From Desulfuromonadaceae bacterium (lineage in GTDB: Bacteria > Desulfobacterota > Desulfuromonadia > Geobacterales > Pseudopelobacteraceae): a DNA stretch of 53,664 nt. The first letter of the stretch is position 1, and each line of letters starts with the position of its first letter. Below the pieces are notes generated by a model that was not told where the DNA came from, ran no database searches, and worked only from the letters and a program-made list of their open reading frames with translations. Below are positions 1 through 53,664 of the stretch, one piece after another. The stretch is from positions 1-53,664 of the forward strand of contig JAQTXD010000016.1 of the NCBI GenBank assembly GCA_028688955.1, in the 5' to 3' direction. A program made the position numbers and the translations under genes.

Positions 1-1017
1 AAAGCGGAGCAAAGTGCAGACGGCACCGTTGCGGTATGTCGGGATGAACCGGTGAATCCGGTCCGTCCCGAAACGGAAGCGCACAAAAGGCGGACCAAGC
101 GGGTGGCTGGCATCACATCCGGCAAAACAATGGATGGGCGGTCCTCCAAATCGCAGACGGATCAGGTTATTGCCGGGGACCGGGAACAGAGTGCGAATGA
201 TATTGTGCCGCCAAATGACTCTGAGCAGACGCATCGGTGTCAACTGTATTCGGCTGACAGCGCAGCTCTCCTGGAAGCATCGGTCACCACGGAACTGGGT
301 GGGCTCTTCTATCTGATCAACGTTGGAATTTTCCTGAACCTGTATGGCGACTTCACTCGTCCGTTACAACCGGGAATTGCTCTGCCGATCTGGACTTTTG
401 TGACACTGATCGGTCGGCGCCTTCTCGGGGATACATGCGAGGACGATCCTGTCTGGCAGCTATTAGCCGAACTTTCCGGTTGTTGTGGAAGTGAAGTCCC
501 TGAAAATGATTTCATGCCGTCGGAACGTTGGCAGCTGCCGGCAGAGTGGCTGGCACCCTTTCCTGAAGCGGGATGCTGGCAATGGAAGGCCACGGATGGA
601 CGTCTCACGGTTCGGCACACGGAAGGTTTTCTGGTTCTTGACCTGCCGTTAGATGCCGGCGCTCCTCTGGAGCAGCTTCTACGGGAAACGGAAGCGTATG
701 GCCAGGTTGTCCCGTTTGAACTGGAGTACGGGGCCGTGACAGAGAGTGGCAACAGTATGTCACCACTTGACCGGTGGCTTGACCGGCTTATGCCATACCT
801 GCAGGCCCGATTGAAGCGTGCTCTCGGCGTTGCCGAAACGGAGCGGATTCCGCAAGTCCTCTGTCGGCAGAGTGCACGCATATCAGTTTCTGCAGCGCAT
901 ATCGATGTCTTCTTTGCTCTGGCTGAACACCCGATTGACATCAGATTGGCCGGCCTTGACCGGAATCCGGGCTGGGTGCCGGCTTCAGGACGAATTGTCG
1001 CATTTCATTATGAGTAG
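1..1017 (+). CDS. eCIS-locus associated protein of unknown function (5' end outside window)
   Basis: The reading frame is open from the first base, so the protein probably begins upstream; the first internal start codon is a GTG at 52. The first ~70 residues are polar and low in complexity. A more conserved part follows, with a hydrophobic stretch (GGLFYLINVGIFLNLYGDFT) around residue 100 and a C-terminal ending of the type LAGLDRNPGWVPASGR. From memory, such sequences occur just upstream of the AAA+ ATPase in extracellular contractile injection system loci, and that ATPase follows here after 14 bases. No catalytic motif is visible. I infer a structural or assembly accessory role. The family assignment rests on recall and neighbourhood. 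Confidence 0.6.
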   Translation, partial: KAEQSADGTVAVCRDEPVNPVRPETEAHKRRTKRVAGITSGKTMDGRSSKSQTDQVIAGDREQSANDIVPPNDSEQTHRCQLYSADSAALLEASVTTELGGLFYLINVGIFLNLYGDFTRPLQPGIALPIWTFVTLIGRRLLGDTCEDDPVWQLLAELSGCCGSEVPENDFMPSERWQLPAEWLAPFPEAGCWQWKATDGRLTVRHTEGFLVLDLPLDAGAPLEQLLRETEAYGQVVPFELEYGAVTESGNSMSPLDRWLDRLMPYLQARLKRALGVAETERIPQVLCRQSARISVSAAHIDVFFALAEHPIDIRLAGLDRNPGWVPASGRIVAFHYE

Positions 1018-1031
1018 GACGTGGTTGCGCG

Positions 1032-3089
1032 ATGAAGAAAAATAAGCTTTTCAAAAATATGCCGCACAATCCGGCAGTACATCTCAAGCTCTACTTTTAC
1101 TCGGCAGTGCTGAAGATCATCGAGCGGGCTTCCCACTCTTTCGATTCTTTTGAGGAGTTGCTGGAAGGGTTCCCCTTTCTGATCGATTACAACAATGAAC
1201 TGGCAGCACATGGGCTGGAAGGAATGTCGCGGGATGAGGCAAACAGTTTGTGGTGGGGTTCCCTGGTTGCCTGGGAGGAAGAGACTGCCGTTCACCTGCC
1301 GTTGCGAGCTCTGAGAGATGAGGCAGGTCTTGATTACGCGACCCTGACTATGTTGATGGTTATCGGAATCATCGAGGATGAACCCCGGTTTGGTCAGTTA
1401 TTTGATGCGCTGCAGGGGGGGACGGGGCAGCGGCGTCCGACGGTCGGGCTGCTTGCAGGGTGGTGGGGCGACCTGCTGCCGGATACCACCGTTCGCAGCG
1501 TTATCCACCGTATGCTGGATCTTGGGTTGGTAAAGGTAGTCAACCCGGATGCGCCACGTGTGGAGTGGGCACTCCAATTTCCCGTGCTTTTCTGGGATGC
1601 ACTGCGCGGCGATGTGCGTGAGGCTCCGCTGCCATGGATGAGCTATCAACAGACGGAGAAACTCGTTCCGTGCAGGGAACTGATACTGACTGATGAGGTC
1701 AGGAGGATTGCGGAGGCGGTTCCCGCCCTGCTCAAATCGGGCGATGTACGGACGGTGGTTGTGCGCGGACCCCGCTATAACGGCAGACGCACCCTGTTGG
1801 GGGCGGTGGCTGTCGCATTGGAGCTGGGTGTACTGGTGATCAGGGGATTAAACGGGAAAGATGATGAACGGTGGCAGTCGGTCGGTCCGCTGGCCACCAT
1901 GATCCATGCCATGCCCGTTATCGTTATTGATACTGCGCCCGGCGAGACGGTTGAAATTCCCGCTCTATCCGCATACTCCGGCCCGCTGGGTATTGTGCTT
2001 GGCAAACAGGGGGGCGTGAGCGGTCCCGGTGCTGAAAACGCACTGACTATTGAACTGAAATTGCCTGGCATCGCCGAACGAAAAATGCACTGGACCGCTG
2101 CATTACGTTCACGACCGTACGATGGTCTGGACATCATCAGTGAACGCTTTCGCATGACCTCCGGTACTATCCGGCGGTCGGCACAGCTGGCCAATGCCTG
2201 TGCGGCGCTGGATGGAAAGAACGGAATAATGCCGGCCGACGTGCAGCTGGCATGTCGCGGTTTCAACCGCCAGGTTCTTGATACGCTTGCCACGCGCATT
2301 GAATGTCTCGGGGATTGGAGGCATCTGGCGGCAGGTGACGAGACCTTCTCCGAGCTGCAGAGCCTGGAGATGCGCTGCCGTCACCGGGAAGAACTGATGC
2401 ATTCAGCCGGAAGTATTGCGGGAGGTACGCTGAACGCCGGTGTACGAGCGCTGTTCAGCGGGCCGAGCGGCACCGGCAAGACGTTTGCTGCACGACTGCT
2501 TGCATCGGTATTGCAGAAAGACCTGTACCGGCTGGATCTGTCAACGGTGGTTAACAAATACATCGGGGAGACGGAGAAAAATCTGGATCAGATATTTTCC
2601 CATGCCGAGGAGCTTGACATCATCCTGTTGCTGGATGAAGGAGACGCCCTCCTGACGCAGCGGACCTCTGTCCAGAGCTCCAATGACCGTTATGCAAACA
2701 TGGAGACGAACTTCCTGCTCCAGCGGATAGAAGCGTTCGAGGGGATTCTGGTTGTGACCAGCAACGCAGCAGACCGCATTGACAGCGCCTTCAAGAGGCG
2801 CTTTGATCTGGTGGTGGATTTCCGTCAGCCTGATGTTGAAGAACGCTGGGCTATCTGGCAATCCCACCTCCCTTCAAAGCATATTGTTGACCCGTCATTC
2901 CTCGCCTCTGTTGCCGGATACTGTGTCCTGAGCGGCGGACAGATCCGTAATGTGGTGCAGCATGCGTCCCTGCTGGCACTGCATGACAGCGCGGTTATCA
3001 CTCCCGCGCACTTGCAGTCGGCCCTCCAGCGCGAATATCGAAAAATGGGAGCGGTTTGTCCACTTTTTCAGACTAACAGCGTACACTAG
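1032..3089 (+). CDS. AAA+ ATPase of contractile injection system type
   Basis: This 685-residue ATPase has one good AAA+ module near the C-terminus: Walker A GPSGTGKT at residues 477-484, Walker B ILLLDEGDAL with Asp535-Glu536, a sensor-1 segment VVTSNAADRID and an arginine-finger-like FKRRFD. An earlier region (about residues 235-400) resembles a second module whose P-loop is degenerate (GPRYNGRRT in place of GxxGxGKT), so only the second is expected to hydrolyse ATP. ATPases of this kind (Afp15-like) sit near the end of eCIS operons and are thought to help sheath or tube assembly or recycling. The ATG at 1032 follows the upstream stop by 14 bases, and the DUF4157 gene begins 18 bases downstream, implying one operon. 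Confidence 0.88.
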   Translation: MKKNKLFKNMPHNPAVHLKLYFYSAVLKIIERASHSFDSFEELLEGFPFLIDYNNELAAHGLEGMSRDEANSLWWGSLVAWEEETAVHLPLRALRDEAGLDYATLTMLMVIGIIEDEPRFGQLFDALQGGTGQRRPTVGLLAGWWGDLLPDTTVRSVIHRMLDLGLVKVVNPDAPRVEWALQFPVLFWDALRGDVREAPLPWMSYQQTEKLVPCRELILTDEVRRIAEAVPALLKSGDVRTVVVRGPRYNGRRTLLGAVAVALELGVLVIRGLNGKDDERWQSVGPLATMIHAMPVIVIDTAPGETVEIPALSAYSGPLGIVLGKQGGVSGPGAENALTIELKLPGIAERKMHWTAALRSRPYDGLDIISERFRMTSGTIRRSAQLANACAALDGKNGIMPADVQLACRGFNRQVLDTLATRIECLGDWRHLAAGDETFSELQSLEMRCRHREELMHSAGSIAGGTLNAGVRALFSGPSGTGKTFAARLLASVLQKDLYRLDLSTVVNKYIGETEKNLDQIFSHAEELDIILLLDEGDALLTQRTSVQSSNDRYANMETNFLLQRIEAFEGILVVTSNAADRIDSAFKRRFDLVVDFRQPDVEERWAIWQSHLPSKHIVDPSFLASVAGYCVLSGGQIRNVVQHASLLALHDSAVITPAHLQSALQREYRKMGAVCPLFQTNSVH

Positions 3090-3107
3090 AAACAGGAGTA
3101 CCGGGCC

Positions 3108-6100
3108 ATGGCTGTCGCTGCTGCACGTAAACCAGCTCCTGCAACAACAATCACCGCTCAACAGCCTCTGCGTGCGTCTGCACAGAAAACATCACAAAGC
3201 AGCAGTACAAAAAACAGCGGTTCGTCAGTCGGAACCCGCGTTGCCCCTCCCGTTATCCGCTTGAACACATCTGTTTCTCCTCCCTCGGCCAGTGCCATTC
3301 CCGAAGAAATACGGAAAGTGATTGTCTCACCGGGGCCGGGGGTAGAGCTTCCCGCCCAGATTCAACAGGCAATTACAGACAGCCTCCACATCGACGTAAA
3401 TCCGGTGCGAGTTCACAGCGACGGGTTGGCTAATGCTGCGGTAGACAGCATTGGCGCCCGGGCATTCACCTATGGGACACATATCTATCTCGGCTCGAAG
3501 GAAAGCTCCGCCGATCGTGCCTTGTTGGTGCACGAGGCGGCGCACGTCGTCCAGCAGCAGGCTCAACCTGGGGTGCAGATGAAAACAGGCAGTTCCGGAA
3601 GCAGCGCACTTGAGTCGGAGGCGGATGCAGCATCTGCTGCGGTCGGGCGGGGTGAAAGCTTCTCCGTGGCGGGACGAACCACCGGAGCGACCATTCAACG
3701 CCAGGACGGCAAGCCGTCTTTGTGGGAGAGAGGCACCAAGTGGCTGGGTGAAAAAGCAGACGCTGTTCTTGAGTTTAGTGAAAGCGTCGCCTGGAAACTA
3801 CTGGATCAGTTTGCTCCGGACCTGGTGCCTATCATTCGCCAGGGACCACTGGAATGGCTGAAGGAACGGGTGAGTTCCGCCCTTGAAGCGGTTTTCAACT
3901 CATTTATGGCACCGGTGCGCTCCATCATGGGTGCCGGACGCTGGCTGTCGAGCCAGTTTGCCCCGTTGATCACCTGGATTCAGGAAGCTGCGGCCAAGAT
4001 TGCGCAAAATGACTGCAGTCCGTTGCGGGAAGCGGCCGAGAAAATCGAAAAGTGTGCGCTCAAGCTGATCACACCGGTAGTTGAGAAACTGCAGGCCGTT
4101 GCAGAAAAAGTCAAAGGGTGGTTCACCGGCCTGTGGAACAAGTTCGGTGTGCCGGCCTGGAACTGGATCAAACAGTTCGCCGGTGCTCAGTGGGAAAAAC
4201 TGAAACAACTTGCAACGCTGATCTGGGAGAAGGCCGCTCCGATTCGCGAACGGCTGGCCAAAGCGTGGACCTGGATCAAGAACAAGCTCGGCATCGGTGA
4301 GGGTGCCGAGGGGCAGAACGGCATACTGCAGTGGGTGCAGGACAAACTTGCCGTAGCGTGGGACTGGATCAAGGCCAAACTCGAACCGTTCAAGAAAGAA
4401 TTGCTGATAATTGCCGGGGTGGTGGGTAGTATTGCGCTGCTGGCATCACCTGCCGGACCGCTGGTGGTTATCGGCGGGATTGTGTTCGGTGTGCTGCAGG
4501 GGATCCGCTGGATCAAGGCCAACTTCGGGAAAGGGGATGGGGTGGTGCGGGCTCGTACCTTCCTGGAAAAGACCCTCATCCCTTCGCTGCTGGGGGGCTT
4601 GAATAAGGCAACTGCCGCTGTGACGCGTATGGCATCATCCCTCAACGGGACTCTGGGTAAATTTGCTGCCGGAATGGGGCGGATGGTGAGTGCGGCTGCG
4701 GCATCCCTGTTGAAGTTTGTCGTCAGCGCGGTGCAATGGATCGCCACTCAGGTTACCGAATTGGCGCAGTGGGGGAGCGAAAAGCTGGCATCACTGTCAC
4801 GATGGGTGACGACGACCTTTGCCAAGCTTCAGCAGCGCCTGCAGCCGCTGCTCAGTTTTTTGGGTAAAGTCGGCGAAGTGGTTGTCGACATCATGAAGTT
4901 GCCCATGCTTGTCGTGGGCGCGCTCTGGAAAATGATTCCGGAATGTCTCCGTACCCTGTTTGTTGATTTCCTGGTCAATCAGATTCTCAAGCGGATTCCG
5001 ATCGTCAAGGATGTCATCGAACTGCTCCCCGGCGTCTGGTCAAAGCTTAAGGCGACCGGACTGATGCTCATTCGCAAAGTTTTTAAAGACGGCGACCTCA
5101 TAGGAGCCGCCTTTGAAATTTTCAAACTTGTCCTTGCCGCCCTGAATATTCCGCTGGAGTTGGTCACCGGCATTGTCAGGAAAGCGGCCACTGCCCGGGA
5201 CATGATACTGAAGGACCCGTTGGGATTCCTGGGCAACATGCTGCGTGCCATCAAGCAGGGCTTTGTCCAATTCGGCGAAAAGATCTGGGCGCATCTGACA
5301 AAATCCATCGTGGACTGGCTGAAGGGTGTGATCGAATCCGCCGGATTGAAACCGCCAGCAGACTTCTCCCTCGCTTCGGTGCTTGATTTTATCTTGCAGG
5401 TACTGGGACTCAGTGTGGAAAAGATCCTTGAACGGCTTGAAAAGAAGCTCGGCAAGGAGACAACCGATAAAATCCGCAAAGCCTTATCGACCATTGCCAA
5501 AATCTGGGAATGGATCAGCACCGCACTCAACGAAGGGCCGCAGGGAGTTTGGAATAACCTGAAACAGCGGCTTGGCGACCTGTGGGGTGTGCTGCTGGAC
5601 GGCGCTATTGGTTGGGTAACCGGCAAGGTAACCAAAATCGCTCTGCCACGCATCACTGCGGCGCTTGGTACGGCCCCCATCGGCGCTGTTGTCGAAGCGA
5701 TTGTGTTTCTCTACAACGCAATTCAGACCGCAGCCCAGTATGCCAAACGCATTCTGGAACTCGTCAGTTCCGTGCTGGACGGAATACTCGATATTGCCCG
5801 GGGAGCAATTGCCGGGGCAGCCAATATTGTCGAAGCCAGTCTCGCTCGCGCTCTGACGGTCGTGATCGGATTTTTTGCCAATTATCTTGGACTGGGTGAT
5901 CTGGGCAAGAAGCTCAAGGAAATTGTGGAGTCTATTCAGGAGAAGGTGAACAAGGCTATTGACTGGGTCATCGACAAGGTAATTGCCCTGGGTAAGGGAC
6001 TCATCAACGCGATTACCAAAGCGGCGAAGGGAGTGATGCAGTGGTGGAAAACTAAAAAGAAATTTAAGACGCTTAAGGGCGAAAGCCATACAATCTTTTT

Positions 6101-6956
6101 TAAAGGAGAAGGACGTAACGCTAAACTTATGATCGCAAGCAGCGAACGGGACTTTTTGCCCTTTATCATGAAGCTCGACACGAATAAAGATCCGGAAAAG
6201 GAAAAGGCGAAAGCAAAAGCAATCGAAACTGCTAAAAAAATCGATAACTTAACGGCAAGAGTCTCAACAAAAGATGGTGTCAAGGATGAGACGACTGATT
6301 TTGAAGAATTGACCAGACAACTTGCGGAACAAACGAAGATATTCATGGACAGGATAGATGACTTGCCCGCATCCGCAGTGCCTGAATATGGCCCCTTGAG
6401 TTCAGGGTATGCGACTTCAATGACAATTGAACCACTTACCAAGATTGGTCCACCCGGAACGGTACCGAGCGCATCAAGTGATAGATGGGAGCGATTGAAC
6501 ATGAGAAAGGAAATTGTGCGTAGCTATTACATACGAGGCCATTTACTAAATCACAATATTCATGGGCCTGGCACAACTTGGAAAAATTTGACACCTTTAT
6601 CACAGCAAGGAAACAAAAACCATTTAGTCTTAGTGGAAAGAGAAGTAAAAAATGCGGTTAGTAGCGGTGAAATACTTCATTACCAAGTTATTGCAAAATA
6701 TGAACGCAATGATAACACGGCATTGCTTGAACAATTGAAATCAACAAACCTGGATCAAATAACAAAAACAAATATTGGAAAAGTGATTCAGGAAGAGAGG
6801 TTTATTCCTTCTCATTTAGTTTGCTCCGCTTACACCTTGGAGAATGACGAAAAAACGGGAAAACGAAAAGTTAAAAAAATATTGATTGCTGCAGATACAA
6901 AAATTCCAAATCCAGTAGAAGATCAAGGAATTAATCAATATAACGTCGTAGGCTAA
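3108..6956 (+). CDS. Giant eCIS DUF4157 protein with C-terminal nuclease-like toxin domain
   Basis: A protein of 1282 residues with an AGGAG ribosome-binding site ten bases ahead of its ATG. Residues ~80-150 form a DUF4157 domain with the zincin-like motif HEAAH at 142-146. The middle (~200-970) is a chain of amphipathic helices rich in Trp and Lys (WIKNKLG, WDWIKAKLE and relatives) plus several hydrophobic stretches, reminiscent of tape-measure or pore-forming segments. From about residue 980 the DNA turns AT-rich. The tail contains RGHLLNHN (His1145), a GPG turn, NLTPLS (Asn1160) and a later His1172, an arrangement like beta-beta-alpha-metal nucleases. DUF4157 proteins are known eCIS cargo, so I infer an injected effector. 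The nuclease call is motif-based, and no immunity gene is recognised immediately downstream. Confidence 0.82.
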   Translation: MAVAAARKPAPATTITAQQPLRASAQKTSQSSSTKNSGSSVGTRVAPPVIRLNTSVSPPSASAIPEEIRKVIVSPGPGVELPAQIQQAITDSLHIDVNPVRVHSDGLANAAVDSIGARAFTYGTHIYLGSKESSADRALLVHEAAHVVQQQAQPGVQMKTGSSGSSALESEADAASAAVGRGESFSVAGRTTGATIQRQDGKPSLWERGTKWLGEKADAVLEFSESVAWKLLDQFAPDLVPIIRQGPLEWLKERVSSALEAVFNSFMAPVRSIMGAGRWLSSQFAPLITWIQEAAAKIAQNDCSPLREAAEKIEKCALKLITPVVEKLQAVAEKVKGWFTGLWNKFGVPAWNWIKQFAGAQWEKLKQLATLIWEKAAPIRERLAKAWTWIKNKLGIGEGAEGQNGILQWVQDKLAVAWDWIKAKLEPFKKELLIIAGVVGSIALLASPAGPLVVIGGIVFGVLQGIRWIKANFGKGDGVVRARTFLEKTLIPSLLGGLNKATAAVTRMASSLNGTLGKFAAGMGRMVSAAAASLLKFVVSAVQWIATQVTELAQWGSEKLASLSRWVTTTFAKLQQRLQPLLSFLGKVGEVVVDIMKLPMLVVGALWKMIPECLRTLFVDFLVNQILKRIPIVKDVIELLPGVWSKLKATGLMLIRKVFKDGDLIGAAFEIFKLVLAALNIPLELVTGIVRKAATARDMILKDPLGFLGNMLRAIKQGFVQFGEKIWAHLTKSIVDWLKGVIESAGLKPPADFSLASVLDFILQVLGLSVEKILERLEKKLGKETTDKIRKALSTIAKIWEWISTALNEGPQGVWNNLKQRLGDLWGVLLDGAIGWVTGKVTKIALPRITAALGTAPIGAVVEAIVFLYNAIQTAAQYAKRILELVSSVLDGILDIARGAIAGAANIVEASLARALTVVIGFFANYLGLGDLGKKLKEIVESIQEKVNKAIDWVIDKVIALGKGLINAITKAAKGVMQWWKTKKKFKTLKGESHTIFFKGEGRNAKLMIASSERDFLPFIMKLDTNKDPEKEKAKAKAIETAKKIDNLTARVSTKDGVKDETTDFEELTRQLAEQTKIFMDRIDDLPASAVPEYGPLSSGYATSMTIEPLTKIGPPGTVPSASSDRWERLNMRKEIVRSYYIRGHLLNHNIHGPGTTWKNLTPLSQQGNKNHLVLVEREVKNAVSSGEILHYQVIAKYERNDNTALLEQLKSTNLDQITKTNIGKVIQEERFIPSHLVCSAYTLENDEKTGKRKVKKILIAADTKIPNPVEDQGINQYNVVG

Positions 6957-7043
6957 ACAAAAAGTTGAAACAACTCTCTCATGTAATCTTTACATTGGCT
7001 GAATAACCACAAGGTACTTCCAGGCGTACAACCAACAAGGTTT

Positions 7044-10000
7044 ATGCAAACACTCGGAGAATTTAAACATATCCACAAAGGCGAAACCATCGTTGTCTGC
7101 GGCTGTGGTGAATCGCTTAACCTGCTGGAACAGCCGGAGCGCTTCGTCACCATCGGCGTTAATGATGTGGGGCGTCGCTTCCATCCGGATTATCTGGTGG
7201 TCGTGAACCCAGGCAAACAGTTCAGCGGCGACCGCTTTCGCCATGTTGAAACCTCACGGGCACGCTACCTGTTCAGTCAATATGATGACCTCGCAGTACC
7301 GCACCCGCATCTGGTCACGTTCAAACTGGGCACTCGCGGAGGCACTGATTTCAGCAACCCGGATGTGCTGCATTTTACCCAGAACTCACCGTATATTGCG
7401 CTGTGCCTTGCAATTCATATGGGGGCCACCCGTATTGGTCTCATCGGAGTGGATTTCACAGAAGCCCACTTTTTTGGCAAAACCGGGACACACCCCATGG
7501 CTGGACGCCTGGATCAGATCAACCGTGAATATGGTGCTCTGGAGCAGGCCTGCCGGGCAATGGGGGTGGAACTGGTAAATCTGAGTCCGGTCAGTCGTAT
7601 TACTGCACTGCCGAAGGTGAGCCTGTCTTGGGTGGAGGTTCAGGTGATCCGCAATGCACCTGTCAAAGAAAAGCCCGGCGGCCTGCAGATCGTCTCCTAT
7701 GCCACAACGCCGGTAGCTGGGGTGCCCGCCATTCTGGCCCGCTGCATTTCTGCAGCTACTGAACATTCGGCCCGCTGCGTATGGGCTACGAATGAATACG
7801 GTAACGGGGTGCAGTTTACGGGGGATGTGCAGTGGCAAAAAAAACCGCAAGAGGCCATGGAACTGCTGGATGCAGCCGATCTGGTTATTGTGCATAACGG
7901 CAAGGTTGACCCGGCTCATCGTCGCCTGCTGGAGAGCAAGCCGGTCGTGACAATGGCGCATAATTATGGCTGGAACGTGGATATGCAGTTTGTCGCAGCC
8001 GGGCAGCCGGGCGTCGTTATCGGCCAGTATCAGGCGACACTGCCGGAATTTGCCCGCTGGTCAGTGGTGCCCAATCCCATTCCGCTCTGGGAACCGGAAT
8101 ATCAGCCCGGCACGAAGGCGGATCAGATCACAATTGCTTTCACCCCTTCGGGCAAGCATGAACGCTATCCCCGTGATCACCGTTTGTACTGGCATGGCAA
8201 GGGTTTTGAAACGACAGTGCGAATTCTTGAACGGTTGTCGCGCCGGGCCGATACCCGCATAGAATCCACGGCGGAGCGCCAGGTCAGTCATGGAGAGGCC
8301 CTGGCGATGAAGCGGCGTGCCCATATTGTCATCGATGAGTGTGTGACCGGCAGTTACCATCGCAACAGCCTTGAAGGGCTGGCAACCGGCTGTGTGGTTG
8401 TTAACGGGGTCGGCCTGCTTGATGGAGTTCTGGAGCAGTTTCGCCATTGTGCCAACAATCCGGAGAAAACTCCCTTTGTCTACTCAGATCTTGCAACGCT
8501 GGAAAATGTGCTGCTGGCACAGATTGAATCCGGTATCGATTCATTGAGTGCGGCGGGGTTGCAGAACCGCACATGGATGGAACGGCAGTGGGCTTTTGCC
8601 TGGCAGTGGCGCCAACTGTGGGAGCCGGTGGCAGGCCGGGCAATGGCGCTGAAAAATGGTGCTGCCATAAAAGGAGCAGCACCGGCCGTTTCATCCCTTG
8701 AGACGAAGCCGGGAGCTGTCCCCTCGGGAGTCAGCGTCATTATCCCCCATGGGGGAGCGGAGCGATTGCCGCAGCTGGCGGCCGCTCTGGCACAGCTGAG
8801 CCACTGTCCCGCTGTTTCAGAAATCATTGTGGTTGAGATGGGTGAACAGGGTGTTGCGGAAGAGGTGGCCCGCCGTTGGCGCGCTCGATATCTGTTCATA
8901 GAGACGTCGGAGGTATTTGAGAGAGCACGTGCATTGAATGTCGGTTCTGCGATTGCTGAAGGTGAGCTGCTGCTCTGGATGGATAATGACCTGCTGCTGC
9001 CTGCAGGTTTTCTTGAAAAAGCTGCACAGGAACTTCATGAGCGCCAGTTGGATTGCCTGATTCCCTACACGTCAATTGCCTATCTTGCGGAAGCTGACAG
9101 TGGGGCTGTTATTGAAGGCAGCAGATCTCCCCGGGATTGCACCGCAGCGAAGATTCTGAGTGGCGGCAGGGATATCAACGGTGGCAGTGCGCTGGTCACA
9201 AAAGCTTTCTTTCAACGCTACGGCGGTATGTCAGAGGAGTTTCTCGGCTGGGGCGGCGAGGACAACTTCTGGGTGCACAAAGTGACCCTCCTTGGCCGAT
9301 TGGGAGTCACCCGGTTCAAGGATCAGTTTCTGTACCATCTCTATCATCACAATTCGGGAGCCCACAGCGGCCGGCCACTAACCGGAAACCCCCATTATCT
9401 GCGTAATGTTGCGCTGATGAATGAAGCGCGGGCCATTGAGGACAAGCAGCGGTTTCTCAAACGCTTCCCCCCAGCCGGAGCGAAACAGGCGGCAGTGGCT
9501 GCTCCCGTCATTACCTCTCCGCTGCAGCAGTCCGCTGCTCCGCGTGTGCGGAATGTCTTTGCCTGTCTGGTACATGAAAATCAGGAGTGCGTGGTTGACC
9601 TGGTACGTAACCTGCGCTATCTGGACCCGGATTCCGTCGTGTTGCTGTATAACGGTGGCACAAACCGTGATCTGCTTGTCAAGGGGTTCCCGTTCGAGCG
9701 TCACGGTGCGGTGGTCCACCCCTCTCCACGACCGTTAAAATGGGGGTGGCTGCATGATTTTGCCCTTGATTGCATGAGTTTTTCCCTGGCCAATTTTTCC
9801 TTTGATACGTTGACCATCGTTGATTCTGACCAACTCGGTATCGGAATGAACTATTCCGGCTTTCTGGGAAATTTTCTTGCCACCAGGGAGCAGGTCGGCA
9901 TGCTGGGGAATTCATCCCTGCGCCAGGGGTCAAGCACCAGAATTGCCCCCGCCATGCAGGCCTGGAAGGAGGTTGATCTCTGGCGTCCGTTTCTGCGCCG

Positions 10001-11018
10001 CTTTCCCGGAGGTGAGGAGAAATTCGTGCAATGGACATTCTGGCCATCAACCGTGTTTAGCGTCGATGCAGCACGTGAGCTCACCCGTTTTTTTGCGGTC
10101 GACCAGCAGTTGGGGGAACTCCTGAAAACAACAAAGATCTGGGCTTCGGAAGAAATTATTTTGCCGACTCTTATTGCCCTGTTCGGTTTCACTATTCTCG
10201 ATAATCCCTGCAGCTATGATTTTGTCAAGTTCCGGGCCCGTTATTCTACCCGGCAGCTCGAGTCTGCTCTCAACGCTCCCGAGCTGTTCTGGGTGCACCC
10301 GGTGCCGCGACTCTACAATGACCCGCTGCGAAAATATATTCGCTCACGTTTTCATGATTATGCACGGCAACGGGAAGGAGAAGTGCCTATGAAACAGCCG
10401 ATGAAGAGCAAGCCATTGGAGCTGGTGTTAACAACACCCATTCTGGAACAGATGAGAAAAATTGAGGGGTGGCTTGACGACGGTGAAGCCGATCTGCTGA
10501 TTGCCACCTCGGTCCGTGCCTTGACGACGTTGCCCCCACCCCACGCGGTCGTCGAGGTGGGGAGCTACTGTGGCCGGTCAACCGTGGTGCTGGGGGCCGT
10601 GGTAAAGGCTCTTTCGCCAGGAGCAAAGATTTTTGCGATTGACCCCCATGATGGTAAAATCGGCGCTCTTGACCAGGGTGTTGAGACGGTCACACCCACC
10701 CTTGCGGCGTTCAGGAAAAACATTGCCGCCGCACACCTGACGGAGGTCGTGGAGATAATTCAAAAGTGCTCGTACGATGTGAGCTGGGATTCAGCGATTA
10801 CCCTGTTGTTCATCGATGGGCTGCATGATTATGCAAATGTTGCACGTGATTTCTACCAGTTTGAAAAATGGGTCGTCACCAATGGCTATATCGCCTTCCA
10901 TGATTACGCTGATTACTATCCGGGAGTCGTAGCGTTCGTTGATGAGCTCCTCAATTCAGGGGCGTACCGGAAAGTGCGTCTGGAGAAAAGTATGATGGTG
11001 GTTGAAAAGCTGCCATAG
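7044..11018 (+). CDS. Multidomain glycosyltransferase-methyltransferase fusion
   Basis: A 1324-residue protein with several separable modules. Residues ~1-195 resemble the DUF115/MptE-like domain seen in glycan loci (IVVCGCGESLNLL, LIGVDFTEAHFFG). Residues ~210-540 look like a GT-B type glycosyltransferase. Residues ~560-830 are a GT2-type GT-A domain (VSVIIPHGG at ~563, WMDNDLLLP at ~645, GWGGEDNFW at ~734). Residues ~850-1120 form another transferase-like module (TIVDSDQLG). The C-terminal ~190 residues are a class I SAM-dependent methyltransferase (VVEVGSYCGRS at ~1166, FIDGLHDY, HDYADYYP). It would build and methylate a surface or protein-linked glycan; the substrate is unknown. It follows the eCIS effector by 87 bases. 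An AAGG lies just before the ATG at 7044. Confidence 0.82.
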   Translation: MQTLGEFKHIHKGETIVVCGCGESLNLLEQPERFVTIGVNDVGRRFHPDYLVVVNPGKQFSGDRFRHVETSRARYLFSQYDDLAVPHPHLVTFKLGTRGGTDFSNPDVLHFTQNSPYIALCLAIHMGATRIGLIGVDFTEAHFFGKTGTHPMAGRLDQINREYGALEQACRAMGVELVNLSPVSRITALPKVSLSWVEVQVIRNAPVKEKPGGLQIVSYATTPVAGVPAILARCISAATEHSARCVWATNEYGNGVQFTGDVQWQKKPQEAMELLDAADLVIVHNGKVDPAHRRLLESKPVVTMAHNYGWNVDMQFVAAGQPGVVIGQYQATLPEFARWSVVPNPIPLWEPEYQPGTKADQITIAFTPSGKHERYPRDHRLYWHGKGFETTVRILERLSRRADTRIESTAERQVSHGEALAMKRRAHIVIDECVTGSYHRNSLEGLATGCVVVNGVGLLDGVLEQFRHCANNPEKTPFVYSDLATLENVLLAQIESGIDSLSAAGLQNRTWMERQWAFAWQWRQLWEPVAGRAMALKNGAAIKGAAPAVSSLETKPGAVPSGVSVIIPHGGAERLPQLAAALAQLSHCPAVSEIIVVEMGEQGVAEEVARRWRARYLFIETSEVFERARALNVGSAIAEGELLLWMDNDLLLPAGFLEKAAQELHERQLDCLIPYTSIAYLAEADSGAVIEGSRSPRDCTAAKILSGGRDINGGSALVTKAFFQRYGGMSEEFLGWGGEDNFWVHKVTLLGRLGVTRFKDQFLYHLYHHNSGAHSGRPLTGNPHYLRNVALMNEARAIEDKQRFLKRFPPAGAKQAAVAAPVITSPLQQSAAPRVRNVFACLVHENQECVVDLVRNLRYLDPDSVVLLYNGGTNRDLLVKGFPFERHGAVVHPSPRPLKWGWLHDFALDCMSFSLANFSFDTLTIVDSDQLGIGMNYSGFLGNFLATREQVGMLGNSSLRQGSSTRIAPAMQAWKEVDLWRPFLRRFPGGEEKFVQWTFWPSTVFSVDAARELTRFFAVDQQLGELLKTTKIWASEEIILPTLIALFGFTILDNPCSYDFVKFRARYSTRQLESALNAPELFWVHPVPRLYNDPLRKYIRSRFHDYARQREGEVPMKQPMKSKPLELVLTTPILEQMRKIEGWLDDGEADLLIATSVRALTTLPPPHAVVEVGSYCGRSTVVLGAVVKALSPGAKIFAIDPHDGKIGALDQGVETVTPTLAAFRKNIAAAHLTEVVEIIQKCSYDVSWDSAITLLFIDGLHDYANVARDFYQFEKWVVTNGYIAFHDYADYYPGVVAFVDELLNSGAYRKVRLEKSMMVVEKLP

Positions 11019-11144
11019 CTGTCACGGATTATGGAGCAGTGGCGGCCGGTGCCGCAATGGAGGCGCATTAATCGTTTCGAAAAGTGGTGGGATTGAGTGG
11101 TGTTCACGCAGCTGACCAACAGCAGATAACAAGGAGGCAGTGTC

Positions 11145-11936
11145 ATGGAAAAAATGTTTAAGGTCGTCAAGAATCATCCGTTTATGAAGCTTGGGAAAAA
11201 TCCGGCGGTGCGTGACACACGCAATATCAAGCTGGCAGCCGTGCTCCGCAGAGCGTTGCCACCGGTGCCGGAACAGTGGGACTTCGATCTTGATTTTGCA
11301 AAAGGACCGATTCCGACACCGGTTTTTGCCAATGACTGGCTCGGTGACTGCGTTATTGCCGGCCGTGCCCATATGACGCTGCGGTTCGAATATTTCGAAC
11401 AGAGCAAGACTATTCTCAAAATCACCGATAATGAAGTCGTCAAGGAATACCAGCGTGAAGGGGGGAGCATGGTCGAAGGGGAGCAGGGGCTGAATATGCT
11501 CACTTCACTGAAAAGCTGGCGGAAAGACGGCTGGAAGGCGGCACGCCGCAAATATAAGATTCACGCGTTTGTGGAACTGGATCCCAGTAATATCCAGGAA
11601 GTAAAGGTGGCGATTCACCAGCTCACCGGAACATATATTGGGCTTTCGCTGCCCAATTGTTTTCAGGAGCAGATGGAGCGTGGTCTGGCCTGGGATCTGG
11701 TGCCGGGGCCTGCCGGTAAGCCGAATCCCAAACAGGGGCATTGTGTGTATGTCTGCGGATATACGGCTATCGGGCCGGTGTGCATCACCTGGGGGAAGAA
11801 GCAGCAGATGACCTGGAAGTTTTTTACCGCCTGCTGCGATGAAGCGTATGCGATCGTTGATGAGCGCGACCGGTTCGTGAAAAAGTCACCGGTTGACCTG
11901 GTAGCGCTGGAGTCGATTCTACAACAGCTCGGATAG
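11145..11936 (+). CDS. Papain-like fold protein, predicted cysteine peptidase-like
   Basis: 263 residues with a strong AAGGAGG site seven bases ahead of the ATG. The NDWLGDCVIAG segment places Cys69 at the start of a helix, GHCVYVCGY places His199 before a strand, and the end carries a CITWGKKQQMTW / CCDEAYAIV pattern. This is the layout of a widespread family of bacterial hypothetical proteins with a papain-like Cys/His arrangement. No signal peptide is visible; the N-terminus is basic and not hydrophobic. It lies between the glycosyltransferase fusion and the endolysin-like gene and may be another member of the eCIS-linked operon. Enzymatic activity is inferred from the motif only. Confidence 0.6.
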   Translation: MEKMFKVVKNHPFMKLGKNPAVRDTRNIKLAAVLRRALPPVPEQWDFDLDFAKGPIPTPVFANDWLGDCVIAGRAHMTLRFEYFEQSKTILKITDNEVVKEYQREGGSMVEGEQGLNMLTSLKSWRKDGWKAARRKYKIHAFVELDPSNIQEVKVAIHQLTGTYIGLSLPNCFQEQMERGLAWDLVPGPAGKPNPKQGHCVYVCGYTAIGPVCITWGKKQQMTWKFFTACCDEAYAIVDERDRFVKKSPVDLVALESILQQLG

Positions 11937-12063
11937 TGTGGCAGATATGTGAAATATAAGCTGTCCGGCAGATTTTTACACGGAGTTTCGTACATTCGTT
12001 TATTCGAGTCCGGTGCAGGAACATCAGTTCTGCCTGTATAAAAACCGGATAAAAGGAGGAGTT

Positions 12064-12855
12064 ATGTCAGTATTGAAAGAAGGTTCAGCAGGCCCCGAAG
12101 TTGTGCATCTTCAGGAAAAATTGAAAGAGCGTGGATTTAATCCCGGTGTCTGTGATGGTGATTTCGGGCCGGCAACGGAGGCTGCGGTAATCGCCTTTCA
12201 AAAGAGTATGGGATTACTTGCTGACGGTGTCGCCGGACCGCGAACGCAGAACGCTCTGGATCCGGGTATTGATGCCAGTCTCCCCTCAGCGATTCCGGGG
12301 GTGACTGTGGCGGTCGTTTCCAGAATGTTTCCCCAGACTCCTGTCGGCAATATCACAAAAAATCTGCCCGTTGTCCTCAACGGCCTTGTGGAGCAGAATC
12401 TGGCCGACAAGCCAATGGTATTGATGGCACTGGCGACAATCCGGGCGGAAACGGAGAGTTTTGAACCAATCAGCGAGGGGAGGTCCAGATACAACTCCTC
12501 TCCTGACGGACATCCGTTTGACCTGTACGATAACCGTACTGACCTTGGAAATCAGGGGGCACCGGACGGTGAAAGGTACAAAGGCCGTGGTTTCATTCAG
12601 TTGACCGGGCGGGACAATTATAAAATACATGGCACGGCGATCGGGCAGGATCTTATCAATAACCCTGATCTGGCTAACGACCCGGTAATTGCCGCGCAGC
12701 TCCTGGCAAGTTTTCTGAAGAACAAGGAGCGGGCCATCAAGGAGGCTTTACTGGATGACGATCTTAAACTGGCGCGAAAACTGGTCAACGGGGGGAGCCA
12801 CGGTCTTGACCGTTTCAGCAACGCTTTCACCATCGGTAATCGAATTATCGCCTGA
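12064..12855 (+). CDS. Peptidoglycan-binding GH19-type endolysin
   Basis: The ATG at 12064 is chosen over an upstream GTG at 12013 because AAAAGGAGG lies right before it and the protein then starts directly with the binding domain. Of 263 residues, 5-62 are a PG_binding_1 repeat ([26 protein letters not shown]). About 85-263 resemble the chitinase class I/GH19 lysozyme fold, with Glu129 in RAETESFEP as the probable catalytic acid and [13 protein letters not shown] from residue 174. It should cleave peptidoglycan. No signal peptide is seen, so export would need a phage-like or injection-system route. It is the last plus-strand gene of the eCIS-linked run and is followed by a hairpin. Confidence 0.8.
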
Positions 12856-12897
12856 TGCGGGTGTCTCTCCTTGAGAGGGATATTATGGCAGAATAAC

Positions 12898-12929
12898 AAA
12901 TGGCCACCCGACAAAACGGGTGGCCATTT
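12898..12929. terminator. Hairpin between convergent genes (endolysin-like gene and gabD)
   Basis: A perfect 13-bp inverted repeat (AAATGGCCACCCG and its complement) encloses a six-base loop. It lies between the stop of the plus-strand lysozyme gene and the stop of minus-strand gabD. There is no long T-run; the A/T-rich stem ends give a modest U-tract in either direction. A bidirectional transcription stop is the simplest reading. Confidence 0.7.
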
Positions 12930-12947
12930 GCGGTGCCGGGCGGGGTT

Positions 12948-14402
12948 TCAGATACCTCCCATGCAGAGGTACTTTATTTCCAGAAAATCATCGAGACCAT
13001 ACTTCGATCCCTCACGACCGATGCCTGATTCCTTCATGCCGCCGAACGGGGCTACTGCCGTTGAGATCAGGCCGGTATTGATGCCGACGATACCGTATTC
13101 TACCGCTTCGGCAATGCGCCAGACCCTGCCGATATCCCGGCTGTAGAAATATGCTGCAAGACCGAATTCGGTGTCATTTGCCATCTGTATTGCTTCCTCT
13201 TCGGTAGAAAAACGGAACAACGGTGCCACGGGGCCAAACGTTTCTTCCCGGGCAACAGCCATTGATGTGTTGACGTCAGTCAGTACGGTCGGTTCAAAAA
13301 ACGAGCCGCCCAGCATGTGGCGCCTGCCGCCGGTCACAACGTGTGCTCCCTTTGAAATTGCATCGGCGATATGCTCTTCAACCTTTTCCAGCGACTTCAT
13401 ATCAATGAGCGGCCCCTGTTGGGTTTCACCCAACAGCCCGTCACCTACTTTGAGCTTCTCGACTGCTGCAACCAGTTTGGCGGAGAAGGCATCGTAGATG
13501 CTGTCCTGGACAAGGAAGCGGTTTGTACAAACGCAGGTCTGGCCGGTGTTACGGTATTTTGAAATGACCGCTCCCTCGACCGCGGCATCGAGGTCGGCGT
13601 CGTCAAATACGATGAACGGCGCGTTTCCCCCGAGTTCTAAAGCCAGTTTTTTTACCGTTCCCGCACACTGCTCCATCAGCAGTTTACCTACTTCGGTGGA
13701 GCCTGTGAAGGTAAGTTTACGGACGATGGGGTTGGAGGTCATTTCACCGCCGATAGCACCTGAAGCACCGGTGACGACGCTGAATACCCCTGCCGGAATA
13801 CCGGCCCGATCGGCCAGTTCTGCCAGGGCCAGAGCAGAGTATGGGGTCTGTGTGGCGGGCTTGACTACCATAGTACAACCTGCGGCCAGTGCAGGTCCCG
13901 CCTTGCGGGAGATCATGGCAGAGGGGAAATTCCACGGTGTTATGGCGGCACAGACGCCGATCGGTTCCTTAATGACGACGATGCGCTTGTCCGACTGGTG
14001 TTGGGGAATCGTGTCACCGTAGATTCGCTTTCCCTCTTCTGCAAACCACTCGATGAATGAGGCGGCGTAAACGATTTCGCCACGTGCTTCTGACAACGGT
14101 TTCCCCTGCTCGGCGGTCATCAACACCGCCAGATCATCCTGATTTTCCAAAATAAGTTCGAACCAGCGTCGGAGAATCGCTGATCGTGCTGCAGCTGTCA
14201 GTGCCCGCCAGCCCGGATATGCAGCATTGGCCGCTTCAATAGCCCTGCGGGTTTCCGCGGCACCCATCTTGGGAATAGTGCCGATGGTTGCTCCACTGGC
14301 CGGATTAGTAACGCTAATTCGTTCGTTGCTGTCGGCATCGATCCATAGGCCATTGATAAAGCATTGCTGACGAAACAGTGATGGATCTTTGAGTGTGAAC
14401 AT
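12948..14402 (-). CDS. gabD: NAD(P)-dependent succinate-semialdehyde dehydrogenase
   Basis: 484 residues, the usual length for GabD-type aldehyde dehydrogenases, with the family signatures intact: TPWNFPSAMISRK for the cofactor pocket, FTGSTEVGK, the general base Glu256 in LELGGNAP, and the nucleophile Cys290 in NTGQTCVCTNRF. The second Cys two residues later is typical of this subfamily. It oxidises succinate semialdehyde to succinate. An AAGGAGA ribosome-binding site sits eight bases ahead of the ATG. The gene stands alone between the eCIS-linked locus and a broken gene, and no GABA transaminase is nearby, so the physiological aldehyde could differ. Confidence 0.92.
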   Translation of the reverse strand: MFTLKDPSLFRQQCFINGLWIDADSNERISVTNPASGATIGTIPKMGAAETRRAIEAANAAYPGWRALTAAARSAILRRWFELILENQDDLAVLMTAEQGKPLSEARGEIVYAASFIEWFAEEGKRIYGDTIPQHQSDKRIVVIKEPIGVCAAITPWNFPSAMISRKAGPALAAGCTMVVKPATQTPYSALALAELADRAGIPAGVFSVVTGASGAIGGEMTSNPIVRKLTFTGSTEVGKLLMEQCAGTVKKLALELGGNAPFIVFDDADLDAAVEGAVISKYRNTGQTCVCTNRFLVQDSIYDAFSAKLVAAVEKLKVGDGLLGETQQGPLIDMKSLEKVEEHIADAISKGAHVVTGGRRHMLGGSFFEPTVLTDVNTSMAVAREETFGPVAPLFRFSTEEEAIQMANDTEFGLAAYFYSRDIGRVWRIAEAVEYGIVGINTGLISTAVAPFGGMKESGIGREGSKYGLDDFLEIKYLCMGGI

Positions 14403-14533
14403 GCGTAGATTCTCCTTTGTTGGATTAAGTACATTGCGTTCAATATGAACCGGTGTTAAGACTAATGGGGTACACGAGGATAGCTTGATTCAGGTATCGC
14501 CGCCATAACGAACTGTCGTAATGGATCTTCTCT

Positions 14534-15003
14534 TCACGCAGCCATCATATCCTTTGACTGTTTTCCACTCAAGCTTTCAATCTCAATCTTCCCGATCTGC
14601 AAGAGGTCAGCCTCCTCAGGGGGTAACGTCCACACTGATCTGAATACTGCTTCATGATCAGATGCAGTGCGGCATTCATTTCGGTCGGGTCGGTCAATTC
14701 ATGAATCGAACCATAGCCGCCCACGCCCGGGAGTGAGAGGCTCCAATGACAGGGGACGCTTTCATGGGTTTTACAGGTGACGACATACTCAAATCCCACG
14801 CATACGGTTGGATTTGTCTCGAAAAAATCATTTTTCTTCCCGCTATTTCCGTATGAATAAAGAGTGATGTTCCGTCAAATCCAAAGGATAAGGGACAACA
14901 TATTGCACATTTTCCCTGGTCAGTCCCCACCAGCATATCTGGCTGGTGGGATGAACCGTGCAATAATCGCTTGAACTTTAATTTCTTTATCGATTCTTCT
15001 CAT
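14534..15003 (-). pseudogene. Pyridoxamine 5'-phosphate oxidase-family (NimA-like) gene broken by three frameshifts
   Basis: Reading the minus strand from an ATG at 15003 gives MRRIDKEI, the characteristic start of this flavoprotein family. The frame stops after ~27 codons, but continues in a second frame (CCPLSFGFDGTSLFIHTE), then a third (NPTVCVGFEYVV, HLIMKQYSDQ), then a last one (GKIEIESLSGKQ) to a stop at 14534. Removing one G near 14925 and adding one T in the T6 run near 14830 and one C in the C5 run near 14620 would restore about 156 residues. All three lesions are single bases in homopolymers, so sequencing error must be considered. However, the surrounding genes are intact, which favours true decay. 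Confidence 0.75.
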
Positions 15004-15690
15004 CTTGCCATATATCTCTCTTACATTCGGGCCTGTTATCGCACACGATACATGTTTTATCCAGGGGAGGTCAACGAGTGTTGAGCAGCCTGTCTGTGAC
15101 TGGCAATAGATACAATGATTTCGCTGTGAGTCTATTGAAAAATGTCATGTTCATTAGTGGCCAGAAATAATCGACAGATTTTTTTGCGACTCAGGTTCAA
15201 ATTTTAGCATACGTGCACAAATTTTTTGCGATTATGGCGTACAAATAAAAATGTATGACCACAGTCTTTGTCGTAAGTAGCTCGAAATAATACGCCGGTT
15301 TGCGTAAAAGAGTGGCAAAAACACGAAGAATGCGGCATGATCTGGAAAAAGTGAAAATCGGTGCAGTTAATGCAGGGGGCAACAACCTGCTGGCAAAATC
15401 AAACTCAAGGCGATGGGGCCTATCCGACATGGTCAGGGAGGCCTTTTCTTTTGAACTCTGTTTGCATTAATCGAAGCTGTCTTCACAAGTGACGGTGTAT
15501 TGCTTTTCCTGAGACTAAAATTTTTATTGTTAGATTATAATAGCTTGCATCTTGTTGTGAAACTGTTGTAAGAGACGTTTAGTATACACAATGCTAACCT
15601 TGACGTAAGCGATAATGCTTGCGGCATCCTGTTCATTTATGTTAAACGTCTATATGTCTGAGTTGGTTATATCATCGTAAGGTGGGATTC
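15004..15690. other. Long non-coding leader upstream of etfB
   Basis: No coding sequence is recognised in these ~690 bases; the open frames here are short and lack family features. The region is AT-rich. It contains a TATAAT at 15536-15541 with no convincing -35 box. The last ~120 bases carry nested inverted repeats described separately. It probably contains the promoter and control region of the etf operon. Confidence 0.5.
15573..15651 (+). promoter_or_regulatory. Nested inverted repeats in the etfB leader
   Basis: AGACGTTTA at 15573-15581 is repeated perfectly inverted as TAAACGTCT at 15643-15651. Inside lie an imperfect palindrome TTAGTAT/ATGCTAA (15579-15597) and a short AAGC/GCTT hairpin. 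The block ends 39 bases before the etfB ATG and downstream of a TATAAT. It could be a repressor operator (TetR- or FadR-like regulators often control such operons) or a structured 5' leader. The sequence alone does not decide. Confidence 0.4.
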
Positions 15691-16506
15691 ATGCTGATTG
15701 TTGTCTGTATCAAACAGGTTCCGGACACGACCCAGGTTCAGATCGACCCGGTCACTAACACGTTGGTTCGTGACGGTATTCCGTTTATCGTCAATCCGTA
15801 CGATACTCATGCCCTGGAGGAAGCGCTGCGGCTGAAAGACCGCTTCGGCTGCAAGGTTGCAGCAATTTCCATGGGGCCTCCAAACGCCGAGGGCACACTG
15901 AAAAAGGCGCTTGCACTGGGAGTTGATTACGCAATCCTTCTGTCTGACAGGGTTTTTGGCGGGGCGGATACGCTCGCCACCAGCAACGTTCTTGCTGCCG
16001 CAATCAGCAAACTGCATGCAGAAGTCGGCGAAGTAGGCCTGGTATTGTGCGGTAAGCAGACAATTGACGGTGATACCGCTCAGGTTGGCCCCGGCATTGC
16101 GAGTCGACTTGATTATCGCCAGTTGACGCTGGTTGACAAAGTCATCAGTCTGGACCTGTCAGCCAAAAAAATCCGCGTCAGCCGTAAGCTTGAAGGGCGT
16201 CACGAAATTGTTGATGCGCCACTGCCTGCAATGCTGACTGTCGTCCGAGAGTTGAATCGCCCGCGCTACCCGAAAGTACAGATGCGGTTGGCTGCAGCAG
16301 AGGCGGTTGTTGAGCTGTGGAACAACAAAACACTGCAGCTGGACGAGCAGAAAATAGGCCTGAAAGGATCTCCTACGTGGGTATCAAAAATCTTTTCTCC
16401 GGAGCGGGACAAGGGAGAAATTATCGGCGAGGGGTATGCCGACCCTTCAGGAACGGCAGCGTTACTGATTGAAAAACTGATGGCGAAGGATATGTTACAG
16501 TTATGA
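15691..16506 (+). CDS. etfB: Electron transfer flavoprotein beta subunit
   Basis: The ATG at 15691 is preferred to an in-frame GTG nine bases earlier because an AAGGTGG site precedes it and the protein then begins MLIVVCIKQVPD, the standard EtfB N-terminus. 271 residues, with the expected NPYDTHALEEALRLKD segment and the AMP-loop region GKQTIDGDTAQVGP. It pairs with EtfA to carry electrons from acyl-CoA dehydrogenases or related flavoenzymes. Its last four bases overlap the etfA start (ATGA), indicating translational coupling. Confidence 0.95.
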   Translation: MLIVVCIKQVPDTTQVQIDPVTNTLVRDGIPFIVNPYDTHALEEALRLKDRFGCKVAAISMGPPNAEGTLKKALALGVDYAILLSDRVFGGADTLATSNVLAAAISKLHAEVGEVGLVLCGKQTIDGDTAQVGPGIASRLDYRQLTLVDKVISLDLSAKKIRVSRKLEGRHEIVDAPLPAMLTVVRELNRPRYPKVQMRLAAAEAVVELWNNKTLQLDEQKIGLKGSPTWVSKIFSPERDKGEIIGEGYADPSGTAALLIEKLMAKDMLQL

Positions 16507-17837
16507 GTGATCCAAAACCGAAACCGAAAAGACCACGCGGCATAGCAAACCTGCTTGAAGGAAAATGTATCGCCTGCGGCGCCCGTTGCCAGAGTTCATG
16601 TCCGGTCAACTGTATCGAGATGACAGAGAACGGCGAACCGGTCATTGAAAAAGCGAAATGCATTGGCTGCCAGAAATGCGTCAAAATATGCCCGGCAGCG
16701 GCGCTGGAAATGTTCTTCACGGCCGAAGAACAGCAGATTCTCGCTGAGCTGGCGGCTTCAGCCGCACCTGTTGAAGATGAAGTCGACCACGAAGCTGCCG
16801 CCCTGGCTAAAAAACTGGCAGCGTACCGTGGCGTATGGGTTTTTATTGAACAGACGGAAGGGGAGCCGGCCAAGGTTTCCTGGGAGCTGCTGGGTGTCGG
16901 GGCGGGACTTGCCAAGAGCCTGGGAGTGGAACTCAGTGCGCTCGTGATCGGTGAAAATGTCGAACATCTGTGCCACGAAGCGTTTGCCCACGGGGCAGAA
17001 AAGGCCTATCTGCTCGATGCACCGGTTTATTTCCATTACCGTACGGAAGCATATGTCGAGGCGTGCTGCCATCTGATCGAAACATACAAGCCAGAGGTCA
17101 TTCTTATGGGAGCCACCGGCATGGGGCGTGATCTGGCGGGAGCGATTGCCACCAGGGTCGGCACCGGCCTTACTGCCGACTGTACCGGACTCGCCATTGA
17201 TGATAAGCGAAACCTGATGCAGACCCGCCCTGCTTTCGGCGGCAACATTATGGCAACCATCATGTGCGATAAATATCGCCCCCAGATGTCGACGGTGCGC
17301 CCCAATGTCATGCCGATGCCGGAACGGAGGGAGGGTGCCGTCGGGGAAATCGTCCGTGATTCGTTTACAGTGGAAGAAGAGAGTGTGCTGACCAAGGTAA
17401 TTGAAATCATCCGTGACTCACACAGCACGGGAGCGGTCGACATCACCGGAGCCGATTATATCGTCTCCGGTGGCCGAGGTATGATGGGGCCGGAAAATTT
17501 TGCCATGCTGCAGGAATTGGCGGATGAGCTCGGCGGGGTCGTTGGAGCTTCTCGCAGCGCCGTAGACGCAGGATGGATGGCGGGTGATCGGCAGGTTGGC
17601 CAGACCGGCAAAACCGTTCGCCCCAAAATTTATATCGCCTGCGGGATATCCGGAGCGATCCAGCATCTGGTCGGTATGCAGGATTCAGATATGGTAATCG
17701 CGATTAATCGTGACAGCAGCGCCCCGATTTTTGAGGTTGCCACCTACGGCATCGTTGGCGACCTGTTCCAGGTGGTCCCGGCAATTACAGAGAAAATCCG
17801 GGAAATGAAACAAAAAAATCATAGTTCAAAAAATTGA
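16503..17837 (+). CDS. etfA: Electron transfer flavoprotein alpha subunit with N-terminal ferredoxin domain
   Basis: 444 residues, longer than the ~320 of plain EtfA because of an N-terminal two-cluster ferredoxin domain. It has Cys22/25/29/33/37 in CIACGARCQSSCPVNC and Cys53/56/59/63 in CIGCQKCVKICP. The rest is a normal EtfA, ending in the FAD domain (GGRGMMGPENFAMLQELA, GASRSAVDAGW, GQTGKTVRP, ACGISGAIQH, INRD). The fused clusters suggest an extra electron path, as known for Etf proteins of several anaerobes. Here the likely acceptor is the FeS membrane protein encoded 10 bases downstream. Confidence 0.95.
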   Translation: MSDPKPKPKRPRGIANLLEGKCIACGARCQSSCPVNCIEMTENGEPVIEKAKCIGCQKCVKICPAAALEMFFTAEEQQILAELAASAAPVEDEVDHEAAALAKKLAAYRGVWVFIEQTEGEPAKVSWELLGVGAGLAKSLGVELSALVIGENVEHLCHEAFAHGAEKAYLLDAPVYFHYRTEAYVEACCHLIETYKPEVILMGATGMGRDLAGAIATRVGTGLTADCTGLAIDDKRNLMQTRPAFGGNIMATIMCDKYRPQMSTVRPNVMPMPERREGAVGEIVRDSFTVEEESVLTKVIEIIRDSHSTGAVDITGADYIVSGGRGMMGPENFAMLQELADELGGVVGASRSAVDAGWMAGDRQVGQTGKTVRPKIYIACGISGAIQHLVGMQDSDMVIAINRDSSAPIFEVATYGIVGDLFQVVPAITEKIREMKQKNHSSKN

Positions 17838-17847
17838 GGTTTTTGAA

Positions 17848-19845
17848 ATGACGCCTAACCCATCTATATTCGCACCGCTTCTCATCGCTTCGCTTGCATT
17901 ATTTGCCTGGGGGTGCTGGAAACGGCTCAGTCTGATCACTCTCGGTCGGGCAGAGGATCGCTTTGACAACGTTGGCGCACGTATTGGAGGAATGCTGTTG
18001 TACGCATTCGGTCAGAAACGTGTTGTATCAAAGCCGTTCGGCTTCAACCACCTAATCATATTCTGGTCCTTCCTGATACTGACAGTGGCAAACACCGAGT
18101 TCATCCTCAACGGACTTTTTCCGCAATCAATCAAACTTATCAAGCTTCCGTTTGAAATATACGTGCCGCTCGCGTTCATGATCGATATCGCCTCATTACT
18201 TGCCTTGGCGGCGGTTACAGTGGCTGCCGTGCGCCGGTTAATTTCGCCTCCGTACCCGGAAGCGCGTACGCTGGACGCATTTTTCATACTCGGTATGATC
18301 GCAACACTCATGATCGCCTCTTTTGCACTTAATGCTACGGAACTGGCAGCATCCATACTTAAATCCCAGTCAGATTCTGCAACATTTTTTGCGGAAGCCC
18401 GCAAAATTATGCCGGTTTCTGCAACACTGTCCAGCATGCTGCCGCCACTGCATCTCGAGATGATCCACACCGTTGCCTGGTGGGCCCATGCACTGGCGCT
18501 GCTTGCCTTCATATGTTACCTCCCCAACAGCAAACATATGCACATTCTGACGGCGATTCCAAACTGCCTTTTCAAGCGTCTGGAAAAACCGAATACCCAG
18601 CCGGTTGAAGAATTCAAACTTGGCAACACATTTGGTGTTGGTCAGGTCGATCAGTACAGCTGGAAAGATCTGCTCGATTCTTTTGCCTGTACGGAGTGCG
18701 GACGCTGCCAGAATGTATGTCCGGCCAGCATCACCCGGAAACCGCTCAATCCGCGGGCTGTTATCCATGATATCAAAGTAAATCTGCTGAAAAATGGCGA
18801 CCAGCTCAAAAATAGTCGAAAACCTCAGACCCCGCTTATCGCTGATGCCGGCGAGGGAAGCGTTTCAGAGGAGTCGATCTGGTCCTGTACTACCTGCGGA
18901 GCCTGCATGGAGTCCTGCCCCGTATTCATTGAGCAGATGCCAAAAATTATTCAACTTCGGCGACATCTTGTCGAAAGCGAGGCAAAATTCCCCGAAGAAC
19001 TGCTCAATCTGTTTGAAAACATGGAAGGGCGCAGCAACCCGTGGGGGATCGCACCGTCGGAGAGGGTTAAATGGTGCAGTCAGCTGGACGTCAAACCGTT
19101 TGACAAAGATACGACGGAATATCTTTTTTATGTCGGATGCGCCGGTTCGTTTGACTCACGCAACAAACATGTGACGGTGGCAATGACTCAGCTGCTGGAC
19201 AAGGCGGGGGTAACCTGGGGTATCCTCGGAAAGGATGAAAAATGCTGCGGCGACAGTGTGCGCAGATTAGGGAACGAATTTGTCTTCGATAAAATGGCCC
19301 GGGAGAATGTTGACACATTCCGTGAGCGCGGTGTCACAAAAGTAATTACTCAATGTCCTCATTGCTTTACTACGTTGAAAAACGACTATCGCCAGTACGG
19401 GCTCGAACTGGAAGTTGTCCATCACAGTGAATTTCTGCGCACTCTGGTTCAGGATGGTCGGCTTGTGCTTGATAAGACGACTCAGGAGATGGGTACAACC
19501 GTTTTTCATGACTCGTGTTACCTGGGTCGACATAATGACGTTTATGATGCGCCGCGGGAAGTTCTTTCTGCAGCGACTGGAACGGCACCGCTGGAATTAG
19601 AGCGCAACCGCAACAACGCATTTTGCTGCGGTGCCGGTGGCGGCAGAATGTGGATGGAAGAGCATGTCGGCGAGCGAATCAACCTGACACGGGTCAATGA
19701 GGCCCTCGAGCAGAAGCCGGATACCATCTGTGTTTCCTGTCCCTACTGTATGACCATGTTTGAAGACGGCCTCAAAGATGTTAAAGCAGATAACGTCAAG
19801 GTCAGAGATGTCGCCGAGGTGCTGGCGGAGGCCATGTTTCGCTAA
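17848..19845 (+). CDS. Membrane FeS oxidoreductase, ETF:quinone oxidoreductase (EMO) type
   Basis: 665 residues. The first ~230 contain several hydrophobic helices like the gamma subunit of nitrate reductase, the expected haem b/quinone module. Two 4Fe-4S motifs follow: Cys281/284/287/291 (CTECGRCQNVCP) and Cys347/350/353/357 (CTTCGACMESCP). Then come two CCG domains with paired cysteines at 466-467 (EKCCGD) and 593-594 (FCCGAGGG). This architecture matches the HdrD-like membrane oxidoreductases that pass electrons from EtfAB to menaquinone in fatty-acid and aromatic-degrading anaerobes. Gene order and 10-base spacing from etfA strongly support that role. A GAGG lies nine bases before the ATG. 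Confidence 0.9.
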   Translation: MTPNPSIFAPLLIASLALFAWGCWKRLSLITLGRAEDRFDNVGARIGGMLLYAFGQKRVVSKPFGFNHLIIFWSFLILTVANTEFILNGLFPQSIKLIKLPFEIYVPLAFMIDIASLLALAAVTVAAVRRLISPPYPEARTLDAFFILGMIATLMIASFALNATELAASILKSQSDSATFFAEARKIMPVSATLSSMLPPLHLEMIHTVAWWAHALALLAFICYLPNSKHMHILTAIPNCLFKRLEKPNTQPVEEFKLGNTFGVGQVDQYSWKDLLDSFACTECGRCQNVCPASITRKPLNPRAVIHDIKVNLLKNGDQLKNSRKPQTPLIADAGEGSVSEESIWSCTTCGACMESCPVFIEQMPKIIQLRRHLVESEAKFPEELLNLFENMEGRSNPWGIAPSERVKWCSQLDVKPFDKDTTEYLFYVGCAGSFDSRNKHVTVAMTQLLDKAGVTWGILGKDEKCCGDSVRRLGNEFVFDKMARENVDTFRERGVTKVITQCPHCFTTLKNDYRQYGLELEVVHHSEFLRTLVQDGRLVLDKTTQEMGTTVFHDSCYLGRHNDVYDAPREVLSAATGTAPLELERNRNNAFCCGAGGGRMWMEEHVGERINLTRVNEALEQKPDTICVSCPYCMTMFEDGLKDVKADNVKVRDVAEVLAEAMFR

Positions 19846-19895
19846 ACTCTGCACATTTTATGTGCTGATAAACAATGATATACATTCACAAAACC

Positions 19896-19935
19896 AATGA
19901 AGCCGGATGCGTCGACACGAGTATCCGGTTTCATT
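19896..19935 (+). terminator. Putative terminator of the etf operon
   Basis: A 13-bp stem (AATGAAGCCGGAT with its near-perfect complement, one G-U pair) encloses a 14-base loop ~50 bases after the stop of the EMO gene. No clean T-run follows, so efficiency is uncertain. Confidence 0.5.
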
Positions 19936-19996
19936 GTCCCTAAAAGTCAATCATACCCCAATTCCCGTAAACATCCTTCCATCTGGCTTAATTAGC

Positions 19997-20027
19997 TTGA
20001 TCCGCCGATATTCTTTTTTTGTATACA
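19997..20027 (+). promoter_or_regulatory. Possible sigma70 promoter of pckG
   Basis: TTGATC at 19997 and TATACA at 20022 are separated by 19 bases in an AT-rich stretch ahead of pckG. The spacing is long for sigma70 and several other T/A boxes lie close by, so this is only a candidate. Confidence 0.3.
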
Positions 20028-20111
20028 TATTCATATTATGTTCTTTTTTTTTAGCGGATGGTGTGCTATTTAAACGAAACTAAATCTGAATACCTCAACT
20101 GGGGAGGCGTC

Positions 20112-21959
20112 ATGAGTTACGAAGTAAAAAATGAGCAACTGGTCAAATGGGTAGCAGAAGTAACCGCATTGTGTGAACCGAGTACAGTTCATTGGTGTGA
20201 TGGTTCTCAGGAAGAATATGACATGCTCTGCAATCAGTTGGTAGTGAGCGGTACATTCAAGAAACTGAATCCGGAAAAACGTCCAAACAGTTATCTGGCC
20301 TGTTCTGATCCGGGTGACGTCGCGCGGGTTGAAGACCGTACATTCATCTGCAGTATTTCCAAGCAGGATGCCGGTCCAACCAACAACTGGATGCATCCGA
20401 AAGAGATGAAAGAAACGCTGCACAAGCTCTTCAAGGGATGTATGAAGGGCCGTACCATGTACATTATGCCTTTCAGTATGGGGCCTCTCGGTTCGCCAAT
20501 TGCCAAAATCGGCATTGAAATATCTGACTCGCCGTATGTTGCTGTTAATATGCGTATTATGACTCGTATGGGTCAGGCCGTTATTGATGTTCTCGGCGAT
20601 GGTGAGTTTGTTCCCTGTCTGCATTCGGTTGGTGCACCGCTGGAGCCTGGTCAGAAAGATGTGCCATGGCCATGCAACAAGGAAAAATACATCGTGCACT
20701 TTCCCGAAGAGCGTTCAATCTGGTCGTACGGCAGTGGATACGGAGGCAATGCCCTGCTCGGCAAAAAATGTCTGGCACTGCGCATCGCCTCAAAGATCGC
20801 CAAGGACGAGGGTTGGCTGGCTGAACATATGCTGATTCTAGGAATTGAATCTCCCGAAGGTGAAAAAACGTATCTCGGTGCAGCCTTCCCGAGCGCGTGC
20901 GGTAAAACCAACCTGGCAATGCTTGTCCCGCCGGAAACATTTAATAAAAAAGGTTGGAAAATAACAACTGTCGGGGATGATATCGCCTGGATTAAACCTG
21001 GTGCAGATGGCCGCCTGTACGCCATAAATCCCGAGTATGGATTCTTTGGCGTTGCTCCCGGTACATCTGTCAAAACAAACCCGAATGCAATGCACTCCTG
21101 TGCCGCCAATTCAATTTTTACCAACGTAGCGTTGACACCGGATGGCGATGTCTGGTGGGAAGGTATGACTGACGCCAAACCACCTATGCTGACCGACTGG
21201 CAGGGCAACAAATGGACACCGGACTGCGGCAGGAACGCAGCTCACCCGAATTCACGCTTCACCTCACCTGCAAGCCAATGCCCCTCCATTGACCCTGAAT
21301 GGGAAAATCCGAAAGGCGTTCCGATGGCTGCATTTGTCTTTGGTGGACGTCGCAATAATGTTATCCCACTCGTATATCAATCGTTCAACTGGAGTTTCGG
21401 AGTCTATCTGGCAGCAACCATGGGATCAGAAACAACAGCTGCTGCAACCGGTGCTGTTGGAACCGTTCGTCGCGATCCGTTTGCAATGCTGCCGTTCTGC
21501 GGCTATCACGTCGCTGATTACTTCGCCCACTGGCTGCAGGTTGGCAGAACAACTCCGATTCCGCCGCGTATCTTCAGTGTAAACTGGTTCCGTAAGGACG
21601 CCAACGGTAATTTCCTCTGGCCGGGATACGGTGAGAATATGCGCATCCTTAAGTGGATTGTAGAGCGTGTTAACGGTAAAGCGGCTGCGGTGGAAAGCCC
21701 TCTTGGCTGGATGCCGAAATATGAGGATCTGGATTGGACCGGACTTGACGGTGTAACCCGCGAGCAGTTCTATGAATTGATGTCCGTTGATCGGGATGTC
21801 TGGAAAGAGGAGATTGTTTCGCACGAGGAGCTGTTTGTCAAAATGTACGATCGACTGCCGAAAGAGTTCCTGCATCTCCGTCAGTTAATTCTTTCCGGTC
21901 TGTGGCGCTCTCCGGAGCATTGGGAACAGTTTAATCCTTTAACTGACCTGAACAGCTAG
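20112..21959 (+). CDS. pckG: Phosphoenolpyruvate carboxykinase (GTP)
   Basis: The start is placed at the ATG at 20112, which follows GGGGAGGCG and gives [10 protein letters not shown]. An in-frame ATG at 20058 has no ribosome-binding site. 615 residues, normal for the GTP-dependent enzyme. The kinase P-loop PSACGKTN lies around 261-267. Further signatures are [16 protein letters not shown] and the [13 protein letters not shown] segment. It interconverts oxaloacetate and PEP, linking the TCA cycle with gluconeogenesis. Single gene, closed by a strong terminator. Confidence 0.96.
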
Positions 21960-21984
21960 ATTGCTTTATTGCTCTGAAAAAACC

Positions 21985-22016
21985 AAAAGGGCGCTGCTTC
22001 TGCAGTGCCCTTTTTT
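21985..22016. terminator. Rho-independent terminator between pckG and hypA
   Basis: A 13-bp stem (AAAAGGGCGCTGC with one G-U pair) and a short loop are followed on the plus strand by a T6 run. It ends pckG. The hypA stop codon, on the other strand, overlaps the T-run, so the A-rich 5' arm may also serve that gene. Confidence 0.88.
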
Positions 22017-22350
22017 AATCGTCAACTTCAATTTCCCGAACTCGCAATTCCTCGCCTGCCACGACTGTGATTCGGTTGCCGCCGCAGTGCTGGCACGGTG
22101 CATACAGTTCCGCCAGGGGCGTTTCCCTGCAGCATTCAAGACACTGTCCGATGCCTGCTGTTCTGATGATGTTCAACTGGGCGCCTTCCAGCAGGGTTTC
22201 CCGGCTACATGCTTCAAAACAGAATTCAATCGCCTCGGGTACTGTGCTGCTTAACTGGCCGATTTCGACATCAATAGAGCGAATTCGACGCCCGCATGCA
22301 TGCTCCTGGCAGAGATCAATGATTCCCTGGGTTATGGACATTTCGTGCAT
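22015..22350 (-). CDS. hypA: Hydrogenase maturation nickel chaperone
   Basis: 111 residues with the complete HypA pattern: the nickel-binding N-terminal MHE (His2), the helix region MSITQGIIDLCQEHA, and a zinc site built from CLECC and CQHCGG. It delivers nickel during maturation of NiFe hydrogenases (and urease in some bacteria). No other hyp or hydrogenase genes are in the window, so hypA is either detached from the rest of the set or starts a cluster elsewhere. Confidence 0.93.
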   Translation of the reverse strand: MHEMSITQGIIDLCQEHACGRRIRSIDVEIGQLSSTVPEAIEFCFEACSRETLLEGAQLNIIRTAGIGQCLECCRETPLAELYAPCQHCGGNRITVVAGEELRVREIEVDD

Positions 22351-22370
22351 AGGGTTTTCCGTTCAAACAT

Positions 22371-22403
22371 AAAAAGCCTGCGAGGTAATCCTCGCAGGCT
22401 TTT
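22371..22403 (-). terminator. Rho-independent terminator after the small lipoprotein gene
   Basis: AAAAGCCTGCGAGG and its perfect complement surround a four-base loop, with a T-run on the minus strand. It lies 23 bases after the stop of the minus-strand lipoprotein gene and just upstream of hypA, so it separates the two transcripts. Confidence 0.88.
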
Positions 22404-22425
22404 GTTCATTTCCGCAAGAAAATGA

Positions 22426-22638
22426 TTACTTCTTATGTGCGTCAGCAGGTGCTGCAGCAGGAGCAGCAGCAGGAGCAGCAGCAGGCTCAGCAGTTTTAGC
22501 TGCAGACATTGGAGCCTGAACTGGCTTAGGTGCCTCAACTGCAGGTGCAGGTGCAGGAGCTTCTTCTTTTTTCTTGCAGCCAGCTGCGAATACAGTTGCA
22601 AGTGCCAATACGAGTGTCAGGGAGATAAGCTTTTTCAT
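22426..22638 (-). CDS. Small Ala/Pro-rich lipoprotein
   Basis: 70 residues. A lysine-led hydrophobic signal ends in the lipobox FAAGC (Cys21), followed by KKKEE and then low-complexity Ala/Pro with tandem AAPA units. An AGAGGA ribosome-binding site precedes the ATG, and a strong terminator follows, so it is a free-standing gene. Comparable tiny repeat-rich lipoproteins are common in Geobacter-like genomes. A spacer or envelope-stabilising role is only a guess, and I know no function for this one. Confidence 0.8.
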   Translation of the reverse strand: MKKLISLTLVLALATVFAAGCKKKEEAPAPAPAVEAPKPVQAPMSAAKTAEPAAAPAAAPAAAPADAHKK

Positions 22639-22767
22639 GTGGAATCCTCTTTCTTTGTGTATTTACCATTTGAACGCTAGGCGCATGGTTTCAAAATCGA
22701 TCTCGGAATATACGCCAATAATCCAAGGAGTCAAGTTTTTTTTCATGGCCAAAAAAAATAATCATTA

Positions 22768-23199
22768 TCATTTTTTAAACAGTGCAATTTCTGCCTCATA
22801 TGCGAGGGTGGTGGGATTAAGTACGGATGCTTCACCTTCCGGCAAACTTAATGCGGCAGATACAAGCGATGTGTTATCGGGCAGGGGCCTGATTGTTGTA
22901 TCACTTTCAGATACAATGCGCAGTACGCTGTCAACGATAAAAGCTAGTGATACATGTTCCTGGTGCAGTACAATAATTTTTCCTGCAGGTACCGCAGTTG
23001 ATATGCCAAGAAGCTCTGCAAGGTTAATAACCGCAACGATGTTACCATGAAAGCTAAGAGCACCGATATAGCATGAGGGGGCCAGCGGAATCGGCGACAC
23101 CTCCGGCAGGTCACCCACTTCTGCCACGTGGTCAAGATCAAGTGCAAAGGTGGAGTCTTGCAAACTAAAAACAAGATACTTCTTCCCGTTGGAGTTCAT
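22768..23199 (-). CDS. cheW: CheW-like chemotaxis coupling protein
   Basis: 143 residues from the ATG at 23199. A TTG 24 bases upstream would overlap the end of the receptor gene and is less likely. The single CheW domain shows KYLVFSLQDSTFALDLDHVAEV, IGALSFHGNIVAVINLAELLG and AFIVDSVLRIV. CheW links receptors to the CheA kinase. It directly follows the receptor gene (11-base gap or overlap depending on the start), so the two are probably co-translated. Confidence 0.88.
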   Translation of the reverse strand: MNSNGKKYLVFSLQDSTFALDLDHVAEVGDLPEVSPIPLAPSCYIGALSFHGNIVAVINLAELLGISTAVPAGKIIVLHQEHVSLAFIVDSVLRIVSESDTTIRPLPDNTSLVSAALSLPEGEASVLNPTTLAYEAEIALFKK

Positions 23200-23209
23200 G
23201 GTCGGTACG

Positions 23210-24475
23210 TTACTCGCTGTCAACCTGGAAGTGCTCTACAACTGCTGTAAGCTGTTCTGCGAGCAGAGCTAGTTCTTTAGTTGCGAGAGCCATATCCTGC
23301 ATAGCCGCCGACTGTTCTTCCGTCGCTGCAGAAACCTGCTCTGTTGAAGCGGCATTGTCGTCAGCCAATCGAGCTATCTCATCAATTGCCGCTACCATTT
23401 TTATCGAGCCCTCTTTCTGCATTAGTGAAAGATCGGCAATGCTTGTCGCTTTCCGCTCGGTATCGAGAACCGTCTTGATAATTTCCTGAAAGGCGGTTGC
23501 AGTAACATCTATATTTTTTTTCCCTTCTTTTATGCTGCGGGAGCTTTCAACAATAACTTCAAGCACCCTGTGGCTTTCCTCACGCAGATTCTCGATCATA
23601 TCGCTAATGTCGGTTGCTGATTGGGACGAACCATCGGCCAATTTACGCACCTCCTCGGCAACAACAGCAAATCCCTTGCCGTATTCGCCAGCCCTGGCCG
23701 CTTCAATTGACGCATTAAGTGCGAGTAAGTTTGTCTGCCGCGCAATGTCACCAATGCAATCGGCAACCTTACCGACCTTCTGGAGCTGGCTGTTAAATGA
23801 ACTAAACTGTTGGCCAATGAGCTCCTGCATTTCAAAAAACTCTTTGATTCTCACCAGAGAATCATTCGCCAGTGATCCACCATGCTGAGCGGTTATACTT
23901 GTCTCGCGCGCGGCTTTAGCGGTATCACGGGCGCGAGCGGAAATCAGTTCTATTGATATTGCCATCTCCCGAATGATCTTTGAGCCTTTTTCAACAAGTT
24001 CTGCCTGGGATTCTGCACCGCGCGAAATCTGTTCTATAGCCTGGGCCACTTCTTCAGTCGATGCATTTATCTCCAAAGCGGTTGAGCTGATTTCACGGGC
24101 AGAACCGGTGAGTTGGCTTGATGCGTGCTTAATGTGCGTAATCAATTCACGTAAATTCTGAAGCATGAGGTTTATCAGGTACGCCAGTTCATGACTTTCA
24201 TCTGGAATACGCGATTGGCGGATAGTTACATCTCTGGACAGGTCACCACGGCTTATAGATTCAGCAGACTCAGCCAATCGGCCGAAATTTGCGGTAATTC
24301 CTTTTGAAAAAAGCCACCCCAGAATCAGGCCAATTGTCATGGCAACGACATACCCGAGAATCCCGCTGATCTCTGCGGAGTAACCGAGGAGTCCTACCAG
24401 TCGCGGACTGAACGCAACTGCTGCGACGACAACAATAAAACCCAAAATAAATTTCTGCCCTATGGGAATACGCAT
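23210..24475 (-). CDS. Methyl-accepting chemotaxis protein lacking a periplasmic sensor domain
   Basis: 421 residues. Two hydrophobic helices occupy about residues 8-57 with only a few residues between them, so there is no periplasmic ligand domain. A HAMP region follows to ~110. The rest is a long coiled coil with the conserved signalling tip ([34 protein letters not shown] at roughly 265-285). It should form arrays with CheA/CheW and may sense a cytoplasmic or membrane-state signal. Its neighbours are cheW and cheR. The ATG at 24475 lies 45 bases after cheR. Confidence 0.92.
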
Positions 24476-24520
24476 GTATGTTCCTCCATACTAAATGGAC
24501 CGGAAAATATCCAGAAGAAG

Positions 24521-25372
24521 TTACAATCGACGATAGATTCGTTCAGTTGGGCAGACAGATGCAAAAAGTCTGCGAGCTTCACCTACGAGTGCCTCTGATT
24601 TGCCGAGCACGAGTATACCACCGGTCATCAAAATATGCGCAATACCGTGTAATATTTTTTCCTGCTCAGTCCGGGTGAAATATATAAGAGTGTTTCGGCA
24701 CAAGACAAGCTGACAAGGTTCAATCATCCCGACTTCCATTATGTTCTGCTGATGAAAAGCAACCATCTCTCTGATTCTCGCCGAAAGCTGCATGCGACTG
24801 CCAGTTTGAGAAAAGTAACGCTCCTTGAGGAAGTCGGGAAGCTCCTTAAGGCGATCTTGATTGTATTCGGCTTTGATGGCAGCAGCTATTATCTCCGAAT
24901 CAATATCGTACGCATGAATATCTACTGATGCATGAAGGTGCTCCCGGGCAAAATATTCCTGCAGTATGATGCCCAGACTGTAGGGTTCTTCGCCGCTGGA
25001 ACAGCCGAGACTTAAGCACCTGAACCGCTCCCGGGAAGTGTCTGCCAATGTAAAAAGATAGGGGAATATAACGGTCTGGAGCTGGTTGAACATGGAGGGG
25101 TTACGAAAGAAATGACTGACATGAATCGTAAGTGTTTTTTTTAGAAGATCCAGCTCTTTCTCACTGTCTTGCAGCAGTGAGCAATACGCGGTTGTGGTAT
25201 CGCAGCGACATGAGCGCATGCGGATTGCGACGCGGCGCTTCATGCATTTGTCCTTGTACATCGACATGCTGAAATTACGTCGGTCTTCAAGGATTACGTT
25301 GATTTCTGCCAGCGCTTCATCGCTGATCTCCAGTGAATCAACCAATGTCTGCCCAGTTAGAAAATTTGTCAC
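24521..25372 (-). CDS. cheR: CheR-type chemoreceptor glutamate methyltransferase
   Basis: A GTG at 25372 is chosen as start because GGATGGAG lies seven bases upstream and the protein then begins near the normal CheR N-terminus; a TTG at 25432 has no such site. 284 residues: an N-terminal helical CheR_N part (NFSMSMYKDKCMKRRVAIRM), then the SAM-binding domain (CLSLGCSSGEEPYSLGI, IHAYDIDSEII) and LVLCRNTLIYFT. It methylates receptor glutamates for adaptation, presumably on the receptor encoded next. No cheB is visible. Confidence 0.9.
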   Translation of the reverse strand: MTNFLTGQTLVDSLEISDEALAEINVILEDRRNFSMSMYKDKCMKRRVAIRMRSCRCDTTTAYCSLLQDSEKELDLLKKTLTIHVSHFFRNPSMFNQLQTVIFPYLFTLADTSRERFRCLSLGCSSGEEPYSLGIILQEYFAREHLHASVDIHAYDIDSEIIAAAIKAEYNQDRLKELPDFLKERYFSQTGSRMQLSARIREMVAFHQQNIMEVGMIEPCQLVLCRNTLIYFTRTEQEKILHGIAHILMTGGILVLGKSEALVGEARRLFASVCPTERIYRRL

Positions 25373-25554
25373 TTCGATGCTCCATCCTGAATCGCGCAGA
25401 CAGTAAGTAGCACGAAGCGTTCTGTGACGCAACTACTAGAAAAGTTTAAAACAAATTGCCAACGCGTGCTTCATTGCTGTTCGGGAAAGTTATTGCCGCC
25501 GCACAGACTGCAGTGTTACAGTTACGCGTAGAAAATATTTCTGTAAAGGAACAT

Positions 25555-26376
25555 ATGGCCAGAGAAACGTCAAACAACCCGTCAATGAACGCACCTGCGG
25601 AAAATTCCAGCGGTGATGTTAATTCATGTGATGATCAGTTGGAAGCGGTGAGAGCCGATAACGAGCAACTGTTCTCTCTCATGCAGAGCGACCGTGAAGA
25701 TATTCTGCGTGCGGTGTTGCGCAATCCGGCGCTCGACCATAAGCATCTGCTGGTACTTCTCAAACGGCGGAATATCGGTTCTGTAATCCCGGCAATCTAC
25801 GCCAGTAAACGGCACATTGAAATGGGTGCAGTCAAATTCGCGCTGGTCACACATCCGGAAACTCCTCCCCATATTGTCCAAACCCTGATTCCGCTTCTCT
25901 CTATCTTTGATCTGCTGAAGCTCTGTCTAATGCCCGGTGTCTCGGCCGATATTCATGCCGCAGCAGAGCGTAAAATAGCTCAGCAGATCCCAACCCAGCC
26001 TCTCGGGAATAAATTAACTCTGGCTCGTCGCGGCACAGCAGCAATCCTGGATGCACTTCTTCGCGACGGCATTCAGAGCGTGATTGAGGTTTGTCTTGAT
26101 AACCCTCACCTGAAAGAGGGGTCTCTGCACCAGTTTCTTACCTCAGTCCACGCAACAGCAGAAAATGTTTCAATGGTTGCCAGAAACAGCCGCTGGAAGC
26201 ATCGCCCCAATATCCGTCTGGCGATTCTTAAAAATTCGCGCACGCCACTGATCTGGTATACCGTGTTTCTGCCGGAACTACCGGCGACTACCGTGCGTGA
26301 ACTTCTCGCCTGCCCACGGTTGACGCCTGCCCAAAAGGAGTTGCTCCGTCGGGCCACTACCTCCCAACACTCATGA
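25555..26376 (+). CDS. Helical-repeat protein of unknown function
   Basis: The start at ATG 25555 follows AAAGGA; a TTG at 25456 gives a longer but unsupported N-terminus. 273 residues, polar at the N-terminus, then short helical units such as DILRAVLRNPALDHKHLLVLL and KFALVTHPETPPHIVQTL that look like degenerate HEAT/ARM-type repeats. No catalytic motif, signal peptide or membrane helix is seen. The last four bases overlap the start of the NlpC/P60 gene, so the two are translationally coupled. It is divergent from cheR. A scaffolding role is possible but not shown. Confidence 0.7.
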   Translation: MARETSNNPSMNAPAENSSGDVNSCDDQLEAVRADNEQLFSLMQSDREDILRAVLRNPALDHKHLLVLLKRRNIGSVIPAIYASKRHIEMGAVKFALVTHPETPPHIVQTLIPLLSIFDLLKLCLMPGVSADIHAAAERKIAQQIPTQPLGNKLTLARRGTAAILDALLRDGIQSVIEVCLDNPHLKEGSLHQFLTSVHATAENVSMVARNSRWKHRPNIRLAILKNSRTPLIWYTVFLPELPATTVRELLACPRLTPAQKELLRRATTSQHS

Positions 26377-27254
26377 AAGTTGTGCTCGTAGCCATACTTA
26401 TACTGTTGGGAATCCACCCTCTCATGACGGCTGAGGCCTCAGAGTATGCAGTCGCACAAACTGCAACACCGGTATTGAATTCTCCTGATTTCAAGGAGAT
26501 CTTTGGAGGGGTGGGTGAACTCAACTTGAAAACAGACCGCTGTGGCCAGGTGAGGGCGCTTGAATTCATAGCTCTTCCGGGATCCGTCTTTAAAATTATC
26601 AAGAAGCTGCGATCAGGACCGGCTGAAATTTATCAGGTTGAAACGGATGAGTATACAGCTCCGGCAGGTGTACGGTTATATGTTGACACTCGATTTTTAA
26701 CTCTTGAACACGTAGTTCCAAAACCGCGCAACCGGACGCTTCCTCCGCAGGATTACATACTCGCTATGCTCAAGGATGCTGTTGGAAGCCGGTATGTATG
26801 GGGCGGCAATGTTTTAAGCGGAATCCCGTCGTTTGCTTCATGGTACCGTAAAGGACTCAGGGATGATGCCGAAGAACGGAACATACTGGATGGATTGGAT
26901 TGTTCCGGTTTATTGTATCACGCTACCGGTGGGTGGACACCTCGAAATACGTCACAGTTGATTACAGTCGGCGCAGGTGTGCCCATAGCAGGCAAACTTC
27001 CCGCTGAAATTGTGCCGATACTCCAACCGCTTGATTTAATAGTCTGGAATGGTCACGTTATTATCGTGCTTGACCAGCATACCGTCATTGAGAGTCGCCT
27101 TGACTGTGGAAAACCGGGGAACGGTGGTGTGGTGCTGACGGGGTTATCGCAGCGCCTGGCCGGGATAATGCGTACCCGCCATCCCGCAGATACGTGGATC
27201 GGCGCAAACAAACACCAGGATGCATTTGTTGTCAGGCGCTGGTATTCACAGTGA
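26373..27254 (+). CDS. Exported NlpC/P60-type cell-wall peptidase
   Basis: 293 residues with an N-terminal hydrophobic signal peptide ending near TAEASE. An SH3-like region (~40-115) is followed by the NlpC/P60 domain: YVWGGN, the nucleophile Cys177 in GLDCSGLLYHA, and His228 in WNGHVIIVLD. Such enzymes cut stem peptides of peptidoglycan in the periplasm. Start and stop overlap the preceding gene by four bases. A proline/arginine-rich link (PKPRNRTLPP) joins the two domains. Confidence 0.85.
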   Translation: MKVVLVAILILLGIHPLMTAEASEYAVAQTATPVLNSPDFKEIFGGVGELNLKTDRCGQVRALEFIALPGSVFKIIKKLRSGPAEIYQVETDEYTAPAGVRLYVDTRFLTLEHVVPKPRNRTLPPQDYILAMLKDAVGSRYVWGGNVLSGIPSFASWYRKGLRDDAEERNILDGLDCSGLLYHATGGWTPRNTSQLITVGAGVPIAGKLPAEIVPILQPLDLIVWNGHVIIVLDQHTVIESRLDCGKPGNGGVVLTGLSQRLAGIMRTRHPADTWIGANKHQDAFVVRRWYSQ

Positions 27255-27299
27255 TCATGAACATTAAACGATAATCTGGAATGTAGTGTAAAAAAACAA

Positions 27300-27328
27300 T
27301 TGACATCCCATTCATAGTTGGGTATAAA
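27300..27328 (+). promoter_or_regulatory. Sigma70 promoter of the tRNA-Glu gene
   Basis: A perfect -35 box TTGACA (27300-27305) and a -10 box TATAAA (27323-27328) are separated by 17 bases, about 65 bases ahead of the mature tRNA 5' end. This is the best sigma70 match I found in the window. Confidence 0.85.
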
Positions 27329-27392
27329 ACTCATCCTTTCCACGCTTCATGGGCCTGATTCCTTTAATGGAACAGCGTGGCAAGTTTCAAAC

Positions 27393-27470
<78 letters not shown>

Positions 27471-27504
27471 ATCAATAGTCCGGAGTGATCCGGTGTGATA
27501 CAGA

Positions 27505-27533
27505 AAGCCCTGAGAAATCAGGGCTTTTTTTGT
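27505..27533 (+). terminator. Rho-independent terminator after tRNA-Glu
   Basis: AAGCCCTGA and TCAGGGCTT form a stem with a four-base loop followed by a T-run, 35 bases after the tRNA. Confidence 0.88.
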
Positions 27534-27649
27534 ATTAGTTGTCCAGTGACGTCCTCTCTGACATACTGACATCCAGAGGTTTTGGGGACACTTTTAGTGA
27601 CATGCCCCTAATCCCCAAAAATGGATGCCCCCAAAAAAGGAGAGAGACC

Positions 27650-27874
27650 ATGCCGAAGCGAATTCTACCCCTCACAGACATCCAGGCCAAAAATGCCAAA
27701 CTAAAAGCGAAAGAATACAAACTTTCCGATGGCGGTGGCCTACATCTACTCATTACTCCCAGCGGTGGAAAGCTCTGACGTTTTCAATATCGTTTTGATA
27801 GCAAGCAAAAAATACTTGCCCTTGGTGCTTATCCTTCGGTCACGCTTTCTGACGCTCGTCAGCGTAGGGAATAA
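27650..27874 (+). pseudogene. Relic of a P4-type tyrosine recombinase (integrase), N-terminal fragment
   Basis: An ATG preceded by AAGGAGAGAG opens MPKRILPLTDIQAKNAK and DGGGLHLLI, the start of the DUF4102 arm-binding domain of P4-type integrases. A TGA at 27776 replaces the Trp expected in the conserved LWRF-type motif; beyond it the same frame resumes with YRFDSKQKILALGAYPSV and DARQRR. It then stops at 27872. About 75 of the ~400 codons of an intact gene remain and the catalytic domain is gone. The relic lies just behind tRNA-Glu, the expected position after integration. Confidence 0.85.
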
Positions 27875-27902
27875 TACCACATTAGGTGTTCACTTTTTTC
27901 AG
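27875..27902 (+). repeat. Short repeat, copy 1, at the integrase break point
   Basis: TACCACATT followed by GG and CACTTTTTTCAG recurs with a similar arrangement at 35122-35150. This copy begins exactly where the integrase frame ends. It could be the end of a lost insertion sequence. Confidence 0.35.
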
Positions 27903-28099
27903 CGTACTTCACCTTTTTATGGGTTGACTTTATTAATAATCATGATAAAAAAGACAACATTTATCCCATTAAATGAGGTCTGTAACGAAGTAGTAACGTG
28001 ATGCGGTTGAATTCTTGTTTACACGTGCTAGCATTGTTGGTAGTACGTTGTTGAAAGCACTATGCTGTTGAGTTCCTTTTTTTGCTTGTGAAACAAACC

Positions 28100-28447
28100 A
28101 TGATTACTTCACATAGACATATAGTGCTGTTTCTGTTGCAGGTGGTCTTCCTGTCGCTTCTCGTGCTGATCAGGTGTGACTATTTTTCGTCCCTGCAACA
28201 ATACGATGGCGATACCGTTACGGTTCAGCTCAGCCTACAATCCGATGACATCGATATTGAATGTGCCGATTTTGACGAAGATAGCGTCGGCAGTGAACAT
28301 GACTACAGCCCGGGATCTACAGTATATTTCAATGATTTTTTGCAACGAGTATCCTCTACAACCGGGAGATTGTATCCTGTTGTGGGTAATAACCACCTGC
28401 CAATAGTCTATCTCCCGGTATTTTCTCCTCCTAAAATAACCGCCTGA
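28100..28447 (+). CDS. Small protein with one membrane segment, function unknown
   Basis: 115 residues from the ATG at 28100; an in-frame TTG at 28082 is an alternative. A hydrophobic segment (HIVLFLLQVVFLSLLVLI) near the N-terminus precedes an acidic stretch (DDIDIECADFDED) and the tail ends LPVFSPPKITA. No clear ribosome-binding site is seen. It lies between the integrase relic and the cytochrome peroxidase inside the putative island. The coding status is uncertain, and I recognise no family. Confidence 0.35.
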   Translation: MITSHRHIVLFLLQVVFLSLLVLIRCDYFSSLQQYDGDTVTVQLSLQSDDIDIECADFDEDSVGSEHDYSPGSTVYFNDFLQRVSSTTGRLYPVVGNNHLPIVYLPVFSPPKITA

Positions 28448-28576
28448 TTCTTTCATAAACTCCACAATCATCTGATTCATTTCTGTTTTTGCGCCGTATG
28501 TGTGCCAACACGTGCTTGCATGCTTCACGTATGCTGCAACAGAGCATGTTTAATAATTATTAAAAAAAGGAGAAGT

Positions 28577-29617
28577 ATGATGAAATGGAAAATATCAAGC
28601 TGTATCATGGTGTTAATGTTGGTAGGAGGTGTTGCCTGGGGAAATGATGACATAATGAGTCAGGCCCAGATGACCTTCAAGCCTGTTCCGGCAAAACCGC
28701 CGGTTCTGAAGAACAACCCGGCCACGCCACAAAAAATTGAACTGGGCAAAATGCTCTTTTTTGAGCCGCGACTATCGTCATCAAATCTGATCAGCTGCAA
28801 TACCTGCCATAATGTAGGTCTCGGCGGAGTGGACATCCAGGAGACCTCCACCGGTCACGGTTGGCAGAAAGGCCCACGTAACGCACCCACAGTGTTGAAC
28901 TCCGTGTACAATCTTGCCCAGTTCTGGGATGGTCGAGCAGAAGATCTTGCAGCCCAGGCCAAGGGCCCGGTGCAGGCGTCAGTCGAGATGCACAACACGC
29001 CGGAGCGGGTTGTGGAAACCCTCAAAAGTATTCCCGGCTATCTGCCGTTATTCACAAAGGCTTTTCCCCGCGATAAAGATCCGATCACGTTTGACAATAT
29101 GGCCAAAGCCATTGAAGTGTTCGAGGCAACTCTCATTACTCCTGATTCCCGTTTTGACAGCTACCTTAAAGGAAACCGGAAAGCACTTGCTGCCAAAGAG
29201 CGTGAAGGGTTAAAGCTGTTTATGGCCAAAGGGTGCTCTGTCTGTCACAACGGTATAAATATTGGCGGTGCCGGATACTTCACATTTGGGGTCAAAGAAA
29301 ACCCTGCTGCCAATGTCCGCCCCACGGAAGATCTCGGTCGATTCAAGGTTACCAATACTGCAGCTGACAAATATGTATTTAAGTCTCCATCTCTGCGCAA
29401 TATTGAGCTGACGCCGCCTTACTTCCACTCGGGCAAGGTTTGGAAACTCAGTGACGCAGTAAAAATTATGGGGACGGCTCAGATCGGAATCAGTATCAAT
29501 GAAGATGAAACTGATAAATTAGTTGCCTTTCTCCTGACCCTTAATGGCAAGCAACCGAAAGTTGTGTATCCGATTATGCCGCCTAATTCTGACTCTACGC
29601 CGAAACCATTGTTGTAG
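28577..29617 (+). CDS. Diheme cytochrome c peroxidase, MacA/CcpA type
   Basis: The ATG at 28577 follows AAAAAAGGAGAAG. 346 residues with a signal peptide (hydrophobic to about VAWG). Two haem motifs are seen: CNTCH (Cys74, Cys77, His78) and CSVCH (Cys220, Cys223, His224). Family signatures include RNAPTVLNSVYN and FWDGRAEDLAAQA. It acts in the periplasm, reducing hydrogen peroxide with electrons from c-type cytochromes; MacA of Geobacter is the closest named relative I know. It lies inside the tRNA-Glu island candidate. Confidence 0.92.
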   Translation: MMKWKISSCIMVLMLVGGVAWGNDDIMSQAQMTFKPVPAKPPVLKNNPATPQKIELGKMLFFEPRLSSSNLISCNTCHNVGLGGVDIQETSTGHGWQKGPRNAPTVLNSVYNLAQFWDGRAEDLAAQAKGPVQASVEMHNTPERVVETLKSIPGYLPLFTKAFPRDKDPITFDNMAKAIEVFEATLITPDSRFDSYLKGNRKALAAKEREGLKLFMAKGCSVCHNGINIGGAGYFTFGVKENPAANVRPTEDLGRFKVTNTAADKYVFKSPSLRNIELTPPYFHSGKVWKLSDAVKIMGTAQIGISINEDETDKLVAFLLTLNGKQPKVVYPIMPPNSDSTPKPLL

Positions 29618-29776
29618 AAACTTCTGCAGCAAATCAGGCCTGAGTGTGTTTCTTATCGGAAACTATACATACAAGAACTAAATTGTGACGTGCCAGCCAG
29701 AAAGAATACCCGCTAAAAAGTCGATAGATATTCTACCTCTGTGATGGAGAACACGGGCTTACAGTTTGATTTGTGT

Positions 29777-29811
29777 AATATTACCCCCCACCTTTGGTGG
29801 GGGGTAATATT
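29777..29811. terminator. Perfect 16-bp hairpin after the cytochrome peroxidase gene
   Basis: AATATTACCCCCCACC and its exact complement flank a three-base loop (TTT). It sits 160 bases after the peroxidase stop and 48 before the 29-codon ORF. The A/T outer part and G/C inner part give terminator-like structure in both directions. Confidence 0.7.
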
Positions 29812-29858
29812 ACTGATGTGCAATCATTAGTATAAATTTTGTTTTAGGAGGAAATTGT

Positions 29859-29948
29859 ATGAACGCTCTACCTGTGATCACTGCGGTTTGTCTGGTTGCT
29901 GTAACGGCTCCGGTACTTGGTCTTACGGCAGGTTTAAAGCGGAAATGA
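29859..29948 (+). CDS. 29-residue hydrophobic small protein
   Basis: An ORF too short for routine gene callers: MNALPVITAVCLVAV at the start, a single hydrophobic helix, and a basic end (GLKRK). A consensus AGGAGG lies seven bases before the ATG. A strong hairpin lies upstream and a good terminator 33 bases downstream, so it could be an independent transcript. The composition fits a single-span membrane peptide. No family is recognised; a leader peptide is the alternative. Confidence 0.5.
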   Translation: MNALPVITAVCLVAVTAPVLGLTAGLKRK

Positions 29949-29960
29949 AGAAATACGTAT

Positions 29961-29973
29961 GGGACGCCAATCA
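29961..29973 (+). repeat. Candidate att repeat, right copy
   Basis: GGGACGCCAATCA is identical to the tRNA-Glu 3' end and its next four bases at 27462-27474. It would mark the right border of a 2.5-kb island remnant. Confidence 0.55.
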
Positions 29974-29980
29974 CTATTGA

Positions 29981-30017
29981 ATCTGAGTACCCCTGCACTG
30001 GTACGCAGATTTTTTTT
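29981..30017 (+). terminator. Rho-independent terminator after the 29-codon ORF
   Basis: ATCTGAGTACC pairs with GGTACGCAGAT (one internal mismatch) around an eight-base loop and is followed by a T8 run. Confidence 0.85.
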
Positions 30018-30191
30018 GCAGCAAACTTCTCTGCCCCGACAATTACACCGTACCTCTCTTCAAATTATTAATCTGGAATGATATTTTGAGTCAATAGCCC
30101 TTATATAGAATAAAAAGTATAAATTTACTTATAATAGACCTTATATAATCTGTTATAATATATTAGTTACATTTATTATGAACTTTGCATG

Positions 30192-30206
30192 TACTACGAA
30201 GTAGTA
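30192..30206. promoter_or_regulatory. Candidate HipB operator palindrome
   Basis: TACTAC-GAA-GTAGTA is a perfect palindrome 61 bases upstream of hipB, just downstream of several TATAAT-like boxes. HipB-type antitoxins repress their own operon through such palindromes; the assignment is by position and symmetry. Confidence 0.5.
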
Positions 30207-30266
30207 TAGACTATATTTGAGATATATTAGATATATTTAGCTTTATTAGATCATATAGAGGATAAT

Positions 30267-30614
30267 ATGATTGATTACAGAACACCCGAAGAATGGGAAG
30301 AGGTCTTGGGTCAGCAAATTCGAAACCTCAGAATCCTCCGCAATATGGATCAGCAATCTCTTTCCGCACAAGCCGGAGTTGCCCTGAATGTTATAAAGCG
30401 AATCGAGTCCGGTAAAACGTCCACGACCAAGTCCCTCATCAAAATTTTGCGGGTCCTGAACCGGGTGGAATGGCTGGAAACACTTGCGCCAAAAGTCACG
30501 GTAAACCCCCTGCAGATGACTCCGCAGAAATCCCCACGACAAAAAGTATTCAAGCCGAGAACCCGTAAGTTGAAACCCAAGAACGAGCTGCTGTTGCCGG
30601 ATCATTCTGAATAG
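30267..30614 (+). CDS. HipB-like XRE-family antitoxin
   Basis: 115 residues. An XRE helix-turn-helix spans ~15-70 (QIRNLRILRNMDQQSLSAQ, ALNVIKRIESGKTSTTKSL), followed by a basic, Pro-rich tail (PRQKVFKPRTRKLKPK) that is probably flexible. It should bind the upstream palindrome and neutralise the kinase encoded eight bases downstream. A GAGGA site precedes the ATG. The AT-rich promoter region contrasts with the more GC-rich hipA, a common sign of an acquired module. Confidence 0.85.
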   Translation: MIDYRTPEEWEEVLGQQIRNLRILRNMDQQSLSAQAGVALNVIKRIESGKTSTTKSLIKILRVLNRVEWLETLAPKVTVNPLQMTPQKSPRQKVFKPRTRKLKPKNELLLPDHSE

Positions 30615-30622
30615 AGGTAGCC

Positions 30623-31906
30623 ATGGCCGCTTACGTACCGATTGATAAAATAGAAGTTGAAATATGGGGCAAGCGGGTAGGAGCGGTCGTTCTCGACCCG
30701 GGCAGTGGTTATTATGTTTTCGCGTACTATCCGCATTTCGTGAAGCTTGGCATCGAACTCGCGCCGATCATGATGCCACTCAGTATTGAGCCGTATGTGT
30801 TTACGTTCCTGCCGGAACATACCTATAAACGCCTGCCTGCGTTACTGTCTGATGCGTTGCCGGATGATTTCGGCAACAGCCTGGTCGATGCCTGGATGGC
30901 GCAAAAAGGTGTCCGCAAGGAGTCAATCACCCCCCTTGACCGTCTTGGCTATATGGGCAAAAGAAGTACGGGCGCTCTGGAATTCAAACCGTCCAGAACC
31001 AGAGTGAGTGCAAGCCGCACGGCCATTGACCTGTCTACACTTGTTGAAGTGGCCCGGCGATCTGTCTCCGGTGATTTTCAAACTGATGTCATGGCAGAAG
31101 CGGCTCTTAACCAGATCATCCAGGTGGGGACATCAGCTGGAGGCGCTCGCGCCAAGGCAGCAATTGCGTGGAATCCGGATACCAACGAAATACGCGCTGG
31201 CCAGTTTGACGTTGCACCGGGCTTTGAGCACTGGCTGCTTAAATTCGATGGTGTGGGCACTGACCTGGCGCTGGGCAGCTCACAGGACTACGGTCGGATC
31301 GAAATGGCCTATTATCGTATGGCCACAACCGCAGGGATCACCATGTCACCCTGCAGGCTTATTGAGGAGAATGGTCGGGCGCACTTCATGACCAAACGCT
31401 TCGACCGTGACGCCAACAGGAAAATCCACATGACCACCCTCTGCGCCATGGCCCATCTCGACTACAAACAGAAGGCCACACACGATTATGCTCAGTATTT
31501 TATGGTGATCAGCAAGCTGGGACTAGGGTACCTGGCTATGGAGGAGGCATTCCGTCGTATGACGTTCAATGTCATGGCTGCCAACTGTGACGATCACACC
31601 AAAAACCACTCTTTCATTATGGAAGAGTCCGGATCATGGCAACTTGCCCCCGCTTATGACGTGACACATGCCTTCAGCCCCACAAGCGAGTGGACACATC
31701 AGCATCTGATGTCCGTGAACGGTAAATTCAAGGGGATCACCCGAGAGGACCTGCTTGCTGTTGCCAACAGATTTGGTATCGGGACCGCCAAAAAGGTAAT
31801 CCTTGAAGTAGGCGAGGCGGTTTCTGACTGGATGGAATTCGCCCGCGAAACTGGTGTCGATCATACCGAAGCGTCAAAAATCAAGAGCCACCACAGCATA
31901 TTATAA
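30623..31906 (+). CDS. HipA-like Ser/Thr kinase toxin
   Basis: 427 residues. The N-terminal HipA couple domain (WGKRVGAVVL, LPDDFGNSLVDAW) is followed by the kinase domain. Catalytic residues can be aligned with E. coli HipA: Asp323 and Asn328 in DDHTKNH and Asp346 in PAYDVTHA keep the same spacing as Asp309, Asn314 and Asp332 there. TSAGGARAK (Ser171) occupies the P-loop/autophosphorylation position. HipA kinases phosphorylate glutamyl-tRNA synthetase or related targets and arrest growth. Whether this one does is unknown. The antitoxin gene precedes it by eight bases. Confidence 0.92.
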   Translation: MAAYVPIDKIEVEIWGKRVGAVVLDPGSGYYVFAYYPHFVKLGIELAPIMMPLSIEPYVFTFLPEHTYKRLPALLSDALPDDFGNSLVDAWMAQKGVRKESITPLDRLGYMGKRSTGALEFKPSRTRVSASRTAIDLSTLVEVARRSVSGDFQTDVMAEAALNQIIQVGTSAGGARAKAAIAWNPDTNEIRAGQFDVAPGFEHWLLKFDGVGTDLALGSSQDYGRIEMAYYRMATTAGITMSPCRLIEENGRAHFMTKRFDRDANRKIHMTTLCAMAHLDYKQKATHDYAQYFMVISKLGLGYLAMEEAFRRMTFNVMAANCDDHTKNHSFIMEESGSWQLAPAYDVTHAFSPTSEWTHQHLMSVNGKFKGITREDLLAVANRFGIGTAKKVILEVGEAVSDWMEFARETGVDHTEASKIKSHHSIL

Positions 31907-32022
31907 CCCTTAGGTGTGATTCGAAAGCCGACTTAACTGCTAATGGTCGTATCAGTCCTTGTAAGTAGTCACCTTGATAAAACGTAATAATATAAAATGG
32001 TTACGGTTGTTTTACGCCAACA

Positions 32023-32274
32023 TTACCACGTCTGAGCAACAGAATCGATAGTGACGGCCATTGTGGCACGCAGCCATGCAAATTTTGCCTTGAGAACATC
32101 GAAGTCCGGACCAGAGGCTACGAAGTGTGCATACCCCTTGATCAGAAAACCTGCACCAGGTCCATTGAGGCCTTTGACCTTACTGCCCCCCATAGTAGGT
32201 GTAGTTTTTGATATTTTTATAGGGTCAGATTTGTTTGATTGCCAGAAAACACCTTCGAAGGGACAACCTGCCAT
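32023..32274 (-). pseudogene. C-terminal relic of a pyridoxamine 5'-phosphate oxidase-family gene
   Basis: The minus-strand frame encodes GFLIKGYAHFVASGPDFDVL and KAKFAWLRATMAVTI, which reads like the C-terminal half of small split-barrel flavoproteins of this family. Upstream of it the frame becomes unlike any protein (SNKSDPIKISKTT), and no N-terminal half is found in other frames. It is therefore probably a truncated remnant of ~55 recognisable codons. It is a different paralogue from the broken gene at 14.5-15.0 kb. Confidence 0.5.
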
Positions 32275-32547
32275 GTTACAAAACCCGGATACGGAGCGAG
32301 AGTATAGATATGACCAGCAAACCGGTGGTTGTTAATCATCGTTCTGATTCTCCAGCGTGGGGTCAGGCCATCAACCGATGACATTTTCTGGAACGGTATA
32401 GAGTTGAAATTTAACACTTACAACCCTCTTCAACCTGCTCCGTGCGGTGTGTTCAGTGTCAGTGAACAAGGGGTTGATGTTCCGAAGTAAATCCGATATC
32501 TTCAACCCCATTTACGAACAGTCAGTAACAAAAAGGATCAGAATACC

Positions 32548-33282
32548 GTGACCCCAAAAAGTGATGCCATCTATGCTGCGCCCCTGGAGAAAATGATCGA
32601 TTTTCAGTTTGATGAACGGGTTGCCGCAGTCTTTCCCGACATGATACAACGCTCGGTCCCTGGCTACGGGATGATCATATCCAATACCGGCATCCTCGCT
32701 GCGAAATATGCCCAGGCAGGGAGTCACTGCTATGATCTCGGCTGTTCTCTCGGGGCGGTGAGCCTTGCGATGCGCCAGCGGATTAATCAGCCGGACTGTG
32801 ACATTATTGCTGTTGATAACTCACCGGCAATGATCGAGCGCGGACGTGAGTTGCTGGCACGCGATCCTGTACCGACCGTTCCGGTGACGATGACCTGTGC
32901 CGATCTCCAGGATGTCAATATAGAGAACGCCTCGGTTGTCGTCCTCAATTTCACCCTGCAGTTTGTCCCTCCGGCACAGCGACTGACGCTGATTCAGCGG
33001 ATCCATACGGGGCTCAAACCGGGTGGAGTTCTCATACTCTCTGAGAAGATCGCATTTAACGAGCCGGGCCGCCAGTACTTTCATGAAGAACTGCATCACG
33101 ACTTCAAGCGTGCCAACGGCTACAGCGATCTTGAGATCAGCCAGAAGCGGTCAGCGCTGGAGAAGGTGATGATTCCCGAGAGCCTTGCCTGTCATCAAGA
33201 GCGGCTGCAGGCGGCAGGCTTCTCTTTCTCTGATCTTTGGTTCCAGTGCTTCAACTTTGCCTCTTTCGTCGCAATTAAATGA
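32548..33282 (+). CDS. cmoA: Carboxy-S-adenosyl-L-methionine synthase
   Basis: 244 residues starting with GTG. Family signatures include [37 protein letters not shown] for SAM binding, [12 protein letters not shown] and [10 protein letters not shown]. CmoA converts SAM and prephenate to carboxy-SAM, which CmoB uses to make cmo5U34 at the wobble position of several tRNAs. The stop overlaps the cmoB start by four bases. AAGGA lies 11 bases before the GTG. Confidence 0.95.
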
Positions 33283-34250
33283 ACTTCTACGATTCCCTCT
33301 ATCCGCAACTCGCCGCCATGGGCCAGGAACGATGGTCTGAGCAGCTGCAAACGACCCTGTCCGAGAGACTGCTTCTTGACAGTCACGGCAAAATGGCGGG
33401 CTGGTTGAGTGCTCTGCAGTCGCTGCCGGAGATCCGCCCGTCCCGGATTTCACTGCAGGACAACGTCACCATCGGCTGTCACGATGATCTCGGCCAGATA
33501 AGCCGCACAGAGCTGATCGCCCAGCTCCAGGCATTTCATCCCTGGCGCAAAGGACCCTTCAATTTTTTCGGCATAGAGATTGATACCGAGTGGCGCTCCG
33601 ACTGGAAGTGGGAGCGCCTACTGCCGCACATTCAGCCGCTGGCCGGCCGTAGAGTTCTCGATGTCGGCTGTGGCAACGGCTATCACGGCTGGCGCATGCG
33701 CGGCGCCGGCGCCGACTTCGTCCTCGGTATCGAGCCCTTTCTGGTTTCAGTGCAGCAGTTCCAGGTGATACAACGCTACCTGTGTGACCCGCTGCATCAT
33801 GTCATCCCCATCGGCATTGAAGATGTTCCCGCCCAGCTCGCCTGCTTCGACAGCGTCTTCTCCATGGGCGTCCTCTACCATCGTCGTTCACCCCTCGATC
33901 ACCTTTTCGAGTTGAAGAGTTGTCTGTGTCCGGGGGGGGAGTTGATTCTGGAAACACTGATTGTTGAAGGTGATCAGCAGACAATCTTCATGCCGCAAGG
34001 ACGGTACGCCAAGATGCGCAATGTCTGGTTCCTCCCGTCGATTGCGGCGATGACTTTATGGCTGCAGCGCTGCGGGTTCACGGAGATTGCCTGCGTCGAC
34101 GCAAGCCGCACCAGTTGCGAAGAACAGCGCTCGACAGAGTGGATGAAATATGAGTCGCTGGCGGATTTTCTTGATCCGGATGATGTGGAAAAGACAATTG
34201 AAGGACACCCGGCACCGCTGCGGGCGATTTTTACAGCAACAAGGCCATAA
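33279..34250 (+). CDS. cmoB: tRNA U34 carboxymethyltransferase
   Basis: 323 residues of normal length, with the family pattern [20 protein letters not shown], the SAM motif [15 protein letters not shown] and [16 protein letters not shown]. It transfers the carboxymethyl group from carboxy-SAM to hydroxyuridine 34 of tRNA. The start overlaps the cmoA stop, giving coupled synthesis of the two enzymes. It is convergent with the membrane-protein gene that ends 36 bases further on. Confidence 0.95.
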
Positions 34251-34286
34251 GATAATGAGCAGCAAACAGAAGGCAGGGCACGACCG

Positions 34287-34850
34287 TTAAGCCCCCGGCA
34301 GCAAACGTCTGGAGCGAATAAAGCGTATCATCATGGGTACACTGAACATTGCAACAAGAATGATCAGCATCGTAGTATTCGGGTCTTTGAAGTAAGTGTT
34401 GAGGCGCAGGGTCGAGATTGCAATTACGGCAAAGTAAAGCATGTCACCAGTAATAGCGATGGCCCACCCCGCAACGAATCCGTGTCCTGCTGCGTGTGCC
34501 GAAGCTCTCCCCGTCATAGGGTCAACACCGAACGCAATCATGATTAGACCAATCGGCCCAGCACCAGTCCCACTAACATGGGATACGCTGCGGGCCGTTG
34601 CGGCTTTCAAGGCGGCACTGAAACGTGCTAATATGCTAACCTTCCCGCAGATGACTGCGAGTAGCCGAAAAACCGGTTCAAACGAAAAAACCAGTACAAT
34701 ATCCGAAAGCAGATAGAGCAGTGCCGTGACAGGCCATGCCAGGCCTTTGGCCTGTGCGAGCATAACACCGGCAGGAATTCCACCTCCTACCGGGATAAGA
34801 AATAGTTTCAATACTGACAGCATATTTGTCGCCGGAATTACTTCAGTCAT
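34287..34850 (-). CDS. Integral membrane protein of unknown function
   Basis: 187 residues with about five hydrophobic segments (LKLFLIPVGGGIPAGVML, ALLYLLSDIVLVFSF, GAGPIGLIMIAFG, AIAITGDMLYFAVIAI, LIILVAMFSVPMMI). The repeated Gly-rich turns and the cytoplasmic basic tail fit a small transporter or channel-like protein. It resembles, from memory, a conserved proteobacterial family without an assigned role. It stands alone on the minus strand, convergent with cmoB. Confidence 0.75.
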   Translation of the reverse strand: MTEVIPATNMLSVLKLFLIPVGGGIPAGVMLAQAKGLAWPVTALLYLLSDIVLVFSFEPVFRLLAVICGKVSILARFSAALKAATARSVSHVSGTGAGPIGLIMIAFGVDPMTGRASAHAAGHGFVAGWAIAITGDMLYFAVIAISTLRLNTYFKDPNTTMLIILVAMFSVPMMIRFIRSRRLLPGA

Positions 34851-35184
34851 TGTTCGTCCTGTAGCGATAAAGTCATCCAGTTCTATGGGGGGAGAGCACG
34901 AGGTCTGGTTTCATGAGGTGAAAGCCATTTCAAACAGCACATCTTCCGCGTCTCAGACGTCAAAATGATCCCGTGTGTATCACCTGTTCAGTACGCCAGC
35001 AGCAGGTTATCCTGGCCATTTTGCGCTGTGTGCGGCTTGGTTTGAATCATTTCTGGCCTCGCTTTGACTCATGCTTGATATTTAACACCTCCCTGATATA
35101 CAACACATCCGGTGACGATTCTACCACATTTGGATACTCACTTTTTTCAGATTATATCCGGCTATAGCAAGTAAGAGGTGAACC
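34851..35184. other. Intergenic region upstream of the DsbA-like selenoprotein gene
   Basis: I find no gene in these 334 bases; open frames lack protein-like composition. The distal half is AT-rich and contains the second copy of the short TACCACATT...CACTTTTTTCAG repeat. Promoters for the divergent genes on either side must lie here but none is clear. Confidence 0.45.
35122..35150 (+). repeat. Short repeat, copy 2
   Basis: TACCACATTTGG followed by CACTTTTTTCAG matches the element at 27875-27902 at about 23 of 29 positions. It ends 34 bases before the DsbA-like gene. Confidence 0.3.
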
Positions 35185-35781
35185 ATGCAAACAGCACCCG
35201 TAGTAGAAGTCTTTTTCGACTACATTTGACCCTGGTGTTATCTCGGTACCGTGCGTACCGACCGACTCAGGCAGGATTATGGCGTGAATCTGATTATGAG
35301 GGTATTTCCCCTGCATCCGGAAATACCGGAAGCAGGCATGGAGCTGTCAGAGCTGTTTGCCGGTCGCGAAGCAATGATTGCGTCCATGCAGGCACGTCTT
35401 CAGCAGGTTGCCGCTGCGGAAGGGCTCCCTCTGACAAGCAGATCACGCACCTATAACAGCAGGCGGGCACAGGAACTTGGGAAATGGGCCGAAGCTCAGG
35501 GGTCAGGAAATGCGTTTTACAATGCAGTCTACCGGGCGTATTTCGTTGATGGTGTGAATATCGGCCTGATTGACGAGCTAACGACAATTGCCGCTTCCGT
35601 TGGGTTGTCTGCAGACGATGCACGCTCTGTTCTCGCCTCAGGACAGTATGCTGCCGCGGTTGATGCCGACTGGCAACTGGCTCTGGACAAGCGGATAACA
35701 GCTGTTCCAACCCATCTCCACGAGGGAAAAAGGTTGTCGGGATTCAGCTCGTACGATGACTTTGTCAGGTTGATCTCATAG
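35185..35781 (+). CDS. DsbA-family thiol oxidoreductase with in-frame UGA (probable selenoprotein)
   Basis: From the ATG at 35185 (GAGG ten bases upstream) the frame reads VEVFFDYI, then TGA at 35227-35229 (codon 15), then PWCYLG, and stays open to 35781. The active site of DsbA/FrnE-type proteins is CPWC, so the UGA stands exactly at the first, nucleophilic Cys: UPWC. A hairpin with a G-containing loop follows at bacterial SECIS distance. The total is 198 residues, normal for the family, with the cis-Pro segment AVPTH near the C-terminus. Standard gene calling would begin at 35251 and lose the catalytic site. A nonsense-mutated pseudogene is the alternative, but the rest is intact. Confidence 0.85.
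35243..35261 (+). promoter_or_regulatory. Candidate bacterial SECIS hairpin
   Basis: TCGGTAC and GTACCGA form a perfect seven-base stem with the five-base loop CGTGC. The apical loop lies 21-25 bases after the in-frame UGA, with G at its second position, fitting the bacterial SECIS requirement for a G near the top of a short loop. It is contained in the coding sequence, as expected for SelB-dependent decoding. Confidence 0.75.
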
Positions 35782-35829
35782 AAATGCTGATTTACGTCAG
35801 ATTCCACTCAAATGTACGGAAGGCATACA

Positions 35830-36804
35830 ATGAACAAGGCAATACGGTTCCATGAATACGGAGGAAGTGACGTCCTCCGCTGGGAAGAATGTGTCGCTGC
35901 AGAGCCGGGGACAGGTGAAGTTCGGATTCGCCATGAAGCTATTGGCGTAAATTTTGTTGATATCTACCAGCGCAGCGGACTGTATACCGTTCCGTTGCCC
36001 GCAATTGCAGGTAATGAAGGAGCCGGAGTTGTTGAATCGGTCGGTGCAGGGGTCTCGCGGGTAAAAGCCGGTGACCGGGTAGTCTACGCAGGCGTAATGG
36101 GATCATACAGTGAAACCCGCACTATTGCGGCTGACCGGCTCTGTATCCTGCCGGACGGGCTGTCGTTTGAACAGGGAGCTGCAATAATGCTCAAAGGTTT
36201 GACGGTTCGCTACCTGATCCGCAGAACCTACCGGGTGCAGCAGGGGGACACGGTTGTTTTCCATGCCGCTGCCGGAGGAGTGGGCTTGATAGCCTGCCAA
36301 TGGCTGAAGTCACTGGGTGCGCGGGTCATAGGAACAGCAGGTTCTGCTCAAAAGTGTGCCGTTGCTCTCAAGAACGGTGCAGATTACTGTATCAACTACC
36401 GAACGGAAGATATCGTCGGTAGAGTCAGGGAAATCACCAATGGTAAGGGTGTGCCTGTCGTGTACGATTCAGTCGGCAAGGACACGTTTGATACCTCGCT
36501 ACAATGTTTGCAACCGCTTGGATTGCTGGTGAGTTTCGGTAATGCTTCCGGCCCGGTACCACCGGTCAATCTCGGCCTGTTGGCGCAACATGGCTCGCTC
36601 TATGTTACGCGCCCGACCCTGGCAACCTACATCGCTGATCGCTCTGATCTTGAGGCTGCTGCGCAGGAAGTGTTTGATGCCGTTCTTTCAGGCAGCGTCC
36701 GGACAGATATCAACCAACGCTATCAACTCAAAGATGCGGCTCTGGCCCATCACGATCTTGAAATGCGTAAAACGACAGGTTCCAGTATCCTGCTGCCCCG
36801 CTAG
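35830..36804 (+). CDS. qorA: Zinc-free NADPH:quinone oxidoreductase
   Basis: The ATG at 35830 is preferred to one at 35812 because GGAAGG precedes it and it gives MNKAIRFHEYGG. 324 residues of the medium-chain dehydrogenase type without zinc ligands: GVNFVDIYQRSGLY, PAIAGNEGAGVVESVGAG, and the NADPH fold AAAGGVGLIACQWLKSLGA. It reduces quinones by one electron, probably in redox stress. It follows the DsbA-like gene by 48 bases and may share its transcript. Confidence 0.9.
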   Translation: MNKAIRFHEYGGSDVLRWEECVAAEPGTGEVRIRHEAIGVNFVDIYQRSGLYTVPLPAIAGNEGAGVVESVGAGVSRVKAGDRVVYAGVMGSYSETRTIAADRLCILPDGLSFEQGAAIMLKGLTVRYLIRRTYRVQQGDTVVFHAAAGGVGLIACQWLKSLGARVIGTAGSAQKCAVALKNGADYCINYRTEDIVGRVREITNGKGVPVVYDSVGKDTFDTSLQCLQPLGLLVSFGNASGPVPPVNLGLLAQHGSLYVTRPTLATYIADRSDLEAAAQEVFDAVLSGSVRTDINQRYQLKDAALAHHDLEMRKTTGSSILLPR

Positions 36805-36851
36805 GAAGGTACCGGGGCGCCGGACAACATCAGACGACGAAGAGGTGCTCA

Positions 36852-37523
36852 ATGAAAATACTCGCAATTAATGGTAGTCCCAAAGGCATGCACGGCAATA
36901 CCGGTCGTCTGCTTGAAGAGGTGCTGAGCGGAGTTGAGGAATTCGGGGCTGAAACAGAGATAGTAAATCTTAAAACAGTGCACGTTCAGCCCTGCATAGG
37001 GTGTGACGGCTGCCATAAAACAGGCATCTGTACTATCAAGGATGACTACGAAACCATCAAGGAAAGGCTGCTCGTCTGCGACGGTTTTATTCTGGCCAGT
37101 CCGAACTATATTTTCAGTGTCTCTGCCCAGATGAAAGCACTCTTTGATCGCTGCAATGGATTGATCCACTGTATGGCACTTGAGGACAAGTATGCCGCCA
37201 TGGTCGAAACATCGGGAGGTGGTGGAGATGAGGAGGTGTTGACGTACATGAGTCGCTTTGCCGGTACGCTCGGGGCAGTTACTGTCGGTGGAGTCGGGTC
37301 GGCCGTCGCCGGTATCAGGACGTTTCCCGATGAGGAGGATCTCTATAACAGAGCTCATGACCTTGGTCTGGGACTCTGCCAGAGCATCTCGGACAGACGG
37401 GTCTATCCTGAACAGGAAGGATTTCGAGAGGAATTCAGGTTACGGATGTCCGGTCTGGTGGATATAATGAAGGACTACTGGCCCTTTGAGCGGGAATACT
37501 GGGCGAATAAACGTGCCAGCTAG
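36852..37523 (+). CDS. Flavodoxin-fold NAD(P)H reductase with compact Cys motif (iron-sulfur flavoprotein type)
   Basis: 223 residues. The flavodoxin-like FMN site is INGSPKGMHGNTGRL at the N-terminus and SPNYIFSVSAQMKALFDRC in the middle. Four cysteines, 48, 51, 54 and 60, form the compact CX2CX2CX5C motif typical of iron-sulfur flavoproteins (Isf), which take electrons from ferredoxin and reduce oxygen or quinones. Its neighbours (quinone reductase, DsbA-like selenoprotein) suggest a redox-stress function. AGAGGTG precedes the ATG. Confidence 0.85.
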   Translation: MKILAINGSPKGMHGNTGRLLEEVLSGVEEFGAETEIVNLKTVHVQPCIGCDGCHKTGICTIKDDYETIKERLLVCDGFILASPNYIFSVSAQMKALFDRCNGLIHCMALEDKYAAMVETSGGGGDEEVLTYMSRFAGTLGAVTVGGVGSAVAGIRTFPDEEDLYNRAHDLGLGLCQSISDRRVYPEQEGFREEFRLRMSGLVDIMKDYWPFEREYWANKRAS

Positions 37524-37525
37524 AA

Positions 37526-37735
37526 GTGCTTGAATCACGATACCCTGACCGGCGGGGTCTGCCTGTGTTCAACTGTCTGGTCAAGGCGATCAGGGAGGAT
37601 TACGGAGCCGGCAGCTTTGGGAATGCTGGGGAGAAAAAATCCGGGATAGTGGCGGCGGTAGCTGCTGCTTATGATACTAATTTATGGAGTATGGAAGAAG
37701 TCACAAAATCCAGTGAGGAGAAACGCAATGAGTGA
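37526..37735 (+). CDS. Small conserved-looking protein of unknown function
   Basis: 69 residues beginning with GTG three bases after the preceding stop. It is soluble, with helix-forming segments (FNCLVKAIREDYGAGSFGN, GIVAAVAAAYDTNLWSMEE) and protein-like composition. Its end overlaps the start of the DUF1326 gene by eight bases, so translational coupling is likely. No cysteine cluster or enzyme motif is present apart from one Cys. I do not recognise the family. Its position inside a tight gene run is the main argument that it is real. Confidence 0.5.
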   Translation: MLESRYPDRRGLPVFNCLVKAIREDYGAGSFGNAGEKKSGIVAAVAAAYDTNLWSMEEVTKSSEEKRNE

Positions 37736-38351
37736 TAATGAAAAATCGCCCACATGGTGGGCGAAAGGCCTTTTGTTTGAGAATTGCAATTGTCAGCTGG
37801 TCTGCCCCGCCCATCTGTCCTTCAAGCAGAGTTGCACTCATGAGCGCTGTGTCGGCTATTGGGCGGTCCGCTTCGAGGAAGGGGTCTTTGGTGATGTCTC
37901 GTTGAACGGTCGCATGGCCCTTATTCTCTACGACTCTCCACAGCGGATGTACGATGGCGGCTGGACCGAGCGGATCTATCTGGATGAACACGCCGATGCA
38001 GCACAGAGGGAGGCTATCGAGACAATTTTCAAGGGGATATCTGGCGGACCATGGGCTATCCTGGCGAAATTCGTGACTACGTGGCTGGATTCCGGGACAG
38101 CAGCGTTCACGTTCGAGGATGAAGGTCGCAAGAAAAGTCTCTCGGTTGACGGATTAATTGAAACGCGGATCGAGACGCTGCGGGGACCCGATCCTGGAAG
38201 TGACCCTGTCTTGCATAATCTCTACAACACGATCCATGGCCCCACCCATGTACTCGCACGTGGTTCCTCCCGCTGCACCGACCGCGGTGTACCATTTGAC
38301 ACAAGCGGCACACATGCCCTGTATTCCAATTTTTCATGGGAAGGCCCATGA
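37728..38351 (+). CDS. DUF1326 domain protein
   Basis: The ATG at 37728 follows GAGGAGA. 207 residues with the DUF1326 start (WWAKGLLFENCNCQLVCPA), a Cys-rich region that looks metal-binding (CNCQLVC, CTHERC), then FKGISGGPWAILA and a C-terminal part containing HGPTHVLARGSS. No signal peptide. DUF1326 genes commonly accompany DUF2182 membrane proteins, as here with a four-base overlap, so a shared role in metal (perhaps copper) handling is probable but not established. Confidence 0.85.
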   Translation: MSDNEKSPTWWAKGLLFENCNCQLVCPAHLSFKQSCTHERCVGYWAVRFEEGVFGDVSLNGRMALILYDSPQRMYDGGWTERIYLDEHADAAQREAIETIFKGISGGPWAILAKFVTTWLDSGTAAFTFEDEGRKKSLSVDGLIETRIETLRGPDPGSDPVLHNLYNTIHGPTHVLARGSSRCTDRGVPFDTSGTHALYSNFSWEGP

Positions 38352-39181
38352 ACCGTAACGGAGACAAATCCGACGTACTATCGCTGGGTGAACGGCTGTC
38401 GGTCGTTGGCGGGCTGGTGATTGTTTCCACAATCTCCTGGGTTTACACCGTTCAGATGGCCCGGAGTATGGCGGGGGCACCGCACGCCACAGGAGCGGTT
38501 ATGGGGCATGGTTCCCACCAGATGGTCGGACATGAGGCGCTGCATTCTGCCGCCATGCCGCATCTGGTAAACTGGAGCATGGCAGAGGCCTGGATGACCT
38601 TTGTCATGTGGGCGGTCATGATGGCGGCGATGATGCTGCCAACCGTTATCCCCATGGTGTTGGCGTTTGCCAATGTGAACCGTCAGAGCGGAAGCAACGG
38701 AGTTCTCGTGCCGGTCGGTGCCTTTACCACGGGTTATCTCGGTGCCTGGGCCCTCTACTGCACAGGAGCCACGGCCGTTCAGTGGGGATTACTTCGAGCG
38801 GCGTTGATGTCGCCGGTAACTCTTGCCTCCGGACCGGTCCTTGGCGGTCTCCTGTTGATTGTTGCCGGAGTTTTTCAATGGACACCCTGGAAGGATGCCT
38901 GTCTGGAGAAATGCCGCAACCCCCTCGGGTTTATTCTTACTCACTGGAAACCGGGGCACCTGGGAGCGTTCAAACTCGGCAGCCGCTATGGACTGTATTG
39001 TGTGGGGTGCTGCTGGCTGCTGATGTTGATATGCTTTTCGCTGGGTGTTATGAACCTGGTATGGATGGCAGTTTTGACGATCTTTATGCTGATAGAAAAA
39101 ATCTCGTTCGCTGGGCACCTGTTCAGCCGCGTTGCGGGATTACTGCTGACGGTTTGGGGTGGTTGCATGCTTTTTCTGTGA
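38348..39181 (+). CDS. DUF2182 predicted metal-binding membrane protein
   Basis: The ATG at 38348 overlaps the upstream stop (ATGA) with GGAAGG before it; an ATG at 38336 is also possible. 277 residues with about six membrane helices. The first loop is His/Met-rich (MGHGSHQMVGHEALHSAAMPH), then WAVMMAAMMLPTVIPM, a KDACLEKCRNP cysteine pair, and GLYCVGCCWLLM. This is the classical DUF2182 pattern, predicted to bind metals at the periplasmic face. The pair with DUF1326 supports a joint function. Confidence 0.9.
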   Translation: MNRNGDKSDVLSLGERLSVVGGLVIVSTISWVYTVQMARSMAGAPHATGAVMGHGSHQMVGHEALHSAAMPHLVNWSMAEAWMTFVMWAVMMAAMMLPTVIPMVLAFANVNRQSGSNGVLVPVGAFTTGYLGAWALYCTGATAVQWGLLRAALMSPVTLASGPVLGGLLLIVAGVFQWTPWKDACLEKCRNPLGFILTHWKPGHLGAFKLGSRYGLYCVGCCWLLMLICFSLGVMNLVWMAVLTIFMLIEKISFAGHLFSRVAGLLLTVWGGCMLFL

Positions 39182-39233
39182 GAGGTCAGGTACGTTAAAG
39201 GAAGAGTTGTGTCGCCGGTAATATGGGGTCCTG

Positions 39234-39731
39234 ATGGAAGTTATCCTGCTGCTTGCCCGTCGTAACAGATTATTTATCGTCTGTCTTATTCTGATCACCT
39301 GGTGGTGTAGCCAGCGAAACCAGGGCTGGATGTTCGTCGTGCTGGCACCGGCAGCAGCTATCTATCAGATCGGTAAGCTTGGCCTCTTCTGGAAGGACGG
39401 CTTGCAACGAAAAGATCGCTTCGCAGCGTTTACCGTTATTGCTGTTTCCATTCTGTCGGTCGCCGCTTTTCATACGTATCATCATAAGACCGCGCGAAGT
39501 GCTGCAAACAGGATTGTTACAGACATATTGACCTTCAGGAAAAATTACGGCCGTTATCCGGCAGATGAAACGGAACTGGCGGTACAAAACTCCCCACGAA
39601 AGCGGCCCTACCGATTGATATACAAAAACTTTGTCGGTGAGCCGAAGCTGTCCTATTCAGGTACTTTTGGCCTGTTTCGCAAATGGGAATACGATTTTTC
39701 GACAGGTGCCTGGAATTATGAATCGGAATGA
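39234..39731 (+). CDS. Membrane-anchored protein of unknown function
   Basis: 165 residues. Hydrophobic helices lie near 10-50 and 65-80, then a soluble C-terminal part (TDILTFRKNYGRYPADETEL, SGTFGLFRKWEYDFSTGAW). The FRKNYGRYP segment resembles the start of pilin-like or type II secretion-like C-terminal domains, but this is weak. It follows the DUF2182 gene by 52 bases and may belong to the same transcript. No ribosome-binding site is obvious and no family is recognised. Confidence 0.6.
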   Translation: MEVILLLARRNRLFIVCLILITWWCSQRNQGWMFVVLAPAAAIYQIGKLGLFWKDGLQRKDRFAAFTVIAVSILSVAAFHTYHHKTARSAANRIVTDILTFRKNYGRYPADETELAVQNSPRKRPYRLIYKNFVGEPKLSYSGTFGLFRKWEYDFSTGAWNYESE

Positions 39732-39887
39732 GGCCTGCAATAGTGGGAGCAAACAGGCGGAAAGTGGCGTTACGATCAGGACGCCAAGCAAAAGTATCGT
39801 CAAGTCAACTTCCAGGTCGTTACCAATACGTTCGCACTCTAATTTGAACTATAGCCGGCACCCGCACTCTGTCCAAGGATATTCCCC

Positions 39888-40622
39888 ATGAAACCAATAC
39901 TCTTTCTCGTTGTAATTTGTTTTCTGTTAATGCAATTACCTTGTCATGCAGGATTTTTTGACGAGATTTCAAGGATACTCCAGCCTCAAACCGAGCAGAA
40001 GATTTCTCTCGATGACAGTACCATTGTCAAAGGCCTCAAGGAGGTACTGGCCACCGGTACCGAGCGGGCTGTTGCTGCAGTTGCCAGGACGGATGGTTAT
40101 TTCGGTAATCAAATGATCAAGATACTTCTCCCCGATAAAGTCCGGCGGGCGGCTGATGTCATCGGAGCATTGGGATACCGGCAGCAGGTTGATGAAGCTG
40201 TGCTGACCATGAACCGGGCCGCAGAGAAGGCGGCTCCAAAAGCAGCCGTATTTTTTGGTGATGCCATTCGTCAGATGACCGTTGAAGATGCCAAGGGAAT
40301 TCTCAGCGGGGGGGAGACGGCGGCAACCGATTTTTTCGACAGAAAGACCCGTTCGCAGCTCTTTGCGGCGTTCAAGCCGACGGTGGCCACAAACATGGAT
40401 AAGGCAGGGGCAACCCGCGCTTACAAGGAGATGATCGGCAAGTACGATATCTCACCCTTGGCAGCTCTGGCAGGAGTCCCTTCCGTTGACCTTGACACGT
40501 ATGTGACCAACAAGGCGCTTGACGGTCTATTCAAAATGGTTGCGGAAGAAGAAAAGAAAATCAGAACCAACCCTGCAGCCCGTACCACTGACGTCCTACG
40601 GAAGGTTTTCGGCAGCACGTGA
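39888..40622 (+). CDS. Exported DUF4197 protein
   Basis: 244 residues with a signal peptide (MKPILFLVVICFLLMQLPCHA). The mature part follows the DUF4197 pattern: GLKEVLATGTERAVAAVAR, VRRAADVIGALGYRQQVDE and VFFGDAIRQMTVEDAKGIL, with a helical C-terminus. The function of this family is unknown; it is periplasmic or lipid-associated by export signal. It is convergent with the metalloprotease gene on the minus strand. Confidence 0.88.
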   Translation: MKPILFLVVICFLLMQLPCHAGFFDEISRILQPQTEQKISLDDSTIVKGLKEVLATGTERAVAAVARTDGYFGNQMIKILLPDKVRRAADVIGALGYRQQVDEAVLTMNRAAEKAAPKAAVFFGDAIRQMTVEDAKGILSGGETAATDFFDRKTRSQLFAAFKPTVATNMDKAGATRAYKEMIGKYDISPLAALAGVPSVDLDTYVTNKALDGLFKMVAEEEKKIRTNPAARTTDVLRKVFGST

Positions 40623-40720
40623 CGCGGATGCCGGGCGGCGAGAAAATCCATGAAACAGGCACAAAGAATCGGTGTCTTTCAGGCCGCAACGTCAGTCCTC
40701 TCGCCGGAAGTCTGCTTCGT

Positions 40721-42628
40721 TCAGATCCCGTTCAGCTTGGCAGCCGCATCAAGGTCCTTCTTGACATTGTCAGGCTGTACGCTCTTGGCTTCGCTTATCC
40801 AGTCCGCAATACCGGTGTGCTTCTTCTGGTAACTCTGCCAGACCACATAACGGTCGTCGATGTAGTACCTGGAATCATAGGCAGTGTCGTTTTTCCAATC
40901 TCCCTGAGAATCGTAAAAGTCCCAAAGCAGAGCGGCAACTGAGCTCTCGTTTGTGGCCCCGGTGCATGTGGGGGAGAACTTCTCGATGTTACCGTTCAGG
41001 TCAGGGATGTTCGGGGTGGCCTGGCCGATGTCGAAACGGGACCAGAAGGCAAAGAAAGTGGCGAATCCTTCGGTGAACGCCAGGCCTTTATTGTAGCAGC
41101 TGTTGGAATTGTGTGCCCCGCCAGCCCCTGCCGGGCGCCACCCGCCCCAGTTGGCGGTGATCTGGAAGGAGTGTCCCAATTCATGCGCGATGACATCCTG
41201 GTTGGCGTGCTGGGGTACGATCCAGATTTCGCCCGAACCCGACCAGGAACAGGACCATACACCGGATCCGCCGCCACAGTCATGAGTAGTGTTGGGATAG
41301 AGCACCTTGAAAGGTTCTGCAAGGCCTGGTGCCATCTCGGCTGCTGCCAGGCGGTTCCAGATGCGTGCTCCACCTTCATATATTTCAGCTACACCCGGCA
41401 GATCGCCATTGGTGGTCAGGTCTGCATAGCGGCTTCCAACGTCAATGGAACTGGCAGAGGCATCCCAGTCGTCGGCCCAGGTATAAACGTTGCCATTATC
41501 ATCTTCGATACGCATGAAGGGGTTGTAAGAGCGATATGCAACTGTCACCGGCACCCCAGCTGTAACAGCGCTCTTCTCCAGCGGAATCACCCAGCGCCCA
41601 TCCTTGTCGGCATATGTCTCTCCCAGCAGTACCCCGTTCTGGATGGCCCGTACATTCCACCCCCATCCGGCCTTATAGGTCGTGGCATCAGTCTTGAAAG
41701 AAATGTATCCTTGGAAATATTTGAAGTTAGTAAGCCGTACGATGATTTGTGATATATCGAACGGAAGCGGCTTGATCTCATAAGCCTGAAAGAGCTTGTT
41801 GTAATCAAGGCGGCGCAACTTGAGACCCGCGGAGTTGTCGAACACGGCGACATTTTTCTTAATGCTGAAATCCCGCTTGAGCATGCGCGGATCAATTGAC
41901 GGGTTCGGTTTGATCTCCTTAAGCTTCTGCACGGTTGGATAGGGAATCGCTTTCAGTACGGCATTTTGCGGCGTTACACCTGTTGCCCAGCCGCCCCCAG
42001 GTTTTCGTGCAAATGCCTCTTTAAAGCTGCGCAGGTTAAGCACACCATTGTCAGCCTCCACCACCTGGCGCAAGCCTGGGCCGATGTCAGCTTTATCAAC
42101 ACGGCTCGTGCGAAGATGTAGCACATGCCTCCCCCGGCTGTACTCACGTGACCCGACCGGCACGAGACGCTCTTCACCCGGGGCCAGTTTGATATCTTCC
42201 CTGTTAAAGCGGACAGTAGTCCCGCTACCGGGTTCCAATCGCATGGTCACTGTTTCCTGGGTTCGGTTGGTAAGTTTTGCGTAGACCTGGGTTCCTTTGA
42301 CAATTGTTTCCAGGGTGACGTTGACCGGGATCGGCATGCCGAGCGGTGCCTGTTCTTTACGCAGTGCCGGATTGAGTGAAATCATGGGGTGGGGCAGTTC
42401 GATCTGGTATTTTTCAAGAGAGCGCCTCTCCAGGTGCCCTCCCAGGATTTTTACGTTACCGGGTGCCGCGATCACCGGCAGGGACGGCTCCGCCTGTACG
42501 AATGCCGGATAAAAGCAGAGAATCGATGCAAACAGGGTAAATTGGAGGATCTCTGTCAATGAACGGGACTGAGTTCTGGCGGGCACAGTGCCCTCCCGTT
42601 TCTGATGGTATGGTCGCTGGCGTTTCAT
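40721..42628 (-). CDS. Secreted zinc metalloprotease-like protein (HELGH)
   Basis: The ATG at 42628 follows GAGAGGAGA; an upstream in-frame start at 42676 has no such site. 635 residues. A basic N-terminus and a hydrophobic stretch (LQFTLFASILCFYPAFVQA) form an unusually long signal peptide. Residues ~60-180 look like an all-beta binding domain. The zinc motif HELGH lies at 482-486, and a third ligand candidate is Glu520 in FTEGFATFF. Cys-rich segments (DCGGGSGVWSCSW) may form disulfides. The peptidase family is not identified; both gluzincin and other HExxH types fit. It is presumably active outside the cell or in the periplasm. Confidence 0.75.
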   Translation of the reverse strand: MKRQRPYHQKREGTVPARTQSRSLTEILQFTLFASILCFYPAFVQAEPSLPVIAAPGNVKILGGHLERRSLEKYQIELPHPMISLNPALRKEQAPLGMPIPVNVTLETIVKGTQVYAKLTNRTQETVTMRLEPGSGTTVRFNREDIKLAPGEERLVPVGSREYSRGRHVLHLRTSRVDKADIGPGLRQVVEADNGVLNLRSFKEAFARKPGGGWATGVTPQNAVLKAIPYPTVQKLKEIKPNPSIDPRMLKRDFSIKKNVAVFDNSAGLKLRRLDYNKLFQAYEIKPLPFDISQIIVRLTNFKYFQGYISFKTDATTYKAGWGWNVRAIQNGVLLGETYADKDGRWVIPLEKSAVTAGVPVTVAYRSYNPFMRIEDDNGNVYTWADDWDASASSIDVGSRYADLTTNGDLPGVAEIYEGGARIWNRLAAAEMAPGLAEPFKVLYPNTTHDCGGGSGVWSCSWSGSGEIWIVPQHANQDVIAHELGHSFQITANWGGWRPAGAGGAHNSNSCYNKGLAFTEGFATFFAFWSRFDIGQATPNIPDLNGNIEKFSPTCTGATNESSVAALLWDFYDSQGDWKNDTAYDSRYYIDDRYVVWQSYQKKHTGIADWISEAKSVQPDNVKKDLDAAAKLNGI

Positions 42629-43101
42629 GGTCAGTCTCCTCTCGTAATGACGTTGTTGATTGGCTGTTAATATCAACGCAACTGCGGTAACCCGCTTATT
42701 CTGTGCCCATCTCTGCTTTCGAAGACCGGCACCGTGTGTAACACCATAAGATAGTGTTCTATATAATTTAGTTTAACAAAGACAGGCCGATGAGATAGTA
42801 ATACAACCTATAAACAAATAGAATAAAAAATTTACATAATATTATTTTATAATACTGATGCGTGGAGAGAATGACCGAAAGTCGGTCTTGGTGGAACATT
42901 ACAACTGATCTCATCGGTGTACTACCCAGTGACACGTCTGTCCTTGCGGGGTTTACAGGAGCGACTGGTCGGATGCTGCGATAATGTTCTCAAAGCGATG
43001 TTTTCCAGTGTCATTTCACCCAATTATCTGCTATGAAGGCACATTGCTCCCGGACAGAAAAACATTAAAATCAGTATATATTACGATTGGAAGTAAAAGA
43101 C
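42629..43101. other. Intergenic region upstream of the metalloprotease gene
   Basis: I see no gene in these 473 bases. The middle is very AT-rich. It contains a small perfect hairpin GACCGA/TCGGTC at 42873-42887 and an AACAC/GTGTT inverted repeat near 42740. Neither has a T-run. Promoters for the two divergent genes should lie here. Confidence 0.4.
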
Positions 43102-43452
43102 ATGAAAGACACCCTCAAGCTTCTCGATTTTATCAGGTCAGCATGCAATGAAATCCGCCAGACCCTCGCAGAACAACTTGGGCACACCACCAATGATCAA
43201 TACATAGAAGATATTGACAAGGATATGGTAACTCTTGAGAATCTAAAACATATAGCTTCTGCGGTTAAAAAGGATATTGAATCAGCAAAAGTTGGAGCAA
43301 GTACCGAGCTGCTTCTGCGAATTGCCGCCAATGACTTCAAAAAGAAATTAGCCCTTATCCCCGAGAAAAAAGTTCTGCGTAAAGAAATCATGAAATCTCT
43401 CAAGGAAGTACACAACACCATATTGCATATGACGGTCAAAGCGCGTCCGTGA
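43102..43452 (+). CDS. Small helical protein of unknown function
   Basis: 116 residues from the ATG at 43102; a TTG at 43087 would add five residues. It is highly charged and helical throughout (IEDIDKDMVTLENLKHI, KEIMKSLKEVHNTILHM), without a signal peptide or membrane helix. This suggests a cytoplasmic coiled-coil-type protein. No family is recognised. Confidence 0.55.
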   Translation: MKDTLKLLDFIRSACNEIRQTLAEQLGHTTNDQYIEDIDKDMVTLENLKHIASAVKKDIESAKVGASTELLLRIAANDFKKKLALIPEKKVLRKEIMKSLKEVHNTILHMTVKARP

Positions 43453-43575
43453 TGGGAATTTGTGTTGCACCTGTCATCTTTCAGTTTTCCTTATTTCACG
43501 AATATTCGCGTGCAGGGCACGGCAGTACAAAGCGCATCCACATTGAACTGCCAAGCGGATGTTTCAGGAGTTGAT

Positions 43576-44013
43576 ATGAGCGATACTATTCTGGTGCTGT
43601 TGATGGCGAGTGGAGGATTGGCGATAGCCGTGCAGCCGTCAATCAATGCCAGACTTGCAGAAAAGGTTGGCAGCTACGAGAGTTCACTGATTTCCTTTGC
43701 CGTCGGTGCCGTGGCACTGCTTGTTATGGTAATGATAGCCGGACGCGGTAGCCTGCGTAATGTGGTGGACGCTTCGTGGTGGGAACTGACGGGCGGATTG
43801 CTGGGGGCATATTTCGTGACCATGACGATCATTGCAGTGCCGAGACTGGGAACATTAGCCGTCATGGCAATTATTATCGCCGGACAATTAACAACCGCTG
43901 CGATGCTTGATCAGTATGGGGCGTTTGGTTTGCGCCAGATACCGTTAACTCCCGTGCGTGGTATCGGCATTCTGCTTCTCTGCATCGGGGCTGGTCTGGT
44001 TATTCGGAAATAA
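43576..44013 (+). CDS. DMT-family small membrane transporter (DUF606/YdcZ type)
   Basis: The ATG at 43576 follows CAGGAG; the longer frame from 43462 has no support. 145 residues with about five membrane helices, matching the DUF606 half of the drug/metabolite transporter superfamily: GGLAIAVQPSINARLAEKVG, GGLLGAYFVTMTIIAVPRLG and IAGQLTTAAMLDQYGAFG. The substrate is unknown. Such proteins act as dimers in the inner membrane. Confidence 0.85.
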   Translation: MSDTILVLLMASGGLAIAVQPSINARLAEKVGSYESSLISFAVGAVALLVMVMIAGRGSLRNVVDASWWELTGGLLGAYFVTMTIIAVPRLGTLAVMAIIIAGQLTTAAMLDQYGAFGLRQIPLTPVRGIGILLLCIGAGLVIRK

Positions 44014-44031
44014 CGCCGGGAGTAAAGGAAT

Positions 44032-44418
44032 ATGTACATGCTAAAATCGCCGATTTATGCTTGGTTGTCCGGGGTATGGTGCGTCGCTGTTCTCCTGCCG
44101 CTCGTGCTGCCGTCTACTGCCATGGCGGATTTTTTTAAATATAAGGATAATGGCGGAAACCTGATTATCACTAACCGCTGGGAAGACGTCCCTGAAAAAT
44201 ACCGTAAAAGGGTTACGGTCGTGTGGGATAAGGACCTTGCTGCCAAAGACCCTGTTGCCAGACGAAGTGCAGCTGCTTTGGAGCAGTATGAGCGTGAGGA
44301 AGCGGCGAGAAGGGCCCGGCAGGAAGCGGAAGAGAAGAAGAATCAGTCAAAGAAAGGTAAGACGCTGGTATACGAACTGGATGAAAACACCGGCCAGTTG
44401 ATCCGCCGCTTCGAATAA
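44032..44418 (+). CDS. Exported DUF4124-like protein
   Basis: 128 residues: a signal peptide ending around TAMA, then the short FFKYKDNGGNLIITN motif of DUF4124 and a long charged helix (EQYEREEAARRARQEAEEKK). It is probably periplasmic. It follows the transporter gene by 18 bases and may share its mRNA. The role of the family is unknown. Confidence 0.8.
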   Translation: MYMLKSPIYAWLSGVWCVAVLLPLVLPSTAMADFFKYKDNGGNLIITNRWEDVPEKYRKRVTVVWDKDLAAKDPVARRSAAALEQYEREEAARRARQEAEEKKNQSKKGKTLVYELDENTGQLIRRFE

Positions 44419-44596
44419 CAACAGTGGCATTCATCGCCGGATACAATAGCTGTATTGCACCGTTACTCTCTCCAACATGTGTCATTCCCCGAAACTGAAG
44501 CCAATAAAGAAAAAATAGGGTACACTGCCTGAAATGGCACTGGTGTGATTTAAAGTGCGTTGCTCACACAACAGGAGTAGGACAGAGAAGGGTCGA

Positions 44597-46132
44597 ATGG
44601 ATATAACTACTGGAGAAAACAGACGTTTTGAATGCCGCAACCCACACTCAGGGGCGCCTTTAAGATTGATGGTAAACCTGATACGGAGCGTTAACTCTGT
44701 TCAGTCTGTCTTCTCTCTACTTCTGCCAGCCGTTGCTGCCGTCCTGGTAGTGTTGCTTGCACGTACGACCGTTGTTCTTGCATCGTGTGGTGACCCGCCA
44801 TTGGCGGATGTTGACTGGAGCCATTGTAATAAACGCACCGCCAGGCTGAGCGCAGTTAATCTCATGATGGCCAACCTGAGTTATACCGATCTGTCCAGTG
44901 CCAGCCTGAATGGAGCGAATCTGGAAGTGGCCAATCTGAGACATGCCGATTTGTCAAATGCCAACCTGTTTGGGGCGGATTTGGAAGGAGCCGATTTCAG
45001 AGGCACCATTCTGACCAACGCGAATCTTGCCGGAGCGATCGGCTTGACGAATGCACAACTGCTTCAGGCTTCCAACCTGCAGGGGGTGAATCTTTCAAAC
45101 CTTGATCTCAGTGGCTATGATCTGAGTTCCGTGAACCTGACGAAAGCAAATCTTGCCAATACCAATCTCACCAATGCAGACCTGACCAACACCAACCTGA
45201 CAGAAGCCAATCTAAACGGTGCCAACCTGAAAGATGCCACACTGCAAGGAACCACGCTGTTCAGAACGGTCCTGGTGGGAGCGAAAAACCTGACAAGCGA
45301 CCAGTTGCGCAGTGCGGGCACTCTGTTGGGTGTGAACCTTTCCGGGCACAATTTGAGCCGATTCGATTTCAGTTCCCGCAATCTGACCGGGGCTAACCTG
45401 TCAGGGACTAACCTGGAATCTGCTGATCTGGGTTTCTCCGCCAATCTGACCAGAGCAAACCTGAGCGGAGCCAATCTGACGTACGCCAATCTGGCCTACG
45501 CCAACCTGACCGCTGCCAACCTGACTAATACAAACATCACAGAATACCAGCTTCGCAGTGCTGCCATTTTAAAACGGGTAATTCTTTCCGGCCTCAACCT
45601 GAACAACTATGATCTGAATTCATTGAATCTGAGCGAAGCCACGTTTGACAACACGAACCTTTCCGGTGCCAACCTCTCGGAAGCCGATCTGACCGGGGCC
45701 AACCTGGCCAATGCCAGCCTTTCCAGGGCACATCTTCAGGGAGCGGTGCTGATCGACGTGACCAACTTGAAAAGTGATCAACTGCGCATGGTCAGCACGC
45801 TGCAGCGAGCGAATCTTTCCGGCATGGATCTCAGCAAATTTGATCTCAGATCTCATGATTTGACGGGAATAAACCTTTTCAAAGTTAATCTGGTATCAGC
45901 CAACCTCTCCAATACTAATCTGACCAATGCAATCCTGAAGGAAGCAGACCTGACCAAGGCAAATCTGGCAGATGCGAACTTAACCAATGCCAACCTGACA
46001 GGTGCAGATCTGACCGATGCCAATTTAAAAGATGCTACTCTGAGCGGAGTGATCGGAGTAGCCGCCGACCTTCTGAACATTTCCAGACCCGATAGTACTG
46101 AGCACGCAACAGAAAGTACCCTGCCCCCTTAA
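44597..46132 (+). CDS. Exported pentapeptide-repeat protein
   Basis: The ATG at 44597 follows GAAGGG; an upstream frame from 44555 is less likely. 511 residues. A hydrophobic segment (LLLPAVAAVLVVLLARTTVV) near residue 45 acts as signal or anchor. From ~85 on, nearly the whole protein is A(N/D)LxX pentapeptides, which fold as a right-handed quadrilateral beta helix. Four longer blocks with a QLxxA core recur roughly every 80 residues. Function is unknown; a DNA-mimic gyrase-protector role is unlikely for an exported protein. Confidence 0.9.
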   Translation: MDITTGENRRFECRNPHSGAPLRLMVNLIRSVNSVQSVFSLLLPAVAAVLVVLLARTTVVLASCGDPPLADVDWSHCNKRTARLSAVNLMMANLSYTDLSSASLNGANLEVANLRHADLSNANLFGADLEGADFRGTILTNANLAGAIGLTNAQLLQASNLQGVNLSNLDLSGYDLSSVNLTKANLANTNLTNADLTNTNLTEANLNGANLKDATLQGTTLFRTVLVGAKNLTSDQLRSAGTLLGVNLSGHNLSRFDFSSRNLTGANLSGTNLESADLGFSANLTRANLSGANLTYANLAYANLTAANLTNTNITEYQLRSAAILKRVILSGLNLNNYDLNSLNLSEATFDNTNLSGANLSEADLTGANLANASLSRAHLQGAVLIDVTNLKSDQLRMVSTLQRANLSGMDLSKFDLRSHDLTGINLFKVNLVSANLSNTNLTNAILKEADLTKANLADANLTNANLTGADLTDANLKDATLSGVIGVAADLLNISRPDSTEHATESTLPP

Positions 46133-46387
46133 ATCGCCACGCGCTTAATGGCCAGAGCGGTTGAAACCTGATACGGGACTGCTCCGCACTGTCGATTGAC
46201 GGAGGATGTGGAACACCAGTAAAGAAACATTTGGCCAGGCGCAACTGCCCGATCAACCCTCTGCACACATGACAAATAAATTTGAAACTGACAAATAATA
46301 TGCCTTGTGTTTTGAAGAATATCTTTTAGACTCTTGTAATATTAGAATTAATCATTACAAATTTTATCTGCTGAGGGGAGATTGTAA

Positions 46388-46690
46388 ATGGCTAAACAGA
46401 ATTGTTGGGAAGTGAAAAAATGCGGTCGGGAAAAAGGTGGGGCCAAGGTGGCGGAATTGGGTGTTTGTTCTGCCTCCACGGAAACCAGAGTTAATGGGGT
46501 AAATGGAGGAAAGAATGGTGGACGGGCGTGCTGGGGAGTAACCGGTACGTTGTGTGGTGGAAAAGTGCAGGGTACCTTTGCGAGCAAACTGGCAAATTGT
46601 AACTCATGCGAATTTTATAAAGCGGTCTTTAAAGAAGAGGGTGCAAATGCCGTCAGCAACAGAGACATCCTGGCTAAATTAACGCATTAA
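46388..46690 (+). CDS. Two-CW domain protein
   Basis: 100 residues with the two CW motifs that name the family: NCWEVKKCGRE at the N-terminus and RACWGVTGTLCGG in the middle, and further cysteines near the C-terminus (ANCNSCEFY). The spacing suggests metal or cluster binding. Such small proteins are common in Geobacter and other anaerobes, often beside signalling proteins. A GAGGGGAG site precedes the ATG. Confidence 0.85.
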   Translation: MAKQNCWEVKKCGREKGGAKVAELGVCSASTETRVNGVNGGKNGGRACWGVTGTLCGGKVQGTFASKLANCNSCEFYKAVFKEEGANAVSNRDILAKLTH

Positions 46691-46825
46691 ATGGTGTGGC
46701 GGTTTCCAGCGAAGATTAATAAAAAAGGTCGCATGACAACTTCGGGTGCATTGAGTTGACGTGCGGCCAATTTTTTCGTTGTCAGTACCGTAACATTTTC
46801 GCGAACCCGACCTGACTGAGGAACA

Positions 46826-48073
46826 ATGCTATTGAAGAATAACACGCTCCAGTCCGAAACTTCCCGGATCCATTACGGATGGGTTATCGTGGGTGTCGGC
46901 TTTCTGATAATTTTCGCCTGTATCGGGCTGGCACGTTACGCTTATACAATGCTGCTCCCTTCGATGCAGGCGGGACTTGGACTCCCCTTTGACCGGATGG
47001 GCTTTATCGGTACGGGAAATTTCTGCGGGTATCTGCTGGCGGTGGTGCTGGCACCACACCTGATCAGGTGCTTTAAACCGCGCCGTGTCATCTCCAGCGG
47101 CCTGCTGCTGATTACCGTGGCGTTATTCGGCGTTAGCGCTGCTAATGGTTTTGTCATGCCGCTGATCTGCTACTTTCTTGTCGGGATGGGTACCGGTTTT
47201 GCCAATATCCCTACTATGGCGCTGATCAGTCACTGGTTTCGAAGTGATCAGCGCGGCAAAGCAGCCGGGTTGATGATTGGCGGCAATGGTGCGGCAATTA
47301 TGCTGGCCGGCGTACTGGTGCCGTTTCTTAACCGCACGTTTGGCAGTGCCGGCTGGCGAGTAGGTTGGCTGGTGCTCGCTATTATTGCGTTGCTGGTGAC
47401 CGTTACGGCAACCTGGCTGGTGCGTAACCATCCCTCTGATAAGGGGATTGAGCCGCTTGGCAGAGTGTCGCCTCCTTCCCGTGATCAGATGGTTCCCCGT
47501 GAACAGCCGGGCGACGGTGCCTTACTGCTGCGACTGGGACTGCTCTATCTGGCATTTGGTGCCACCTTCATGGTTTACGGCACCTTCATCGTTACTACGA
47601 TGGTGCGGGAATATGGTTTCAGTGAAGCGAAAGCCGGGTTGTACTGGTCATGGGCCGGTTTTTTCAGTCTTTTTTCCGGGCTGCTGTTTGGTATTGTATC
47701 TGACCGGATCGGCCGTAAATATGGCCTGGCACTGGTCTTTGCCGTGCAGAGTGCGGCCTATCTGCTGGCTGGAATGCATCCGGGGAGTCCGGGCCTGATA
47801 GTATCAATCGTTCTGTACGGATCAGCTGTATTTGCCATTCCGGCCATTATGGCTGCTGCAGTCGGAGATTATCTCGGCTTGTCGCGTGCGGCAGGCTCTT
47901 TTGCCACGATCACGATGTTTTTCGCTGCCGGACAGACCATCGGCCCGGCAGCAGCGGGAGTCATCGGAAAAACCTATGGCAGTTTCAGCAATGCCTATCT
48001 GCTGGCAGCACTGATTACCGTCAGCGCACTGATTTTTGCACTGTTTCTGCCGGAACCGATTGGTGAGAGTTGA
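46826..48073 (+). CDS. MFS transporter, YbfB/YjiJ type
   Basis: 415 residues with twelve predicted membrane helices. Features of the major facilitator superfamily are HYGWVIVGVGFLIIFACIGL at the start, MGTGFANIPTMALISHWF, GKAAGLMIGGNGAAIM and the loop motif GIVSDRIGRKYGLA between helices 8 and 9. The N-terminal pattern fits the YbfB/YjiJ branch. The substrate is unknown. TGAGGAA lies before the ATG. Confidence 0.9.
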   Translation: MLLKNNTLQSETSRIHYGWVIVGVGFLIIFACIGLARYAYTMLLPSMQAGLGLPFDRMGFIGTGNFCGYLLAVVLAPHLIRCFKPRRVISSGLLLITVALFGVSAANGFVMPLICYFLVGMGTGFANIPTMALISHWFRSDQRGKAAGLMIGGNGAAIMLAGVLVPFLNRTFGSAGWRVGWLVLAIIALLVTVTATWLVRNHPSDKGIEPLGRVSPPSRDQMVPREQPGDGALLLRLGLLYLAFGATFMVYGTFIVTTMVREYGFSEAKAGLYWSWAGFFSLFSGLLFGIVSDRIGRKYGLALVFAVQSAAYLLAGMHPGSPGLIVSIVLYGSAVFAIPAIMAAAVGDYLGLSRAAGSFATITMFFAAGQTIGPAAAGVIGKTYGSFSNAYLLAALITVSALIFALFLPEPIGES

Positions 48074-48144
48074 GAAAGTATACATTAGGTTTGCCTGACA
48101 ACCGCAGCGATTGTTGTGCAGCATAAGAAACTCAGGAAATGACA

Positions 48145-48267
48145 ATGAGTAACCATCTGAATATCGGATCAAGACGTTATCCAATAATCGGTGCTATGTT
48201 ACTAATCCCGATCGTAATCGGCATTATTGGATTGTGCAGCACAAAGCTGTCGAACGAAGAACCATGA
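48145..48267 (+). CDS. Possible 40-residue membrane peptide
   Basis: A short ORF with CAGGAA eight bases ahead of the second of two ATGs. It has one hydrophobic stretch (IIGAMLLIPIVIGIIGLC) with a Cys in an imperfect lipobox setting, and an acidic end (SNEEP). It sits between the MFS gene and the BIG2/YVTN gene. It could be real, but nothing else supports it. Confidence 0.3.
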   Translation: MSNHLNIGSRRYPIIGAMLLIPIVIGIIGLCSTKLSNEEP

Positions 48268-48409
48268 TTCAGTGTACAAGGGTCAGGTAGTATTGCTGAA
48301 CGTTTTGCAGATTATTGCAGACAGGTATGTGTAAATATTGTGGATACTCCGCTCAAGGTTAGAGATGGCACCCTGAAATGGGATGAGGGACGTATCAAGT
48401 CGGGGCTGT

Positions 48410-50692
48410 ATGGGGGCAAAGGTGAAAACTGGATATAGAGTGGTAAATGGCATTATTGTTTTGTTAACGGCTGTCCTGATGCTTGCCGGATGTGGTGGCG
48501 GGAAATCTACTCCGGTTATGTTGACGGCCATTACAGTGACGCCATCGAATGTGAGCATTGCTCCCGGTACAACTGCACGGCTCAAAGCGTCAGGGTCATT
48601 TTCGGACGGCTCTTATCAGGATTTAACAACATCAGTAATGTGGAGTTCGCCGAGTGTTGGTGCTGTTTCTGTAAGTAATGTAGAGGGTTCAAAAGGGCTG
48701 GTTACCGCACTGGACACGGGCACTACAACTATTATTGCTACATTGGGAAGTGTGTCTGGTTCGGCCACAGTTACTTCTGCTGCCTTAACTTCCATAGTAG
48801 TAACTCCTGCAGAACCAACCGTCATTGTCGGAACCAGCAAGCAATTTAAAGCCACAGGAATTTTATCGAACAATGTCACCCAGGACCTGTCAAGTCTGGT
48901 CATCTGGAGATCAGCAGACTCTTCCGTTGCCACAATTGATGTCTCCGGAATTACCTCCGTCCTTGCAGTCGGTGAAGCCACCATAAGTGCGGACTTTCGC
49001 GGCATATCCGGTTCGACCGTATTAACGGCGGCAACGGTAACGTCAATAGCCGTTACACCTGCAAACACGACTATTGCCGTTGGGACATCTCAACCGTTTT
49101 CCGCAATCGGAACATTATCAAATAGTACAACTCAGGATGTAACACCACTCGTCACGTGGAATTCATCAAATCCACTGACAGCCGCAATCAACGTCAACGG
49201 GATTGCCTCGTCTTTTTCGATTGGTTCAACAACGGTAAGTGCAACATATTCTGGTGTTTCCGGCTCTGCGACAATGACGGTGCAAGGTCCGGTATCCATC
49301 GCTGTGACACCGGCAAACCCGACTGTTGTCGTTGGCTCGACTCAGAAATTCACCGCAGTCGGTACTTTTGCAAATGGCTCAATACAGGATGTATCGAATC
49401 TGGTCGTCTGGAGTTCATCGAATAACGGGGTTGCATCAATCAGCAATGCATCGGGTTCACGAGGGGTGGCAACAGTCAGGGCAGCCGGCTCTGCCTCAAT
49501 CACTGCAACATTGGGTGTGTCCGGTACGGCAACAGTAGCAGCAAAATCGCTTGATTCAATAACTACAGCACCTCTGTCCCCAACCATCGGGACTGGTTCA
49601 ACCATTCAGTTTACAGCTACAGGAAGATTTTCTGACGGCACCACTCAGGATTTGACAGCTTCTGTAACGTGGAGAACGAGCAATTCAGTAATCGCTACCA
49701 TCAGTAATGTGAACGGCACAAACGGTCTGCTGACTGCTCTCACTCCGGGTTCAACCACGATCACGGCAACCTTTGGCACTATCTCAAAATCAACCGCCCT
49801 GGCGGTATATCAAGCCAATCGTGCCTATGTGGCAAATAATGGCAGCAAGACTCTTTCGGTAATCGACACAGCAAGTAACTCAGTAGTCGCCACTGTTGAC
49901 GTCGGAATCGGCCCGCAGGGAGTTGCGATAAATGCAAATGCAAACCGGGTGTATATGGCAAACAGCGGTAGCAATACAGTTTCAGTCGTAGACACGTCCA
50001 TAAATGCGGTGGTAGCAACTATCGATATCGGATCCCGGCCAATGGGTATAGATGTGAATCCCTCCACCAATCGCGCATATGTGGTTAACAGCTACAGCAA
50101 CACACTATCCGTTATTGACACCATCAATAATAGAGTTGTTACTACCATTAATGTCGGCCTCGGGCCACAGGCCATAGCATTGAACCGGTCTACCAATCTG
50201 GCCTATGTGACAAATAGCACCGGTAATTCAGTCTCCGTTATTGATACTGCCAATAATTCATTAGTCGCAACGATCCCTGTAGGAACTGGACCGCAGGGAG
50301 TGGTTGTTCTTCCCGCCAGCAATCGCGCTTATGTTGCAAACAGTAACAGTAACTCGATTTCAGTCATCGATACGACCAGCAACGCCGTGGTTACAACAAT
50401 AAACACCGGGACCAAACCACTGGGTTTGGCGGTGAATCCAGATGTTAAGCGGGTCTATGTGGCAAACAGCAACAGTAATAGCATGTCCGTTATCGATACT
50501 ACTGAGAATACGGTTGTTGCCACTATAGCCTTAGGTATTGCGCCGCAAGCGGTGGCGGTTAATACTGCCACTAATAAGGCCTACGTGACGACAAGCGGCG
50601 CCAGCGCTCTTGCTGTTATAGATCTCAGTAACAATTCTATGGTTTCTACTATTGGAGTTGGGATTAGTCCAAGCGGGGTCGCAGTAATGTGA
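48410..50692 (+). CDS. Lipoprotein with five BIG2 domains and a seven-blade YVTN propeller
   Basis: The ATG at 48410 is chosen; a GTG at 48422 after GGGGGC is an equally good start. A lipoprotein signal ends in LMLAGC. Residues ~45-460 hold five bacterial Ig-like (BIG2) repeats, each opening with a version of SIAVTPANPTVVVG. From ~465 to the end are seven YVTN-type units of ~42 residues (NRAYVANSNSNSISVIDT and variants), which would close a seven-bladed beta propeller. This is a surface- or periplasm-exposed adhesive or binding protein. The 760 residues are intact. Confidence 0.88.
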   Translation: MGAKVKTGYRVVNGIIVLLTAVLMLAGCGGGKSTPVMLTAITVTPSNVSIAPGTTARLKASGSFSDGSYQDLTTSVMWSSPSVGAVSVSNVEGSKGLVTALDTGTTTIIATLGSVSGSATVTSAALTSIVVTPAEPTVIVGTSKQFKATGILSNNVTQDLSSLVIWRSADSSVATIDVSGITSVLAVGEATISADFRGISGSTVLTAATVTSIAVTPANTTIAVGTSQPFSAIGTLSNSTTQDVTPLVTWNSSNPLTAAINVNGIASSFSIGSTTVSATYSGVSGSATMTVQGPVSIAVTPANPTVVVGSTQKFTAVGTFANGSIQDVSNLVVWSSSNNGVASISNASGSRGVATVRAAGSASITATLGVSGTATVAAKSLDSITTAPLSPTIGTGSTIQFTATGRFSDGTTQDLTASVTWRTSNSVIATISNVNGTNGLLTALTPGSTTITATFGTISKSTALAVYQANRAYVANNGSKTLSVIDTASNSVVATVDVGIGPQGVAINANANRVYMANSGSNTVSVVDTSINAVVATIDIGSRPMGIDVNPSTNRAYVVNSYSNTLSVIDTINNRVVTTINVGLGPQAIALNRSTNLAYVTNSTGNSVSVIDTANNSLVATIPVGTGPQGVVVLPASNRAYVANSNSNSISVIDTTSNAVVTTINTGTKPLGLAVNPDVKRVYVANSNSNSMSVIDTTENTVVATIALGIAPQAVAVNTATNKAYVTTSGASALAVIDLSNNSMVSTIGVGISPSGVAVM

Positions 50693-50739
50693 TGTGGGGA
50701 AATGATGCTCCTGTGGATTTACAATACTAAAACGGCTCG

Positions 50740-51582
50740 CTACACATAGCTGCCGGCATGGTACGAACTGCGTACGTAGGGGCCGCTCTCTACATGTTTG
50801 AAACCCATCCCCAGTGCATGCTTCCGGAGTGACTCAAAACGCTCCGGGTGGATGTATTCCTGCACCGGGTAATGGTGGCGACTCGGCGCCAGATACTGGC
50901 CGATGCTGAGATAGGTACAGCCGGAATCACGCAAATCCGCACATACCCGCAGCACCTCCTCCTCCGTCTCTCCCATTCCCAGCATAAGGCCCGACTTGGT
51001 GCAGAGATCCGCTGACAAGCAGGCAGAGAGTCGCAGGACATCGAGCGAACGACGGTAGTCTGACCCGCTGCGAATGTGGTAAAGGCGCGGTACCGTTTCG
51101 ATGTTATGGGCGAGGATATCCGGTCTGGATGCCAGGACAGTTTCCAGGCTGACGCGGTCCCCCTGAAAATCAGGGATCAGCAGTTCAATTCGCGTGGCAG
51201 GTGATGAATTGCGAATTTCACCAACTGTGGCGGCGTACATTCCCGCACCGCCGTCGGGCAGGTCGTCACGGGTCGGACTGGTGATCACCACATGGGAGAG
51301 CTTCAACCGGGCAACCGCCTCGGCCACCCTCTTTGGTTCATCAGGGTCAACCGGAATCGGTACCGTCTTCTCAACGTTGCAGAAGCTGCACAGGCGGGTG
51401 CAGTTCTTCCCCAGAATCAGGAAGGTTGCCTGACCGCAGGCAAAACATTCCGAGATATTCGGGCAGAGCGCCTGCTGACAGACGGTATTCAGCCGCAGTT
51501 CACCCAGCAGTTGACGCATTCCGCTCTGGTCGCCCGGGTTTGCCTTCTTTCTCAGCCACTCCGGTTTGCGTTGAATATTCAC
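50740..51582 (-). CDS. lipA: Lipoyl synthase
   Basis: The GTG at 51582 is selected: it overlaps the lipM stop (GTGA) and follows GGAGGGGG. 280 residues. The auxiliary cluster is CQQALCPNISEC, and the radical SAM motif is CTRLCSFC. Further signatures are GMRQLLGELRLNTVCQ, LMLGMGETEEEVL and ESGPYVRSSYHA. It inserts two sulfurs into protein-bound octanoyl groups. With lipM and gcvPB upstream it forms a lipoate and glycine-cleavage block. Confidence 0.95.
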   Translation of the reverse strand: MNIQRKPEWLRKKANPGDQSGMRQLLGELRLNTVCQQALCPNISECFACGQATFLILGKNCTRLCSFCNVEKTVPIPVDPDEPKRVAEAVARLKLSHVVITSPTRDDLPDGGAGMYAATVGEIRNSSPATRIELLIPDFQGDRVSLETVLASRPDILAHNIETVPRLYHIRSGSDYRRSLDVLRLSACLSADLCTKSGLMLGMGETEEEVLRVCADLRDSGCTYLSIGQYLAPSRHHYPVQEYIHPERFESLRKHALGMGFKHVESGPYVRSSYHAGSYV

Positions 51583-52397
51583 GAAATTTCCCCCTCCAGA
51601 TTCCACTTGTCTGTTGAATATTTGCAGACGAGTAATTCATCACGGCCCGCCTGTTCCTGCTCAGACAGCCGGTCACTCTCAAGCTTTGCACCGGAATAAC
51701 TGCAGAAGGCGGATGATAAGGTGCTTTGAAGGCTGGCGTCGTCGATTGTGATTCCACACTCAGCAAGACTGGTTGTACCTGCAATATTTTCCAGTGATTG
51801 TTCCCGCATGTACGACAATCCGGTTCCGGCACGATTGAACAGCGGGATCGAGCCATGCTGAAAGATAACTCCTTTTATTCGACGCTGGGCATTGCCGCCG
51901 ATCTTGTAACCATCGGTAAGGATGTCGAAACTTTCCCTGCCGGCAAAACAGAAGGCGGTACGTTCGCCAAGGCGCGTTCCTGCGGGCGCGGCATCAGCGG
52001 CATAGCCCGCATCAAGTCCGAGCTTGCGGTAAAAATGCAGCAGAAAGCCGGTCAGTATGCGGAATGAATCCTTGATCGACGATGCCGGGGGGATCTGTTC
52101 CGGAGTGCAGACCAGCGAATAGGTCAGTTCGTCAGTGTGATAGATGACGCCGCCGCCGGTTACCCGCCGGACCACTGCGACGCAATCGGCCCTGCAGCGC
52201 CCCAGGTTAAGCACTTCCTCGGCTTTCTGGAAACGTCCCAGCGACAGTGTTGGAGGGTTCCAGCCGTACAGGCGCAGGATCGGCAGCGAGAAGATCGGGT
52301 CGAATGAATGCAGAAGCGCCTCATCGATAGCCATGTTCTCCGCTCCGGGGAGCGGCGGGGTAACGATGAGGCGCCAGGTTGGTGAAAAAGTACTCAT
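51579..52397 (-). CDS. lipM: LipM-type octanoyltransferase / lipoate-protein ligase family
   Basis: 272 residues of the BPL/LplA/LipB fold: MAIDEALLHSF, RLYGWNPPTLSLGRFQ, VVRRVTGGGVIYHTDELTYS and DGYKIGGNAQRR. Cys150 in TAFCFAGRESFDI takes the place of the LipM nucleophile, which favours octanoyl transfer from acyl carrier protein over ATP-dependent lipoate ligation. The likely acceptor is the glycine cleavage H protein. It lies 22 bases after gcvPB and overlaps lipA by four bases. Confidence 0.9.
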   Translation of the reverse strand: MSTFSPTWRLIVTPPLPGAENMAIDEALLHSFDPIFSLPILRLYGWNPPTLSLGRFQKAEEVLNLGRCRADCVAVVRRVTGGGVIYHTDELTYSLVCTPEQIPPASSIKDSFRILTGFLLHFYRKLGLDAGYAADAAPAGTRLGERTAFCFAGRESFDILTDGYKIGGNAQRRIKGVIFQHGSIPLFNRAGTGLSYMREQSLENIAGTTSLAECGITIDDASLQSTLSSAFCSYSGAKLESDRLSEQEQAGRDELLVCKYSTDKWNLEGEIS

Positions 52398-52419
52398 TGG
52401 TCGCCGGCTTTCTGCATGG

Positions 52420-53664
52420 TTACCAGGCGCAGCAGACGTTCTGCTCCCGGGCCGCCTTGGTCTCGTCCAATCGCGAAATCGGCATGGTCAGCGGTGCGCT
52501 GTGAAGTGCCTGCGGATTTGTTTCGGCAGTTTTTGCCGCTTCAATCATCACTTCAATAAAGGCATCCATCGTCGCCTTGCTCTCGGTTTCAGTCGGTTCG
52601 ATCATGATCGCCTCTTTGACGATCATCGGGAAATAGACAGTCGGTGGGTGATACCCTCTGTCAATCAGGAATTTGGCGATGTCGATGGCATGGACGCCAT
52701 GCTCCAGCTGTTTGGACGCAGAGAAGACACATTCATGCATGCAGATCATATCATAGGGAAGGTCGTAGTAGGGCTTCAGCTTTTCCTTGATGTAGTTCGC
52801 ATTGAGCACCGCCTGCTCGGAAACCCGGATCAGCCCTTCGCGGCCGAGCATGATGATGTAGGCGTACGCCTTGGCCATGACGCCGAAGTTACCGAAAAAG
52901 TTGGCGGTGCGACCGACACTTGACGTGTTGGTGGTTTCCAGCAGCAGTTTGCCGTCATCAGCCATGACGATGCGCGGCTGTGGCAGAAACGGGATCAGCG
53001 CCTTCTTGGCACCGACCGGCCCGGAACCGGGACCGCCGCCGCCGTGCGGCGTACCGAAGGTCTTGTGCAGGTTGACATGGATCACGTCGAAGCCGACATC
53101 CCCCGGCTTGACCTTCCCCATAATGGCGTTCAGGTTGGCGCCGTCGTAGTACATCAGCGCATCGTGGCTGTGGGCGATATCGCTGATCTCCTTGATGTGC
53201 GGGTTGAACAGCCCGAGCGTATTCGGGCAGGTCATCATGACCGCTGCCACTTCGTCGGTCATGGCTTTTTTGAACAGCTCCAGGTCCATATCGCCATAGG
53301 GCGCGGTCGGTACGGTGATGATCTCGTACCCGGCCATTGCCGCCGATGCCGGGTTGGTGCCGTGAGAGGAGTCGGGGACTACCACGTATTTTTTTTTCGC
53401 CTTATTTCCTCTGGCGGCGTGATAGGCGGAAACCAGCATGATACCGGTCATTTCGCCATGTGCCCCTGCCAGCGGCTGGGTGGTAACCTCGTCCATGCCG
53501 GTGATATCCGCGAGCAGCTGTCCCAGATCGTACAACATTCCCAGAGTACCCTGGCAGAAATCGACGCCACCCGGCAGCAGCGCTGTCATGGGATGGAACG
53601 GCGCGAAGAGCGCAGCCGAGTTTTCCAGGACCTTTGCGTTGTATTTCATCGTGCAGGAACCGAG
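52420..53664 (-). CDS. gcvPB: Glycine dehydrogenase (decarboxylating) subunit 2, 5' end outside window
   Basis: The frame is open to the window edge: the codons before the internal ATG at 53649 read LGSCT, the conserved LGSCTMKYN of the family, so the true start lies beyond 53664. 414 codons are present. The PLP lysine is in NLHKTFGTPHGGGGPGSGP and the C-terminal PTETESKATMDAF pattern is intact. This beta-type subunit works with GcvPA as the P protein, releasing CO2 from glycine and passing the aminomethyl group to lipoylated H protein. Confidence 0.96.
   Translation of the reverse strand, partial: LGSCTMKYNAKVLENSAALFAPFHPMTALLPGGVDFCQGTLGMLYDLGQLLADITGMDEVTTQPLAGAHGEMTGIMLVSAYHAARGNKAKKKYVVVPDSSHGTNPASAAMAGYEIITVPTAPYGDMDLELFKKAMTDEVAAVMMTCPNTLGLFNPHIKEISDIAHSHDALMYYDGANLNAIMGKVKPGDVGFDVIHVNLHKTFGTPHGGGGPGSGPVGAKKALIPFLPQPRIVMADDGKLLLETTNTSSVGRTANFFGNFGVMAKAYAYIIMLGREGLIRVSEQAVLNANYIKEKLKPYYDLPYDMICMHECVFSASKQLEHGVHAIDIAKFLIDRGYHPPTVYFPMIVKEAIMIEPTETESKATMDAFIEVMIEAAKTAETNPQALHSAPLTMPISRLDETKAAREQNVCCAW

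Follow-up and report, generated by a model that had tools for sequence, protein, structure and literature searches.

A FrnE/DsbA-type gene of a Desulfuromonadaceae bacterium with an in-frame UGA predicted to encode selenocysteine

The locus and its neighbours

The window, i.e., the whole stretch of 53,664 nucleotides that was analysed, carries on its forward strand a single 198-codon frame running from an ATG at 35185 to a TAG at 35779–35781 and interrupted only by a TGA at codon 15 (Table 1). As the original prediction had stated, the frame is open on either side of this TGA, which occupies the place of the first cysteine in a CPWC motif. Ordinary annotation had also been expected to start at 35251, and the ORF list indeed holds only the 176-amino-acid ORF beginning with GTG at that position. 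The locus is a clear example of ordinary ORF calling stripping off an active site, and the gene is easily mis-annotated.

Table 1 Coordinates of the features at the locus.
Feature	Positions	Strand	Basis
FrnE/DsbA-type selenoprotein gene (predicted)	35185..35781	+	translation; PF01323; FrnE 5cp1; model pLDDT 95.7
In-frame UGA, predicted selenocysteine 15 (U-P-W-C)	35227..35229	+	TGA in 77/80 best loci, Cys in 3
Bacterial SECIS hairpin, predicted	35243..35261	+	-8.7 kcal/mol; covariation; low synonymous diversity
Probable ribosome-binding site AGAGGTG, 4 nt ahead of ATG 35185	35174..35180	+	sequence by eye
176-aa ORF from GTG, without the active site	35251..35781	+	output of standard ORF calling
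Qor-type NADPH:quinone reductase; gap of 30 bp to the selenoprotein gene, co-transcription possible	35812..36804	+	NF008024, 430.8 bits, cut-off 348
NADPH-dependent FMN reductase-like flavoprotein	36852..37523	+	PF03358

It could be argued that translation ends at the UGA and that the true product is the shorter ORF, devoid of an active site. That ORF does exist, yet its GTG falls inside the loop of the hairpin described below, an AGAGGTG stands ahead of the ATG at 35185, and the residues that are invariant in 18/18 aligned proteins before the TGA (8 and 11–13) and after it (15–21) would be purposeless, making such a product very unlikely.

The TGA codon terminates 13 of the 29 chosen ORFs of the window and is therefore a normal stop there, not a generally reassigned codon. 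Many other frames in the window remain open through one TGA when judged by length, and by eye these are ORF ends or lie inside longer genes. Scanning positions 34850–37700 found no sigma-70-like promoter sites (2.1 expected in shuffles) and two terminator-like sites (2.0 expected), so the scan is uninformative.

Inspecting the surroundings of related loci gave little indication of a functional partner. When the ten window neighbours were compared with 82 loci (tblastn, E<=1e-8), the FMN reductase adjoined the gene only in L035 and L045, where its homologue comes straight after the selenoprotein gene; a 34% match was found in L056. The Qor link was absent from the tested loci, except for L064, in which a 37% match lies on the opposite strand. 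The FMN reductase of L035, 76% identical, lies immediately after the gene, whereas Qor intervenes in the window. A close FMN reductase is encoded in 25 of 39 genomes of the genus, mostly on contigs other than that of the selenoprotein gene. Clustering of 662 neighbouring ORFs revealed no convincing recurrent partner, and the largest cluster (30 loci) consisted of opposite-strand ORFs lying over the gene itself. Likewise, among the first 25 of 95 Pfam families found in 74 co-directional next-door ORFs, the most frequent was inositol monophosphatase with four members, and DJ-1/PfpI had three. A conserved operon was thus rejected, as the neighbouring genes are not conserved across loci, and for the same reason genome context assigns no function to the gene.

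Elsewhere in the window, positions 3108–6956 encode a 1282-amino-acid protein with an eCIS_core domain (PF13699) and, near the C-terminus, a non-specific endonuclease domain (PF13930). Just downstream of the locus, a DUF1326 protein is followed by a protein with PF09948 (PpoB2, copper chaperone) at 37671–39181.

Recurrence of the UGA and the selenocysteine machinery

The genus and order were covered by 58 genomes, among them the own genome, and 18 of these match the gene when partial matches are counted. Of the full-length matches, which also number 18 and comprise a second copy from the own genome, 17 carry one TGA at the same codon; the eighteenth, in genome G033, carries TGT (the same gene is referred to as L046 below). 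The second own copy (L035) lies on the minus strand of contig C54 (4853–5443) and is 75% identical. In public genome contigs, TGA was found at codon 15 in 77 of the best 80 of 439 related loci, while the other three encode cysteine: L046 (TGT), L102 (TGC) and L122 (TGC). As these 80 loci were collected with a query made up mostly of Sec forms (one of the two search peptides was written with Cys) and are the best of 439, the proportion describes the near clade and not all FrnE proteins. The TGA carriers include records not titled as metagenome-assembled genomes (MAGs), namely Geobacter argillaceus, Pelotalea chapellei, Geomonas limicola, Geobacter sp. OR-1 and Pelovirga terrestris.

In a sample of the phylum, 45 of 297 genomes gave 47 matches at E<=1e-30, of which 41 contain exactly one TGA, five are cysteine forms with CPFC (L158–L162) and one is partial (L163), the stretch with the TGA lying further upstream and in a different frame. 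For the phylum-sample loci L129–L157, TGA was read at codon 15 in 28 of 29, L149 being missed by the pattern. The only stop encountered at codon 15, in these loci as in the best 80 genome loci, is TGA. The alignment proposed in the original prediction places Sec or Cys at the TGA column in the homologues, with the five CPFC proteins as distant Cys forms. A single TGA-containing locus was found in a viral contig collection (L124, IMGVR_UViG_3300037076_000473), and homologues in plasmid (320) and phage (3) records were all below 60% identity. By eye, L124 is neighboured by a phage repressor-like gene and a Mu-type transposase region, and it may represent the host flank of a prophage.

The recurrence of the codon bears on two rival explanations. 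One is a sequencing or assembly error at a Cys codon, and the window assembly is indeed fragmented (212 contigs). Yet, the same TGA occurs in independent assemblies, some of them not titled MAGs, as well as in the second own copy on C54, which refutes an error and leaves it a negligible probability. The other takes the gene for a decaying dsbA/frnE copy in which the TGA arose as a nonsense mutation. Relics do exist in relatives: L034 in genome G003 loses the frame after ~30 codons, and short partial matches were found in G030, G039 and G008 (a match in G015 is split at a run of N). However, 77/80 of the best loci share the same TGA with open flanks, TGA being the sole stop there; none of the 77 TGA loci has a further stop inside the match, so that the degraded frames named in the original prediction as evidence against a selenoprotein are not what the close homologues show. 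In addition, 21 columns are invariant across 62 proteins, and synonymous diversity is lowest over the hairpin. A pseudogene is refuted by the TGA recurring at one codon across orders and is regarded as extremely improbable.

The relics themselves (L034, L040, L033 and L039) comprise 5' pieces with the TGA that soon run out of frame, plus 3' pieces, one of which lies ~1.2 kb past the end of an intact copy (G039:C2). By eye, L034 keeps six of the seven hairpin pairs, while L040 is without a stem.

The absence of selB and selC had likewise been named as an outcome that would count against selenocysteine, and both genes were found: the own genome encodes selA, selB, selC and selD. The tRNA-Sec gene (selC; 77.6 bits, anticodon TCA) lies directly beside selB (358.1 bits), selA (605.5 bits) is on the same contig as selB, and selD scores 371.9 bits, the best match per sel family exceeding the curated cut-off in each case. 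Among 58 relatives, selB was above the cut-off in 49, and the gene is patchy among genomes possessing the Sec machinery. Relative G024 carries the TGA gene, yet its assembly, which is 96% complete, shows no selA, and neither selB nor tRNA-Sec exceeds the cut-off. Since selA, selB and tRNA-Sec are neighbours in the own genome (G000) and in G033, one missing contig could explain G024, which is the simplest, although not a proven, reading.

Alternatively, either a reassigned code or near-cognate read-through may put Cys or Trp at the UGA in the absence of selenium, and the Cys of distant homologues is in line with such decoding. Against it stand the use of TGA as an ordinary stop in the window, the complete Sec machinery and a hairpin that would be unneeded, yet is lost in Cys form L122 and kept in the neighbouring TGA form L103. 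Decoding as Cys or Trp is accordingly considered very improbable.

The hairpin downstream of the UGA

The hairpin is UCGGUAC-CGUGC-GUACCGA, with arms at 35243–35249 and 35255–35261 and the loop at 35250–35254, 20 nt after the UGA. This is the geometry originally described, a perfect 7-bp stem with the loop CGTGC 21–25 bases past the A of the UGA. Bacterial SECIS elements are constrained to an apical loop of 3–9 nt, a stem of 4–16 bp and a distance of 16–37 nt from the UGA, with a G in the first two loop positions and a minimum free energy (MFE) <= -7.5 (PMC13188914). The window hairpin lies within the constraints as printed there (loop 5 nt, stem 7 bp, spacing 20 nt, -8.7 kcal/mol), and its loop has G at position 2, followed by U.

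Considering the window sequence alone, the hairpin is modestly unusual and constitutes weak evidence. The 19-nt hairpin (-8.7 kcal/mol) has a z of -2.87, with 4/200 shuffles as good, and the 45 nt from the UGA onwards have an MFE of -16.3 kcal/mol (z -1.92, 9/200 shuffles as good). When the 17 codons following the UGA were recoded synonymously at random 20,000 times, a Watson-Crick stem of at least 7 bp arose in 0.54% of the cases, rising to 34% when G-U pairs are allowed. Conservation, on the other hand, lifts the hairpin far above chance. All seven pairs are kept in 53 of the 77 TGA loci and at least six in 76, and 76/77 have a G at loop position 1–2 with a G or U after it. Over the 48 TGA rows chosen for the covariation test, pairing holds in 94.9% of the cells, versus at most 48.5% with the partner slid, and RNAalifold predicts exactly the window stem. 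Both-sided changes occur in five of the seven pairs, the clearest being A-U/G-C at columns 19–33, and the covariation score was reached by 0/500 shuffles. Further pair types in this test were not above shuffles (180/500 as high), and pair 20–32 is broken in 10/48 rows.

The codons beneath the hairpin are also constrained. In 25 close genes, a set that includes one Cys form (L046) and leaves out L067 and L068 as out of register, the five codons scored within 20–26 have a mean synonymous codon diversity of 0.03, versus 0.50 for 97 other conserved codons (Mann-Whitney p 1.6e-4, which is indicative, as the sequences are related), while the next lowest non-overlapping stretch has a mean of 0.28. 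Gly21 (GGT), Val23 (GTG) and Arg24 (CGT) use the same codon in 25/25 of these genes. By eye, almost all of the best 80 loci have either Val (GTN) or Gly (GGN) at codon 23 under the loop, in most cases as GTG or GGG; these two codons keep G-U or G-G in the loop, and the protein may be constrained at this position by the RNA element.

The Cys forms differ in what remains of the stem. In L122 it has collapsed (-0.4 kcal/mol), in contrast to the perfect stem (-7.6) of L103, a neighbouring TGA form, and it is not formed in L102. L046 retains 6/7 pairs (-7.3 kcal/mol), as expected for a recent single-base change.

The selenoprotein reading is thus supported by TGA conservation, hairpin covariation, synonymous constraint, Cys in distant relatives and the sel genes, and it is carried by this comparative evidence, not by the hairpin alone. 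Relative G024 and the 5.91% contamination flagged for the window assembly count against it. With high confidence, the UGA at 35227 is predicted to be translated as selenocysteine by SelA, SelB, SelC and SelD, directed by the hairpin at 35243–35261, making the gene a putative selenoprotein gene.

Predicted protein, evolution and known relatives

The translated protein matches the DSBA domain (PF01323) from residue 6 to 197 across the TGA (E 2.3e-35, 122.5 bits versus a cut-off of 25.6), and together with U15-P-W-C18 this is the domain and motif by which DsbA-like UxxC selenoproteins are recognised. FrnE of Deinococcus is the best solved relative by sequence (PDB 5cp1, E 3.2e-18; profile E 6.9e-34). 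A first structure model built from 18 close sequences reached a pLDDT of 65.2 and was not used, while a model from 62 sequences (pLDDT 95.7) was used for fold matching. The predicted model matches FrnE 5cp1 with a TMq of 0.91, an rmsd of 1.8 and 30% identity. The best match by both sequence and fold, in combination with a CP(W/F)C-type motif, points to the FrnE subfamily (cd03024). The only Cys/Sec residues of the predicted protein are at positions 15 and 18; there is no C-terminal CXXXXC and no Cys beyond residue 18, yet as some FrnE proteins are also missing this motif, its lack does not exclude membership. Val174-Pro175 is taken to be the usual cis-proline site of the fold. As no signal peptide was seen by eye, the protein is probably cytoplasmic. 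The product is therefore probably a short, cytoplasmic FrnE-type thiol-disulfide oxidoreductase, an activity predicted from its sequence.

The sole NCBIfam model matching the window protein is the Rcas_1661 family (seleno)lipoprotein NF041057, to which it scores 20.1 bits, far from the cut-off of 190. The same model matches 52 of the 62 aligned proteins at E<=0.001 (best 2e-11), and only three thioredoxin-fold models match the 62 aligned clade proteins, the window's included, at this threshold. Judging from so few model matches, the clade is probably under-annotated.

By analogy with FrnE relatives, the most likely mechanism would begin with an attack of the Sec15 selenolate on a disulfide of the substrate or on an electrophile; Cys18 would resolve the intermediate as a selenenylsulfide, and the Sec15-Cys18 pair would be re-reduced by a thiol system of the cell, either thioredoxin or a low-molecular-weight thiol. 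The likely role would be to reduce or isomerise disulfides in the cytoplasm during oxidative, metal or electrophile stress, as reported for the Deinococcus protein.

In a midpoint-rooted tree of 86 proteins (L076 and L077, both TGA, were left out), one clade with support 100/98 comprises 78 Sec and four Cys rows, apart from four distant Cys rows, and the Sec/Cys label changes five times. Cys form L046 groups with Sec form L044 (97/86), L102 lies inside a Sec group (99/83) and L122 joins Sec form L103 (100/36), while L158 sits on a long branch and its placement is unsure. The simplest reading suggests a single clade dominated by Sec, within which Cys has replaced it several times, which is only a lead, as the proteins were sampled by similarity to Sec forms. 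Whether the clade is an old one in which Sec is ancestral and the Cys forms are repeated later losses is evenly balanced. In the available text of PMC1794560, 33 Cys-to-Sec versus 15 Sec-to-Cys events are given over the families studied, and the DsbA-like row has no Sec-to-Cys event, so a clade with ancestral Sec would run the opposite way. If true, a one-pair cytoplasmic FrnE would be chemically committed to selenium across Geobacterales and Desulfobacterales and, if record titles are right, also in some Pseudomonadota. Neighbouring Sec and Cys variants (L044 versus L046, L103 versus L122) offer natural comparisons for why selenium is kept.

The same fold is found in 2-hydroxychromene-2-carboxylate isomerase and kappa-class GST (PDB 2imd, 3fz5, 1r4w; TMq 0.77–0.82), but these entries match less well than FrnE, and the window protein keeps both redox positions. 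These enzymes are not known to use a CxxC redox pair. FrnE of Deinococcus radiodurans (DR_0659; PDB 5cp1, 5cnw) shares the CPWC site and the DSBA fold, whereas the window protein has a predicted Sec for the first Cys, is shorter and is without the C-terminal CXXXXC. As described in the available text of PMC8945050, FrnE is predicted to be cytoplasmic, has CP(W/F)C, acts as a disulfide isomerase and reduces insulin, and a mutant is sensitive to cadmium and diamide. Many members, though not all of them, carry the CXXXXC, to which regeneration of the active site is ascribed (PMC8945050).

Published DsbA-like UxxC selenoproteins, compared by description, have PF01323, UxxC and a SECIS just after the UGA in common with the window gene. 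Nine sequences in COG2761 were reported in the Sargasso Sea survey (PMC1088965), a row in PMC2398784 reads DsbA 1, pfam01323, UxxC, 63, and the kind is also covered in PMC9312934 and in the review table of PMC13188914, while two sequences are reported for Asgard archaea (PMC11227280). The available text of PMC12013277 does not mention DsbA, that of PMC1242214 mentions neither DsbA nor FrnE, and the word FrnE is absent from the available text of PMC13188914, PMC1794560 and PMC1088965; it does occur in PMC6627142 and PMC3965025. As far as the text of PMC1794560 goes, none is given for its three Geobacter species, but DsbA-like selenoproteins are listed in Anaeromyxobacter dehalogenans, Desulfovibrio desulfuricans and Desulfotomaculum reducens, which agrees with the original prediction's placing of such proteins in anaerobic deltaproteobacteria and adds Desulfotomaculum. 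This kind of selenoprotein is thus already known, DsbA-like UxxC proteins having been published since 2005, and the present gene adds a member.
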